From NCBI GenBank assembly GCA_019096065.1, contig JAGUCH010000001.1, forward strand, positions 17,112,001 to 17,176,000: 64,000 nt of DNA, given 5' to 3'. This DNA is from Paracyclopina nana. Taxonomy: Eukaryota; Arthropoda; Copepoda; Cyclopoida; Cyclopettidae. A model generated the notes under the pieces. The model was not told the DNA's origin, made no database searches, and was given only the letters and a program-made list of their open reading frames with translations. Shown piece after piece: positions 1 to 64,000 of the stretch (position 1 is its first letter; each line of letters opens with the position of its first letter). Both the position numbers and the translations under genes were made by a program.

Positions 1-272
1 TGAGCACGAGTGTATGAAAAACTTGCAGGCGCCTGTAACTCGTTTTAATATGCTAAGTCTCTTCAACTGCTTAAAAGCCTATTGCAATATTGAAAAGAGA
101 CCATTATTGTAGCAGTACACAGCTGGTGTTCTGCCTTTCTCGGCTCGTTTTAAATGAAGCCTGCTACTTTTTTTTGTAAACCCAACTTAGCCGGATTAGC
201 TTCTTCATACTTTAGCACCTGCCCATATTCAAGCAAAAAAAGGCAGAAAATAATTAACATCTTCCCTTGCAG
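1..272. other. 5' flank / intron upstream of first GPCR coding exon
   Basis: No coding sequence recognised. A pyrimidine-rich stretch ending in AG at 271-272 looks like a 3' splice site, so an upstream non-coding exon of the GPCR gene probably lies to the left of the window. An in-frame ATG at 154 lies before that acceptor and would add a non-signal-like leader, so it was not used as the start. Confidence 0.5.
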
Positions 273-294
273 CGCGGAATTTCGTCGGTTAAAG

Positions 295-3200
295 ATGCCA
301 GCCTGGAGTCACCTGCTTCTGCTTCTGCTGACGTGCGCGTGCGCCGGTCAGCACAGGCCAACTCAGCACCTGCACAGACACCAAAAAAGCCATGCATTTG
401 AGGCTGGCGCACGGACGCGAAGATCTTCTGCTTCCATGCTCTTCAAAAATGACAGCCAATTCAATTATCAATATTATCATGGGGTGAAAGAGCACCACCA
501 TTCATCCTGGCCCATCAAACGAGTGGCCGAGATTCCGGGTGATATTGTGATTGGTGGGCTGCATATGGTGCACGAGCGGCAAGATCAGCTGATTTGCGGG
601 CCGGTCATGCCCCAGGGCGGACTGCAAGCAGCCGAAGTGATGCTCTTCACCGTTGACGAGGTCAATAGACGTGGCATCATGCCCAAGGGAATCCAGCTGG
701 GTACCTACATACTTGACGATTGTGATAAAGACACCTATGGTCTTCAGCAAGCTGTGGATTTCATCAAAGGTAGGCGGATACAGGGCATGATGCGAGAAGA
801 GGTGCTTGAAATATATTCTTTGTGCCTGATGCCAGTAGCATTGCAGCAGCCATATTATGGCACTTTGAGGACAGAGAACAAAGTTAATGAATATTTTAGG
901 CGGCAAGCAAACAAAACTCCCTTGCTAAGCTCTCCCAGCAATTTTGAAATTAAACATACTCACTTACTGAAGGGACTACTGCTTCACTCACCTCTTGAAA
1001 GGATATTAAAAAAGCGAGAAGCTTTGCTCTTCCCATTGTCATTTCTATTGAGCAGAAGGTTAATCAAAAGCCTACCATGTCAATTATAGTATATGTCATG
1101 TTTTGCAGCCAACCTAATCAAGTTTTGCCTGTTTTTCTGCTCTGCATCTAATACTTGAAGCTGGGAAAACATGCCTTGTGTATATGCTATGACCACTTTG
1201 AGGGAAAAAAAGGTTTTTTTCGCTCAGTAAGACTTCTGAAATATGAAGAGAGGCTTCACGTTTCAGTTGCTAGATACGGAAAGGAATATGTAAGCTGCCT
1301 CAAAATCCTGCGACTATTCATCCTGATTCAGGCCTAATGCAGTTTTGGGCTTCCTGGCAGGCAGCATGGTAATAACCTCGACTTCAAAATGTTCTCCAGG
1401 GCAAGATGGGTCATTTAGAAAGCCATCTTAGCGCCTCAATGGCCAATAAACTGCCCTGCTAACAAGGTCACCATTGCGATATGGTGGTCTGCAGAAGATA
1501 TCAATTTTAAGCAATATTCAAGCCTTTCTTTTTCTTTTCGGTGGAGAAGACCACTATTACTGCATCAGTGGGTAATCTAGCCAATAACGAGTTTTGCTCG
1601 TTAGCAGATGTACTTGTTTTTTCTCAGCAAATTTTGGCTAGTGAAGGAGAAAGCTTACCAATACTTTTCTTCATGCTCTCTAATTAGCTGTGCTTGGAAA
1701 AGTCTTCTTGTGGGCTCAAATCTGTGCACTGCTCCAACCAAGTGAAGCTTCTTCATTGGGGACATTATGCAATCTCCTTGGTTATTGGATTAAATGCAGC
1801 TCAAATTGTCCTTGAGATATGAGTGCATATAATAGCCGTGTCACAGCTTATAAAAGAGCCTTGGCGCAAGGCTAAAAACCCCTTAATTTTATAAGAACAT
1901 CCTTTGATGTGTGTGTTGTAAATTGACTCAAGAAAATTGTGTACTTCCCTCTCCATGATTTAAGAGCTTTTTCGTCCGTCTTAAAAGCGCTCAGATGAAG
2001 CACAAATGCAGCTTTCGACGTAGCGTACACACCAATTTTTGAAGGTGCTTCAAGAAGAAAAATTGTTCACAAATGCTCGATATTTTCTCTTAATGGACAC
2101 AACATTCATGTTGAGTGCTACAGAAAGTTCATCTATTAGTTCTGCCCCCAAATTCTCTCGATCATCTGTTCCTCCTAGATCTACTTTTCATTAGCTTAAA
2201 AACGCTTGGATGTAATTGTAATTTCCTGCCTTTTTGAGGAGAAGCATTTTTCAAGCTGTTGCATAACTTCTTTAATATGCTTTCCATCGCCAATTAACAG
2301 TGAAATGCATTTTGGTGGCAGGAAAAAAAAACCTGCGTGGTTCAGAGGTGCTGAAAAGTTGAAAAAATGTTTGAGATCTCCATTATGGCCAAAAGGCTAG
2401 CCTTATGAAATGAAGGTGGCCTTGAAGATGCTGTTGCTCTCTAGAGAAAATTACCACCAAGTTGAGTCAAGCACGAGCAGCATACAGAAGATATATGCTT
2501 CGTTTCATCAATATACGTCTTGAGGTTTAATTGACATTGTGGTCACATGAAAATGCCTTTCAATTCCAAGGTTGTAGCAGGGTTTTGAGTGTTGTGCTAT
2601 CTAAAAAGTTTGGCAATATCATCATACACACACACAGGCATCTTTTCTGAACAAATAGAAACAAAACAAAAAGAACCTTCCTTTGGCTTTCTTTTGATCC
2701 AAGTGATAGGAAATTTATTTGACTTTCAACATGGCTTGCAGCTCTCCTGCTGCTGTAAACATCACAGTTTATGACATTTGATGTTGTTGTTCTATATTCT
2801 GTTGTGGCGTCCCATTAATTATAAGCATGACAGACCATATTAGCCTGTCAATGTCGGTTTTTATATTTTGTTGCTTCAGGCTTCGAGGTTTCACACCTAT
2901 TATGCCTTTGTGTGCACTTCAAATGCTGCCAACTTAAACACATCAAAGGAATGGATGTACCTACATGAAATGTATGTTTGTGGTACCTCTCACAAGCCTT
3001 GTCTTACACGGATAGTTAAGCTAAAAATTTCGTGCTTTTCTGCCATTTTTTGGTTGCTAAATTCGTAATACTTCATTGCTGTTGCGACCTTGCTAATCTG
3101 AGCCTTTTAATGCCCCTGAGGCCTACTAAACCATGCAAAATGTACCAAATTAAGATACCTTATCGCAGTTTTGGTCTCTTCCCCCTTATAGTATATGGAA

Positions 3201-6200
3201 GCTTTGCATTTTCTTCTTTTTCAGGCATGGAACTATTTCCATTTGAATGATATTTTAAAAAATAAATCCATTTCATGCAGAAACTGTTCAATTCATCATG
3301 GGTCACGTGTTGTGACTGTTATGGTTTATTTGGCCTTTTAAAGTTTTTTGCACTTTTATCACAAGTTAGGTAATGTTCCTGAAAAAAACATGTGCTCCTT
3401 TTTGCAGGTTCCATTACTAACATCGATGATGATGCAGTAAAGTGCAAGGACGGATCAAGCCCGGAAATTCACAACAAAGTCATTTCCGGCGTGGTCGGCG
3501 CTGCTTCGAGCGTTACATCGATCCAAGTGGCTAACTTGCTACGACTTTTCAAAATACCTCAGGTATACCTCTTATATTGGGTATAAATGCATTTTGTTGA
3601 TTAAAAAACACTTTCATTTTGATGGAAAATGAATAAGTAGAGTCGTGTTTTGAAATTCTCTAAAAACTGCAATCATTTTAAACCATTTTGATTTCATGAG
3701 CTCTCTTGTGGCAATGGCAAAAATTCTCACACAAAAACTGATGCTGACGATCTGCGGGAAAATTATTAATAAAAGTACTACAATTGATTCACATGGTGCC
3801 CACAGACCCTTTGTAGTTTTGTGTATAGCCCTTACAGCAAATGAAGAGTAAACATGAGGGCATATATTTATAATCCTGCCCAAAATAATACAGTGTTTTC
3901 TTTCCGCCTATAAATACGACAATGTTTTCTTTGTACTTCGAGAATATGTTGATTGCTAAGAGAATGTGTCCCCAACTTTGTAAGAGAGGATAATTAGCCC
4001 ACCATTATCCAAGTTTCTCTGACTTTCGCGAGTACTACGTACGTGCGAGGACCTCGTGAAATTCCGAGCATTTATTACATAAAATAGACCAAGTGTACGT
4101 AGTAGCTCTCAAGCAAGTTTTTGTGCTTGTCATGACTTTCATCATACGCTTTCTAATTTCCTTTTTTTTCACTATTTCAGATCTCCTTCTTCAGCACGAG
4201 CCCAGAGCTGTCCAACAAGCAGCGCTTTGAATATTTTTCCCGAACTATTCCGAGTGACCACTACCAAACGATGGCCATGGCCAAAATTGTGGAGAGGCTG
4301 GGATGGAAGTATATGTCCATTATCTACGAAGAATCCAACTATGGCATAAAGGTACCATAATAATAATACACAGAGAATGTGTGATGAAAGACACCAAAGC
4401 GAAACAATAGGGCGTTCCCGTATTCGCCTGTTAGTCAAGTTAAGTTAGGTAGAAAGTTAAGTTAAGTTCCGTTCCGTTCCCATATATTTATGTAGGTAGA
4501 ACTTAACTTAGCTTGATTTTATGTAGTACTAGCTCGCTTGCCCAGCTAAGTTCAGTTGCCAAACTGATCTTAGCTACAAAAAGTGTTATCATATGCGTAG
4601 TAAGTGAAGCTCGCTTAATTGAGAAAAGCTAACTTTGCTCATCAGCTGCTGATGTACAACGCATTGGCGTGTCAGCTCAGCGGTCAACTGAACATGACTA
4701 AAACAAACCAAACTTGCCTAGATTAAGCTGAACTTAACTGATCAAGTAAGGTTGCTGTTTTTGCAACGTAACGTGACAAAAAATTCGAATATGGGATCGC
4801 CCTAATGTGTATTTCAAGCATGTATTGGCCGATACATCAAATGTTACAAATACATTTTGTGTGTAATGGCTTTACACATGTCATACATTTCTGGCGCCTT
4901 AATTGAAGGTCCACTTCATGCAAGCCACATTATTTGCCTACTAAATGGTATTTAGTTGTTTTTGCCCACTTTTTTCAATTGTGTACTCTTTGACAACTGC
5001 AGGCTTTTGAAGAATTGGAGAGGTTGCTCTCAAATCGAAGTATTTGTGTAGCTGTCAAGGAAAAGCTGACCAAAGATTCCGGGGTGGCTGGAGCGGGGGA
5101 TTATGACCACATTGTCGAGAAACTATTGGCAAAGCCCAAAGCCAAAGGTATTTTTTTGACTCGATGCACTTACTCCTGGGTGTAACTTTTTCCTCCTCCT
5201 CCTTCTTCTTCAAAGGTGTCATTATTTTTGGCTCCGATCAAGAAGTGGCTGGTTTAATGAGAGCAGTGAAGAGGATGGGTGCAACTGGGAAATTCAGCTG
5301 GATTGGCAGTGATGGGTGGAGTGCCAGAGCCCTTGTCTCAGATGGTGAGTGCTGCAGCTTTTTTCAATTAAACTGATGATAAATCGATGAACCGGAAGCA
5401 ATCCGTGATCATCTTTCAAGCTGGAAAGGACAACCACTTTTGACTGCAAACGATGGAAATTATTCGAGTTTACATACACATGGCCTTTGGCTTGATATGA
5501 AAGTCTGCAACTTTTGCATGTCTAGCAAGCTTATGCAGCTGATAGTTTGTGAAAGTAGTCGTAGTAGTTTTTTTACAGCAGAAAATTATGTCATCAGCTT
5601 GAATTTGCACTGTAGACAACACAGCTGTTCGAAGGTGAAAAAGTGCATGCTTGGGGTTTTCAGATGCCATCAGCACTTGGATCCAGGCCCTTTTATTAGG
5701 TAAAATTAATTTATTCAAAAATCTGTCGCAAGAAGGCTGCCAATTGCATAGACTCACACAATTCAAAAGAGGCTTTTTTGCTCGGTTTTACCTAAGCCTT
5801 TTTCGAAAGCTCCTTGTAAGAAGTCTACTTTGCTGTTGCTGGCTAGCTCAAATTCAAAGGAAATACAGCTCAACTGCCAAAAACGAAGTAGATTTTCACT
5901 TACTGCAGAGTTCCCCTATGTAGGGGTATATTCTGTTTTCCAATTATTCAAGTAGCTTCAATATTGGCCTGAATTTCACCTTCATCTTTTGGTGCCAGTG
6001 CTTCTAGGCGAAAATGGAAAAGTCAGAATAATGGACAGCTGGAAAGTTTTGCATATGTTGGGATACACACAAAAAAGAGCATTAGGCAGTGCGAAAATGG
6101 AGAAGAAAGAAAGTTAGATAGGCGTGATTAAATTGGCAACATCAGCAGCAACAATCTTTATTTGAGCAATCTAGCCAATTTTCAACAGACTTCGCATCAT

Positions 6201-9200
6201 GCAAACTCAGACAAAACCAACCAGAACGAGATTATATTCTACTTGCTGCCATAGCTGTACAATATGTGAAATATCAAATTACATGGCAAAGATTCTACTC
6301 TGGAAGTGCATTGCTTTCATCTTATTAATATTACAATTATTCATTTTGCATGCTAATGAAAACCTCCCACTGCTCTATTTGTTCTTTTCGAGAGTGCTGC
6401 CATTTGTGAAATTCGATTTTTCAAGTCAATAGATTCTTCATTGTTTTTGGTACATTCCTCATCTGATATGATGGAAGCACGTGTCAGTGTAATGGAACTT
6501 TATCCAATACATTTGGCTGGTTGTTGACTCAACTTTTTATAGTGGCCATGTAATGATTTAATAATTTTAAAATGTTGAGTCTTTACTTAATGATAAAAGA
6601 CTTTTTCTCTCGTGTGAATGAATTTGCAACCATGACCAAAAATTCCGGGTAACGGTAGCTGCTATAAGTTCTAATTATTCATTATTTTTTAATGAAAAAG
6701 ATGCCATTAAAGTGGAACAGCCTCAATTGTTTTTAAAATGGTCAAATCCTTAAATGATTTTCAAATCCTCTTTTGCAGTTACTACCCATTTATAAACCGT
6801 TAATTGGTAACTTTCTAAAAGCTTATGAAAGCGCAAGCCCATTTCTTTCCTAACATGCTACAACACGGGCTTGTGTTTCCATCAAATGATCCGTTGAGCG
6901 GAAACCAGAAAATGTCATCGCATTCTGTTCGAAGCAGTGACAAAAGAGCCTGGATTATATCATCGTTAGTTCAACTTGTCCTTGAGCGGAGATTTGATTT
7001 CTTTTCATCACCATAGTTTTCTTCTGCATTCCTTAGGGAACGAGGCCGAAGTCGAGGGTACTTTGTCTGTGCAGCCTCAAGCTCACCCAGTCATTGGCTT
7101 CGAAGAATATTTCCTCAACCTCACCGTTCAGACCAACCACAGAAATCCGTGGTTTGCTGGTATAAATTACTATTTACGCAGTTTTGCTTATTTTCAGCCT
7201 CTCGCATATTTGAGGGCTTATGCCCTGTTCATGTATTAAGAATGCCTCAAGGTATGGAAAAAATTGTCGTAAGGAAAAGTGAATCTGTTGCTGACTGCCG
7301 CTCTACAAGTTCAGCTTGGGGCCGAGCAGCGTTTTTAATGGCAATTATTGCTATTCGTCTCATGGTTTTCAGCATATTTCAAAACAAAACTATCTTTCAT
7401 CAACTGTCTTTGAAAAAAGATGAAAGTTAACTTTTGATTATGCTCAAAAGGACTAAAATGTGGAGCACTAAATAGCCAAAATTAGATTTCTTTACTTTCA
7501 AGTTGGCGTAAAGTCGATCTGATTTTTTTTAGTATCAGCTGGCGCTTGTCATAAGACAATTTTTCTTCCATCCTTGAGGTGTTTTTCGTGCATTTTCCTA
7601 AGGAGTTTGGGGCGTACATGAACAGGACATTAGTCTGTCGACTGCTTTTTACGAGTCATCTCTTGACACAGAAATAGCTTTTCCTTCTTTAAAATATTCG
7701 CGGTTTTTTTGGCTTCCAGAATTTTGGGAAGACCACTTCAAGTGCAGGTTTCGAGGGAGCCTTGCCACTCCATACAACCAGAATTACAGCCGGAATTGCA
7801 CCGGCGAGGAGCGGCTGACGAAGGAAAATACTCAATTTGAGGCACAATTGCAATTTGTGAGTGATGCAGTCATGGCATTTGCTCACGCATTCAAGTAAAT
7901 ATTCCACTACTACATACTTTACACAACCAGCTTTGCGCAATCTTCACAACTACTTCATTCCACTTTAGGGATATGCATAAATACGTCTGCGGCGAAGATT
8001 TTGTGGGGCTCTGCGAGAACATGACTTCAATCAACGGGGAAACGCTGCTGAGATTTCTGCGCAATGTCAGCTTCACTGGTAAGCAAATTCATGCGTAGAA
8101 ATTATAAAAAATGGGCTGATGGCAAAAAACTGTAAAAAGATTTGTAAAAGCTGGTCTAGAAATCATCAAAAGTCCCGCTACGGACCGAGCCAAAATTACT
8201 TTTAGTAGCCTAGAATGTAATTTTATTTATTTATATCGAGTGAGTACTCGTAAAATAGGGTTACTGAATAGCTGAGATAGGATTTTAAAATGGAAAAACC
8301 ATAGTGAATGTTTACTTGTCCGAGCCTGCGAGGTCGGTAATTTTCTCAATATATTCATTTTCAACTTCTGATTTTTGAGCGTTTATATTCAAAATGTCCT
8401 CCAACACAAGTCGGGGACATAAAATATATGATCTCTTCCAAAAATTTGTGACATATTAAAAAACTGAGTTGGAATCGGTAAACAGAATTGTTACACCAGG
8501 ATATCGTATTGCAGTTTATATAAATTGCATTTTACATAGCTATATTTTCAGCATATGTAATTTGCACTTTGTGCTGCAAGAGTTGATAATTCTGCAAGGA
8601 AGTAGAGCATATAGAGCTTTTATTACTCGCACACACACATCCATAGAAGTGCTGTTAGTGTCAACAATGCGTGTCATAGAGCAATACTTGTAGCATGTTC
8701 TCGTAATGAAAAAAGTTGCCTTGTACTTCAAAATTCAATTATACGTTTACCTCAATTAACGATGCACAGCTTAGTCATTATACTGAATATTGATGCTATT
8801 AGGTAACATGATACGAAAACGAAGCCTATATGTCCTGTTCATGTACGCCACAAACTCCTTAGGAAAATGCACGAAAAACACCTCAAGGAAAGGAGAAAAA
8901 TTGTCTTATGACAAGCGCCAGCTGATTCTAAGGAAATCAGATCGTCTTTAAGCCAACTTGAAAGTAAACAAATCTAATTTGGGCTATTAAGTGCTCCACA
9001 TTTTAGTCCTTTTGAGCGAAATCAATATATAAATTTCATCTTTTATCAAAGAAATGTGATGAAAGATAGTTTGTTTTGAAATATACTTAATACCACGAGA
9101 AAAAATAGCAAAAATTGCCATTAAAAACACTGCTCGGCCCCAAGCTGAACTTGTAGAGCGGCAGTCAGCAACAGATTCACTTTTCCTTATGACAATTTTT

Positions 9201-12200
9201 TCCATACCTTAAGGCATTCTTAATACATGAACAGGGCATTAGTCAGCGTTTTGAAATGTCAACCCTCGCGCAGGTCTCACTGGTGATGGCTTCAAGTTCA
9301 ACCAACATGGCGACGGCCCAGCTCGCTACAACATCATCCACTACAAGCAAGTATCGCGTGGCCAATACGAGTGGATCACTGTGGGCTATTTCCACGACGA
9401 GCACATCGATCTCAATATGGAAGGTAACGCACGAATCACTCGCAGAAAAAATGGCCATTTTCCACTGCTTGCTTTTCCTCCCTCAGAAATCCAGTTCCAA
9501 TTGGATAATCCCACTCCTCCAGACTCGATATGCAGCCTTCCATGCGAAAAAGGCCAGATGAAAAAATATGTCGAAGGTGAAAGCTGCTGCTGGACTTGTC
9601 ACGAATGTGGCCAATATCAGGTAATAATTATACTTATGAGTTTTCACTCTTCGATGCTTCCAAATCTGATGGCCTACCATAACCAGAAATAGTTAGTATT
9701 GAGTTGGCTGCAATGTCAAAAGCAGGTTTTTTCGTAGAAACCTTGTCGATTAGTGCTTTTCCCATTTTTTGCTTAGCAGCCTTTTTTAATAGGTGGGCTG
9801 AGCAAAAGTTTTCAAAGATCAAGTTTGCCCCTCTCTTATAAAATCTGTTGGCTCACTACGTAAAAAACCCTAGCTAAAAATAGTGGAAGAATGCATTCAA
9901 AGCAGTTGCAGATCTATAGTACAAAGAGGAAAGTGTGAATATAAAAGCTGGGAAATGCATGCAGCAGTCGTCGTATTCAAGATTTTGTGGCTCCTGTCGT
10001 CGGACATGATATCTCTTTGGGGTTTTGGTGCACTTTTGAGCCAAATATCGTGAACCTGGATCAGCTTTTTCCCTCAGCCAACTTATTTGGGCGAAATTCG
10101 ATTTACTTTGCTTATAGCTTTGGGCAAAGCTCGCCAGAAGAAAATTCTCTACCATTTACTGTATGCGTAAAAATAGTAGTTGAGTGTAGCCCTAAAAAAG
10201 GGGGACTGGGCTATAAATTTCTTTGGCACTTTGTCTTCCCTATTATGGGCATTTTGTGTTAGAGTATTAGGGAAGTTTTCAGAAATCGCCGTATATAGCT
10301 AGGGGAAAAAAGTCCTCTACGGATTCATTCATATATTGCACATATGGAATGAGATGTTTGCGCAGACTTTATCTCCTGCTTTTAAAGGCCACTGCGAGGC
10401 CTTTGAAAGGCCCCTGAGGTCGTTTAGCCGTAGCACGAACATTCTTAAAGCTGGCTTGATATCAAGCTAATTGAAAAAAATGCTTCATGCAATTCATTCA
10501 ATTGGGCTTTTGATCTTTTTTGGCAGCTGCTGCAAGAAGCCATTGAATTTCTATTGCTGCCAGTATTTCCTAATTAATTTTACACATTTGCAAATCAAAA
10601 GTGGGCTTCTTCTGCCAACAACAACAACAACAGTAGTTCTTCCACAATTTCGATTTGGGCTTTCTAAAAGTTACTTAGTATTATTAATCAAGTGAAACGT
10701 TTTCGTGGAATGACTGCTGAAATATGACCCCTCTTATATACATAGTTATTGCAGCCTTGGCCTTGAGGCTGCTACTGCTGTTGCAAAATTGAGTTTTCCC
10801 ATGGGAGCAAAAGGAGGTGTTTAAGCCAGACAAAAATTCCTCAAGAGCTCAACCAACAAACTGAAGCACATAAGTGCCAAATTGAAATGGTCTTTTGCAT
10901 GCAGTTTTCCTCTTCTGCTTCTTTCAAATGTGTTGGGCTTTCTCTTTCAGATTTTGGATCCTCTGGATGAGACGAGATGCAAAGTCTGCCCCAATGGAAC
11001 GCTTCCTGATCCGGAGCATTTGGTGTGCGTGGAGCTTCCTGAGGAGTACTTGAGGTTCACCAGTTATTGGGCCATTGGAGCCATGTCCTTTGCCCTTATT
11101 GGCATCGTAATGGCCACTGCAGTCCTCGTTGCGTTCATTAGGTACACATTATTCTTGCTGGGGGAAAAACGAAAGCCTGGCGAAATACTATGCCATCTCA
11201 TTTCAGGAATAACGACACCCCGGTGGTTCGAGCCTCTGGACGAGAGCTGTCCTACGTGCTAATTGCTGGATTACTTTTATGCTATGGCCTCACCTTCATC
11301 CTGATGCAAAAGCCCACCACGTTGATCTGTGGCATCCAAGAGTTCATGATTGGCCTTTGCTTCAGGTATAATCATCTGACTCTGGCCCAAACTCACCACC
11401 CAACCAGAAATGTTCGCAAGTTTTCTGAAAGTTATTGTAACGTGTTAGCACTCCTTCATTTTACCCAGGTTGAGTTTATGTCGTCATGTAACATTAACTT
11501 CCGTACCACCTATGTAAAAAAAATCGAAAAAAATTGGAGGCGAAAAAAAAATTGTGGTTTTGATTTTACCTGGGTGTCAAGGCAGTTAATGTTACTTAAT
11601 GACTGAACCTCTATGTTGATAAAACGTAGATGTTTCACTGATTTTTTTTTTTGTCGTATGAGGGCTCACAATTTCTGGTTGGGTAAATATTCTTTCAAAA
11701 AATTACCTGTAGGCTCACGCTCTCAGCTTCCCAACGAGAAATGCTGAGCCCTCATACACTGAAAAAACCTCAGTGAAACTTATACGTTTTTTCAACATTG
11801 AGTTTAAGTCATTATGTAACATTAACTGCCTTGACACCTAGGTAAAATCGAAAACACCAATTTTCCCAGTCAACCTCGATTTTTTTCGATTTTTTTACTT
11901 AGGTGGTGCAGAAGTTAATGTTACTCAACGACATAAACTCAACCTGGGTAAAACGAAGGAGTGCTAACACGTTACAATAACTTTCAGAAAACTTGTGAAC
12001 ATTTCTGGTTGGGTTGTATGCTTCTTTATTACTACACTACTTAAAGTATCAGCCAAAAATACTATACTATGTCGATGATCGACTTAAAATATCGTTAACT
12101 ACTTTTTGTGTCGCATTGCCCCTCCAAAATATCAAAATACTCATGAATGTGGCATTCTCATTTCGTTGTTTTGCAGCATTGTCTACGGTGCTTTGCTAAC

Positions 12201-15200
12201 AAAAACCAACCGGATCTCGAGGATCTTCAATGCCTCGGATCGCACAGCCAAAAGGCCCAACTTCATATCGCCCAAGTCTCAACTGCTCATCTGCTCCGGG
12301 ATCGTGATGGTCCAGGTCATCATCAACACAATCTGGCTACTCGTTTCGCCACCAGCTGCCATTCACCACCATCCCACGAGAGAAGATAATCTCCTGGTTT
12401 GCAAGGTAAAAGCCTGTCCTGGCTGGCCCACGATTAATTTTGCATGTCTCCCTTCTTTTGAAGGGAAGTGGACTGAAATGCAGGCTGAGAGATTTACAGC
12501 ATAATTTGAAGCAGCAAATTGTTCGAGGATGAAAATGGCTGCGGTTTGCATTTTTTGTTTGCTTTCTCTATTATTCATACTTTGAGTTGGGTGGTGACTC
12601 CTTGGAAAAGCTTTGTGTAAGTTGAAAAGAGGCGAATCCATTTTGATGACGACGAGGAACCAAAAAGTTACTACGCTCTTATGTCCTGTTCATGTACGCC
12701 CCAAACTCCTTAGGCAAATGCACGAAAAACACTTTAGGGAAAGGAGAATAATTGCCTTATGACAAGCGCCAGCTGATACTTAGAAAATCAGATCGACTTT
12801 AAGCCAACTTGAAAGTAAACAAATCTAATTTTGGCTATAAAGTGCTCCAAACTTTAGTCCTTTTGAGCAAAATCAATAGTTGAATTTCATCTTTTATCAA
12901 AGAGATGTGATAAAAAATAATTTGTTTTGAAATATGCTGAAAACCATGAGACGAATAGCAATAATTGCCATTAAAAACGCTGCTCGGCCCCAAGCTGAAC
13001 TTGTAGAGTGGCAGTCAGCAACAGATTCACTTTTCCATATGACAATTTTTTCCGTACTTTAAGGCATTCTTAATACATGAACAGGGCATTAGATTATCTG
13101 GTACCCTTTTTTGGTGGTGCTGCTTTCCTGCCTTGACATCCTCGTTGTGACTTTCTGATGATGAAAATAGAAAAATGCACTCCGAAGAAGCTAGCTTGGA
13201 AAAAATAGCAGCAGGAGTGTATCACAAAAATGCGCCTCCATATTGGCCTCAGGTAGAGCCTGCAATTGCTCTTTATTTTTGTAAAGAAAGTTGCTGTAAT
13301 CCTCTCTGATTGGGTCTTTAGTTTATCTAAGTGTGTATGTCTTTGGATTTAGCTGAGCATTGAGTACATAAGCCGGAAATGCCCTCAAAAATCACCATTA
13401 GACAGCAATCCCCATTTCCCTGAAGGAAAAAGCCCAGTTGGTCCTTCACGGTTCCAATCCTCCTATTACTTGGATTCAATTTCCAACTCAACATGTTCTA
13501 GTTCCTATAAGCAAAGAGCAGACAGTGTCCTCAACTGAGCTTTTCTGGGGCCTTGAAGATTTTTTTAAAATCAATTAGTTAAAACAATCCAAATATCAAA
13601 GTTCCTTTCTAATTGCTTCGTCAACTGAGGCCAATTGAACATTTTTTATTTGGCAGCTCTTTGGCTTTAGGCTCTATGAATGACCAATGTATAAAATTCA
13701 TGGAGCATGAGTTTGCTGCTGCTACAGAGGGAAAAAGCAAAAAGGAGCCTTTTTCTCGTCGGCCTTTCTGCAAGGCCTAAAAAAGGATCCTTCCCAAATG
13801 ACAAAGCATTGCACATGAATAGTGAAAGTTGTACAAAATTTCATTCATGATGACATCTGCAAATCCCAGTGCATGGAATTTGAAAGTCTCATTTTCTGCA
13901 AAATATGCTACTAGTATATAGTATATTTGCTTGGTGAAAAGACTGCACAGTTTTCTTAGAGTGCTCTTTTTCTTGGCTCTAATGGTACTTTTTGCTGAAT
14001 TATCTCTGAACAAAAGCAGAGTTTTCAACTGCTTGTGCTCGACTTAGTGTATCTAATTTTAACGCCATTTTTGCTCCACTTTTCAGGCCTCGATTAATGC
14101 GAGCTATATGATTGCGTTCTCCTATCCCATTCTGCTGGTGATCATTTGCACTGTGTACGCTGTGCTCACGAGGAAAATCCCAGAAGCCTTCAACGAGTCC
14201 AAATACATTGGCTTCTCCATGTACACCACGTGTATCATCTGGTTGGCATTCATTCCTATTTATTTCACGACATCTCAACACGTTGCCCTCAGAATAACAT
14301 CGATGTCAGTCACAATAAGGTATGAAAAATGTGTTTTCTCTGCTAGCTCTAAACAGCCTTGCTAAGTTTCACTATTTTTTGTTTCAAAAGAAAACTCTGC
14401 TTCTAAAGTAAGCAAATGCAAAAAAACGTGCTAAAAGTAAGCATTGACAACATCAAAGACCGATGAATAATGCAAAATACGATGTGGAATATCTTGCCAT
14501 TTTATATGAGGCTTCTTATTGTCGTTAGCTCTCTTCGATAATCCTTGGCTAATCCTCAATTTTCTCGCTATTTTGCAGTCTTTCAGCAACAGTGACAATT
14601 GTGTGCCTGTTCACGCCCAAATTGTACATCATTTTGCTGCATCCAGAGAAAAACGTGAGGCAAAGCATGATGAATCAGTCCAAATACCAGAGTGTGGCCA
14701 AGTCAAGCCAAAATGGGCCACTAGGTGGCACCACTGTCGTTAACAACGGTGGCCAGGTGGTTGCCAAAAAGGCTGTGGAGAATGGTAATTGGCCATTTAC
14801 TTCATTCATCAATTCAGTGTAGAACTTCTTGCAGAGTTCGGTTTCCAATTTTAAAGTACATGCTTTTACGCACTGTAAACCGAATTTCCTCGTGAGTAAT
14901 TCACTTTGCCGGTTGACTCAGCTTTTTTGCACTCCTGATGCGCTATGAAGTAAATGACAACCCTAGGGTTACTTTTTACTTAGTAAATGGTAAATGCGAA
15001 CCCTAGGGTTACTTTTTACTTAGTAAATGGTAAATGCGAACCCTAGGGTTACTTTTTACTTAGTAAATGGTAAATGCGAACCCTAGGGTTACTTTTTACT
15101 TAGTGAATGGTAAATGAGAACCTAGGGTTACTTTTTACCAACTTGGTCAAGTACTTGTCATAAGCAGGGATCCCTGACGTTTCCGAGGCCGCTGAAGTTT

Positions 15201-16185
15201 TCTCGGCCTCTTCAATCCATTTTTTCAATGATTTTTCACTTTTTCACTACAGCTGCCGCTGCTTACTGTTAGGCAGTCGCTCACCTTTGTTATGGTTTGT
15301 AGTTCTTGTTCAGGCTATAGAGGGCAGCAATGTTTCTAGATAGCAGAGCCATCTTTGGATTATTCTATTATTTCTATAGCTATGCAAAGTTTCAGATCTC
15401 TGAGCAATTCCCACCTAGGAATCGGCATGCCTTAAGTTCACGGCCCCTTATGAAATTGCGCTTGATTTCGGCAAGTTCATTACTCACTTGGAAATTCGGT
15501 TTAAGTGCATAAAATTTGTACCTGCTGCTTTTCGGGACTTCGAAGGTGCGGTAAAAATTGCGCTCATATGGTAAACATAAAACCTCGACTCACTTTTGAC
15601 CTCGCTACGCTCGGTTAAAAGATTCGTCTTGGTTTTATGTTTACCATACTCGCGCAATTTTTACCGCACCTTCTCAGTCCCGAAAAGCAGCAGGTAAAAT
15701 ACTATTACTTTACTTTAAGAGATTCTGCTGATTTTTGCATTTAAGTCAAATAGTATTATATTAGATAAAGGATGAAAGGAGATGATTCTTGAGGAAAAGG
15801 CCTCTGGTGTAAATCCTAGTACTGACATGTTGCACTTTTTGATGGAATTATGCTTATTTCAGGCTCAGTGGAGTTGAAAGAACGCATTCCTCTGATGCAA
15901 GGTAAACAAGGACTTGCAGCAGACATCGTGGCCAGCAATGTTTGCTCGAATTGCTCTGCTCAGCAATCAGCCAGTCCCACCAATAGAAAAGTGCTGAGCT
16001 TCTCAGAGCAGCCCCAGTCCTCAGCTGGCCCCAAGGAAAAAGCTGAGACCAGCTGTCAGACAGACTCAGCAGTTATGCCTGTGAACAGAGACTGCTCAAC
16101 TCAGACTGTGACTCAGTGGCTGCAAATCTCTCTGAATTGTCCTCCCTTGGCATTGACTCAGGAAGTTCCAGATGTAGTGCTGTGA
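295..16185 (+). CDS. Metabotropic glutamate receptor-like class C GPCR (possibly mXR-type)
   Basis: Cell-surface neurotransmitter/amino-acid receptor. Coding exons: 295-769, 3408-3562, 4181-4351, 5003-5147, 5216-5344, 7037-7159, 7720-7894, 7969-8078, 9274-9423, 9487-9620, 10951-11141, 11207-11365, 12177-12405, 14087-14319, 14579-14784, 15863-16185; all phases agree, giving 1035 residues. The start at 295 gives a signal peptide ([18 protein letters not shown]). Residues about 80-545 form the Venus-flytrap ligand domain, about 555-625 the cysteine-rich domain ([21 protein letters not shown]), and 627-881 seven membrane helices with the family signatures [25 protein letters not shown] and [17 protein letters not shown]. 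The cytoplasmic tail has about 150 residues. By spacing, S193, T216, D236, Y264 and D348 match the residues that bind the amino-acid backbone, but the side-chain-carboxylate site is changed (M105, A112, Q442). The subfamily is therefore uncertain: ordinary mGluR or the insect mXR type. Confidence 0.93.
770..3407 (+). other. Intron 1 of the GPCR gene
   Basis: AT-rich 2.6-kb intron, donor GTAGGC and acceptor TTTTTGCAG. Only short chance reading frames are present, and I see no repeat family shared with the rest of the window. Confidence 0.8.
4410..4802. mobile_element. MITE with about 17-bp terminal inverted repeats, TA target duplication
   Basis: The ends GGGCGTTCCCGTATTCG and CGAATATGGGATCGCCC are inverted copies with a few mismatches, and each is flanked by TA. 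The interior is rich in AAGTTAAGTT-type repeats. No transposase. It lies in intron 3, 58 bp after exon 3. TA target sites suggest mobilisation by a Tc1/mariner-like or similar transposase; the superfamily is an inference. Confidence 0.7.
5345..7036 (+). other. Intron 5 of the GPCR gene
   Basis: About 1.7 kb, AT-rich, donor GTGAGT and acceptor CCTTAG. No coding exon or repeat family could be supported in it. Confidence 0.75.
7221..7629 (-). mobile_element. 409-bp MITE, copy 1 (TGYCCTGTTCATGTA family)
   Basis: Inverted terminal repeats TGCCCTGTTCATGTA...TACATGAACAGGACA, flanked on both sides by TTA. Highly similar to copies at 8831-9238 and 12682-13088 but in the opposite orientation. Non-coding; the reading frames inside are shared by all copies and are fragments. 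A 3-bp TTA-type duplication is typical of PIF/Harbinger-derived MITEs; that assignment is an inference. In intron 6, 61 bp after exon 6. Confidence 0.85.
8831..9238 (+). mobile_element. 408-bp MITE, copy 2 (TGYCCTGTTCATGTA family)
   Basis: Same element as at 7221-7629, inverted relative to it. Flanked by ATA on the left and TTA on the right, i.e. an imperfect 3-bp duplication. It lies in intron 8, only 35 bp before the exon at 9274. Confidence 0.85.
9621..10950 (+). other. Intron 10 of the GPCR gene
   Basis: About 1.3 kb with donor GTAATA and acceptor CTCTTTCAG. It includes a short ACA-repeat run near 10617. Nothing else recognised. Confidence 0.75.
11399..12013. mobile_element. MITE of the CCCAACCAGAAAT family, palindromic copy
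   Basis: Starts CCCAACCAGAAAT and ends ATTTCTGGTTGGG. The two halves are long inverted repeats of each other, including TTCTGAAAGTTATTGTAACG and its complement. Related copies lie at 17437, 26198, 31294 and 35065. No transposase is encoded. Located in intron 12, 33 bp after the exon. Confidence 0.85.
12682..13088 (+). mobile_element. 407-bp MITE, copy 3 (TGYCCTGTTCATGTA family)
   Basis: Third copy of the element at 7221 and 8831, same orientation as copy 2, flanked on both sides by TTA. In intron 13. Confidence 0.85.
13089..14086 (+). other. Remainder of intron 13 of the GPCR gene
   Basis: About 1 kb of AT-rich sequence between the MITE and the acceptor TTTTCAG. No further structure identified. 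Confidence 0.7.
14959..15140. repeat. 40-bp tandem repeat, about 4.5 copies
   Basis: Units begin at 14959, 14999, 15039, 15079 and 15119 with AACCCTAGGGTTACTTTTTA. Each contains the palindrome AACCCTAGGGTT. The first four units are nearly identical and the last is degraded. In intron 15 of the GPCR gene. Confidence 0.95.
15519..15696. mobile_element. Foldback/MITE-like hairpin of about 178 bp
   Basis: The arm starting TACCTGCTGCTTTTCGGGAC recurs inverted at the right end (CCCGAAAAGCAGCAGGTA). The complementarity covers about 65 bp per arm with small mismatches and leaves a loop of about 50 bp. No coding capacity. In intron 15 of the GPCR gene. Confidence 0.8.
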
Positions 16186-16441
16186 TTAAAAAGCAATGTT
16201 TCCACAGATGTCTAGCTCTGTGGAAACAACCAGTATTAAGTTGATAATGCCTTGAACCAAAGAGCTGACACAACAAAGAGTCCTCAAATTGTTTTGCTCA
16301 AGATATTTCTTTCCATATGACTAGGGCCAATATTAAAAATTTGAGTGGATGTCAGATCTTTGCTTTTGTTTTGGCTTTATAAAGTTTCAGAAATCCTTAC
16401 ATGGAAAAGCTGTTGTCAAAGGCACAAAAGTCCTTGAATTG

Positions 16442-16447
16442 AATAAA
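16442..16447 (+). terminator. Polyadenylation signal AATAAA of the GPCR gene
   Basis: First AATAAA after the stop codon, about 255 bp into the 3' region. The remaining sequence up to 17053 is AT-rich and holds no recognised gene. Confidence 0.55.
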
Positions 16448-17053
16448 TGTTATGTACTTATGATAAATATAGTCATAGTATCTTTTAAAGTGATGTGTGT
16501 CAAGCTTACAATACTATTTTCTAAGGAATGTAGTTGTCTTTCATGAGCATTTGCTATGATGTTGTTGAGAATAAAGGCAATGTCATCTCTTTTCTGGGAT
16601 TTGAGGAAAAGTTTGTGAGAAAGTTGGCATGCATGGTGAAATTTCTTGGAAATCTAATTTGGAGATTGCATGAATCTATTTTTGAAAAGGAGCAGCTACT
16701 TGAATTTGAATTTCCCGCCACCTTTCTATCTTTGTGTATTTTTTTCTTGTCAAGTTTGAGCTTTCTTTTTTGAGGCGAAAAAAAGCTGCCAAAAGATAAT
16801 TGATGGAAAAATCCCCGAGAATTAGTGCATTTTTAAAAAACAAAATTTGATTTCAAGTCTTATTGGATCAATGATAAGATTTTAAGTTGCAATAATGCCA
16901 ATGTAAAAAGCTGAGCTGGATCAAATCAATGGATCGGTCCTTTTCGAACCTTCATTCATTCCCATCTGTCAGACACTGTCAAAAATATTGAAAAAAACGG
17001 AACAATTTTGCCAACACATTGCATTTCTTAAATGGCTTTATTCCCCACCAAAA

Positions 17054-19527
17054 ATGGAGGGTGAGCTATGGAAGTGGACCAACTATTGGAACGGTAAAAA
17101 GGCATCAAATTGCGTCGTTCTCAGTTAATTCTGCTCCGATTTTCAGGCTGGCAATCAAGATGGTTCATTTTAGATGATGGCGTTTTGTCCTATTTCAAGT
17201 CCTATGATGAGGTCAGCTCAGGCTGCAAAGGCTCACTGAGTTTGAATGTGTGCGAAATCATTGTCAGTCCCACTGATCCAACCAGACTGGACTTGAATGT
17301 CAGCAATGAGCAATACATTTACCTGAAGGCCAACAGTGAGAAAGAAAGGCAGCAATGGTTGGTAGCTTTGGGATCAGCCAAAGCCAGCTTGGCCAACAGG
17401 TACAACTTGTCGTCATTGTCAATGTTGACCAAAAGTCCAACCAGAAATTTTCCCAAGTTTTCTGAAAGTTATTGTAACATGTTAGCACTCCTTTGTTTTA
17501 TCCATGTTGAGCTTATGTCGTTTTGTAACATTTACTGCCCGTACCTCCTTCAAAAAAAAAAATCAAAGGTGACTTTGCTTTAACTGTTTGCATGATTTGA
17601 ATATGCATTACTTACCAACTTCAAGAACCAACTTGAAATTTTACCAAGTTTTCTGAGAGTTATAGCAACATGTGCGCACTCTTTCGCTTTACCCATGTTG
17701 AGTTTATTTTGTTAAGTAACACTAACTGCGCTACCACCTTTGTAAAAAAAATCGAATGTGACACTGAAAATTGGTGTTTTCGATTTTACGCAGTTGGCAA
17801 TGCAGTTAATGTTACATGACGACATTAACTCTATCTAGGTAAAACGTAAAAGTTTCACTGAGGGTTATTTTGGCGCATGAGGGCTCAGAATTTCTGGTTG
17901 GGTTTGGAGTTGGATTTCAGTCTGGAGGACTGAAAACCGAATGACAATCAAGTCTCATTAGTTGATCATTTGATTTGAATGCATCGCTTTGCCCTAAAAT
18001 ACTTACTGCGTCAAAAAGTTTTACTGCTCGTAAATCACGAGTTTCTTTGTCATTGCTAATTAGGAAGGCTAATGAAGATGAATGAAAGCCTCGTTATTTT
18101 TAATCATTTATTAGGCAAAGGAGGCAGCGAATTTCTTCAGCCTCCACCATTTTGACTGATCCCTCCACTCAAGCCATTCCTCAGCAATTGATGGACAAGA
18201 CAAGTGAAGAGGCTCAAGCTTTAAAATCGAAGAAATCTGAGCTGAGGCTGTACTGCGATTTGCTCATGCAGCAACTGCACACCATCAAGTCAACCAATAA
18301 TATTGAACATTTCGCTGATCAAGAGGAGGATGGCAGCCAATTATTGGGTGCCACTTGTGATACATTCATCAGGACACTGGATGAGCTCATGGAAATGGCT
18401 GATTCGAAGCATGGCATCTATGATCTGGGAGGAGCTAATGGATACTCCAGAAGAGTAAGTCCAATACAAATTGTATTTGCAGGGAGCAAATAAGAAAAAA
18501 GTTTGCACTACATTCTTTTGAGGATATGTTGCATGGCTAAAGAGTATGAACGAATTTACGCATTTTTTCCAGCATTCTCGCGAGAGAAGTGCAACACCTG
18601 TCAGCAACTCTTTGAAGCAGAACCACCAACCCAGGCTAAGCTCCGAATCGAGCCGGACCTCACCTTTGTCCATAGCTGAAACGGGTGAACCAGAAGAAGG
18701 CTTTAAATCCTTGTTTGGCAACAATTGCGAGCCAACTGTGAGCCATGCCAACAGTCCTGCCAAAGAAGCTACCAACAAAAACCCAGATCACTTTTTTCCC
18801 CTCAAAACGCTTTTCCCAAGTGGGAAAAATGGCAAAATTGAGGTCCAATCCTTTGTCATGGCCTGCTCTGACATCATTACGATTTATGGTGAGAAATACT
18901 CCAAGTAGAAATTATGCCCTATTTATTGTACATGTTTTCAGATTGCCTGGGCAAAGCCAGTTTTTCCCCCATCAAAACTGAAATGAAGGGACTGATTAAG
19001 AGCCTGAAAACGAAGCATGCCTCCAATCCGGATGCATTCACATTTGTCATTGACATCATTGCTGATGAGGATCGCATTAGCAAGGCCAGCCTTCCCAACT
19101 CTGCGACCACTGCACTGAAATGGCTGTCAAGGCATTTAATGTTTTTGCATAACTTCCTCCAGATTTTCGCTGAGTCTGAAGAAACCACAAAACAGTGTCT
19201 GAGTCTGGCCTATGAGCAGACCTTGAGTGCACATCATGATACCATCATTGAGAGTGTATTTGCAGTAAGCTTGCACAAAAAATTCTATTTCAAAAGAAAG
19301 CAACTCCAAACCTTTGGCTCTTTCAGGTTGCATTTCAAACTGCTCCATCAAGGGCAGCATTTATCCAAGCCTTGCTCCTGGGCCAAGGCCATCATCAGCC
19401 GAAGCTTTCATATGAAAACCAGCAGGACAACTTCACATCCAGAGTAGTTCCATACCTAGCTCAATATTTAGAGTCTCTAGACCACTGTTTGATAGCCTTA
19501 ACAAAGAATTTAGCACCAACAACGTAA
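17054..19527 (+). CDS. PLEKHA8: FAPP2/PLEKHA8-like protein: PH domain plus GLTP domain
   Basis: Golgi adaptor and lipid-transfer protein family. Exons 17054-17093, 17147-17399, 18115-18454, 18573-18888, 18942-19264 and 19327-19527 join in frame to 490 residues, close to vertebrate FAPP2. The N-terminus MEGELWKWTNYWNGWQSRWF is the FAPP PH domain (about 1-97); K7 and R18, used for PtdIns4P binding in FAPP proteins, are present. A conserved helical segment follows (SKKSELRLYCDLLMQQLHTI), then a Ser-rich linker, then a GLTP fold from about residue 300 to 485 (DCLGKASFSPIKTEMKGLIK, LKWLSRHLMFL, AYEQTLSAHH). The fold keeps the membrane-contact Trp region and the AHH histidine, but three headgroup-recognition positions differ (E, L, S where the family has D, N, K). 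Domain order and length support FAPP2 rather than FAPP1, which lacks GLTP. Confidence 0.92.
17437..17902. mobile_element. MITE of the CCCAACCAGAAAT family in FAPP2 intron 2
   Basis: Left end CCAACCAGAAATTTTCCCAA, right end AATTTCTGGTTGGG. An internal second left-end-like motif near 17627 makes it a composite like the 35065 copy. The left end lies only 37 bp after the exon, so the exon's open frame runs into the element. Confidence 0.8.
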
Positions 19528-20112
19528 CTGTAAAACTCCTGTGTGATAAAAAGCTGTTAATCCACAAATATATGCATATATAGACACTTTTTTAGGTACT
19601 GATGCACTGAAGAAGCATCGTTTATATGAAGCAAATTGGCAACAAAAACGAGATTTTTGCAGAGAAAAATGCACCACGTGCGAACTTTTGCCCTCTCACT
19701 ACAGCAGCTTATCTCGTGAGCAATTGGATACAAATATGATTTTTTTTAGCAAAGTCTCCTCAGACAAAATGTGTGATTACTCAGCTGCCATGTGGCTTTT
19801 ATCAGCAAACTGTGCGTAGAAGAGGAGTACGGAATATGCTGTTGCTATGAATGCAGTTGCCGGTTGAAAGTGTACACACGAGCGCATGCTGCGAACGACC
19901 CCTGCTACTCTCCACATATCACGCCACTTTTGCCTTATACGAAGTGGGCTAAATAAAAGAAAGTCGGTTGTCTGTGCAGCTGATAGCAGCTAGCAGCAGC
20001 AGCAGCATCACACCCGGCCAGTTCACTGTGGAAGAACAAAAAGGCCATATTTGATAGCCTTTAGCTTCACTCCTCATTTGACTGGCAGACTTTGAACTCA
20101 TAAAGCATCAAG
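19528..20112 (+). other. FAPP2 3' region and elongase promoter region
   Basis: Intergenic, about 585 bp. AATAAA at 19952-19957 is a plausible poly(A) signal for the upstream gene. A CAG-repeat run (GCAGCTGATAGCAGCTAGCAGC) lies near 19977-20005. The start of the elongase transcript must fall shortly before 20113; no clear TATA box was recognised. Confidence 0.5.
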
Positions 20113-21009
20113 ATGGCTTCCCCAGGTAAGATTGTGTTTTATGCACTACACCCACCACTGACCTGACCTAGCCACTTCTATCATGCAGCTACAGAGACTC
20201 CAACCACCTTTATGGAGTTCTACAATGAGCTGTGGAGCTTAAGGGACCGAAGGATGGATGACTGGCCTTTGCTGTCGAGCCCGTGGCCTACCATCACCCT
20301 ATGCGCAGCCTACTTTTACATCAGCATTGGACTCGGGCCCACCCTCATGAAGGACCGACCAGCGTTTGAGCTGAAGCGTACCATTCAAGCGTACAACATC
20401 TTCCAAGTGGTGATCAGTGCCTACATCATGTTCGAGGCATGTGCAGCTGGATGGTTCTCTTCGTACAACTGGATTTGCCAGGATGTCGACCGTAATCCGG
20501 ATCCCAACTCCGAAGGCATGAGGATGGCTCGCGCTTCTTATCTGTACTTCCTGACCAAATTCGTCGAGTTTGCAGACACATTCTTCTTCATTGCTCGCAA
20601 GAAGTTTACGCATGTGTCCAAGCTTCAGCTGCTCCACCATGGCCTCATGCCCATTTTTTCGTACATGCTGGTACGCTGGCTGCCAGGCGGACATGAAACC
20701 TTCGGAGGAACCTTCAACTGCTTGGTCCATGTGCTCATGTACAGCTACTACTTTTTGGCCTCGCTCGGACCTCACATGCAGAAGTATTTGTGGTGGAAGA
20801 AGTACTTGACCACCTTCCAAATGTTCCAGTTTGTCTGCGTCTTCTCCAAGAGCTTGGTACTCATCTTTGGCTTTGCAGAGTGTGGCTACCCTTGGCAATT
20901 CTCATGCGTTAGTGCTTTTTTCATGTTCCTATTTTTCTGCTTGTTTGCTGACTTCTACTCAAGAGAGTACATCGCGAAAGCTCAAGCCAGAAAGAATAAG
21001 GTGGCATGA
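20113..21009 (+). CDS. ELOVL-family very-long-chain fatty acid elongase with QxxHH motif
   Basis: Membrane 3-ketoacyl-CoA synthase of the ER elongation cycle. Exons 20113-20125 (M-A-S-P plus one base) and 20189-21009 give 277 residues, the usual family length. Visible family motifs: EFADTFFFIARKK, HVLMYSYYFLASLGP, TTFQMFQF and about seven hydrophobic segments. The C-terminus KNKVA fits a KxKxx ER-retrieval signal. The catalytic box, HxxHH in the family, reads QLLHH here: Q151 (CAG at 20626-20628), H154, H155. The residue five before the box is His rather than Gln, which points to the saturated/monounsaturated elongase branch. Whether the enzyme is active is unknown. Confidence 0.92.
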
Positions 21010-21098
21010 GAGAGCTGCTGCTAAAATATATACATTCTTTACCAAAACAATATCAATGCTAAAACAATGAAATTCGCATGTATTTTCTCTGTGCTTAA

Positions 21099-21104
21099 AA
21101 TAAA
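21099..21104 (+). terminator. Polyadenylation signal AATAAA of the elongase gene
   Basis: Ninety bases after the stop codon; the first and only good signal in that region. Confidence 0.75.
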
Positions 21105-23478
21105 CGCTATTTTAATCCTCAAATCCTGGCTTTGGGCAAATTTTTCTGCTTGCAAATATCCGCATTCTTAGCAAAGATCATCCCTAAAGGGTACATGATA
21201 TAATGTAGACTTTGGATACATGATAAGCCATAAAGTCTCCCAGCGAACCCTTTTCTAGATTTGGTAAGGGGGTGGAAGCAATTTTTTAAGACTCCCTTGA
21301 AACTTTCTACTAGGTGCTACAAGAAAGTTTCATAGAAGTGGAATGAAATCACTTTTCTTTTGCTTTCCGAGAAGCGCTTTTTCAGTAGTCAAAAGAAAGC
21401 AATTTCTTCTGGCTTCCAGAAATCGTCTAGAAAGTAGCCTAGAAATTTCTCAAATTAGCCAACTTTTTCCCTGTTTTCATGGAAGTGATTTTTTTGAAGT
21501 CAAAAAAAAGCTTGGACTTAAGATTTTTGCATTTTTACTTTTTAGTAGCAATGCATCCAGTCAGGGGCGACTCAAAAAAAAATTAAAAAATAAAATGTCA
21601 AAGTTTAATGCTATATAAACAGAAGTCTATGGTAATTACTTAAAAATCATATAAGTATTATTTATTTTAATTAAATGTTTTTTGCCTTTTTCGCATCGCC
21701 GCTAACGGATTTTTTTGTTTTCGCGGAAAATAAATTGTTGCTCTGCCAAACTTCCCACCCAGCGTTGCCTGCCAAACCAGCCCAGATTTTACTGGAAACA
21801 AGGAAAGCCCACAGCCGGCATGTTTCCGGTCATTCAGCTGTTATCTTCTTTTAAAGTGGATCAACGGAAAATTATCATTTGAAAGTGGATCAAAATGAGG
21901 GCTTCTAAGCTGACAGAAGACCATCAAACTGCAAAAGGCTAGTTCAAGAAACACGGCTGCTCCATTTTGTTGAGCCAAACCAAGTAAGAATTTGATTTTA
22001 TAATCACTTTGGAAATGGGATGTCTCATAATCAGGATTTGGCGCGCGGATTTTTCTCCACATTAGACACTTGACGAACGAAGCTAATTTTAGCGGGCTGA
22101 TGCCGCTGCCTCGCTTTATGTACATGAGGAGAAATGGTCAGAAATCCCGCGCGCCAAATGCCGATTGTGAAACATCCTCTTTAAAAATTGAAATCACTAC
22201 GAAACTGGCTTTTTGAAATCAGGGCTCCTATACTCTCTTTCAAACTATTTCAGAATCCATCTTTCACTTAATGGTAGTGAATGGGCCGGCTCAACTGTTT
22301 CCCAGGTTATCCAAGCTGCAGCTCACGATCAAATTAGGACATCCTTTGAAAATAGAGAAGTGAGGGCTAGATCCAAGATGGAATGGTCAACAGTGTCATC
22401 TCCTAGTGTGACATTTATTTTTGGCCAATTGTATGTTTTTTTTAATAAAAGCTTTCATGACAATTGAAATAAAAAATTTCTGTGCAACAACAATTCAAGG
22501 TCAAAGCAGAAAGGCTTCCTAGCCTCAATTTTAGCGATTTTACGGCGGCTCTGAAACTCAAAAAAGGCAACTTTCTTTTATTAAAATATTGGCTTCGGAA
22601 CAGCTTCCAATTATTTTTATTTATCGGGTTTATGCCTTGGATGAAAAATGAAAATGACTTTTTTTCGGTTTTCTAAAGCCTAGGAAAAAGTGCTTTCATC
22701 CCCCGATTTTCTGTTGGCTTTTTTGTCACGCTCATAATAATAAGAAATGACTTCCGAAGTTACAACTTTTACTGACTTTCCGATGACTTTTTCCCGGCTA
22801 TGCTGTTCTCAAAAGGGTTCGCTGGGCTGCTACTAAAGTTACAAAGTCTACTTAAAAATGACGTCATCAATTTGATTATTTGCTCTTTTTTAATGATAAA
22901 GAATGCCGGTAATCAAACTCAGAAGTTTGGCTAAAATATTTCCTTTTTTGGAATAAAATCTAGTATCTTGTTAATTAGCTAAAACTGAGGATTTATAAAG
23001 CACGCAAGCTTTTGCTGGAACATTAATAATTACCCGCACTTTTATCACCCATGGATGATTTTGTGCTGCAAGTGGAATTTAAATATTTCCAGTTTTTAAG
23101 TGATCTATACTTATATGCCATGTGCACGTATTTTCAAAATTGTTTTAATTGAGTACTCAATTTTTGGCTATTCTGATGCGTTAGCAATTTAAAAGTGTAT
23201 GAAACATGCAGCTGAAATAATTGCAGGTTTCGTGAAAAGTGGAGATTCATCTTCCGAAACGGTTATTAATTTTACTTATTTTCAAAAGTTTTACAAAGAA
23301 TTTCGTTTCCATCACATTAATTTAATATACTATAGGTACCTTAGTCAATTGGCAAAATCATCACCTTTTTTCAAGTTATTGGACATTTCGACATTTTGGT
23401 GACATTTTATTAAACGCAAAACAAATATTAATTAATCATTTGATGCATAAATTGGCAAATCATTTAAGGATTTGCAGG
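21105..23478. other. Intergenic region
   Basis: AT-rich, 2.4 kb, with only short reading frames lacking recognisable domains. Contains the inverted repeat at 22017-22178 described separately. Nothing else supported. Confidence 0.7.
22017..22178. repeat. Inverted repeat around GCGCGCGGATTT
   Basis: Left arm 22017-22053 (ATGTCTCATAATCAGGATTT then GGCGCGCGG) is inverted at 22141-22178 with a few mismatches, around a loop of about 85 bp. Probably a small MITE relic; no clear target duplication seen. Confidence 0.65.
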
Positions 23479-25210
23479 GGGACTGTATAAAAACCCCAAA
23501 CTACCACAAACTAGCACAAACCAGCACAAACTTTTTAATCTTTAAAATTTCAATGTCGAAAGCTCCCCTATGATCAGGAGAGCTCAAATATGTACTTTTT
23601 TTCATCAAATCCAATGGGAAGTACCTTAAATATCAACTTAAATTAATATAAGAATACTTTATAATAGTCTGATAACACAAACCAGCACAAACCTTTAGAT
23701 TTTCAAAATTCCAAAGCCAAAAGCTCCCATATGTTGAGGAGGGCCCAAATTAAAATTTTCAGCCATCAAATCCAATGGTAAGTGACTTAAATACTAACTT
23801 AAACATTGTAATTGGTGCTATATAAAGAGTTTGGGCCCAAACTAGCACAAACCTGCACAAACCAGCCCAAACCTTCATGAAAAGTGTTTTTCATGCTACA
23901 GATCCTATTGGCTATGCATTTGACACTTTTTCTATTAATGAATGATACTTTTAACTTAAAAACTTAAAAAGCACAAACCAGCACAAATTACAATGTTTAA
24001 GTTAGTATTTAAGTCACTTACCATTGGATTTGATGGCTGAAAATTTTAATTTGGGCCCTCCTCAGCATATGGGAGCTTTTGGCATTGGAATTTTGAAAAT
24101 CTAAAGGTTTGTGCTGGTTTGTGCTTTTTAAGTTTTTAAGTTAAAAGTATCATTCATTAATAGAAAAAGTGTCAAATGCATAGCCAATAGGATCTGTAGC
24201 ATGAAAAACACTTTTCATGAAGGTTTGGGGCTGGTTTGTGCAGGTTTGTGCTAGTTTGGGCCCAAACTCTTTGTATGGCACCAATTACAATGTTTACGTT
24301 AGTATTTAAGTCACTTACCATTGGATTTGATGGCTGAAAATTTTAATTTGGGCCCTCCTCAACATATGGGAGCTTTTGGCATTGGAATTTTGAAAATCTA
24401 AAGGTTTGTGCTGGTTTGTGCTTTTTAAGTTTTTAAGTTAAAAGTATCATTCATTAATAGAAAAAGTGTCAAATGCATAGCCAATAGGATCTGTAGCATG
24501 AAAAACACTTTTCATGAAGGTTTGGGCTGGTTTGTGCAGGTTTGTGCTAGTTTGGGCCCAAACTCTTTGTATGGCACCAATTACAATGTTTAAGTTAATA
24601 TTTAAGTCACTTACCATTGGATTTGATGGCTGAAAATTTTAATTTGGGCTCTCCTCAAGATATGGGAGCTTTTGGCATTGGAATTTTGAAAATCTAAAGG
24701 TTTGTGCTGGTTTGTGCTTTTTAAGTTTTTAAGTTAAAAGTATCATTCATTAATAGAAAAAGTGTCAAATGCATAGCCAATAGGATCTGTAGCATGAAAA
24801 ACACATTTCATGAAGGTTTGGGCTGGTTTGTGCAGGTTTGTGCTAGTTTGGGCCCAAACTCTTTATATAGCACCAATTACAATGTTTAAGTTAGTATTTA
24901 AGTCACTTACCATTGGATTTGATGGCTGAAAATTTTAATTTGGGCCCTCCTCAACATATGGGAGCTTTTGGCTTTGGAATTTTGAAAATCTAAAGGTTTG
25001 TGCTGGTTTGTGCTATCAGACTATTATAAAGTATTCTTATATTAATTTAAGTTGATATTTAAGGTACTTCCCATTGGATTTGATGAAAAAAAAGTACATA
25101 TTTGAGCTCTCCTGATCATAGGGGAGCTTTCTACATTGAAATTTTAAAGATTAAAAAGTTTGTGCTGGTTTGTGCTAGTTTGTGCTAGTTTGGGGTTTTT
25201 ATACAGTCCC
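23479..25210. mobile_element. 1.7-kb foldback transposon with 10-bp target duplication
   Basis: The ends are long inverted copies (GGGACTGTATAAAAACCCC on the left, its complement on the right). The perfect 10-bp direct repeat GATTTGCAGG lies immediately outside at 23469-23478 and 25211-25220. Both arms carry clusters of CACAAACCAGCACAAAC / GTTTGTGCTGGTTTGTG. The right arm contains a roughly 295-bp unit repeated about three times. No transposase frame. A 9-11 bp duplication is typical of Mutator-like elements, so this is best described as a non-autonomous MULE-like foldback element; superfamily by inference. Confidence 0.88.
23990..25020. repeat. Tandem units of about 295 bp inside the foldback element
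   Basis: The motif CAATGTTTAMGTTARTATTT recurs near 23991, 24290, 24585 and 24880. Each is followed by the same sequence (TTTGATGGCTGAAAATTTTA, GTTTGTGCTGGTTTGTGC, GGTTTGTGCTAGTTTGGGCC) with few mismatches. The copies are too similar to be old. Confidence 0.9.
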
Positions 25211-25728
25211 GATTTGCAGGTATCCCTGTTTCCCAAGGATTTCAGCATTGACCTTTAAAAAGCTGAAATTGGAAAGTCACTTTTGAATTGGATGAATGAG
25301 TTGTAAGCAACATCGATCAAGCTTTTCGTTCACCTTCATTGCAGCAAGTTGTGTTTCCTCCTTATTGTAAAAGTAGTACAAACCTAAAGCCTCCAAACAG
25401 AGAACTGTCAATACAACAAAAATTTCAATTGCCAACCTATTTTGCTCAATAATTTTTTTTGCACAATAAAAAAATCTCACATGATTTTTATATTGCAAAT
25501 TCGAGCTGTTGTCATTTCTTTGCTTTTAGGCTTTAGCTGTAGTACTACAACTTTTTATACTACGAAAAATAGCAAGCTACTATGATAGTAGACTTTCATG
25601 TTATATAGCAGAGTTCGTGATCTGTGCTGTGAAACTTTCAGAATCACTTGGTCATGCTATGTTATGCTGGTGTTGACAGCAGAAATGATACATTTTTAGA
25701 AATGAACCTGAATGATCTCAGCTTGATT
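25211..25728. other. Intergenic, 3' of the ataxin-1-like gene
   Basis: AT-rich, about 0.5 kb. A 73-codon minus-strand frame (25277-25498) has no recognisable domain and was not called. Confidence 0.6.
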
Positions 25729-25734
25729 TTTATT
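25729..25734 (-). terminator. AATAAA overlapping the ataxin-1-like stop codon
   Basis: On the minus strand the sequence reads CCGAAATAAAAATC, in which TAA is the stop and AATAAA overlaps it. It may serve as the poly(A) signal, giving a very short 3' UTR; a more distal site cannot be excluded. Confidence 0.35.
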
Positions 25735-27568
25735 TCGGCTCGAATTTGCGTTTTTTCACCGGCTGCTGAAGCTGCTGATGAGGGTCACATTCGTGGAAAT
25801 TGATGGGCGATGAGGCAAGGCCTGTAGATGATTTGGGCCTATTTGATATGGCTCTTTTGAGCAGCAATTTGTCACTTGGTGAAGCAGAGCTGCTTCGTCT
25901 TCGGTCCGATAATATGCAATCTTCTGGGGGTGGAGGAGGTCTCATTTTCCCATTTTCTGCACTCAGATCATTATCAGCATGATTAACATGCGCCAAAGAA
26001 ATGCACACATCTCCAACTGTTAATTGCCTGGTAGGTAGCTGATATCTGGCCAAAGTTCGATCAGGACTTGAACTGGACCAGCCTTGGCCAACCACGAAAA
26101 ATGGGTGCTCCATCGTGGCCTCGACAGCAACCTAAAAATATATTTTGAAAATGCATGCATATTTCAGTTTCAAAAAAATTAAGGATGATTACACAATGAG
26201 AAATTCTGAGTCCTTAAACGCCAAAATAACTCTCAGTGAAACTTTTACGTTTTATCAACAGAGAGGTTAAGTCGTTATGTAACATTTAACTGCCTTGCCA
26301 CCAAAGTAAAATTGAAAGCACCAATTTTCCGAGTCACATTTGATTTTTTTTGCTAAGGTTGTAGCGCAGATTGGCTAAGCCTTTCGCAAGTTTAGCGTAA
26401 AATGTATTTAAATAGCCTGTGATTGTATTTAAATAGCTGCTATTTAAATATATTTTATGTTACGAGCTTTAAATAGCGTGAATATAAATAGTGCAAAAGT
26501 CTAAGCTATGTTACATAACGACATAAGCGCAACATGGGTAAAATGAAGGAGAGCTAATATGCTACAATAATTTTCAGAAAACTTGGGAAAATTTCTAGCT
26601 GGTACTTTATTTTGGCAAAGTTACGTGTACTCAATTAAATGAACAGTTAATGTGACTTGACTGTCATCTCCCAATTTTGATGCCAGGACTCAAAACTGAA
26701 AAGCACTTTCGAAGGATAATGTTTCCTTTCATGTAGGTTTTCTTCAAAATTCGAAAACTTCAGGTTGGCCAAAAGTCACATAAGTTACTAAAAAACTAAA
26801 TTACTTAGCAAGTCAAAAGCTAAAACGTCGTCAAATGATCACATGAACATCACATTCAGTTGGCAGGGAGGAATTCCTTGTTTTTAGCCTGCTTTCTAAG
26901 AAAAGACAGCTATTTCTTTAAAAAGCTGGCAACTTTTCAAAATTGCATCTCCTTACTTGGACGGTCTGATTTGCCACGCTGAATGCAATGCAGACAAGGC
27001 CTGGCCTTTGCAACGAAGGCTCCAGCGAAGTGACCACACTGTGGTCGATTCGCACCATTTTGCACGTTTGAGCACTCTGCAAAAAATCTTCTGTGGTCAA
27101 GCTTTCCACTCTCTTCAAATCTCCATTGGACAGCTGAATCAATGAGCCCAATTTGAAGTGACTGGGGAAATCAGTGTTGGCATAATAATTGCCCTTTTCT
27201 TCAACCGGCTTCCAAGCTCCAAGGATATCTTGATCACTTTTCCCAAGTGCCTGAGATTTGCCCTGATGTATCACAGGCTGAGAAAATCTGGACTCTGCAT
27301 GATGATATTTGGAAAATTCGTCATAATTCACTGGCAGCAAATGTCTGCTGTGGTCAAAAGGGGGCGTGGCCAGATTGGCCTCATAATTGGCACTATGAGC
27401 CAATTTGGGCCTGTGATATGGATTTTGAGCCACCTGATTGAATGGCCCTGACATGGCCCTGAAAAGGCCTTCATGGCTGCTCACCATGGGCCCAAGTCTT
27501 CTGATGACACTCCCCTCGGCCACGCCCCCTGGGTCCGGCCTTTTCGGGCTGCCTTGCTGTTGATGCAT
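25730..27568 (-). CDS. ATXN1: Ataxin-1-like protein with AXH domain
   Basis: Nuclear protein family that binds RNA and transcriptional partners such as Capicua through the AXH domain. Exons 26957-27568 and 26131-25730 (minus strand) join in phase 0 to 337 residues. AXH runs from about residue 148 to 245: HFKLGSLIQLSNGDLKRVES, EDFLQSAQ, then across the splice HPFFVVGQGWSS and LTVGDVCISL, all close to ataxin-1. The C-terminus ends in a basic nuclear-localisation-like sequence, KKRKFEPK. There is no polyglutamine tract beyond a few scattered Gln. The N-terminal 145 residues are low-complexity (His, Pro, Gln rich) and resemble no other domain. The ortholog could equally be named ataxin-1-like. 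Confidence 0.92.
26198..26603. mobile_element. Diverged MITE of the CCCAACCAGAAAT family in the ataxin-1-like intron
   Basis: Shares with other copies the segments TGAAACTTTTACGTTTTATC, GTTATGTAACATTTAACTGC and the right part AATTTTCAGAAAACTTGGGA. Termini are eroded (GAGAAATTCTGAG / AAATTTCTAGCTGG). An AT-rich insertion with repeated TATTTAAATAG lies in the middle (about 26400-26500). Confidence 0.7.
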
Positions 27569-28313
27569 GCTTTGACTTTAGATGTGTACTGCCTGAATTT
27601 GCCGCAACAACTTGAATATATCTCGAGCGCGGCGCGTTTTACTATAGAATATACAGTGCACTGTGTATGTATACAGTAGCAGCTAGTGCTTTATAGCTGT
27701 AGCATTTGAGGGCATAAAGACAAAATAATGGCTTTCTTCTTTTCCTGCAAAAGCTTTCTAAATTAACCTTGCATCTCCTCACAAACAATGTAAAATGCGT
27801 ACTTGAAAGCACAGTGGATAAATTTTTTGGAAATCAAAAATGGTGTGATTATTATTTTGCATTATTGCAATATAGCTCGGGGAAATGAAACTCAGACAGT
27901 TGCAGTGGCAATGATGTATATAATAAACGCTTAATCGAATGCTTGGCGCCAAGAAGAAGAAGAAGACGACGAAGACGCGCATCTCAACTAAATGTAGCTA
28001 AAAGATTTCGCAGTGGGCCCATATAACAATCATCCACAAGTGGCCGCGGCTGCACCAATTCAACCGCTCCGCTCAAAAGTGGAGCTGTTTGGAGGGCTGG
28101 AGTTGCCACACTGTGAAGCAGCCATAATCTTTGGCTTCGTCCTTGAGTGGCGCCAACAGAAATCTTCATCGCATTCCAAACCATGCACACAGCTGAAGAA
28201 CAGACGAGTTCCATCATGATCAATTGCCTCTTTTCCCCGCAGAGCGTTGAACCTAACGGAGCATTTTTTCGCTGTATTTGCAAATACATATTATATGTAT
28301 TTCCAATTATTAA
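27569..28313. other. Intergenic: ataxin-1-like 5' region and sulfatase 3' region
   Basis: Both flanking genes are on the minus strand. I see an AAGAAGAAGACGACGAAGAC-type purine run near 27951-27975 and no gene. A 101-codon minus frame at 27984-28289 has no family resemblance and was not called. Confidence 0.6.
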
Positions 28314-31300
28314 CTAGTGAGGCCATGGGCATAAATATGGGGCAGAGGCTGGGGCATCAAGGCAGTTTTTCAGTGCTTCACATCCAGGTGGGGCCCAATT
28401 CTAACGAAAAGTCTCTTTTTAATATAGTGATTTTGGCAATTTAATGCGATGTTCATCTAGTACACTTTTTGTTACTTCTATAATTGCATTGGTGATTCTT
28501 CTAAAATGTATCGGACAAATTTCGAGATTTTTATAGAAGTGAAATATTGAAATAATTTCATTTTTTTTTCGTAGATGAACACCGCATTAAATGTATTTTT
28601 TTACCATGACTGCTGAGTCACACCAATTCAACATGGGCTCTCCACGAATTAGATTTGCCTCGTGATTTGCCAATATTTCGCGAAGTAGCGGAATCTGCTC
28701 ACCGTACTCCGGAGTCCATGGCTTCACTGGGTACTTTTCTCCAGGATCACGTTCAATGTTGAATAAAATTGGTTGCTCACGATGATCCACTTGTTGGGTC
28801 GTGGTAACATTTGCTATCAGCACTCCAGGGCAATGGTCGATCCCCTAAGTGCAATAATGTTTCCAATGAACACACATAGGAATAATTTGCAATGCTCACT
28901 TTTTCGAGCTCGTTTTGCGGAGTTGTCCAAGTCCACAAGTGCATTTTGTAGCTGTCATGACGAACTGCCATGAGGAGATCACCACGATAATAAAAAACAC
29001 TTCTTTCTTCATTTGGACTCTCTTCGATTTCATTTTGGGACAAAATGCCCAAATCCACGCGAAGATCGTTGCCATCAATCACTCGATCTTTTGGAATGTC
29101 TTGATTGGCCAATTTTATGAGAGTGGTGAACAAATCCATTTGTGTTGCTGGCTTTAAAGACAACGATAATTACATGCCATGATATTACAGTTTCATGCGA
29201 AAAACTTACTTTTCTGAGCACCGATCCGGATGGAATCACTGAAGGCCACCAGGCTATGGTTGGTACTCGAAATCCACCTTCGAAAGTGGTTTGCTTTCCA
29301 CATAAAAGAGGACCATTGCTTCCAGCTAAAAAAATTGCTTCCATAGAATCCTAATATCATACTACTTAAAAAAATTAACCTTGCTCCTTGGAGACCAAAG
29401 CTGCTCCATTGTCAGAGGTGAAAATGACAATTGTGTTGTGGGCAATTCCGGATTCAGTCACCATTTTCAAAATGTCTCCAATGGCACTGTCCAATTCACG
29501 AATGGCATCACCAAAAGCAGTGCCTCGTCCACTCGAGTTTCTGAACGCAGCTGAGGAATAAGTTGGCCCATGCGTTGAATCCGGAGCCCAATAAAGAAAG
29601 AAAGGCTGCTTGGCCTTGTGGATGGTTTTCAAGGCCTCCATACGAAGCAATTGAGTATAATTCGACAACCCCTTGGCACTATCTATAGCGATGCCTTCAT
29701 AGTATCTGCCAATCATATCTTCATTTCGGTACACTGGAATATTAGGCCCTTTGGAGCCATCAGCACTGTACTTGAAATGGCAATTTGGAGCTCCAAACCA
29801 CTCGTCAAATCCATGCTAAGCAATTTATCTTTGTATTTTAAATACTGATAATTTCAGGTATACCTTCAAGGGATGGAATTGGGGACGATGTCCTAGATGC
29901 CATTTGCCAATCAATTTAGTATGGTAACCTCCAATTTTGAGCACTTCTGGCAGCAAAACCTCCGAATCCGGAATGCCACCAACAATCTCTTGAGGAGTGT
30001 AAGCTATAAAAAGTGGATTATGCTCTCTTCTTTACAATAAACATGAAGATAAGTATACCATTTCTGCCAAACGAGTTATTGGAGTAAAATCCATTCCGGA
30101 TGGGAAGTCTTCCAGTAAGCATAGCAGCCCGAGCTGGAATCAACTTGACATTACGTGCTAATTGGCTAATTAGCGTGATAAGTAATGATAATTACATGGA
30201 GAGCATATGGCAGCAGCACTGTAGAAGTTGGTCAAAATCATCCCTTCTTGGGCCATCCGGTCAAGGTTCGGAGTTTCTCGGTTGGGCTCCCCAAAACATC
30301 CCAAATCTCCCCATCCCAACTGAAAGACATTTTATTGGAAAAAAGATGTCTAAAATTAAATACCAAGTAAGGTGATGAAGGGATTTCGTGTGTAAAAAAA
30401 CTAACGCTTTGTATTTCAGGGTTGGTACAACATCAATATCAAAAGGTAAGATTGAAAGCGTAGAATGCCATGTTATTGGTTCAGTTTTCAATTTCAGGTA
30501 GAGAATGAAAGTCTTTTCGGCGATGGGTACGTCATTCGGTCCTTCTCGCCACGAAGGGCTTCCCTCCACAAGACCCAATGGTACAAGCTGCTCCTCGGGG
30601 CCTTTTTCTTGGTTTCCAGCAAATCCAATGCTGGTGAAACGGTCTGACAAATTTTAGCAGGAGCACTGCTGCTAATACAGAAAGAAGAGGACAATGTGGG
30701 GCTCTGGAGCAATTTCCGAGGCCTCTTGCTTGGAGAAGAGGTAGGAGAGGTTGTGGTGGGTGGGAGGCCACTCTTTATGAAAGACTTTCGTTTTCGGGCT
30801 TGCCTAGCATCTGACCCTTTGGTATCCATTGCAGACTCGTCATCAGAGTCATCGTTGTTTTTGAACATTGCAGCTATCTGACTTCGAATGTCCTCCTCTT
30901 CGTCCTGTTCCATCAGTCGAGTCGGTGACACATCCCTGATTTGGTCCGAGTCATCAAGTAGGTTGGCATTCGAAGCATGTCCACAGGTGGGGACATGCAG
31001 GAGATCTTGGACAGATTTGTTGATGGAGTCAATCACTGCTTTGGCATAGGTAACTTTGTCGCATGTCGCAAGTGCTGCTTCGACTGTCGTGGTTGCTCTT
31101 GTCAATGCTGCTTCAGACGGCTTGGAGATCTGCAACGTTGAAACTTTTTCAAAATGTATGTCGAAGAAAACCTCCATGAAAGGAAACGTTATCCTTCGAA
31201 AGTGCTTTTCAGTTTTGAATACGTGCATCAAAATTGAAAGATGGCAATCGAGTCACATTGACTGTTTGCCTAATTTGAATACGCATTATTTTGCCAACTA

Positions 31301-32512
31301 GAAATTTTACCAAGTTTTCTGAGAGTTATAGCAACATGTCCGCACTCCTTCGCTTTACCCATGTTGAGTTTATTTTGTTAAGTAACACTAACTGCGCTAC
31401 CACCTTTGTAAAAAAATCGAATGTGACACTGAAAATTGGTGTTTACAATTTTACTTTGGTGGCAAGGCAGTTGATGTTACATAACGACATGGACTCTATG
31501 TCGATAAAACGCCAAAGTTTCACTGAGAGTTCATTTTTGCGTATGAGGGCTCAGAATTTCCGGTTATATTCAAAGATGAAATTGAAGACAATACCTGAAT
31601 GGACACCCCAGCTCTGAGGGCGGACTGGACTTCGTCCAGGGTTGGAAGGAGAATGGTGAGGTAGACTTCGCTGTCTTCATTGTTCGCCTCGACGGATTTG
31701 GCCATGAGGTTTGTCAAATGAGCCAGCTTTTGTCCTATGGAGCTGGCTTTGTGACACAAACACTTGCTGCTGGAGATGAGATGGCCGCCGTTGGCTCGCT
31801 CAAGCTGGAGATCATGGAGAGTGAGGCCCCAATGTGTGATTCGGAGGACAACCTCGGAGAACTTGTCCTCGGCTGAAGAAGTTGGAGTCTCCTCGTGAAC
31901 CATTTCCTCATAGGAACATCGCCGGGCAAGCTTGTCATCGCCCATTTTTCCGCGTTCCTCGACTCTTCGGTGGCATAAACGAATTACACTTGTCTTCTAG
32001 CCTCCAAATTCAGTAGACGCAACCTTTGTTTTCAAAGCGTAAGAAACGGACCGATTTCAACTCGATCCAATAATTCATTCTATTTAAAATTACTTATAAG
32101 CCAAAAAAATGGAAAAGCAAATGTTTTTAAAGCAATGAAATTTTTCTCACGTCTTTTCCAATGAGTTTGTTGATTCAATTTCATTTAGATAAGCGTCAAT
32201 ATTCTAGAAATATTGATGGTCAGAGCCTTAAAATTTGCGGCTCGAATAAGTTGAGCGCACGCGGCGCCAGAGAGACTGAGTGAATGGAACGAGCGACCGC
32301 AAAACCTCTTTTAGCTAGGATAGCAACAACTCTTGTCCCTTTTATTAGTTTTGTATCTCCCCATTTGACCCTACTTTATAGGATTTTACTCTTAAGAGTG
32401 CTGTTGTTGTGCTACTTACATCATCCATGTTCATTAATATGATGTTTGGCTTGGCCATGACTAAGGAAAAGGCCGAAGAAAATGCACTCATCAGCAAAAG
32501 CATAAATGCCAT
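28314..32512 (-). CDS. GALNS: N-acetylgalactosamine-6-sulfatase-like sulfatase
   Basis: Lysosomal sulfatase that removes 6-sulfate from keratan and chondroitin sulfate in its family. Nine exons on the minus strand: 32420-32512, 30196-30319, 30059-30133, 29864-30003, 29380-29815, 29210-29325, 28900-29151, 28605-28844, 28314-28400. Phases agree; 520 residues against about 522 in human GALNS. Exon 1 encodes a signal peptide and [11 protein letters not shown], the metal-binding Asp pair. Exon 2 ends in ICSPS; C70 of C-S-P-S-R is the formylglycine cysteine, with the Ser codon split by the intron. Further active-site motifs: [56 protein letters not shown]. The last exon encodes [13 protein letters not shown], matching the family C-terminus. 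Introns 2-7 are only 48-62 nt, while intron 1 is 2.1 kb and contains another gene. The exon 5 donor is GTTAAT, weak but consistent. Confidence 0.95.
28441..28590. mobile_element. 150-bp MITE of the TGTTCATCTA family in sulfatase intron 8
   Basis: Ends TTAATGCGATGTTCATCTA and TAGATGAACACCGCATTAA are inverted repeats with one mismatch. It occupies most of the 204-nt intron 28401-28604. Same terminal motif as the elements at 49548 and 51726. Confidence 0.85.
30331..30336 (-). terminator. AATAAA, possible poly(A) signal of the nested gene
   Basis: Lies 158 bp beyond the nested gene's stop and 12 bp before sulfatase exon 2. If used, it would end the nested transcript inside the sulfatase intron. 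Confidence 0.45.
30494..31945 (-). CDS. Unknown nuclear-like protein nested in sulfatase intron 1
   Basis: Not recognised. Exons 31595-31945 and 30494-31129 (minus strand, donor GTATTG, acceptor GTTGCAG) join in phase 0 to 328 residues. The first 200 residues look alpha-helical ([49 protein letters not shown]). An acidic stretch follows ([20 protein letters not shown]), then DDSDDES, basic clusters QARKRKS and PSKRPRK typical of nuclear localisation signals, and a Ser/Pro-rich tail. It lies wholly inside intron 1 of the sulfatase on the same strand. Composition is protein-like through both exons and the exon junction keeps frame, so I think it is real, but no family assignment is offered. The stop could instead be bypassed by a donor near 30531. 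Confidence 0.65.
31294..31565. mobile_element. MITE of the CCCAACCAGAAAT family in the nested gene's only intron
   Basis: Left CCAACTAGAAATTTTACCAA, right CAGAATTTCCGGTTA; nearly identical to the inner unit of the 35065-35544 copy. It fills more than half of the intron 31130-31594. Confidence 0.8.
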
Positions 32513-33640
32513 GCTTACTTCTTCGAAAAAAATCTTGCACTTCTAATCCTGCTAATCTAGTTTCAAGAAGTCTTCCAACTGAACACAAACGCGTGATAAG
32601 CTGCGATTACGCTAAATTGCCCGCTTTCGCCACTAGATGGCGCACCTATAGTATTTTTGTACAAATCGGATGAAGCCTTTGGCCTTTGGCCTCCTACAGG
32701 TAACTTTGGAAGTATTTTACATGGCGCATTTCTCAAGTCTGGCATTCATGGCATGATGACTCAATTTTTAAGCTGAGCATGAAAATTGATGGGTGTTTTT
32801 TAAAAATTGCCCATTTTTCCATAACATGCTTGTTGCTACTCGCATGGAATGTTGCAGTTCGCCGGTAGTAACTGGTTTGTAGCGGTATGAATCGGACTCG
32901 CCTGGTGGAGTCAAAACCCGATTTATTGCTATTTTGGCATTGCTATGCTCGTCTAAAAGCGTTCACCTTCATTCCATAGTATCTATGATGTCATCTTACT
33001 CCGCAGGTCAGCTCAGCTTTAACTTGAGTTGTTCAACAAAGGCCATTTCAATTCCAACATTCTTAGGAAGACATCAGGAGGAAAAAGGAGCACAATAAGA
33101 GGTAAGTTAATTCAAAGGCCGAGCAGTTTTGCGAATTGCATGAACGAAGCTTCGTTTTTAAAAATGGCTTCCTATATCTTATATGGAGTATGAAAATGCA
33201 TTTAATGCATGTTGTTTCCTGAGAGAGCAGATAAAGTTGCTAGGCTCTGAGTGCGACGGAAAAGTTGACAAAAGAGCAATTTGCTCTTAAAAAAATGTTG
33301 GCCCCTGGTTCAAAAAACTTTCCCTGGGCTTTTTTACTCCTTTACATGGAAGGCAACGAGTTAAGCCCATGATAAAAGCAATGGCAACATTTATTAATGC
33401 TACAAAGTATCGAGGCTCTTCCCTAGAAAATGCGTCGATAATTATAAGGTTTTTAAGGCCAGTAAGCCCCATTAAGTTCATGGCACGTTTGTCCAAGAAT
33501 GGCCGCTTGCTACATGGAGTGAAAAGTGAAATTTCTCCAGCTGGAGCAGCAGCCTTTGGTGCGTCGAAAAGTCCGGGAAAAGTGCTGGGGGTCCGTCCCA
33601 GCCATTTGGTGCACAGTAGCTCTTTCCCTCGCATGTGTCA
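32513..33640. other. Intergenic upstream of the sulfatase
   Basis: The sulfatase promoter should lie just after 32512, but no TATA box or initiator could be singled out. Overlapping frames at 33287-33794 on both strands have no domain resemblance. Confidence 0.5.
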
Positions 33641-34640
33641 TAGTAGTAGCAGCTGGGGTCTTTTGGTGGAGGCCGCGCGGCTCGCAGCAGCCTCGGCCTC
33701 AGCCTTTTTGAGCGCACGCCAAAGTCAAGTCCACGAAGGCCGCTTCATCGGCGTCCGGAGCCTCGATGTCCCGAGCAACATCTACCGGCTATAAGATCGC
33801 GCGGTGGAGCTGCGGCGGCCGCGAGGTGCGAGCTCGAGGCCGCATGGCCTCTTTGCCAAGCTGAGCACGAGCTGCTGCTGCGGCCGGGGATATGCTTTAA
33901 CTATGCCTTTCACGGGGTGCTTCACTCAAACGCTCCAGAATTCAAGTAGCTACTGGCAAAAGCGCAAGCAGCTAAGGTGATTTCCCCTATGTATACATGT
34001 GTATACATGCATATCTTTTAGCGCGCGCTGGAGAGCTCGTTTTTAGCTTAGAGGCCGCGGCCGCAAAGCAGGCAGCCTCAAAATTCAAAATATTAACTAT
34101 TGCTATTAGCTATTGGCAAAGGCGCAAGCAGCAAAGGTGAATTTCCCCCTATGTATACATGTGTATACCCCATATATGTATACATGCATATCTTTTAGCG
34201 TGCATCTCGCGCGCGCGCGCGAGCTCGTAAATAGCTTAGAGGCCGCAGCCGCGGCCGCGGCCGCAAAGCAGGCAGCCTCAAAATTCAAAATATTTGGCCT
34301 GGCCTGGCCTGGCCGCACCTGCGGGCCGAGTTGGCCGCGTATGAGCCACCCTGTGTACCCGCGTGTAGTACTTAGTGTATTCTCGCAGTAGTCGCGCGGA
34401 GAGTCGACGTCGCGTGGAGCTAAGAGAGCTCCGAAAAGGCCACGACGGGAATTCGGCAGTTGTGCTTGATCCACGCGTTGGCAGAGGCCAGCAGTGACAC
34501 AAGATGATGTGAAGGCCCTGAGGCGAACAGGTGTCGCGGCCTCTACAGTCTCCGAGGCCGTTTGGGGGCTCCCGCGCAAACTGACCCTGCGGAACTTTTC
34601 AATAATAGGGAGCCCAGTCCAGTTGAGGCCCGCCCGCTCG
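33641..34640. promoter_or_regulatory. GC-rich, CpG-dense patch; possible promoter
   Basis: About 1 kb clearly richer in G+C and CpG than its surroundings, with GGCCGCGGCCGC runs, CG dinucleotide stretches (34205-34225) and a duplicated segment. No coding exon is recognised. The first coding exon of Kv2 (44178) starts just after a 3' splice site, so its promoter lies upstream; this patch is a candidate, purely by inference. Confidence 0.3.
33952..34294. repeat. Tandem duplication, two copies
   Basis: Copies 33952-34094 and 34112-34294 share GGCAAARGCGCAAGCAGC, CCCTATGTATACATGTGTAT, TGCATATCTTTTAGCG, GAGGCCGC and CAGGCAGCCTCAAAATTCAA in the same order. The second has an extra palindromic GTATAC-rich insertion and a longer GC run. 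Confidence 0.85.
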
Positions 34641-35064
34641 GGGCAGGGCTAGCTCATGACCATTTGCTCAATTCCGTAATAATTGCTACGGTAAGCCAAT
34701 GGCCACTGACCTTCCCCGTTATTTTGCTGCCGGAAGAGCCCGTTTCCCCGGATGGATCCCGGACGTCGTTATTATTCTCAATAGCAATGCAATATGCATG
34801 GAATAATGCATTAGCGTGCGTGTGTATCGGTTTAGCCTGTTCTAAGGACACATAGACTGTGCTATTATTATTGGCCTCGCGGTCACAACAGAGGCTGCAA
34901 TCAACTGCAACGACCTCGTCGATGGCTGATGCAATTGGTGAATTTTCCCACCAAAATTCGAGTTTTGAGGCAAAAGGCGTGAATTGTCGTTGAAGCACTA
35001 AGCAAGTAAGGGAAAATGTCAGGAAAAATCGATACGTTATCGACGTAGCATTAAGCACTTGTAA

Positions 35065-35544
35065 CCCAACCAGAATTTTTCCCAAGTTTTCTGAAAGTTA
35101 TTGTAACGCGTTAGCGCTCCTTCGTTTTACCCAGGTTGAGTTTATGTCGTGATGTAACATTAACTGCCTTACCAACACCGCAAAAAAATCGAATGTGACT
35201 CTGCATATTTGACAAAATTGACAATCGAGTCGCTTTAACTGTTTGCTTGATTTGAATACTCATTATTTTGCCAACTAGAAATTTTACCAAGTTTTCTGAA
35301 AGTTATAGCAACATGTTCGCACTCCTTCATTTTACCGATATTGAGTTTATTTTGTTAAGTAACACTAACTGCGCTACCACCTTTGTAAAAAAATTGAATG
35401 TGACACTGAAAATTGGTGTTTTCGATTTTACTTACGTGGCAAGGCAGTTAATGTTACATAACGACATTGACTCTATGTCAATAAAACGCCAAAGTTTCAC
35501 TGAGAGTTATTTTGGCGTATGAGGGCTCAGAATTTCTGGTTGGG
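35065..35544. mobile_element. MITE of the CCCAACCAGAAAT family, composite copy
   Basis: Starts CCCAACCAGAATTTTTCCCA and ends AATTTCTGGTTGGG. A second left-end motif (CCAACTAGAAATTTTACCAA) lies at about 35273, so two units are nested as in the 17437 copy. Confidence 0.85.
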
Positions 35545-36190
35545 TTAAGTAGTGGTTTTCGTCTCATGAAAATATCATGAGCATGCATGCTGATGACGTA
35601 ACAAGTGTGCCCGCGGGCGCGGGTCCACTTTGGCTCTAGGCAGCTCAAGCTAGTCTAATTGTGTGAGTCGTTCCCTGCTTCAGGCAGCTGGAACGAGTTG
35701 AGCAAGGCTCCACTGGAGCGGCTTTTATGACGGCTGTTTTGGTCAGCAGATGGGAACGCCCTGAGTGGCCTGTTGACTTTGACATTGTGGCTCGATCTCA
35801 GTTGGCAGGTGAAGGTGCTGCGGTCAAAACCACACTCTCAAGAAACAGATTATACCACACACACATCAGCTCGAGCCACTGCACAGCCGAAAGAAGGTAA
35901 AAAAAGGGAGAAAGGCCAATTAGGTGGCCTTTTTTGTGTTGACGAAGCTGAGCAGCTCATCATTGCTCGTTGCATTGGGAATGGGCAAAGTTTGCCCTCC
36001 TTTGAGTGTGGCTGCTTTGTCCCAACAAATAAGGCCATAACTTTTCCCAGGTTATTTTCTAATGCAAGCCACTTGAGGATATATACTGGTTAAGTCACCC
36101 CTCTCAAAGTCACCAGCAGCATGTGGCCTGACTATGCAGGATTTTTTCGCACTGTCATCCCTTTCCTCGTAAACTACAGCTACAACACTT

Positions 36191-39100
36191 TCAATTTTGG
36201 CCAAATACACATGATAATTTAGCAGTGTAGTGAGTGGAAATGGTAATAAAATAGCTTTGGAGGATTAGGACTTTGACCAAGAAGAAGACTGCTGCTGCTG
36301 CCATCCATTTCATGATTGCTCTGCGTTTGTCCTCATGCCCCAACTTTTGTTCTATGTACTGCTGCTGCAGTCCCAAGGGACCATGATTCAGCCCACTTCT
36401 TTTCTTCTTCCAATTCTCCTCATTCTGCATGCAGTTTGCACATTTTCCTACAGCAGCAGCAGTGTGGGTAGGCAGATTACCTCAGAATGATTTACAGCCC
36501 ACACTCACTGGATAAAAATCCACTTTTTCATCTTTCCTTAGCAGGAGAAAATACGTGAAGCAATTGGATGTAGCAGCAGACTCCATTAGCCTTTGATAGC
36601 TGAGAGCATCAGGCAAAAGTTGTAGCCAAGGCTCTTTGACAACCTCCACTTTTAGATGATGATATGCAGTAGTTTGATGATGGAACATGACAGGTCCACT
36701 ACTGTAGTGTAGACTACGTCCACTCAACTCGAGGATATTATGCATGCAAAAATATGGAAGACTTGTAGTACTAAAGTCCCAGCATATAACATAGACCCCC
36801 CCCAAAAAAAAGAGGAGTTTTTTGCTCTCTAGCTTTTGCAATCGGAATAGGACGATGTTTTTTTCAACTAAAGAATGATGGAGCAGAAAATGGAGTGAAA
36901 GCACTCTCTCTCTCTACGTTTTGAAAGCCTTGAAATCAGCGGGATATGGATGGCTGTGCTTTGTTCATTCGGGGAAATTTTATCATTTTTCATGAACCCT
37001 TCTCATCTAGTATGCACCTTAACAATATTGACTATAAAGGAATTGATGGCGGGTTGCTGAGTGTCTTTTTCTTTTGGCCATTTTTTCTGCCATTAATACA
37101 CTTATAATGCAGACAATTTCCTTTTTTTGCTGGTGAAGTCGTAGTAATCTTGATTTTGACATACGTTTTCCTTTGTCGGTCAATTCCAGTTTCGACAACT
37201 GAGGACAAAATTGGAAGATGCCAATCGAGCCTCATTAACTTGCGATTTGCCACACATTTGTTTGAGCGCCATAAAAAGCGTATCTTTTGTCGAAAGTTGA
37301 ATAAGCGTTAAAAACAATTATATTCGTATTTGAATTAAAAAGCCCACGAAAATAGTTCACTTTGGTCAGCTGCTAACTAGTAACGACAGCAGCACAAAAT
37401 AGTCGTGCAGTGTTTGGCCGAGTGCCCAAAGCAGCAGAAGAGCAATAGTTGTGACTTTGATTGTTGACAAAAAGGGGACAAGCTGAGTTGACACGTGAGC
37501 GATAAAAGATTCACAACAAATGCACCGAAATTGACTTGGGGTTCCTTTTTTCCCTCTGCGACGACTACACATTTCTCCTTGGATGTCACATAAATCTTTT
37601 TTATCCTTTGTTTGTCTTCTGCAATTTTCGTCCCAATTCTCTTTGCTTTTTCGTCACTCTCGTTGCCTCATTTGCTGCGTTAATTTTTTTCGGCCCTCCT
37701 CAAAGCTGCGGCCGCTGATTGAAAAAAGCCCGCAATGATTTATGGGTGCAATCGCCATTAGAGAAAGTAGAATATATACCAACAAAATAATATGTGAAAG
37801 TAGTAAGGCAAATCTGGCCGTATGTATCCTCTTTATGTACTAGCATAGCAAATGGAGATACAGAAGCATAGCAAAATGTACTACAATCAATTTACATGAT
37901 AGCCCTGAAAAAAAAGTTGATTACTACAGAGTCTAGGTCAATAAATCTGTCATTGAGCAGTGCATGAGAATATGATGTGACTCGGAAAGGGAGAATAAAG
38001 CTGTGGAAGATATGCGATCCATCATCGTCGTTTTCGTCTCTGGATCCACCAAGATGGGTCCATTGGGAAATTGGGATCTCCTCTTCTCCTCCACGTCAAC
38101 TAGCTCCCAATACATCGTAATTCTTTTTTGCCTTCAGAAGGGAAATTCAAATATTACCTGGTACACTTGGTATTTGTTGTATTTGCTGTATTGCCCTTTT
38201 TCCGAGCGATACAGCTTGGAAATTGAATTGCCAAAGTGCATCATCCTAGAAGAAGAAGAAGATACGAGCATACTACAACTGCCACTACTTATCGAGTTAG
38301 TAGCTAAAGTGGGACACGTTTGATAGAACTAGCATGGTATATAGCATTATGCAGTAGTCTACCGCCAGTGGCATTGTCGTAGTGCCTCATTGACTCCTCG
38401 CTATATCCAACAATGGCATCCCCATCAGAATACGAAACGGTAGTACCCTCAACACTGAGCAACGACTTTGATGTGGTGTTCATCTACATAAAGTATTTTA
38501 CAGTTAAAATGTAGAAAACTGTCTAGTACTTCAGTATGTGTGCTGATGAATGTTTAAAATATCGTGAATACTTAGTGAAAGATTTTTTGACGATATTTTA
38601 GCTTTCGCCGCAAGATACATTTTTTGGGAAAAATACAAAGCGTACACAAATATGAAAGTAATGAGATGCGATTGTGCACTTTTAGATTTGGTTTCAGTTG
38701 TCCGAACTGGAATTGAACTCTGGAGGAAAATGCTTCCTTTTGCCATCTTTAATGTGGTGTTCATCTACATAAAGTATTTTACAGTTAATATGTAGAAAAC
38801 TGTCAAGTTCCTCAATATGTGAGCTGACGAATGTTTGAAATATTGTGAATACTTATCGAAAGATTTTTTGACAGAATTTTAGATTTTGTACTAAGATAGG
38901 TACATTTTTTGGCAAAATTACCAAGTGTAAACAAATTTGAAAGTAATGTGGGATGATTGTGCATTTTTAGATTTGGTTTCAGTTGTTGGAACTGAAACTG
39001 AACTCTGAAGGAAAATGCTTCCTTTTGCCATCTTTAATGTGGTGTTCATCTACATGAAGTATTTCACAGTTTAAGAGTTCAAAAATGTCTTTAATTTATG

Positions 39101-39642
39101 TGTGCTGACAAATGTTTGAAATATCATGAATACTTATTAAAATATTTTTGGGCGACATTTCAGCTTTTGTTGTTAGATACATTATTTTGGCAAAATTACA
39201 AAGCAAAACCAAATATTAAAGTAACAATGCAAGATTGTGTTCTTGAAATTTTGGCTTCAGTTGTCCGACCTGGAATTGAACTCTGGGGGAAAATGCTTCC
39301 TTGCGTCAAGATTTTGCATATTTTCGGTATGAGCATCTCGTCGATAATGCGACACTGTCCAACATTGCTTGCAATCACTTCAAGTGTAAGCAAATCACCA
39401 TAATGTAGCTTTTACATTATTGTGACTTCCTAGCTTCCTCACTAGTTTATATCCACGAGTAGAGTACTATTTTCATATGAGATCATTTCATGGACATTGG
39501 TATCTGTGGTACACCCATCGGAAAATGTGTATTCTGTATGTATTGCATTGGATGACTTTGCACCCGATTGCGTGGGAGAAGATGCAAGACTTTCCCCCAA
39601 TTGAGCTTCAAAATGCACTTTACTGCACTTCAATTCAAACAA
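36191..39642 (-). other. Coding-like minus-strand segments, gene model unresolved
   Basis: Several minus-strand stretches look protein-like but could not be joined convincingly. About 39640-39442: SPTQSGAKSSNAIHTEYTFS and ENSTLLVDIN. 38482-38370: SVEGTTVSYSDGDAIVGYSE, after an acceptor-like TTATGTAG. 38247-38172: an exon-like piece with donor GTAATA. 38145-37933: WELVDVEEKRRSQFPNGPIL, ending in TAG. 36750-36509: KVEVVKEPWLQLLPDALSYQ, donor GTGAGT. 36450-36191: a hydrophobic helix, MKWMAAAAVFFLVKVLILQ. One candidate intron would be only 26 nt, too short to trust. This may be a real secreted or membrane protein gene, a decayed one, or chance; no family is recognised. Confidence 0.25.
38473..39302. 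repeat. Tandem repeat of about 283 bp, three copies
   Basis: Units start at 38473, 38754 and 39039 with GTGGTGTTCATCTACATRAA. They share GAATGTTTRAAATAT and GGAAAATGCTTCCTT, with many substitutions between copies. The start matches the terminal motif of the TGTTCATCTA MITE family. Confidence 0.9.
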
Positions 39643-42600
39643 GTTTTGACTTTGGCAGGGCTACTCATTTAATCAAATATACCAAAGTTCTTCTTCCCCT
39701 TCTTTTTGCTGCTCCAGCTCTGGCCATTAACTGTACAGATATAGCAGCCAAAGTTTTTGGCAGAAAGCAATTAAAGATCAAACTCTTTTTATTGAATTGC
39801 CAGCTTTCCCTAGCTCTCAGTCTTGAGGGTTGCTGCCCCATTTTGTACCCTAGTTCTACTACTACTAGCACTCGGTCCATTTACTTTGAAGATGCGTTCT
39901 GTATTAGAGTATATCTTTTACGACTTAGCATTAAACTGCGCTTGAGCTGCGACTGGGTCAGTATTTGTCAGTTCTAAAGCTGAAGCAATCAAGTTGCTCC
40001 AGCATTTTTCATGAATTATAACCCCTTTGGTGCTGTTTGCTCACTAAACGTTTTTACGAGGTAAAATGATGGTATAAACTAACAAACTAGCTCAGTCTTA
40101 TCCGAGAGGCTTTTTCGGGGTGTGTCTACTTAGTTATATGGTGGGAAAGTTTAGAGCTGTCATTAAAGAGTCATTACCCTTGAAAGCTAGTTAGCTTGGC
40201 TAAGTAGGTATACCATTATATTTGCTTAATACCATAAATATACCACCTGTGTCAGGGTATTCAAGGATTATTGCAGCACGACAGGAAACGTAATATGGCG
40301 TATAATTATGAGCTAGTTCTTGAGAAATTCCCAACAACCATCATGATAGTAGCATGGCTTGGTAGATCTCTGCTGGAACTGTGTATGGTATAGTGGCTCT
40401 TACCACATAATGTGTATGCAGATTCTTCCCCAATTTCGTAGTTGGGACAAAGTTAGCCTGCAGTTCACAGGCACCATACCATACTAGTATATGCAGTGAA
40501 TTGTCGTAAATCTGCTTTCACAATTAGAAAAGGGTATGTGAGTGCAATGAAATCCCCATTTGCCCCTCTGGCCAATAATGTGATATGGATCAATGCTTCA
40601 GCTCTCTCAATGTTGACCGAATTACCACGTCCTCAACAGAGGGGAAACAAGAAAGATTGCATCGAAAAGTGCTTGCCTTTTACCATAGTATACTACTACA
40701 GTTTTTGCCTCCTCATTATCATTTATCTGCCACAAACTAGCACACAGACACAAAAAAATCCACAACAATGAACAACATCTTGGCTTTCTTGTAACTCGAG
40801 TGGAATTCAAGTTGATGCGGCGTTCATCTGCAGAGCTCAGTTTTTATATCCAAAAGTGGCATTTTCTTGCTTAATTGGGGGTGGAAAAAGTACTACCTGT
40901 GTCTGTTTGCTGCTGCTTCAGCTGGTCAGACAGCCTTAAGAGACCTCTGAGTGGAGGCCGCGCGACGGCCTCGAGCACTGTAACGAGGTAGTAAACTCAA
41001 TACCAGAGTGCAAACACTTTGTAAATATACACTGCCGTTGTACTAGTACATAGCAAGGCAAAGAAGAGCTGTTTTTAGCCTACGTGACTCAACGAGCTGT
41101 AGCAAGTACCAAAAGGGAGAAAGCTCGTGACTTTTCAAGAAAAATCTTTTCTCTCCGCGATCGATAGACGAAGATGGCCAATATGACCGAGCCCCTAGTT
41201 CATAATTTGGATACACTGCATAATTTTGTATTTGTGTATTTGCGCCTGTATTTGTGAGGAAACCCAATTATCCTTGGGAGGAGATTTTCACACAAAATAG
41301 AGTCAAGTCCTATTGTTATATGCTGAGAACAATGCCCCAAATCGAGCTTGACCTCCTCTAGCTTCTTCAGCTATAGTACAGTACACCAATGCAGAATGTC
41401 AGAAAAAAAGGCCAAACGAGCGAGGGGAAATTGCGCCATTATTTGGGAAAGAGGTGCAAACATGGAGGAGGACTTGTTAGTAGCCCGCCAATTTTTCCCA
41501 GGAAAAAAAGCTTCAAATTGTGAATACGGCAGCTGAATAAAAGAGAGTTAGTAGGTGGAAACATGACATGTTCATAAAAGAAAGGCCATATGGGCAAAAG
41601 AGCAGAAACCACAACAAAAGCTTCCCTCAAAGCTACTATGGCTACTAAACATAGAATAAGCTACAAGCGTGACACATTGTAGACAGGCCAATTGCGAGGT
41701 TTAATTTTAGAAAGCAGCTCTTCCTTCTTTTTTGGCTGGCACAAAATACATACAAACAGTTTTGCTTTAGAAAGCAACCAAAGCAATTACTTGCTTCGGT
41801 GGGCAGCAGTCACTTTCAATTGGATTGTAGAACTATGTTAGGCAAAAAAGCTCGATTATTCTGCAATGATTTTGCGCTGCTATGTATAATTTTGCTGAAA
41901 AACCGCAATGTTTACTCGCGGATGAATTGGCATATCCCAAAACGTAGTATAGTGTATTTATATGATATACAGTCTGACCGTTCAAAATTGGACGGTACCA
42001 GAATCTTAACTTTTTGTCACATATTCAAGAAATACAGGACTTTTAAATGATAGCGTTGGAAAGATTGAGCCTTTTTCCATCTTTTTTGTAAAAGTAGAAA
42101 AATTCAATTTAAGGAGGAAAAAACCAGGAAAATTCAATTTTCCCAAGGTAATCCAGAAAATTGTCACGAAAAACTGGTGAGTCATTTATTTTTTGATGTC
42201 ACGGGGAATTCACTATAATATTTTTCATTTTGTCAGAAAACAAAAATGATGTCTAAAGGTTCAAGCTTTCCAACGATACCCATTAAGCCACAAAATTCAT
42301 GAATTCATAACACAAACTTTTGATTCCCGCACCGTCCAATTTTGAACGGTCAGACGGTATACCAAGCTGCTGCAAACTTTCTTCCACAGCAGCAGCCACG
42401 AAAACTGGGGAAATGTAATTGCAAAGTCTGCTGTGGAAAATTGAGGCCAAGCTATCTGCAAGGATCGTGGAGGGGAAATAAAGCAAATTTTGCCAGTGCC
42501 AAAGCTGCTCTCGCGATCGTCGTCAAATGCGCGCGCGCGCGCGTGTATAAACTACAAATGTACACTGTGGCAACAATGATGTCATATGTGAAATTGCCCA

Positions 42601-44161
42601 GAAAAAAGAGCTTCTTCGTCTTCTTCCAGATTTGTTTATCGATCCCTCGCTCTTGCGATGATGACACACAATGACAAGTTGAGCAGTACTCGATCTCAGT
42701 GATACACAAATAGAGGAAAAGAGAATGATGACGAGGGTAAATGTGGCCCAAGCTGGACAACAACGCGTAAAAAACAGGCAAAGGCCACCACTACGACCGC
42801 AAGAAGGCTGCATCTCGAGTAAGAAGCTTTATTCGGTGTTCATCTACGCGCTAAGTTTTTGCCAATAATGCTTTCACAACAACAACTTTTTTCTGCTAAA
42901 AATCGTAATTTGGCAATTTTTTTTTTTGCATGTGATAACGTATTTAAATAGCTATTTAGGTATCTGAAGCCCAAGGATCGCCAATTTCTGATAAGAAGCA
43001 CTTTTAAACGATGTTTCCAGCAATGTGGGAAAATTGCTAATTGGGGGCTAATAATTCAAGTTGTTTACAGTATGGCATCGTTTTAGAAAAGTGGTGCCTT
43101 TATCTGAAAAGTTTTTCGGCTTGATTTTAAAGCCAACATCTGGAAACACTTTTTACGCACGGGTCAACAACGCTCACGCGCTGATGACGTCAAAGAAAAT
43201 AAATGACGCAAATGTTCAGCTGTTTTAAAAGTTTGAGCTGTCGGTTCTAGTGCGAGAGGTCTTGCGTTCGAATCCGATACTGGCTTTATTTTAAAATTAG
43301 ATTTACTAATCTAGCCCGGCAACTTGAGCAAGTATATTTGACATGGCTGCGCTACATAGACAACCAAAAATTGGTAATTGTTTGGCTTTTAGGGTACTAG
43401 CGCTAAAAAAATGTTTTTATATGGCATAAACCACGGATTAAATGGCACCTTTTCAAGCCATGAAACCAAAAGCAACTCTCGCAATTATTCAAGCTTTTCA
43501 TAGTTGAAACCAGAGACTTATATAACAAGAGAAGTGCTACTGGGCGAGGCTTAAGGGGGTGCGTTTGCAGATCTGCTGCACGCCTGAAAAGAGACTACAA
43601 TGGAATTTTGGTCGCGGCTGCCTGAATTTGGGCCGGGGCAGACTTTTGGTTGCTAATAACTTCTAAATGAGTCCACTTAGCCAAAATAGTCCTATTTTAC
43701 GAGGTGCTCAATTTTGCTAGGGCTATCTTTTGTCTTTTATAAATATTTTCACAACTATTAGGAATTAAAAGTTGTAAAACAGAGGTGCCAGTTGGCGTTT
43801 TCCTTTCTGGATCATTGCAGCCCCCTGACTATTTTATTAGAACAGCTGACCCAAATGTTTTCAAAATCTCTAGTAGCACTTGGCGCGCGCTCGCGTGCAG
43901 TGAGAATGCAAGAAGTAGCACTTCTCTTTCTATATAAGTCTCTGGTTAAAACCTAATTTTTCTAGCCTGGCTCCGCCGGTCAGCCAATCAAATTGCCGCT
44001 CTTAATCACGTGACAAGTTTCGCGCACAACAGTTTTTCCAAATAAACTTGCCCAAAAAGTGCCATCTATCGAAAAACTTAGTCCCTCCATTGGCTTATAG
44101 CCTCTTTTGGAAAAACAGACAGACACGTAAAACACATATATATTAAAAAATACATTTGCAG
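39643..44161. other. Gene-poor region upstream of Kv2
   Basis: AT-rich with scattered chance frames. The notable items are the inverted-repeat element at 41970-42357, a (CG)n run at 42531-42544, single TGTTCATCTAC motifs near 40820 and 42838, and a tRNA-like B box at 43265-43274. Non-coding 5' exons of Kv2 may lie here but cannot be placed. Confidence 0.5.
41970..42357. mobile_element. 388-bp mariner-like MITE, TA target site
   Basis: Ends CAGTCTGACCGTTCAAAATT then GGACGGT, inverted at the right end (ACCGTCCAATTTTGAACGGT then CAGACGG). TA is present on both sides (41968-41969 and 42358-42359). The terminal CAGT and TA duplication fit Tc1/mariner derivatives. No transposase. Confidence 0.8.
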
Positions 44162-44897
44162 GAGGTTCTTCGGCATAATGTCGACGGGCAGCAGCAAACG
44201 CAAGGCTGCGGGGGGCAGCCCCTTGGGCTCCGGCATGGAGGACGCGGAGGACGTGCAAAAGGGCCTCGCGGCCTTTATGGGCGGTGGCGAGCCTGCGCCC
44301 GACTCCAACCTGCTCAGCCCCGTGCGCCAGGAGCTGGTGGGCGCCGGGCTGCTGCACGGTGAGCGGGCGTCTACGCTCCCGCCCGAGCCGTTCATGATCA
44401 TGCGGAGCAAAGCCATGAACCGGCGGGTGCTGCTCAACGTGGGCGGAACGAAGCACGAGGTGCTGTGGCGGACCCTTGACCGGCTCCCGCACACGCGGCT
44501 GGGCCGGCTGCGCGAGTGCAACACGCACGAGGCCTTGATGGAGTTGTGCGACGACTACAGCCTCGTGGACAACGAGTACTTCTTCGACCGCCACCCGCGC
44601 AGCTTCGCCTCCATCCTCAACTTCTTCCGGACGGGCAAGCTCCACCTGGTGGAGGAAATGTGCGTGCTGGCCTTCTCCGACGACCTCGACTACTGGGGCA
44701 TCGATGAGCTCTACTTGGAGAGCTGCTGCCAGCACAAGTACCATCAGAGGAAAGAGCACGTCCAGGAGGAAATGCGCAAGGAGGCTGAGTCCCTCAAAAC
44801 GGGCGAGGTCGAGGACTTTGGCGACGGCAAGTGCGCAGAGTACCAGAGGTTCTTGTGGGACCTGCTCGAAAAGCCCACCACTTCCATCGCTGCCAGG
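44162..44897 (+). other. Shab: Kv2 first coding exon: N-terminus and T1 tetramerisation domain
   Basis: Begins after acceptor TTTGCAG at 44161. ATG at 44178; ends exactly at a codon boundary (GCC AGG, donor GTGAGT). Residues about 80-185 are the T1/BTB domain ([59 protein letters not shown]), which fixes the subfamily as Kv2/Shab. Distinctly GC-rich compared with the other exons. Confidence 0.95.
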
Positions 44898-47800
44898 GTG
44901 AGTTGGTGTTCCTCTCCTTCATTATGGCTTGGTTGGCATTTTAGAAAGCAGTTGAGGGCATATAGATACTACAGGACGCGGCTCCGAAATCGCAATTCCG
45001 ATTCGCCTTTATTTACTTCTTAAGAGCAGACACTTCGGAGCCGCAGTCTGTACAGAGTGCGGCTCCGTAATTGCAATTCCTCGCTACAGCCGATTCGCCT
45101 TTATTTACTTCTTAAGAGCAGACATTTCGGAGCCGCAGTCTGTACAGGTTGCGGCTCCGAAATTGCAATTCCTCGCTACAGCCGATTCGCCTTTATTTAC
45201 TTCTTAAGAGCAGAAATTTATGAGCCGCAGTCTGTACAGGTTGCGGCTCCGAAATTGCAATTCCTCACTACAGCCGATTCGCCTTTATTTACTTCTTAAG
45301 AGCAGAAATTTATGAGCCGCAGTCTGTACAGGATGCGGCTCCGAAATTGCAATTCCTCGCTACGGCCGATTCGGCTTCTTTAATTGTTCAAAGCAGCCCG
45401 CTGCGTGCATTTTCGGAGCCGCATTCTGCATGATTGCGTGATCGAGAACAGATTGCTATTACATATCAAAACAGTATGGCTGTCATGCGATGGAAGAGCG
45501 TCGTTTCTATTTTCAATGGACTTTCCTGCCAGGTCCCATGGGATACTTTATATAAATACAGCTGCACTCATGTCAATTGATGCCCCACAAAAATGCCAAT
45601 ATTGGCTTTCGAGGGCAAACAAGCATATCGTCGTATTCACTGCAAATAAGTAACTTGGCAGAATAATGAGTCATTTCATAATAACTATACTGCTTTCCTG
45701 AAAAATGTGTATCAGCTTCGAGGGCAAAGTGTGCTCGTTTAGTGGTTATGCTGCAGCCTAATCAAGTGCCTTGCTAGCATACTATCGTTGCATTTGCTCA
45801 GCCAACCTGAATCCTGGCAAATTCTCACTTAGCTTTAGCTAAGCCATATCATATTCCTTCTTTTTTTCGAAAGCCCTTATGCTACGTACACTGCAGCAAA
45901 AAGAGGGTGTGGCTCTTTAATGTTCACTACGACGATCTTATGGGCTTATGTGCAGCTAGGCTAGAACGTATTTGGTAGAGAAGTCAAGTAGATTTTTATG
46001 TTGGCTCAGCAGTATGCCCCCCCCTTGTAGCCTACTATTTGCTCCCCAATTGCATAAAATGCCAGCCATATGTATGTAAAGCAAAAAATGGCTAACGTGA
46101 ACTAATCCTTACATGCAGGGTATACTACAGTTATATGTAAAAGCAAGCGTCAGGTTTGTAAATGCTGATCTGCAGTTGGCTCAAAAAACGATGTGATTCA
46201 GGCTGGCTGCCATAGTTTCAAAATGATGCGCGAAAATCCCCATTTTATTCTTGCATAGCACGAGCCAGCCTCATGAATTACATTGGCCTCCAACTGCTCT
46301 GTGTGCATGCAAAAGCATGGGAAAAACCTGCCGCTTTCTTATCACATCTTTATTAACAAAACGTATATAGGTTATTTACTACTCTATTGCTATTCTGGTG
46401 AATGGGCTGTGACAATGACCGTGCATTGTAAATCGTCTCCTTGTCCAAGTAGAGCTCTTGGTCGTCTTCATTCTTGTCATCATTTGATGATGATGATGCC
46501 ATCATTGTGGTCGTGTGTGTGTGTCAATAAATGGCCCCTCTTTTTGTGCGGCACGGCCACTCTCATCAGCTTTCACTGCTGGCTGTTGTTCCTCTTCTAA
46601 GCTGTCCTATCACAATGTAGGTGGTTGCAGTGATCTCGATTTCTTTCATCATCGTGTCGACCATTGCTCTGACCCTCAACACCATCCCAGCAATCTCCAA
46701 GTTTGATGAGCATGGCAACCAGATCGACAACCCCAAGTTGGCCATGGTTGAAGCTGTGTGCATCACGTGGTTCACTTTGGAATACATCCTTCGGTTCGCC
46801 ACTTCGCCCAACAAGTGGAAGTTCCTCAAGGGTGCGATGAATGTGATAGACATACTGGCCATCATGCCCTACTTCCTCTCCTTGTTCCTCATCGAGTCAA
46901 ACAAGGGCAATGCTGGATTCGAGAATGTCAGACGCATCGTCCAGGTCTTCAGGATCATGCGGATCCTCAGGATCTTCAAGCTGGCCCGACACTCGACGGG
47001 ACTCCAAAGCTTGGGGTTCACCCTCAAGAACAGCTACAAGGAGCTGGGCCTGCTCATGCTCTTTCTGGCCATGGGTGTCCTCATCTTCTCCAGCCTCGTC
47101 TATTTTGCTGAGAAAGACGAGGAAGACACCGCCTTCGGATCCATTCCGGAGACCTTTTGGTGGGCCATCATCACCATGACAACGGTGGGCTATGGTGACA
47201 TCTCCCCGACAACGGGTCTGGGCAAGATAGTCGGCTCCATGTGTGCGGTTTGCGGCGTACTGGTCATTGCACTGCCTATTCCCATTATAGTCAACAACTT
47301 TGCCGAGTTTTACAAGAACGAGATGCGCCGTGAAAAGGCTGTGAAACGAAAGGAGGCGATTGAACGGGCGAAGCGCGAGGGCGCCATTGTCTCCTTCCAC
47401 CATGTGAATCTCAGGAATGCTTTCGCCAAAAGCATGGATCTCGTCGATGTCATTGTTGACACAGGTACTACTGAGGCAATGATCCTCATTTGCTGTGGCC
47501 GTTTTCAGTGCGCTGATGCTGACCAAACTGTGTCTATAATCTATGATTTGAATTTGCTCTTGAATTGCTTTATTTTACTCTAACTCACTAACCGAGGTGG
47601 TTTTTTTCTTTTTTTTTTTGCATTTTTCACATCATTTTATTTTTTAATTTTCCTCCCACCTTTCTCCCCCCACCTTCCTTATCATATGAAGGTGGTAGCA
47701 AGCGTGAGCGTGACCTTCATTGTGGTGTCAACCGTCAGCCTCAGCCTCGGCACCATACCAGAATTCCAAGGCATTGATGAGTCGGGCAACCAAACGGAAA

Positions 47801-50800
47801 ATCTCATATTGGCAGTGGTTGAAGCTGTCTGCATAGCCTGGTTCACCTTTGAGTACCTCCTTCGATTTGCCTGCTCACCAAACAAGTGGCAGTTCTTCAA
47901 GGGTTGGCTGAATGTAATAGACTTGGTGGCCATACTGCCCTTTTACTTCTCCTTGGTTGTGGTCTCGACTGCCTCCTCAGAATCCTTTCAAGATATTCGC
48001 CGAGTTGTCCAAATCTTCAGGATCATGCGGATCATGCGCATCTTGAAGCTGGCTCGCCACTCGACGGGACTCCAAAGCCTTGGGTACACCGTGCAGAAAA
48101 GCTACAAGGAGCTCGGACTGCTCCTACTCTTTCTGGCCATGGGCGTACTCATTTTCGCCAGCTTGGCCTATTACGCTGAGCGAGACTTGCCAGACACAGC
48201 CTTCACTTCCATTCCAACGACCTTTTGGTGGGCCCTCATCACCATGACGACAGTCGGCTATGGCGACATGTACCCAGTCACACTATTTGGAAAGCTGGTC
48301 GGCTCCCTATGTGCGATCACAGGTGTACTTGTCGTCGCCCTTCCTATTCCAATTATTGTCAACGACTTTGGAGAGTTTTACAAGGAGAGGAGTCGCCAGG
48401 AGAAGGCTCTCAAGCGAAAGTATGCGAGAGAAGCTCGCAAACTCCCCCTACAGCTCAAGTTGATTTCACGAAAGAGAAACAGGAATGGAGTCAGTGAAAG
48501 TGTCTTTGACACTGACCAGGATGGGAAAGCAACGACTTCGATGGAGCTCAGAGAAATCATTCAGGAGCAAGGTACAAACATTTGTGTGGTGAAGGCGGAT
48601 ACAAATGAAGTCACCTTCGATCTACCAGACACCACATGCGTCATAGAGAACGATGAAGAGAAGAAAGTCGTGACTGCTCAAGAAGAAGACGAGAACAAAA
48701 ACCCCGACAACCAACGAGATTCCTAACTTTAGTTGAACTATCACTATTATTTTTAGTTTACCTGGAATTTTGCTGTTTATTTCCACATAAATATACTTTG
48801 TATGTGATTGAGGATTTATATCGTTTTTGAAAGCTAAAAAAACGTATCTGGCTTGTTCTCTCGGATATTGAGTAGACTTCTTTTGCAAAGCCACTCGTGG
48901 AGAACAAGCCTTTCCTAATTAATGCATGCACGCAAAGCGTAGTATACCAGAGTATACCCTATTATAACCCTCATTTTTTGCCTTATCCTCAATGTGATTT
49001 TCCATGCGAAAGCTGCACGAGACCTTTTCGTTTTTTTTGGGTTTTTTTTGCGTGGTTTGCTAAACTTTTTTACTCCTCACAGGAAAAGACATGCACTGGT
49101 TAATTTCAATAATTGCGTGGACCTCGAGATGATAACTTGAAGCAATTGGCATATATGAGTAAGATTAGGAGAGAATAGCCCAACTTCTTGTGAAATGTCC
49201 TCATAGTGAAAAAGTGATTTAGTTCATATTAGATATATCCCCTCATTAGCCCTATATAGACCAATTTATATACAATGTGTGTCTTGTGAGTGTTTCGAAG
49301 CACAATTATTTCGTGTCGTGTCGTTCATATAGACCTTTACAATCAGAGCATATAATAATTGGCTTGCATGAGGATCGTGCAAGTCATGTTCATTTCCTCA
49401 GTTGGTCAAAAAAGCCCTTTCTATTATTAGGAGCTGTTAGTCCCTTTATGTACGAGGCTTGATCCTTATGCGTTTTTTTCAAAATTCAAAGAGCTCCCAA
49501 ATATCAGAAAAAAATATTGGCAGCATGTAATGAATCAAGTTTCTAAAGTGGTGTTCATCTATTAAGGAAAATTGCAACTTTTTCCTCAAGCGAATAATTT
49601 AAGTACTGAGCTCGTGCTGATTATTAAAAGTTGATTTTTTGATTCCTAATAGATTTAATGTTAAATGATATCCCTAAGCACGAAAATGACAGAGTCTTTA
49701 AATCATTTTTCCCTTGAGGTAAGGAAAGGTGACGTAGATGAACACCACATATAAGGGGTACCTTTTTCCCAGTCACTTTCCAAAAACCGTGCAAGGAGCG
49801 AGCCTCAAAGTGTGAAAAAACGAGTTAGTTTGTAGTTGTGTTGGCAAGAAAAATGGAGCTCTTCTAGCTCCACCACCACGGGATCATCTTTTTTCGTCTT
49901 GTCAGCAGGAGCAACAGACGAAGGCACAAAATGGCAGCTAGCTCCCACAAATGTATGCATATAGTATATGCTCACTTAGAGTAAACCCCTTCCACTCGTT
50001 TTAGAAAGCATGCACGTTGAAGAGGAGAAAGTAGCACCTTTGGAGTAAATGGTTATTTTTCCAGGCAACAACATGTCCGTTTTGGGCAGTCAGCTGGAGA
50101 TTGATTTGGACCCAGATGGAGACCTCACTGTGGTGCCAAGGCACGTGGGCAACACTGGAACCGGCTGCTACAAAATGCACGACCACACCATCAGGGACAC
50201 GAAGAAGCCTGTCAACGTGCCAGTCTCCGAAAAAGTGGAGGCCACCTACATGTACGCAGAGCCCGAGGACGAGGACGAGGAGGAGGACGAGAGCCCGCAG
50301 GAGCCCGAGGCGGGCCCTAATCGGGGCAGCAGCAGCGAGGACGCGGGCCCGCAAACGACAACCCAGGATAATCAGGCCAATCATCGCAGTAATGCGCCGC
50401 ATTTGCTCGATGCCCCCCTCGGGGCGGGTCAGCCCGAATCGGGCCAACTGCAGCCCGCCCGCCAGCCCCTCAGCCCCAATTCCGACGCCTCGGGGCCCGG
50501 AGTAAGTTTTTCGCATCTAGCTCCTGCCTAAATGTACTACCTTTGCTTATTTATGGTTATATACTGCTACGCTGCACTACTCACTTTATTCCCAATGTAT
50601 TTAGTTAGATACACTGTATCCGTTAAAGTACTGCTAGCGTACACCACTGCTCTCGTATTATATATCTAATCCAAAGCATCCTCCGTATTTTTTATTGCCA
50701 TCAGGGAGATGATGACTTTGATGTAAGAACCCCAACTATGAGAATTTTAGTGCGTGAATTGCTGGATAGCACTCCAATGGACCTGGAAACGGGCCTCGTA

Positions 50801-53800
50801 CTATCACGCAAGGTTAGGCTCTTTTTTCACTCTCCAAACCTTTTTTTTGTATGCCGTTTTATTATACTTCTTTTCGATTACATTTTCCATTTTGAAGCTC
50901 AATTTTGAATTTGCCAAGCTGACAAGAGATAAATTGCTTATCTGCTCTGATGCCCAACCAAACAAATCATGGCTTTTTGAGGTCTCTTCTGCATGGGGGT
51001 GCGTTAATTCAAAAAGGAACTTGTATGAGCAAGCTTCCTTTTGCAGTTAACGCGCCCTCCATCAAAAAGCCATGATTTCTTTTGGCTTGGGGGTTTTCTC
51101 GCGTGTTGATCTCTTTGCACACATCCAAACACACATCGCATATTTTATTTGCTTTTTTGGCCACATTCAGAAAGAGAGACGAAAAAATGCCATCTTGTTT
51201 GGTGATGCACTCTTCTGCTACTCCATAAAATACTACAAGAGCGTTTACTTAGGACAAGAATGCCTGGAAGCAAAGAGCTGACAACTGAGCTTTTTTCGGA
51301 ATATCCTATCATTAATAATTTTCGCATATTAGAAATAATTGGTCATTCCTGTGGAAAAAGGTCAATTTAAAATTTACTGTCAGCTCTTTGGTTTTAGGCT
51401 TTAGTGCTTTATTTGCGCCACAGCAGTGCTTCCAATTTTCTCTATTGTCCCCTTTCTTTGGTTCATCATAAATAGCACAACTCAGGCTTTAGCATACTTT
51501 TTAAGAATGATTTAAAGTTCTCTTGATTGATTGATCAATAGAATGGCAAAAATCTGCGAGCAGGGTGGATTAATTGTCCATAAATCATCTGCATCACACG
51601 AAAGAGAATTGGTTTGGTTAATGGCGAGGAGGGTGACTATCTCTAATCCCTTAAATTGCTTTCTGTAATGAATGTGTACTACTTACACGAGAGTACCTTA
51701 CTGAAAGTACAAAAGCTACTCTACTGTGTTCATCTACTAAATTAAATCACAATCTATAGCCAATTCCAATATTGGGGCTGATTGCATCATGAAAACATGA
51801 AATCACTTTTGGCTTTTTCCGCTAATAAATGGCCAATTTTACCGCTTATCAAATGGTGGCGCTCTCTGTATCTCTAGTAGGCGCTTGCAGCGCCCTCTAG
51901 TTCGATTTTGGGCATCAAGCTGCGTTTCTAGTAGATGAACACCACACAAAAAGGAGGTCGAGTGAGACACATGATTCCATGGGTAATTACAGTAGTATAA
52001 CAAGTTATAATGATTGTTGCATCGCACTTCTGTTGCTGTTGCTTCTGTTATTTAGCAAGACGAATCACCTTGCTCTCACGATCGTGTTCTCCGTGATTTG
52101 TTCACTCTTCACCACAGCTTCTGTGCTACAGCATACAACATATACAAAGGGAAAATTGGTTGCACTACTAGCTCCTTCTGCTAAATAATGATTGTTCCTA
52201 TGTGTACCACGTGGGGAGCAGACTTTTATGGATAATTTATCAGAAACCCTGCCATTTCAGGATCCAAGCAGCAATCAGTCAGAGATGGAAGAAATTCCAC
52301 TTCAGTTACGATCAATGCCTAAGTTTTCCTAAGACAACACAAAATTCACTTCAGTTCCCTTTTGAGTTAAATTCTACCTGCTGCACGTGTCACTGCTACT
52401 ACAAAGTAAATAAGAGATGTCTTCGTCGTCATCATCATCATCCATGAGCATCCAGCAAGACTCCACATGATCAACGCAATGCATCCGTCCCCTTCTACTA
52501 CTACTACATTGATATAGATTACAAGCACGCAAAAATAGCCCCCATTTTCTCGGTGTACACCACGATTTACTAGAAATTGTGGCCAAGGTGAGTCACAGTG
52601 CATCAAATATACTGATTTATTGTGTGTGCGAGAGCCCTTTTTTGCATGGCAATTCCAGCTTGCACATTATTAGCATAACAATTCCAGTAGTACTTTTTAA
52701 TGTGCACTCTTATACATACGTTAAATAACAGCGTCATACAGATTGCCCCACGCTTATCGGAGCGCGAAAAATAGATCGGGCGCCAAGTCGAGCTGAGAGC
52801 GGCTAGCGCTACGCAGTGCGTGCATGGCACGGCGCGCGTTGCCTGAAAATACGCCCTAGACTCGTAGGCTCGTTTCAACTCTGGATTTGCTCCGATAAGT
52901 GTGGGAGAACCTGTATTTAACTCTGTCTGCCTTGGCAAGTCAATGCTGATGATGATTTCTTGCAATAGGACGAGGGCAAGAGGTTCAACTTCAATTCAAG
53001 GCACAGCACTGATGCTTTGGACAAAGCTGTCCTGGTGCAAGACGTTGGGGCGGGACAAGTACCAACCGCTATTGTGCAGGATACCCAGGACCATTTCAAG
53101 TCACTGGACAGATTCGGATCACTCGATAGCTCAGACACTTTCCTAAGCTGCAACACCCATCCCTACCCATCCCAAGGCTCCTTGGCTGGCCTTGAACAGC
53201 TCGCGGCCGTGGGCTCCATGGCGCCCAACGGATCCATGCCAGCCGTTAACATTCCCAGCTTCAATAACGGGGTCTTTTACGTCAACCCGTTCGACCCTGG
53301 ACGGGGGAAAACGAGGCATCGGAACCAGATACACAACATGGCCGCCGGGGGGATGACACCGAGTCCCCAAGGGAGTCCGCAGAGCAGGAGAGTGAGGAGA
53401 CTCGGAGCCAGAAGTGCGAGCTCAGATGTGGAGCTGGCCGACTTCGAAAGCGATTTCTCTGCGGCCAACAGGGAGGCCTACCATGAGGACGTGACCACTC
53501 CGAAGCACCGTAGAATGCGCCAGGTTTGGGATACATTCAATATTATAAGCTTAACTGGCTTTCAACCGGCTTGAACTAATTTCAGTCAATTTCAGCTGAT
53601 TTTATGCTTTCAGCTGATGTTAGCAAATTTCACTCTAAGATTCGAACGGCTCTCAGTACATAATGATTAAGGCTACTTTCCACTGACTTCCTGATCTCCG
53701 CATTTCTCAGCTAATCTCAGCTATTGTCAGCTGATCTCAACTATTGTCTACTGATCTCAATTGTTGTCAGCTGATCTCAGCTTTTCCAGGCTGATCTCAA

Positions 53801-55176
53801 CTATTGTCAGCTGATCTCAGCTATTGTGAGCTAATCTCAACTATTGTCCGCTGATCTCAACTATTATCAGCTGATCTCAGCTTTCCTAGGCTGATCTCAA
53901 CTATTGTCAGCTGATCTCAGCTTTCCCAGGCTGTTGTCAGCTTTTCTCAGTTGATCTCATTGTCAGCTAATCTCAGTTAGTGCCAGATGATCTCAACTAT
54001 TGTGAGCTGATCTTAGCTTTCCTTTGGTGATTGTGATGGATTTCAGCTGAATTAAGCTATTTTTAGCCAATGACAACTGAATAATCAGCTGATTTAGGCT
54101 ACTTTGAGCGAATTTTGGCTAGTACAACCTGATTTGATTTTTTAATAAATGTTCACAGGCAAATTTCTTCATTGCAGCAAGCCTCAACAAGCAAACCCCG
54201 TCCTCGTTTCGAAATCGACTCAGATGCACCCATGGCCTTAAATGAGGCTGACGGGGGTGCCCGACGTCCATCATACATGCCCACACGTGGCTTAGCTGCT
54301 GTTCTCAATCAGGGACTCGTTTCACTGGGTGAAAAACTGGGTAAATCCTATATAACTTAATCTGCTTTTAAGGCACAGTTTAGATGATTGTATTTTGCAG
54401 GCAAAGGGAGTCGAACGACCTCAATGTCCTCGAGCGAGGCTTTGGACATGCAAGTGGTGCGTCGAGTGGTCGCGAGTCCGTCCTCCGAGGCCAACAACGG
54501 AAGCAAGAAAAAATCCATCCTCAAAAAGTCCGAGTCCGCCAATTGCCAGCCAACTTCAGCTAAAATCAAGGCCAACCCGAAAGATCCCGAGCTCGAGAAC
54601 CTGCTTGTCTCCGATCATGAGACTGACATTGGGTCACCAGCATTGGCGAGACGAGTCATCAACCCACAGCTTCCACCCACGACCAAAAGCGAGCACTTGA
54701 AGGCCTTAACAGGGCCCAAATTGAGGCTGGGCGCGAGAAAGTCCATCCTGTTGAATGCGAGCAATAATGCCATGAATAATGGCAACGTGGCCTCCAAGGA
54801 AATTCAGACGTCCACTGCCAGCCTCTTGGCTTTGGCAGCCTCCACGGCCAACAATAACATCAATGTGGGTGATGCTGCCAAAAAGTTCGAACGAGGCCGC
54901 GAGGCTGCCGTTGTGGCTGAGGCCGCCTCGTCCTCAGTGGCCTCACCTGTTGCTGCCAGTAATGGTGGCAGCAATAATCAGCAGCCTGTATTCAAGTGTC
55001 CCAATGAGATGTGTCGCCATAATACAGCTTCGGCCTCTGTGACAGCTTCCAAGCGCAAGATTTGCCTCTGTGGAAGAACCATGGTGAACCAGAGCCTGTT
55101 GCTCGAGAGCTCCAAAGTGAGTGGTCGAGAGCAGCCCAATGGTGCCAACTCTGAGCAAATATCCTCGTCGTCATAA
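44178..55176 (+). CDS. Shab: Voltage-gated potassium channel Kv2 (Shab), alternatively spliced
   Basis: Delayed-rectifier K+ channel alpha subunit in the plasma membrane of excitable cells. Isoform A exons: 44178-44897, 46621-47464, 50065-50501, 50705-50812, 52969-53523, 54178-54340, 54401-55176; in phase, 1200 residues. Isoform B: 44178-44897 plus 47692-48726, 584 residues. T1 lies in exon 1 and S1-S6 in exon 2A or 2B. Each core carries the S4 arginine ladder ([20 protein letters not shown] in A), the selectivity filter TMTTVGYGD and the PIP hinge of S6. The long C-terminus of A has an acidic run, a [11 protein letters not shown] sequence resembling the Kv2 clustering/FFAT-like motif, and a final C-x4-C and C-x-C cluster. 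Splicing 2A to 2B would shift the frame. Exon 50705 may alternatively end at 50722. Confidence 0.93.
44972..45432. repeat. 92-bp tandem repeat in Kv2 intron 1, about five copies
   Basis: GCGGCTCCG starts at 44978, 45059, 45151, 45243 and 45335, so spacing is 92 bp except for the first. Each unit holds GCGGCTCCGAAAT and, about 75 bp later, an inverted partner such as ATTTCGGAGCCGC, so every unit can fold into a stem. The last partner is at about 45413-45425. Confidence 0.95.
45433..46620 (+). other. Remainder of Kv2 intron 1
   Basis: About 1.2 kb up to acceptor CACAATGTAG. No gene, repeat or element identified. Confidence 0.7.
46621..47464 (+). other. Shab: Kv2 alternative core exon 2A (S1-S6)
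   Basis: 281 codons plus one base, starting [12 protein letters not shown] directly after the acceptor. Encodes the complete voltage sensor and pore; ends [13 protein letters not shown] at a phase-1 donor GTACTA that joins exon 3 at 50065. The post-S6 segment [20 protein letters not shown] follows the standard Kv2 pattern. Confidence 0.93.
47692..48726 (+). other. Shab: Kv2 alternative core exon 2B (S1-S6) with its own stop
   Basis: Begins [12 protein letters not shown] at the same splice phase as 2A and after a long pyrimidine tract (about 47600-47685, then ATGAAG). S1-S6 are closely similar to 2A, with differences concentrated in the S1-S2 and S3-S4 loops and after S6. Read through, it ends in an acidic tail ([10 protein letters not shown]-type composition, then [14 protein letters not shown]) and TAA at 48724-48726. 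A phase-1 donor GTACAA at 48572 would instead let it join exon 3. There is no separate T1 exon nearby, so it is an alternative exon rather than a second gene. Confidence 0.88.
48727..50064 (+). other. Region after Kv2 exon 2B
   Basis: Would be the 3' UTR of isoform B and an intron for isoform A. I find no canonical AATAAA soon after 48726, only ACATAAA near 48785. A small MITE lies at 49548-49748. Confidence 0.5.
49548..49748. mobile_element. About 200-bp MITE of the TGTTCATCTA family
   Basis: Ends GTGGTGTTCATCT and AGATGAACACCAC are perfect inverted repeats. AT-rich interior without coding capacity. Confidence 0.85.
50705..50812 (+). other. Shab: Kv2 exon 4 with two possible donors
   Basis: After acceptor ATTGCCATCAG. 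A GTAAGA donor at 50723 would give an 18-nt micro-exon (G-D-D-D-F-D). A GTTAGG donor at 50813 gives 36 codons (through [18 protein letters not shown] and LVLSRK). Both keep frame with exon 5; GTAAGA is the better donor, but the extra 30 codons are open and protein-like. Confidence 0.7.
50952..51092. repeat. Inverted repeat / small MITE in Kv2 intron 4
   Basis: The left arm contains AAATCATGGCTTTTTGA and GGGTGCGTTAA; the right arm contains TTAACGCGCCC and TCAAAAAGCCATGATTT. Total about 140 bp. Confidence 0.75.
51726..51945. mobile_element. About 220-bp MITE of the TGTTCATCTA family
   Basis: Left GTGTTCATCTAC, right GTAGATGAACACCAC. In Kv2 intron 4. No coding capacity. Confidence 0.8.
53600..54110. 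repeat. Degenerate CAGCTGATCTCAACTATTGT minisatellite
   Basis: Kv2 intron 5 is mostly variants of TCAGCTGATCTCARCTATTG in irregular tandem copies of about 20-30 bp, most regular at 53700-53960. The palindrome CAGCTG recurs many times. Confidence 0.92.
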
Positions 55177-55845
55177 TACTGCCAGAAGTATCAGAAATAC
55201 TACAGCAGATGTGGAATACAGGATGACAAATACAGCTGAATACATCTTGGGCAAATACAGCTGGATACAGTTGGGAAAATACAGCTTACATGCTGCGAAC
55301 TACAGCCAGTATTAATGCAGTCAGTAAGTGGTATTCTAGGTGAAGATGTAGTATTTTGACTGTATTCTCTGTATTTTCAGGTTCAGCTTACACTCAATGA
55401 TTTTAGCACTGTGATGGATTCTCTTCCAAGTTGACACATTTTTGCTGCTCCTCCCCATGCAAATATTACAATCCTGCTTATACTACATACATGTTAAGCT
55501 TTTTGAAAAAAAAAGTGTCCTTATCCTTTTTGCCGCTAGAAGAAGAATCACTTCAACTGAATGGAAATTGACGTTAAATCTCTGCTTTTTGACAGTTCTA
55601 GCATATACTATATAAACAGCATCAGGGTTTGCAAATTATCTAGAATACTACATTATGTTGTTATAATTGTACATATAGAAGAATCTTTTCTTATGAATTT
55701 CACAGCAATCTGGGCACTCATTCAGTTCTGTTTTCTCTTTTTTTGTAGACCTGCCCTAGATTTGAGACAAGAATAGCGATTTCTGGCAATCAATCAGACA
55801 TTCACAGTAGATGTACAGATAGATCAAAAAAGTATATTTTCTAGT

Positions 55846-55851
55846 AATAAA
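55846..55851 (+). terminator. Shab: AATAAA, candidate Kv2 poly(A) signal
   Basis: About 670 bp after the stop of isoform A. A second AATAAA at 56493-56498 is an alternative. Confidence 0.45.
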
Positions 55852-56942
55852 CCCTTGGCCCCCCGTAAGTCCCACCCATGTTTTCTTCACTCAAGCAGCC
55901 TCACTTGTCTGGCTACACTAAAATTAAAGACTCTTCAATGTAAAGCTAAATTAAACGAGATTTTTACAGCTGTCATGATCAGCCAGACAAGGAGGTAATT
56001 TGCCTTTGATGGAAGAATTCAAGAATGCATTCGACAATCAGACGTCATTGTAGCCCATCAAATCCCCTAGCTTTTGTAATGACTGAATTGAATGAGAGCC
56101 TTTTTCTAGAATGTATGCTACATAGTGCAACTGGTTACTTTTTTAATTCTGCAGTGTACAGAAGCAAAGACACTTGTGAAAGCATGTTTTCCTAAAAGCT
56201 AGACTTCTAATAATGCCCACCCCTACCTATGATTATTATGTGTACAGGAAAAGCTAAATAGACATGTAGAACCATTATCTTAAACGTTTTCCAAATTATT
56301 TTGAAACCAGAGAATTTGCAGCCCTGAAGCCTTAAAAGCAAGGATGTTATGTTACTGCTTTGAAACGAGTTAAGAGAATTCCTATTATACTACTAAGAAA
56401 TGTCATCTAAAGATTATAACTAGTCCACTACTACTACTATAAAAATACATACTATTTAAATTCGAAGACTCATTCTGTGTACTATGTCAATGAATAAACA
56501 TTTTATCTACAAAAAATCCCTACGTCCTTTTTATTAAGGCAACTAAGAAAAATAGGAAAAAGTAGGATAAATTCCCTTTGTGCTACAATACAGAGCAACT
56601 GGCCAACTTTTCTTTGGAAGCAGATCTATTATTCATAGCATGTAACTTTGGCTGTCCTTTCCCTTTTTTGACTTGAGAGTCTTGTCATGCATAAAAACTC
56701 ACATGGGAGCTTTTCCTCTTTCAAATCCATCAATTTTCTAAAAAACGAAAAATTACAAGGATTTTATATGCTGGAATAGCTCGATTGAGTAAGCCTCGAT
56801 CCTCATTCATTGTGAAGGTAGATAAGAGAAAGCTTTTTGCTCAGATTTCATATCTCGTCCATTACAGGATTACCTGACAGCTCATACAGCACAAAATACG
56901 AACGCAGTGATATCTTCGTACAAGGAATTTTCTCGTTTGAAC

Positions 56943-56948
56943 TTTATT
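56943..56948 (-). terminator. AATAAA, candidate MTSS poly(A) signal
   Basis: Minus-strand AATAAA about 450 bp beyond the stop codon; a second one lies near 56530. Confidence 0.45.
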
Positions 56949-57396
56949 CTTAATTTTGTGAATAGCAATGGTTATATAATGATGGTGATGTGCAACGCTC
57001 TCCTCTACAAATTGACGCTATTTGACTAGCAAAAAACCTCCTTTTTTGTACAAAAACAGAAAATAGCAGCAGTATACAATGTGGGCAATAGAAGAAAGAT
57101 TGGTTGGCAGGTGTGTTTTTAAGGTTATTTCGGAGTAGGAAGGTCGTACAAAATAGAAAAACACCTTCTTCAGGATGAATTTTCTCATCAGTCTTACTAT
57201 GGAGAAAGAGAGAGAGGGTGATATAGCAATTTGAAAAATGCACAGATTTTCTCATTTCTTCGCTTGAAAGGACAAATTAAGAACGTACGGTGTGTTATGT
57301 AGGCAGTCGTATAGGTAATATGATTGAAAGTTCGATAACATTTCATGAACAGTAATATTATGAGTAGTAGTGTGATATGATGTATATGGTTATGTA

Positions 57397-60300
57397 TCAG
57401 AATTTGGGGCCAGATCTGTCGTTCATCGACATGGTCTTCCGGAGCGCGAATCCCTGCTGAATCTCTGCGTTCAAGTAAGGCCGACAATCCGCCACATTCG
57501 TGACAGTTTTGGATTCGATCCAACGGCGAACGCGAAGAGCTGTTTGGGCATCGTATCCGGAATCGTTTCGAGAAGGCTGCTGATGCCTTAGTCTCACATC
57601 CTGGTCACCACCCATCAGCTGAAATGTTAAATTAACACTTTTAATGCTCTTAATAACTGAAAGTTAACGCTAGAGTGTGCATGCGACGTCGTTTTCATTT
57701 TTGTCGTAAGATACAGTTTTTTGACAGAGCACCAAGTTTGAATCAAATCACTAAGCAGTGAAACTCGATTGTCATCTCTTTGCCTCATTTTCAGTTCACC
57801 AAACTGAAACTCAACTCTAAAGGAACAAGTTTCCTATTGGGTGCTTCAAGATCTTCTAAAGTGTGATTCCTAGATGAATCTCTTCATTCAAGTTGGCCAA
57901 TATTGCTTTTTTTTGGCCAAGCAACAAGATCAATTAAATCAAATCAAGAAGCGAAGAGACTCATCATACTTTGAGTTTAGCGACAAACTGAAATTTAGCT
58001 CAGAGGGAACAAGTTTCCTCATTTTTCGGAATTTGGGGTCAGATTTGTCGATAATGAACATGGACATCCAAAGCAAGAATTCCTTTTGAGCCTTAAATTT
58101 CAAGTTGGCCAACAGTACAATTTTTTGACAAAGTAGCAAGTTTGAATTAAATCCAACAGAGATGATACTTGATTGTCATCTCTCTGCTTTACTTTCATTC
58201 CACCAAACTGAAACTCAACTCTAAAGGAACAAGTTTCCTAATGGATGCTTCAAGATCTTCTAAAGTGTGATTCCTTGTTGAATCTCTTTATTCATGTTAA
58301 CCAATATACCAATTTTCTGGCCAAGTAACAAGATCGAACCTAATGGTTGAAAGACTCAACATAGTTTGAGTTTAGCTACAAACTGAAATTCAGCTAAGAA
58401 GGAACAAGCTTCCTTTTTTTCAGAATTTGGGGCCAGATTAGTCAATCATGGACATGGTCATCTACAGCAAGAATTCCTTTTGAGCCTTTTTAGTTCAAGT
58501 TGGCCAACATTGCAATTTTTTGACAAAGTAACAATTTGAATCAAATCCAAAAGAGATGAGACTCGATTGTCATCTCTCAGCTGCATTTTCAGCTCACCAA
58601 ACTGAAACTCAATGCCAAAGGAGCAAGTTTCCCAAAATTGCTTGGGGAATAGCGATGATGAAGTTTGACTTACCTCATACTGCTGATTGGTTTGACAAGA
58701 GTTGGACATGTCAAGAGAATTGGATCCGGCTTCTGCCATTTGCTGGTAGAATTGGCTCTGAGTCTGCTGGAATTGCATGCCAAATCCATACTGATCATGA
58801 CTCCACTCTGGAGCATTGTTGAAATGCTGATTTTGACGTCTCTGCTGGATCTTCTGCTGCAAATGAGCCACTGGAGCATAGATCTGTTCTCCTGGATGAT
58901 TTGTCTGAGGAGCCACCATGGAATGGGCTCTTCTGAGGCTTCCAGGGCTGGCTGGGAGATGACCAGAGTCTTGCAACGTTTTCACACTCTCTGCCACAGA
59001 TCTGGAGGCTCGTTGGGGCAAAATGGATTTGGGTGGAGGAGGAAGGAAGTCATCTTCGTCAGAGTGAAGCAAATGTGGAGGAGGTGGTGGCAAATGCTCC
59101 ATTGAGGATCTCGGAGTCGTGGAGTTGCTGCCGTTCAAGCCATAATTTTGTGGATGATGCTCCCCACCCGATCCGGATGACATGACCGAAGAGGATCGTC
59201 TGGTTGGAGGCTGAGGCTTCATCGAGGCCCTCCTCAACGTGGCCAAATTGTTCTGATGAGTTCCTACAAAATCATAAATTCTTCATAAATGGAAGACTCA
59301 ATTTATGTACCGAGGTTTTGATCTAATTCAAAATTGAGATAATTTTGAGGTAAGTCTGCAACATTACACTATAGTAAATTTGTGCATTTTTTTTTCTGTA
59401 AAAAAGTGATAATTTACAATAATATGACATTTTTCTATAGATAGTTCTATAGATAATTCTGAATAGTCATAGTGAAAAAATAGTTAAGGGGACAAATGTA
59501 CGCTTTCTAAACGATGTATTATTTTATGAAATTCTTATAATAAATAAGGATGTGGTCATGCGAGAAACATTTTTTCGACACAGATACTATCACAAACCTT
59601 TGTGCAAGTTGACTAAAAGTCGGATCGGCGACAGGAATGGCACATACCTGGCCATAATGTGGCCTTAGCATAAAGAAGCGAGAGAAGAAGAAAGCGGTTT
59701 TTTTGTTTTCATTTATAAAAGCTATGTATATAAGGCGAAAAAAGCTGAATTAAGCCCTCTTAACTCACCATCATTTAAAGCATGAGTTGAAGATTGTTGA
59801 AGGGTTGAGGAATTTCGGTCTTGGTTTTCGGATGACCTTGTCACAGTGTTTTGGCTTCCATATCCGCTCGAAGATCCCAGAGAGCTTTCACTCGTGCTCG
59901 AGCCCTCGTCGACGACCTAGGAAAAATAACTAATGAAATTCCATTGTGGAATGTACATTTGATTTCGCCCACCTTTTTGTCAATAATATCCTCAGCGGTT
60001 GGAGTCTTTAGTTCCGGAGAGTCCTCAATTTCCTTTGAGTAAAGCGCTCGATCCGCCAAAGCTTTCAAATCATTCATGTTCATGTAGACAGGTTGAGGAA
60101 CGACTGCAAAAACGGAACAATAATTATGACTTTAGTTCAGGCGTTTTCCGCATCAAATTTAGATGGCGTTAGTAAAAGTGGACAAAAATACCAGAAGTGG
60201 ATTTTTTGGCTATTTACTCTTTTTGGCATTTTTGACGATTGGATGGCGAAAATATAAAAACAATAGGACCTAAAAGCACTTAAATTAGATAATTACCCAT

Positions 60301-62446
60301 GTCATTCCGGGCTAGAGTGAAATTCGGCACTTGGCCCTGATCTTGTTGCTGATGAAGCTCTTGTTGCTGTTGAAGCTGATGCTGCTTCACGGCCGCCATG
60401 GTAGCTGCCAAAGTCTTGTTGGGGATATGTGGCCTTTCTCCACTACTCAGCTGGCCAACTCGTTGAGGCACAGGTGGTCTTCTAAGCAAGGTTGCCGTCG
60501 ACGAGTGCTGATTCTCCTCAAATTGGTCGCACTCCGGAATGGTCATTGTGGACTCCGGAGGTGAAAACGTGTAAGGCTGCAGTTGAGGCCTTAGATGGCC
60601 TTTTTCGTAAGCAGTGGAAATCGTGTGCGGCCTCTCCTGGTCAGAGGCTGCGAATGGCCTCGACAACGGCCTCCCATTGGGGCTGGCTGGCCTCAGGAAC
60701 AACGTGTCTTGACTAGTGAAACCCGAGTCCTGCGAGGACACTGATGACAACCTTGCTGGATTGCCAGCAGGCAAAGGCTGCTGTTGAAGTTGGCCTCCTT
60801 TGGCCTTGTGACTAGGCGATCCGTTGTTGGAGGATCCCGCTGAGGAGATGGAACACATGGAGCTCTTCCGCGAGCCCAACGAGCTGGGGCTTGACGGGGG
60901 CGTGGTGAAGGCCACAAGGCCGTCGGATTTCATGTCCGTGATCACCTGCTCCGAGGTGAGGGGCAGCCTGAAAGGCTCATCCGTGACCGAGGCCAACTTC
61001 TTGTTGATCTCCTCCAGCTGCTGGAAATCCGAGACCATGCCAGCCTCCTCATCCAGGATGCGCCTCATGGAAGAGACAAAGAGGCAGTAGCGAGACCGCT
61101 CCTCAGTCAAGGCCTTGCGACAAGCATTCTTCTCAGTCTCCTCCAGGATCTTGAGGTTCTTGGTAAGCTCTGACAGGTTGGACTCGAGGGATGCGTTGGC
61201 CATCACCTGATCCGTGGAGCCGATCTTGGCCTTTTTGCCCTTTTTGATGGAGCGCTGCACGGCCTCGGAGCGCTTCCGGACTTCAGACCTCAACTTCTTG
61301 TACTCCTTGGCGTGATCTTTGTCCATCTGCAGGGCGGATTTGCGCCATTCCTCCAGCTTGTCCTGCATTGGCAACACCATGCATTCCAGGAGCGCACTGC
61401 AATCAAAAAGGTTCAGTCTACATGATTGAGGTTAGTTGGGATAATTCTGTACCTGCAAAGAGCCTTTAATCTTGATTCCACGGACTTGTGTCGAATTACA
61501 ATTCTTGTTAGACATGCCCCAATTTCTCTGGTGGCTCCTGCAAAATTAATCAAATTTTAAAATGGGTGGGATCCATTTTGTAACAGGGGCAAAAATTCAT
61601 TTTCTTGGTTTTGAAGCTTTTAATTAGGACAAAAAAATTGACAAAGTGCAAAGTTCCACTTTTTTGTCATATGGCATAGATTTATTTGTCTATTCTGAAA
61701 TCAAGTCATTTTTTACAATAAAAAGGGCAAATTGCCCTTAGGGCTGCTATAATGAATAAACAAATACAATTTCATTTTTCATCAATCTTCAAATTATTTT
61801 CAATCAAGAAAGTAGCTTAGCATACAAAAATAGGCAGCACAATCTACGTTTTAAAACAGTTATGTTTTGCTTTAAAAAGGGCAACCTGCCCTTAATTAAT
61901 TTTGAATGTAAACAAAAAACCGCCCTGCGTCAAGTGTCATTTCGCGAATTATTTGAAACGGACAAAATGAAAATAAAAAGTAGTAACCCTTTTTTAGGGC
62001 ATCATTGTTTCAAAGTGCGAATATGACATTGGCCAAGTGCCAAAAAAGTGAATGTAGCGATAAGAAAGCGCGGCTTAAAAATAGCAGTTGATGAGGGCAA
62101 AAAAAAGAGACCTTACCTTTGGTATTTGACGCCGAATCCGCAATGCGTTGAAAGCTGTCGAGAAAAGCCCCGAGGGCAAAAATGGTGCCCCTGCAAAAAG
62201 CAAAGGAAACATTAGGCAATTATGACGACATAATTAGGGGCAAAATTACTTGAGGTGGGTGTGAAGCTTGGCCGCTTTGCTGACAATATCTTCATAGTGG
62301 GGCACGCCAGTCTGGAACAAAGAGGGCTCAAAATTGAAGCCTTTGCCACTGAGGATTGGCCCGCTTACCTTCATTTCGTTGACAACCTGCTGAAAAAGGC
62401 CCCCGAGGGCTGAGCATTCCTTGTCTAGGCTTTCGATCGCCTCCAT
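57397..62446 (-). CDS. MTSS1: MTSS1/MIM-like I-BAR and WH2 protein
   Basis: Links membrane curvature to actin. Minus-strand exons: 62369-62446, 62250-62311, 62117-62190, 61453-61537, 60297-61396, 59973-60103, 59769-59916, 58674-59263, 57397-57618; in phase, 829 residues. The N-terminus MEAIESLDKECSALGGLFQQ starts the IMD/I-BAR domain (about 1-250), with AFLDSFQRIADSASNTKG, REIGACLTRIVIRHKS, MDKDHAKEYKKLRSEV and LEETEKNACRKALTEERSRY. After it come TTPPSSPSSLGSRKSS and RLSSVSSQDSGFTSQD, both hallmarks of MIM proteins. Gln-rich and Pro-rich stretches follow (PPPPPHLLHSDEDDFLPPPP). The last exon encodes a WH2 actin-binding motif at the extreme C-terminus (LNAEIQQGFALRKTMSMNDR, ending SGPKF). Intron 1 is only 57 nt. 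It could be called MTSS2-like equally well. Confidence 0.94.
57640..58660. repeat. Tandem units of about 394 bp with decayed copies of the MTSS last exon
   Basis: Within intron 8, AATTTGGGGYCAGATTWGTC recurs at about 58029 and 58424, matching the end of the real exon at 57399. Intervening blocks such as GGAACAAGTTTCCTAWTGG, GCTTCAAGATCTTCTAAAGTG and TCACCAAACTGAAACTCAA also repeat in order. The exon-like parts carry stops and have lost the donor/acceptor context. Confidence 0.85.
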
Positions 62447-64000
62447 AGTTGTTTATTTGCTTCACTGCTGCATCATGGCTAGCTTAGCTGGATTTTGTGT
62501 AGCTAACTGCACACCAGCTGCTAGCCAGGCTCAGCCGAGACAGGTCAACCGAAATCCGCTGCTGCAGAAACGCACACACACACATAGAAAGTCTAGTTTT
62601 ACACAGAATGTGTGTACCCCTGGGTGGAGCGCCACCTACCGGAGTTTTCAGGCATTTTGCACACTTCAGTAACTCTTTTACTGTATACATTGCATATGTA
62701 TTATAGAGTTTATGTAAGCGGAAAAGAGCAAAAGTAAATTAATACTGAAGTGAATTGTAGATTTTTTTTCAAATAGCGTTTTTGTATGTAGAGTATGATC
62801 CGTAAAAAAACATCCTTTGTTAAATTGCGCAATGGGAAATAATGCTATTTTTAAGAGTGACAATCCACTTTTTTCAATTTTCTCAACGCAATTGAAATTG
62901 GACTCGTATTGATGTACTTTTACGCACTTATTGCTTTTTTTAACAAAAAAAGGGAGCATTTTGGGGTGTCAAGTTGAGAGAGTTACCTTGGCACTTTGAC
63001 ACAATGGATTATTTCTTACGTTGTCACGCGCATCTTTTGTCTTTGTGTACAAAAAAATGCAGTTTTTCCTCCTTTCATCACTCAAATATCGATGCTAGCA
63101 TTATGCATGAATTGTCTTTATTAAATGTACCGAAGAAAGGAGGAAAAGCGGTTTTTTTGGTCGGCTGCCAAGCTCGAGATTTCCCTGGTGGAAGTTACGC
63201 TCATTATTTGGTTAATTAAAAATAGGACGCGAAATTGCTGTTTGGCTGCTAATGCGAGGATCTAACTCGACTCCTCCTCCCTTCTATCAATTCCCAAAAG
63301 GCATTTTCCGCACCCGATAAAATATCAATGACTGCATATTATTATTTTTTCGTATATGATAAAAAAAGGAAGGCTTGAGCATAATTCTCTCCCTAATTCC
63401 TTGTCACATGTGATATGCATGAATGTAGTAGGTAATCATATGCTAATGTATTCCCACGGTATAAATGAAATTACAAGTTTGCATTACGTATAGCTGCTTT
63501 TTTGTGTGTACTCCGACATTAAATTCTTTTTTTGAAATAATTTTTTTGCTTAGCTCCATTTTACAATTTTCAATGGCGGAAAAATTCAATTAGAACGCAT
63601 GTTTGCTCGCATTTCTGAGATTCTTGTGATTATGTGCTTCAGTTTGAAGTACGGCAACTTTTTTCCATTCTTATATAATGTGAGCTCCATAAATTACCCC
63701 CTCGAAAAAACTTTTGCCATAATGAAGGCCCTTGCCAATCATGAAGGCTTTTGGGCCCAAATCCGCCCACATTTCGCTTATCCTTAACAGCCGCACTTTA
63801 TTAGGTAACTTTGCTGAGATTTTTTTTTGTAAATCCTCAGTTTGTCTAGCCTGAAGCATAATTACGACATCAGTGCCTTTTTTGCTTTAAATTATTCAGC
63901 CTTATTCAATTAGCAAATTGGAGGCCGCGTCATAACTTGGATCCCAATTTTTCTACTCGCATTTTTTATGAATCAGCCTCTATTTTGCAGGCAAAAATAA
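62447..64000. other. 5' flank of the MTSS gene
   Basis: The MTSS promoter and 5' UTR should begin just after 62446; a CA-repeat (CACACACACACA) lies at 62571-62583. The rest is AT-rich, with short frames lacking resemblance to known domains. Nothing else supported. Confidence 0.55.

Follow-up and report, generated by a model that had tools for sequence, protein, structure and literature searches.

Two tandem S1-S6 core exons behind a single T1 exon: a copepod Kv2 gene that probably encodes two different channels

Exchange of exons in ion channels typically adjusts a short segment of the protein. The tandem exons of Slo, para, Cacophony and CACNA1C exchange part of the channel, and the gene for Kv2.1 has one core. 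In Drosophila Gr28b and Gr39a, alternative large exons are joined to common small ones, giving different membrane cores with a common end, and these genes use separate promoters and first exons. Tandem duplicated or mutually exclusive exons are described as frequent in ion channels, those of Slo, para, Cacophony and CACNA1C among them, in one published account (PMC9741552), and another gives shab one entry each in a crab and a lobster (PMC5096308). Among the open-access papers listed by our searches we found no tandem exon holding a whole six-helix core, in agreement with the original prediction for the locus considered here, which had stated that exchange of the entire core is not known for fly Shab or vertebrate Kv2.

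Here, we describe a Kv2/Shab gene in a 64,000-nt stretch of the genome of the copepod Paracyclopina nana (the window; contig JAGUCH010000001.1, positions 17,112,001 to 17,176,000 of the forward strand, with coordinates below counted from its first letter). The genome has at least 80 Chitin_bind_4 matches, which suggest an arthropod, and a search of it for COX1 found none. The gene has a single T1 exon, two homologous core exons (2A and 2B) and one Kv2 tail (modelled at 50065-55176), all on the + strand. The best explanation, to which we give about three chances in four, is that this is one Kv2 gene whose single S1-S6 exon was duplicated in tandem, and that the common T1 is joined to 2A or 2B only. 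It draws on anatomy, homology, phases, frames and the constraint on 2B seen in one genome; splicing, tail choice, co-assembly and functional differences are what we infer from these.

Layout of the locus and identity of the cores

The T1 exon (44178..44897) corresponds to Pfam BTB_2, carries the start codon, precedes the six-helix Ion_trans core and would be common to both isoforms; it ends in phase 0 at the donor AGG/GTGAGT. Core exon 2A (46621..47464; 844 nt) holds S1-S6 and the Kv2 proximal tail to VDT-G, and ends in phase 1 at CAG/GTACTA. After an acceptor-like intron of 227 bp (47465..47691) comes 2B, which, read as an internal exon (47692..48571; 880 nt), holds S1-S6 and a linker and ends in phase 1 at AAG/GTACAA. 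Both cores are preceded by AG and entered in phase 0. An acidic in-frame extension of 2B (48572..48726), coding-like in composition and 51 codons long counted from the split Gly, ends in its own TAA and would form an alternative C-terminus. The common tail was modelled as exon 3 (50065..50501), which begins GNNMSVLG and includes TGTGCYK; exon 4 (50705..50722), an 18-nt micro-exon (GDDDFD) placed from splice signals and frame only; exon 5 (52969..53523), with an FFAT-like TFLSCNT following SLDSSD; exon 6 (54178..54340); and the last exon, 7 (54401..55176), with a TAA stop. The original prediction was right about the end of T1 at 44897, the core starts at 46621 and 47692, their phases and the 227-bp gap. 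Its end for 2B, 48726, is indeed where the open frame stops, although the exon itself may end at the homologous donor 48571.

As had been proposed, each core exon covers the whole voltage sensor, pore and S6. Pfam Ion_trans matches both, at residues 3-234 in 2A (E 3e-52) and 4-233 in 2B (E 1e-51), and both contain the filter TMTTVGYGD and the S6 PIP. For both, the best solved-structure match is Kv2.1 (2A, E 5e-129; 2B, E 2e-110), and Kv2 rather than Kv1, Kv3 or Kv4 is the nearest solved relative. Identity to the human Kv2.1 core is 71% for 2A (183/257) and 67% for 2B (172/256). The two cores match each other at E 4e-109, well beyond chance, and their 65% protein identity makes it unlikely that they are two assembled alleles. 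2B keeps S2, S3, S4, the filter TVGYGD and PIP; its motifs do not support a reading as an electrically silent KvS subunit, since no altered filter, S4 or S6 gate was found. Its S3-S4 paddle and outer pore differ from those of 2A. Tyr380 of Kv2.1 is the external TEA site, according to a published study (PMC6121469); at this position 2A has a Ser codon (47203..47205) and 2B a Tyr codon (48271..48273). The tail motif TFLSCNT resembles SFISCAT of Kv2.1 (a likeness of motif only, with VAP binding putative), and the VAP-binding FFAT-like motif of mammalian Kv2 is given as SFISCAT/SFTSCAT in another study (PMC6380216); it links these channels to the ER. A PDB search with tail exon 5 returned no Kv2 match. 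Viral contigs, scanned once with 2B, gave three pattern matches and no relative.

We found no second T1 in the 64,000-nt window, the three further T1 matches having E values of 5.4 to 8.8. Elsewhere in the genome there are three close Kv2-like T1s (two on C3, one on C2), each beside its own core. For a separate gene in which 2B has its own T1, the alternative raised with the original prediction, we thus found no spare T1 in the window or among these close Kv2-like T1s. Two tandem genes, one of which lost its T1, were also rejected: the cores are just 227 bp apart, and the tail lies after 2B rather than between 2A and 2B, which indicates that the exon alone was duplicated. Nor are C3a and C3b a second case of tandem cores; each has its own T1, and they are two genes.

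One could instead suppose that 2B is transcribed alone, from a start within the 227-bp gap, to yield a T1-less channel from the in-frame ATG at 47686. This ATG lies two codons upstream of the exon, and the open frame reaches upstream to 47584. However, the ATG has C at -3, and the gap resembles a splice acceptor: two CTAAC branch-point-like sites stand 100 and 108 nt before 2B, followed by 93 nt free of AG with a long pyrimidine tract (82% pyrimidine in the 50 nt preceding the last three bases). Moreover, the exon starts at a T1/S1 intron position that is common, in the same phase, to the C3a and C3b Kv2 genes. We consider a T1-less 2B very improbable.

Choice of core and the end of 2B

Cores 2A and 2B lie next to each other, are homologous and have usable splice signals; when the end of 2B is taken at 48571, their phases agree at both ends. 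With the modelled tail, the T1-2A-tail and T1-2B-tail frames both stay open, the latter, through 48571, to give 1182 amino acids. When both cores are joined (2A to 47464, then 2B), a stop is reached after 28 codons, close to the roughly 25 estimated at first, and when both are skipped the frame is shifted; because both outcomes are out of frame, a normal protein needs exactly one core. The claim that a functional transcript must pick one is therefore borne out by the reading frames, and it extends to the skipping of both. The description of the exons as mutually exclusive holds as far as this logic goes, but in the strict sense only for splicing from donor 48571 to the common tail. Judging from the sequence, T1 would be spliced to 2A or 2B. 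The second core may serve as a mutually exclusive exon inside the transcript, as an alternative last exon that brings a tail of its own, or in both ways.

The frame alone can suffice for a one-core outcome, so that physical enforcement is not required. A donor-branch point distance of <50 bp is one published criterion for such enforcement (PMC5740500). Measured from the 2A donor, the CTAAC sites fall outside it, at 119-127 nt, although weaker yUnAy matches occur at 24, 52 and 58 nt. RNA pairing between the introns, compared with 60 plain shuffles, deviated by no more than 2.2 SD, and in all three tests some shuffles went lower.

Donor 48571 is homologous to, and in phase with, the 2A donor, and would join 2B to the common tail. 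Among the 2368 positions scanned (47692-50059), none resembles the 2A donor more closely: it scores 24/42 (the next scores 20; mean 10.7, SD 2.9). Its U1 pairing is weaker than that of the 2A donor (-5.6 versus -7.1), though inside the range of the gene's modelled donors (-4.3 to -9.6); unused GT sites with stronger U1 pairing occur inside both core exons. In one sub-case of our best explanation, 2B acts solely as a mutually exclusive exon within the transcript: it would be joined through 48571-50065 every time, with the extension as intron. The homology and phase of the donor and a joined frame open to 1182 amino acids are consistent with this, but we think it unlikely, as 48572-48726 looks coding. 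The 2B frame continues past 48571 for 51 coding-like codons to the stop at 48726, and the coding score of the extension is 0.264 in its own frame and at most 0.010 in the other five. This own-frame score was matched by 1 of 1500 stop-free shuffles, and the score against intron background was equalled by none of 859 stop-free intron windows (overlapping and so not independent); for the purine excess at codon position 1, 15 of 20000 shuffles did as well, as did 1 of the 859 windows.

The same measurements favor another sub-case, in which 2B is strictly an alternative last exon and transcripts run either from T1 to 2A and the tail, or from T1 to 2B, ending in polyadenylation after 48726. Of the features of such an exon, 2B has its own coding end and stop (by composition only) and lacks a nearby canonical poly(A) signal: between 48727 and 50064, a search for two forms found no AATAAA and ATTAAA at 49623 only. 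A variant, CATAAA, occurs at 48786, downstream of the stop. Also against a strictly terminal 2B, the register and phase of donor 48571 are preserved, with the caveat that its letters double as codons for Gly-Thr. On balance, we regard this sub-case as a serious possibility that falls somewhat short of even odds. Were it correct, the choice of core and of tail would be one decision, and 2B channels would never carry the FFAT-like anchor, as TFLSCNT sits in the common tail and reaches 2B only if 48571 is used.

Constraint on 2B and age of the duplication

From its sequence, 2B looks constrained: the frame is open, dN/dS is well below 1 (2A/2B dN 0.24-0.27 versus dS 0.78-1.11), and the motifs are intact. 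When neutral evolution was simulated with 0.4 changes per site, 11 of 2000 copies stayed stop-free over 252 codons. 2B is also the faster core, with a branch length of 0.38 versus 0.076 for 2A. It is altered at 16 of 124 positions invariant in five other Kv2 sequences, the most of those tested (C2, 11/122; human, 8/119; C3a, 7/118; 2A, 3/114), although several of the changes are conservative. The long branch is what might be expected if 2B were a decaying, unused duplicate, or one that served dosage control by being spliced solely into nonsense transcripts; however, the open frame, the low dN/dS and the intact functional motifs speak against decay, and we judge this improbable.

The age of the duplication is less easily read. 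In the protein tree, C2, C3a and C3b are closer to 2A than to 2B, but weakly so: support is 68/85 when Kv1 outgroups are included and 67/57 when they are not. A sister relationship of 2A and 2B gave p-AU values of 0.0925 and 0.046 under these two conditions, respectively; this test was chosen once a first tree had been seen. The earliest tree, with Kv3 and Kv4 outgroups, was unusable because of long branches. Of nine informative sites, six join 2B to human, two join 2A to human and one joins 2A to 2B. Four-fold sites differ at 32 of 82 between 2A and 2B, at 64 of 109 between C3a and C3b, and at 0.47-0.66 of sites between either core and C2, C3a or C3b. The synonymous sites thus contradict the protein tree and site patterns, pointing in the opposite direction; either signal might be accounted for by rapid evolution of 2B or by gene conversion.

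Comparison with known systems

The proposed sequence of events would begin with tandem duplication of the single exon holding the whole S1-S6 core. The pre-mRNA would then join the common T1 exon to one core, 2A or 2B, other products being out of frame. The 2A product would be a canonical Kv2 channel with a long tail and an FFAT-like ER-plasma-membrane anchor; that of 2B would be another conducting Kv2 channel, distinct in its S3-S4 paddle and outer pore, ending in its own short acidic tail (stop 48726) or in the common tail through 48571, or made in both forms. Since the 2A and 2B products would share an identical T1, they should be capable of co-assembly. On these grounds the locus is probably one gene for two different channels. 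A more speculative version, which we consider less likely than not, is that one splice decision swaps sensor, pore and tail together, such that 2A is anchored and less TEA-sensitive while 2B has a private acidic tail, is unanchored and bears the TEA-site tyrosine, with the shared T1 permitting graded mixed tetramers.

Like Kv2.1/Shab, this gene has T1, S1-S6, TMTTVGYGD, the S6 PIP and an FFAT-like tail motif. However, a single core is present in Kv2.1 and in each of this genome's three other close Kv2 genes, whereas here there are two behind one T1, and 2B differs from Kv2.1 in its S3-S4 paddle and C-terminus. The Kv2 set of this genome is also expanded by whole-gene copying (C3a and C3b), which allows the two routes to be set against each other within one genome. 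As with the tandem exons of Slo, para, Cacophony and CACNA1C, the cores are adjacent, homologous and of the same phases, and only one is usable; unlike in those partial swaps, each exon spans the complete voltage sensor together with the pore, some 250 residues. The swapped unit is thus a complete channel core, while the subunit-assembly domain stays fixed. In contrast to Gr28b and Gr39a, the common T1 exon lies upstream, and the choice would be made by splicing. If transcripts confirm it, the locus would be a natural chimera experiment on divergence of sensor and pore (35% of residues) under one T1, and would show whether biophysical properties and ER-plasma-membrane tethering can be linked through a splice switch. 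Finally, 2B recalls the KvS subunits (Kv5, 6, 8 and 9, which modify Kv2) as a second Kv2-like core that could co-assemble, but it keeps the conducting motifs examined and comes from the same gene; mixed 2A/2B tetramers from this single locus would, if they form, be a one-gene counterpart of vertebrate Kv2/KvS mixing.

Exon anatomy and reading frame

The gene lies on the plus strand in the window (C1:17112001-17176000 of a 92-Mb, 10-contig genome). Its T1 exon (44178-44897; Pfam BTB_2, E 8e-31) ends in phase 0 and is followed by two core exons, 2A (46621-47464) and 2B (47692 to a donor at 48571 or to its own stop at 48726), both of which begin at phase 0 and code for a complete Ion_trans core, as the original prediction had proposed. 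The two are 65% identical (168/257 pairs across alignment columns 1-300, which span S1-S6 and slightly more), and Kv2.1 is the top match for each among solved structures. 2A ends in phase 1, as does 2B at 48571, and exon 3 requires this phase. The shared tail, predicted from splice signals and frame rather than from RNA, was modelled as exon 3 (50065-50501), an 18-nt micro-exon 4 encoding GDDDFD (50705-50722), exon 5 (52969-53523), exon 6 (54178-54340) and the last exon, 7 (54401-55176). The predicted T1-2A-tail (1170 aa) and T1-2B-tail (1182 aa) are each open through to the final stop; T1-2B translated up to 2B's own stop gives 584 aa.

Joining T1, 2A and 2B produces a stop 28 residues beyond the 2A codons, bearing out the claim that joint use is out of frame and soon terminated, and T1 spliced directly onto exon 3 is also out of frame, with a stop after 450 residues. 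Because joint inclusion and double skipping both break the frame, a Kv2 channel is obtained only from predicted transcripts holding exactly one core.

Intron 1 carries a hairpin-bearing tandem array (44998-45377; 92-bp unit, 4.1 copies, 95% alike) whose GC-rich arms, GCGGCTCCGAAAT and ATTTCGGAGCCGC, are complementary to one another, with a perfect fit in some copies and mismatched bases in others. The modelled intron separating exon 5 from exon 6 also holds repeats: 16.6 copies of a 20-bp degenerate unit, CTGATCTCAGCTATTGTCAG, at 73% matches (53691-54018).

The end of 2B, its constraint and its relatives

When the 42-nt 2A donor region was slid over 2368 positions (47692-50059), the best match fell at 48571 (24/42; runner-up 20, mean 10.7, SD 2.9), pairing 12 residues of 2A with 12 of 2B. 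Since this site aligns with the 2A donor in the same phase, 2B probably descends from an exon having the 48571 donor. The extension of the frame past that site nevertheless resembles coding sequence: under a codon score derived from five of the gene's other exons it reached 0.264 in its own frame versus at most 0.010 in the other five, a value matched by 0/5000 plain and 1/1500 stop-free shuffles. Its intron-background score was matched by none of 859 stop-free intron windows (which overlap and are not independent), and its purine excess at codon position 1 was equalled by 15/20000 shuffles and 1/859 intron windows. The open frame by itself is a weak sign, because some 7% of comparable intron windows are also stop-free. 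With a donor homologous to that of 2A but coding-like sequence beyond it, we retain two possible ends for 2B: its own stop at 48726 after a private acidic tail, or a splice into the shared tail. From 48727 to exon 3 no AATAAA was found; an ATTAAA lies at 49623.

The 2A/2B analysis covers one genome, which has another three close Kv2 genes, a tandem pair on contig C3 (C3a and C3b) and one on C2, and all of them carry their own T1. The intron between T1 and S1 has the same phase in C3a and C3b and is absent at that point in C2; all three tails, read up to the first in-frame stop, are short and without an FFAT-like motif. Protein and synonymous signals conflict over the order in which the 2A/2B duplication and these genes arose, and we therefore give the duplication no date.

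2B differs from 2A by dN 0.24-0.27 and dS 0.78-1.11, and is the faster evolving (branch 0.38 vs 0.076). It is altered at 16/124 positions invariant across five other Kv2 sequences, several of the changes being I/V, D/E, Y/F or K/R; equivalent counts, with C3b excluded, are 11/122 for C2, 8/119 for human, 7/118 for C3a and 3/114 for 2A. WFTxEY, the S3 Asp, S4, TVGYGD and PIP are retained. In a neutral simulation (252 codons, indels ignored), 64, 11 and 2 of 2000 copies were stop-free at 0.2, 0.4 and 0.55 changes per site.

The C3 pair (L033/L034; G000:C3:11110482-11115711) comprises two whole genes with short tails, 90% identical cores (255/284) and, between S3 and S4, a long insert rich in Thr and Glu; their dN/dS, about 0.03, is far below the 2A/2B value. 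A more distant, divergent Kv2-like gene (G000:C2:1344338-1348453) has a selectivity filter apparently split by an intron between TTV and GYGD. One scan of viral contigs found no animal relative. The genome looks arthropod-like by its Chitin_bind_4 matches, which number at least 80.

Proposed choice of core and its predicted consequences

CTAAC sites lie 100 and 108 nt upstream of 2B, followed by 93 nt free of AG, and the tract is 82% pyrimidine towards its end; upstream of 2A the AG-free stretch is 17 nt and pyrimidine 66%. Regulated exons are known from such settings, where the branch point is remote and the tract long. The CTAAC sites predict no steric exclusion, since they stand 119-127 nt from the 2A donor, against the criterion of <50 bp between donor and branch point stated in PMC5740500. 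Steric exclusion may instead act through weaker yUnAy matches, as these sit 24, 52 and 58 nt from that donor. The opening 150 nt of the short intron (47465-47691) were tested for pairing with each half of intron 1 and with 48727-49500; results lay 1.9, 0.6 and 2.2 SD past the plain-shuffle mean (n=60), and every test included shuffles with lower values. Frame together with nonsense decay would be a sufficient remaining mechanism for one-core choice; 377/629 human clusters (60%) in PMC5740500 have lengths suited to it.

At the residue equivalent to Kv2.1 Tyr380, 2A has Ser and 2B has Tyr; a Tyr->Ala change of that Kv2.1 residue is described as raising the TEA IC50 about 3-fold (PMC6121469). The S3-S4 paddle ESNK, present in 2A and human, is missing from 2B. 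A 13-residue stretch of exon 5 contains an FFAT-like motif (TFLSCNT), which was compared with the mammalian VAP-binding motif, quoted as SFISCAT or SFTSCAT (PMC6380216); a 2B isoform stopping at 48726 would be without it. Judged from these residues, the isoforms are predicted to differ in TEA site and paddle and, if 2B stops at 48726, in the FFAT-like tail.

Relation to known exon duplications

Voltage-gated channels are described as enriched for tandem duplicated exons, with ion-transport genes making up 27/154 of the affected genes in fly and 42/214 in human (PMC9741552; Shab does not occur in its main text). Among the open-access titles and abstract openings listed, none reports a Kv channel gene with two exons that each encode all of S1-S6. 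2A and 2B share the exon-level duplication of the channel exons treated in PMC9741552, but here the duplicated unit is the whole of S1-S6.
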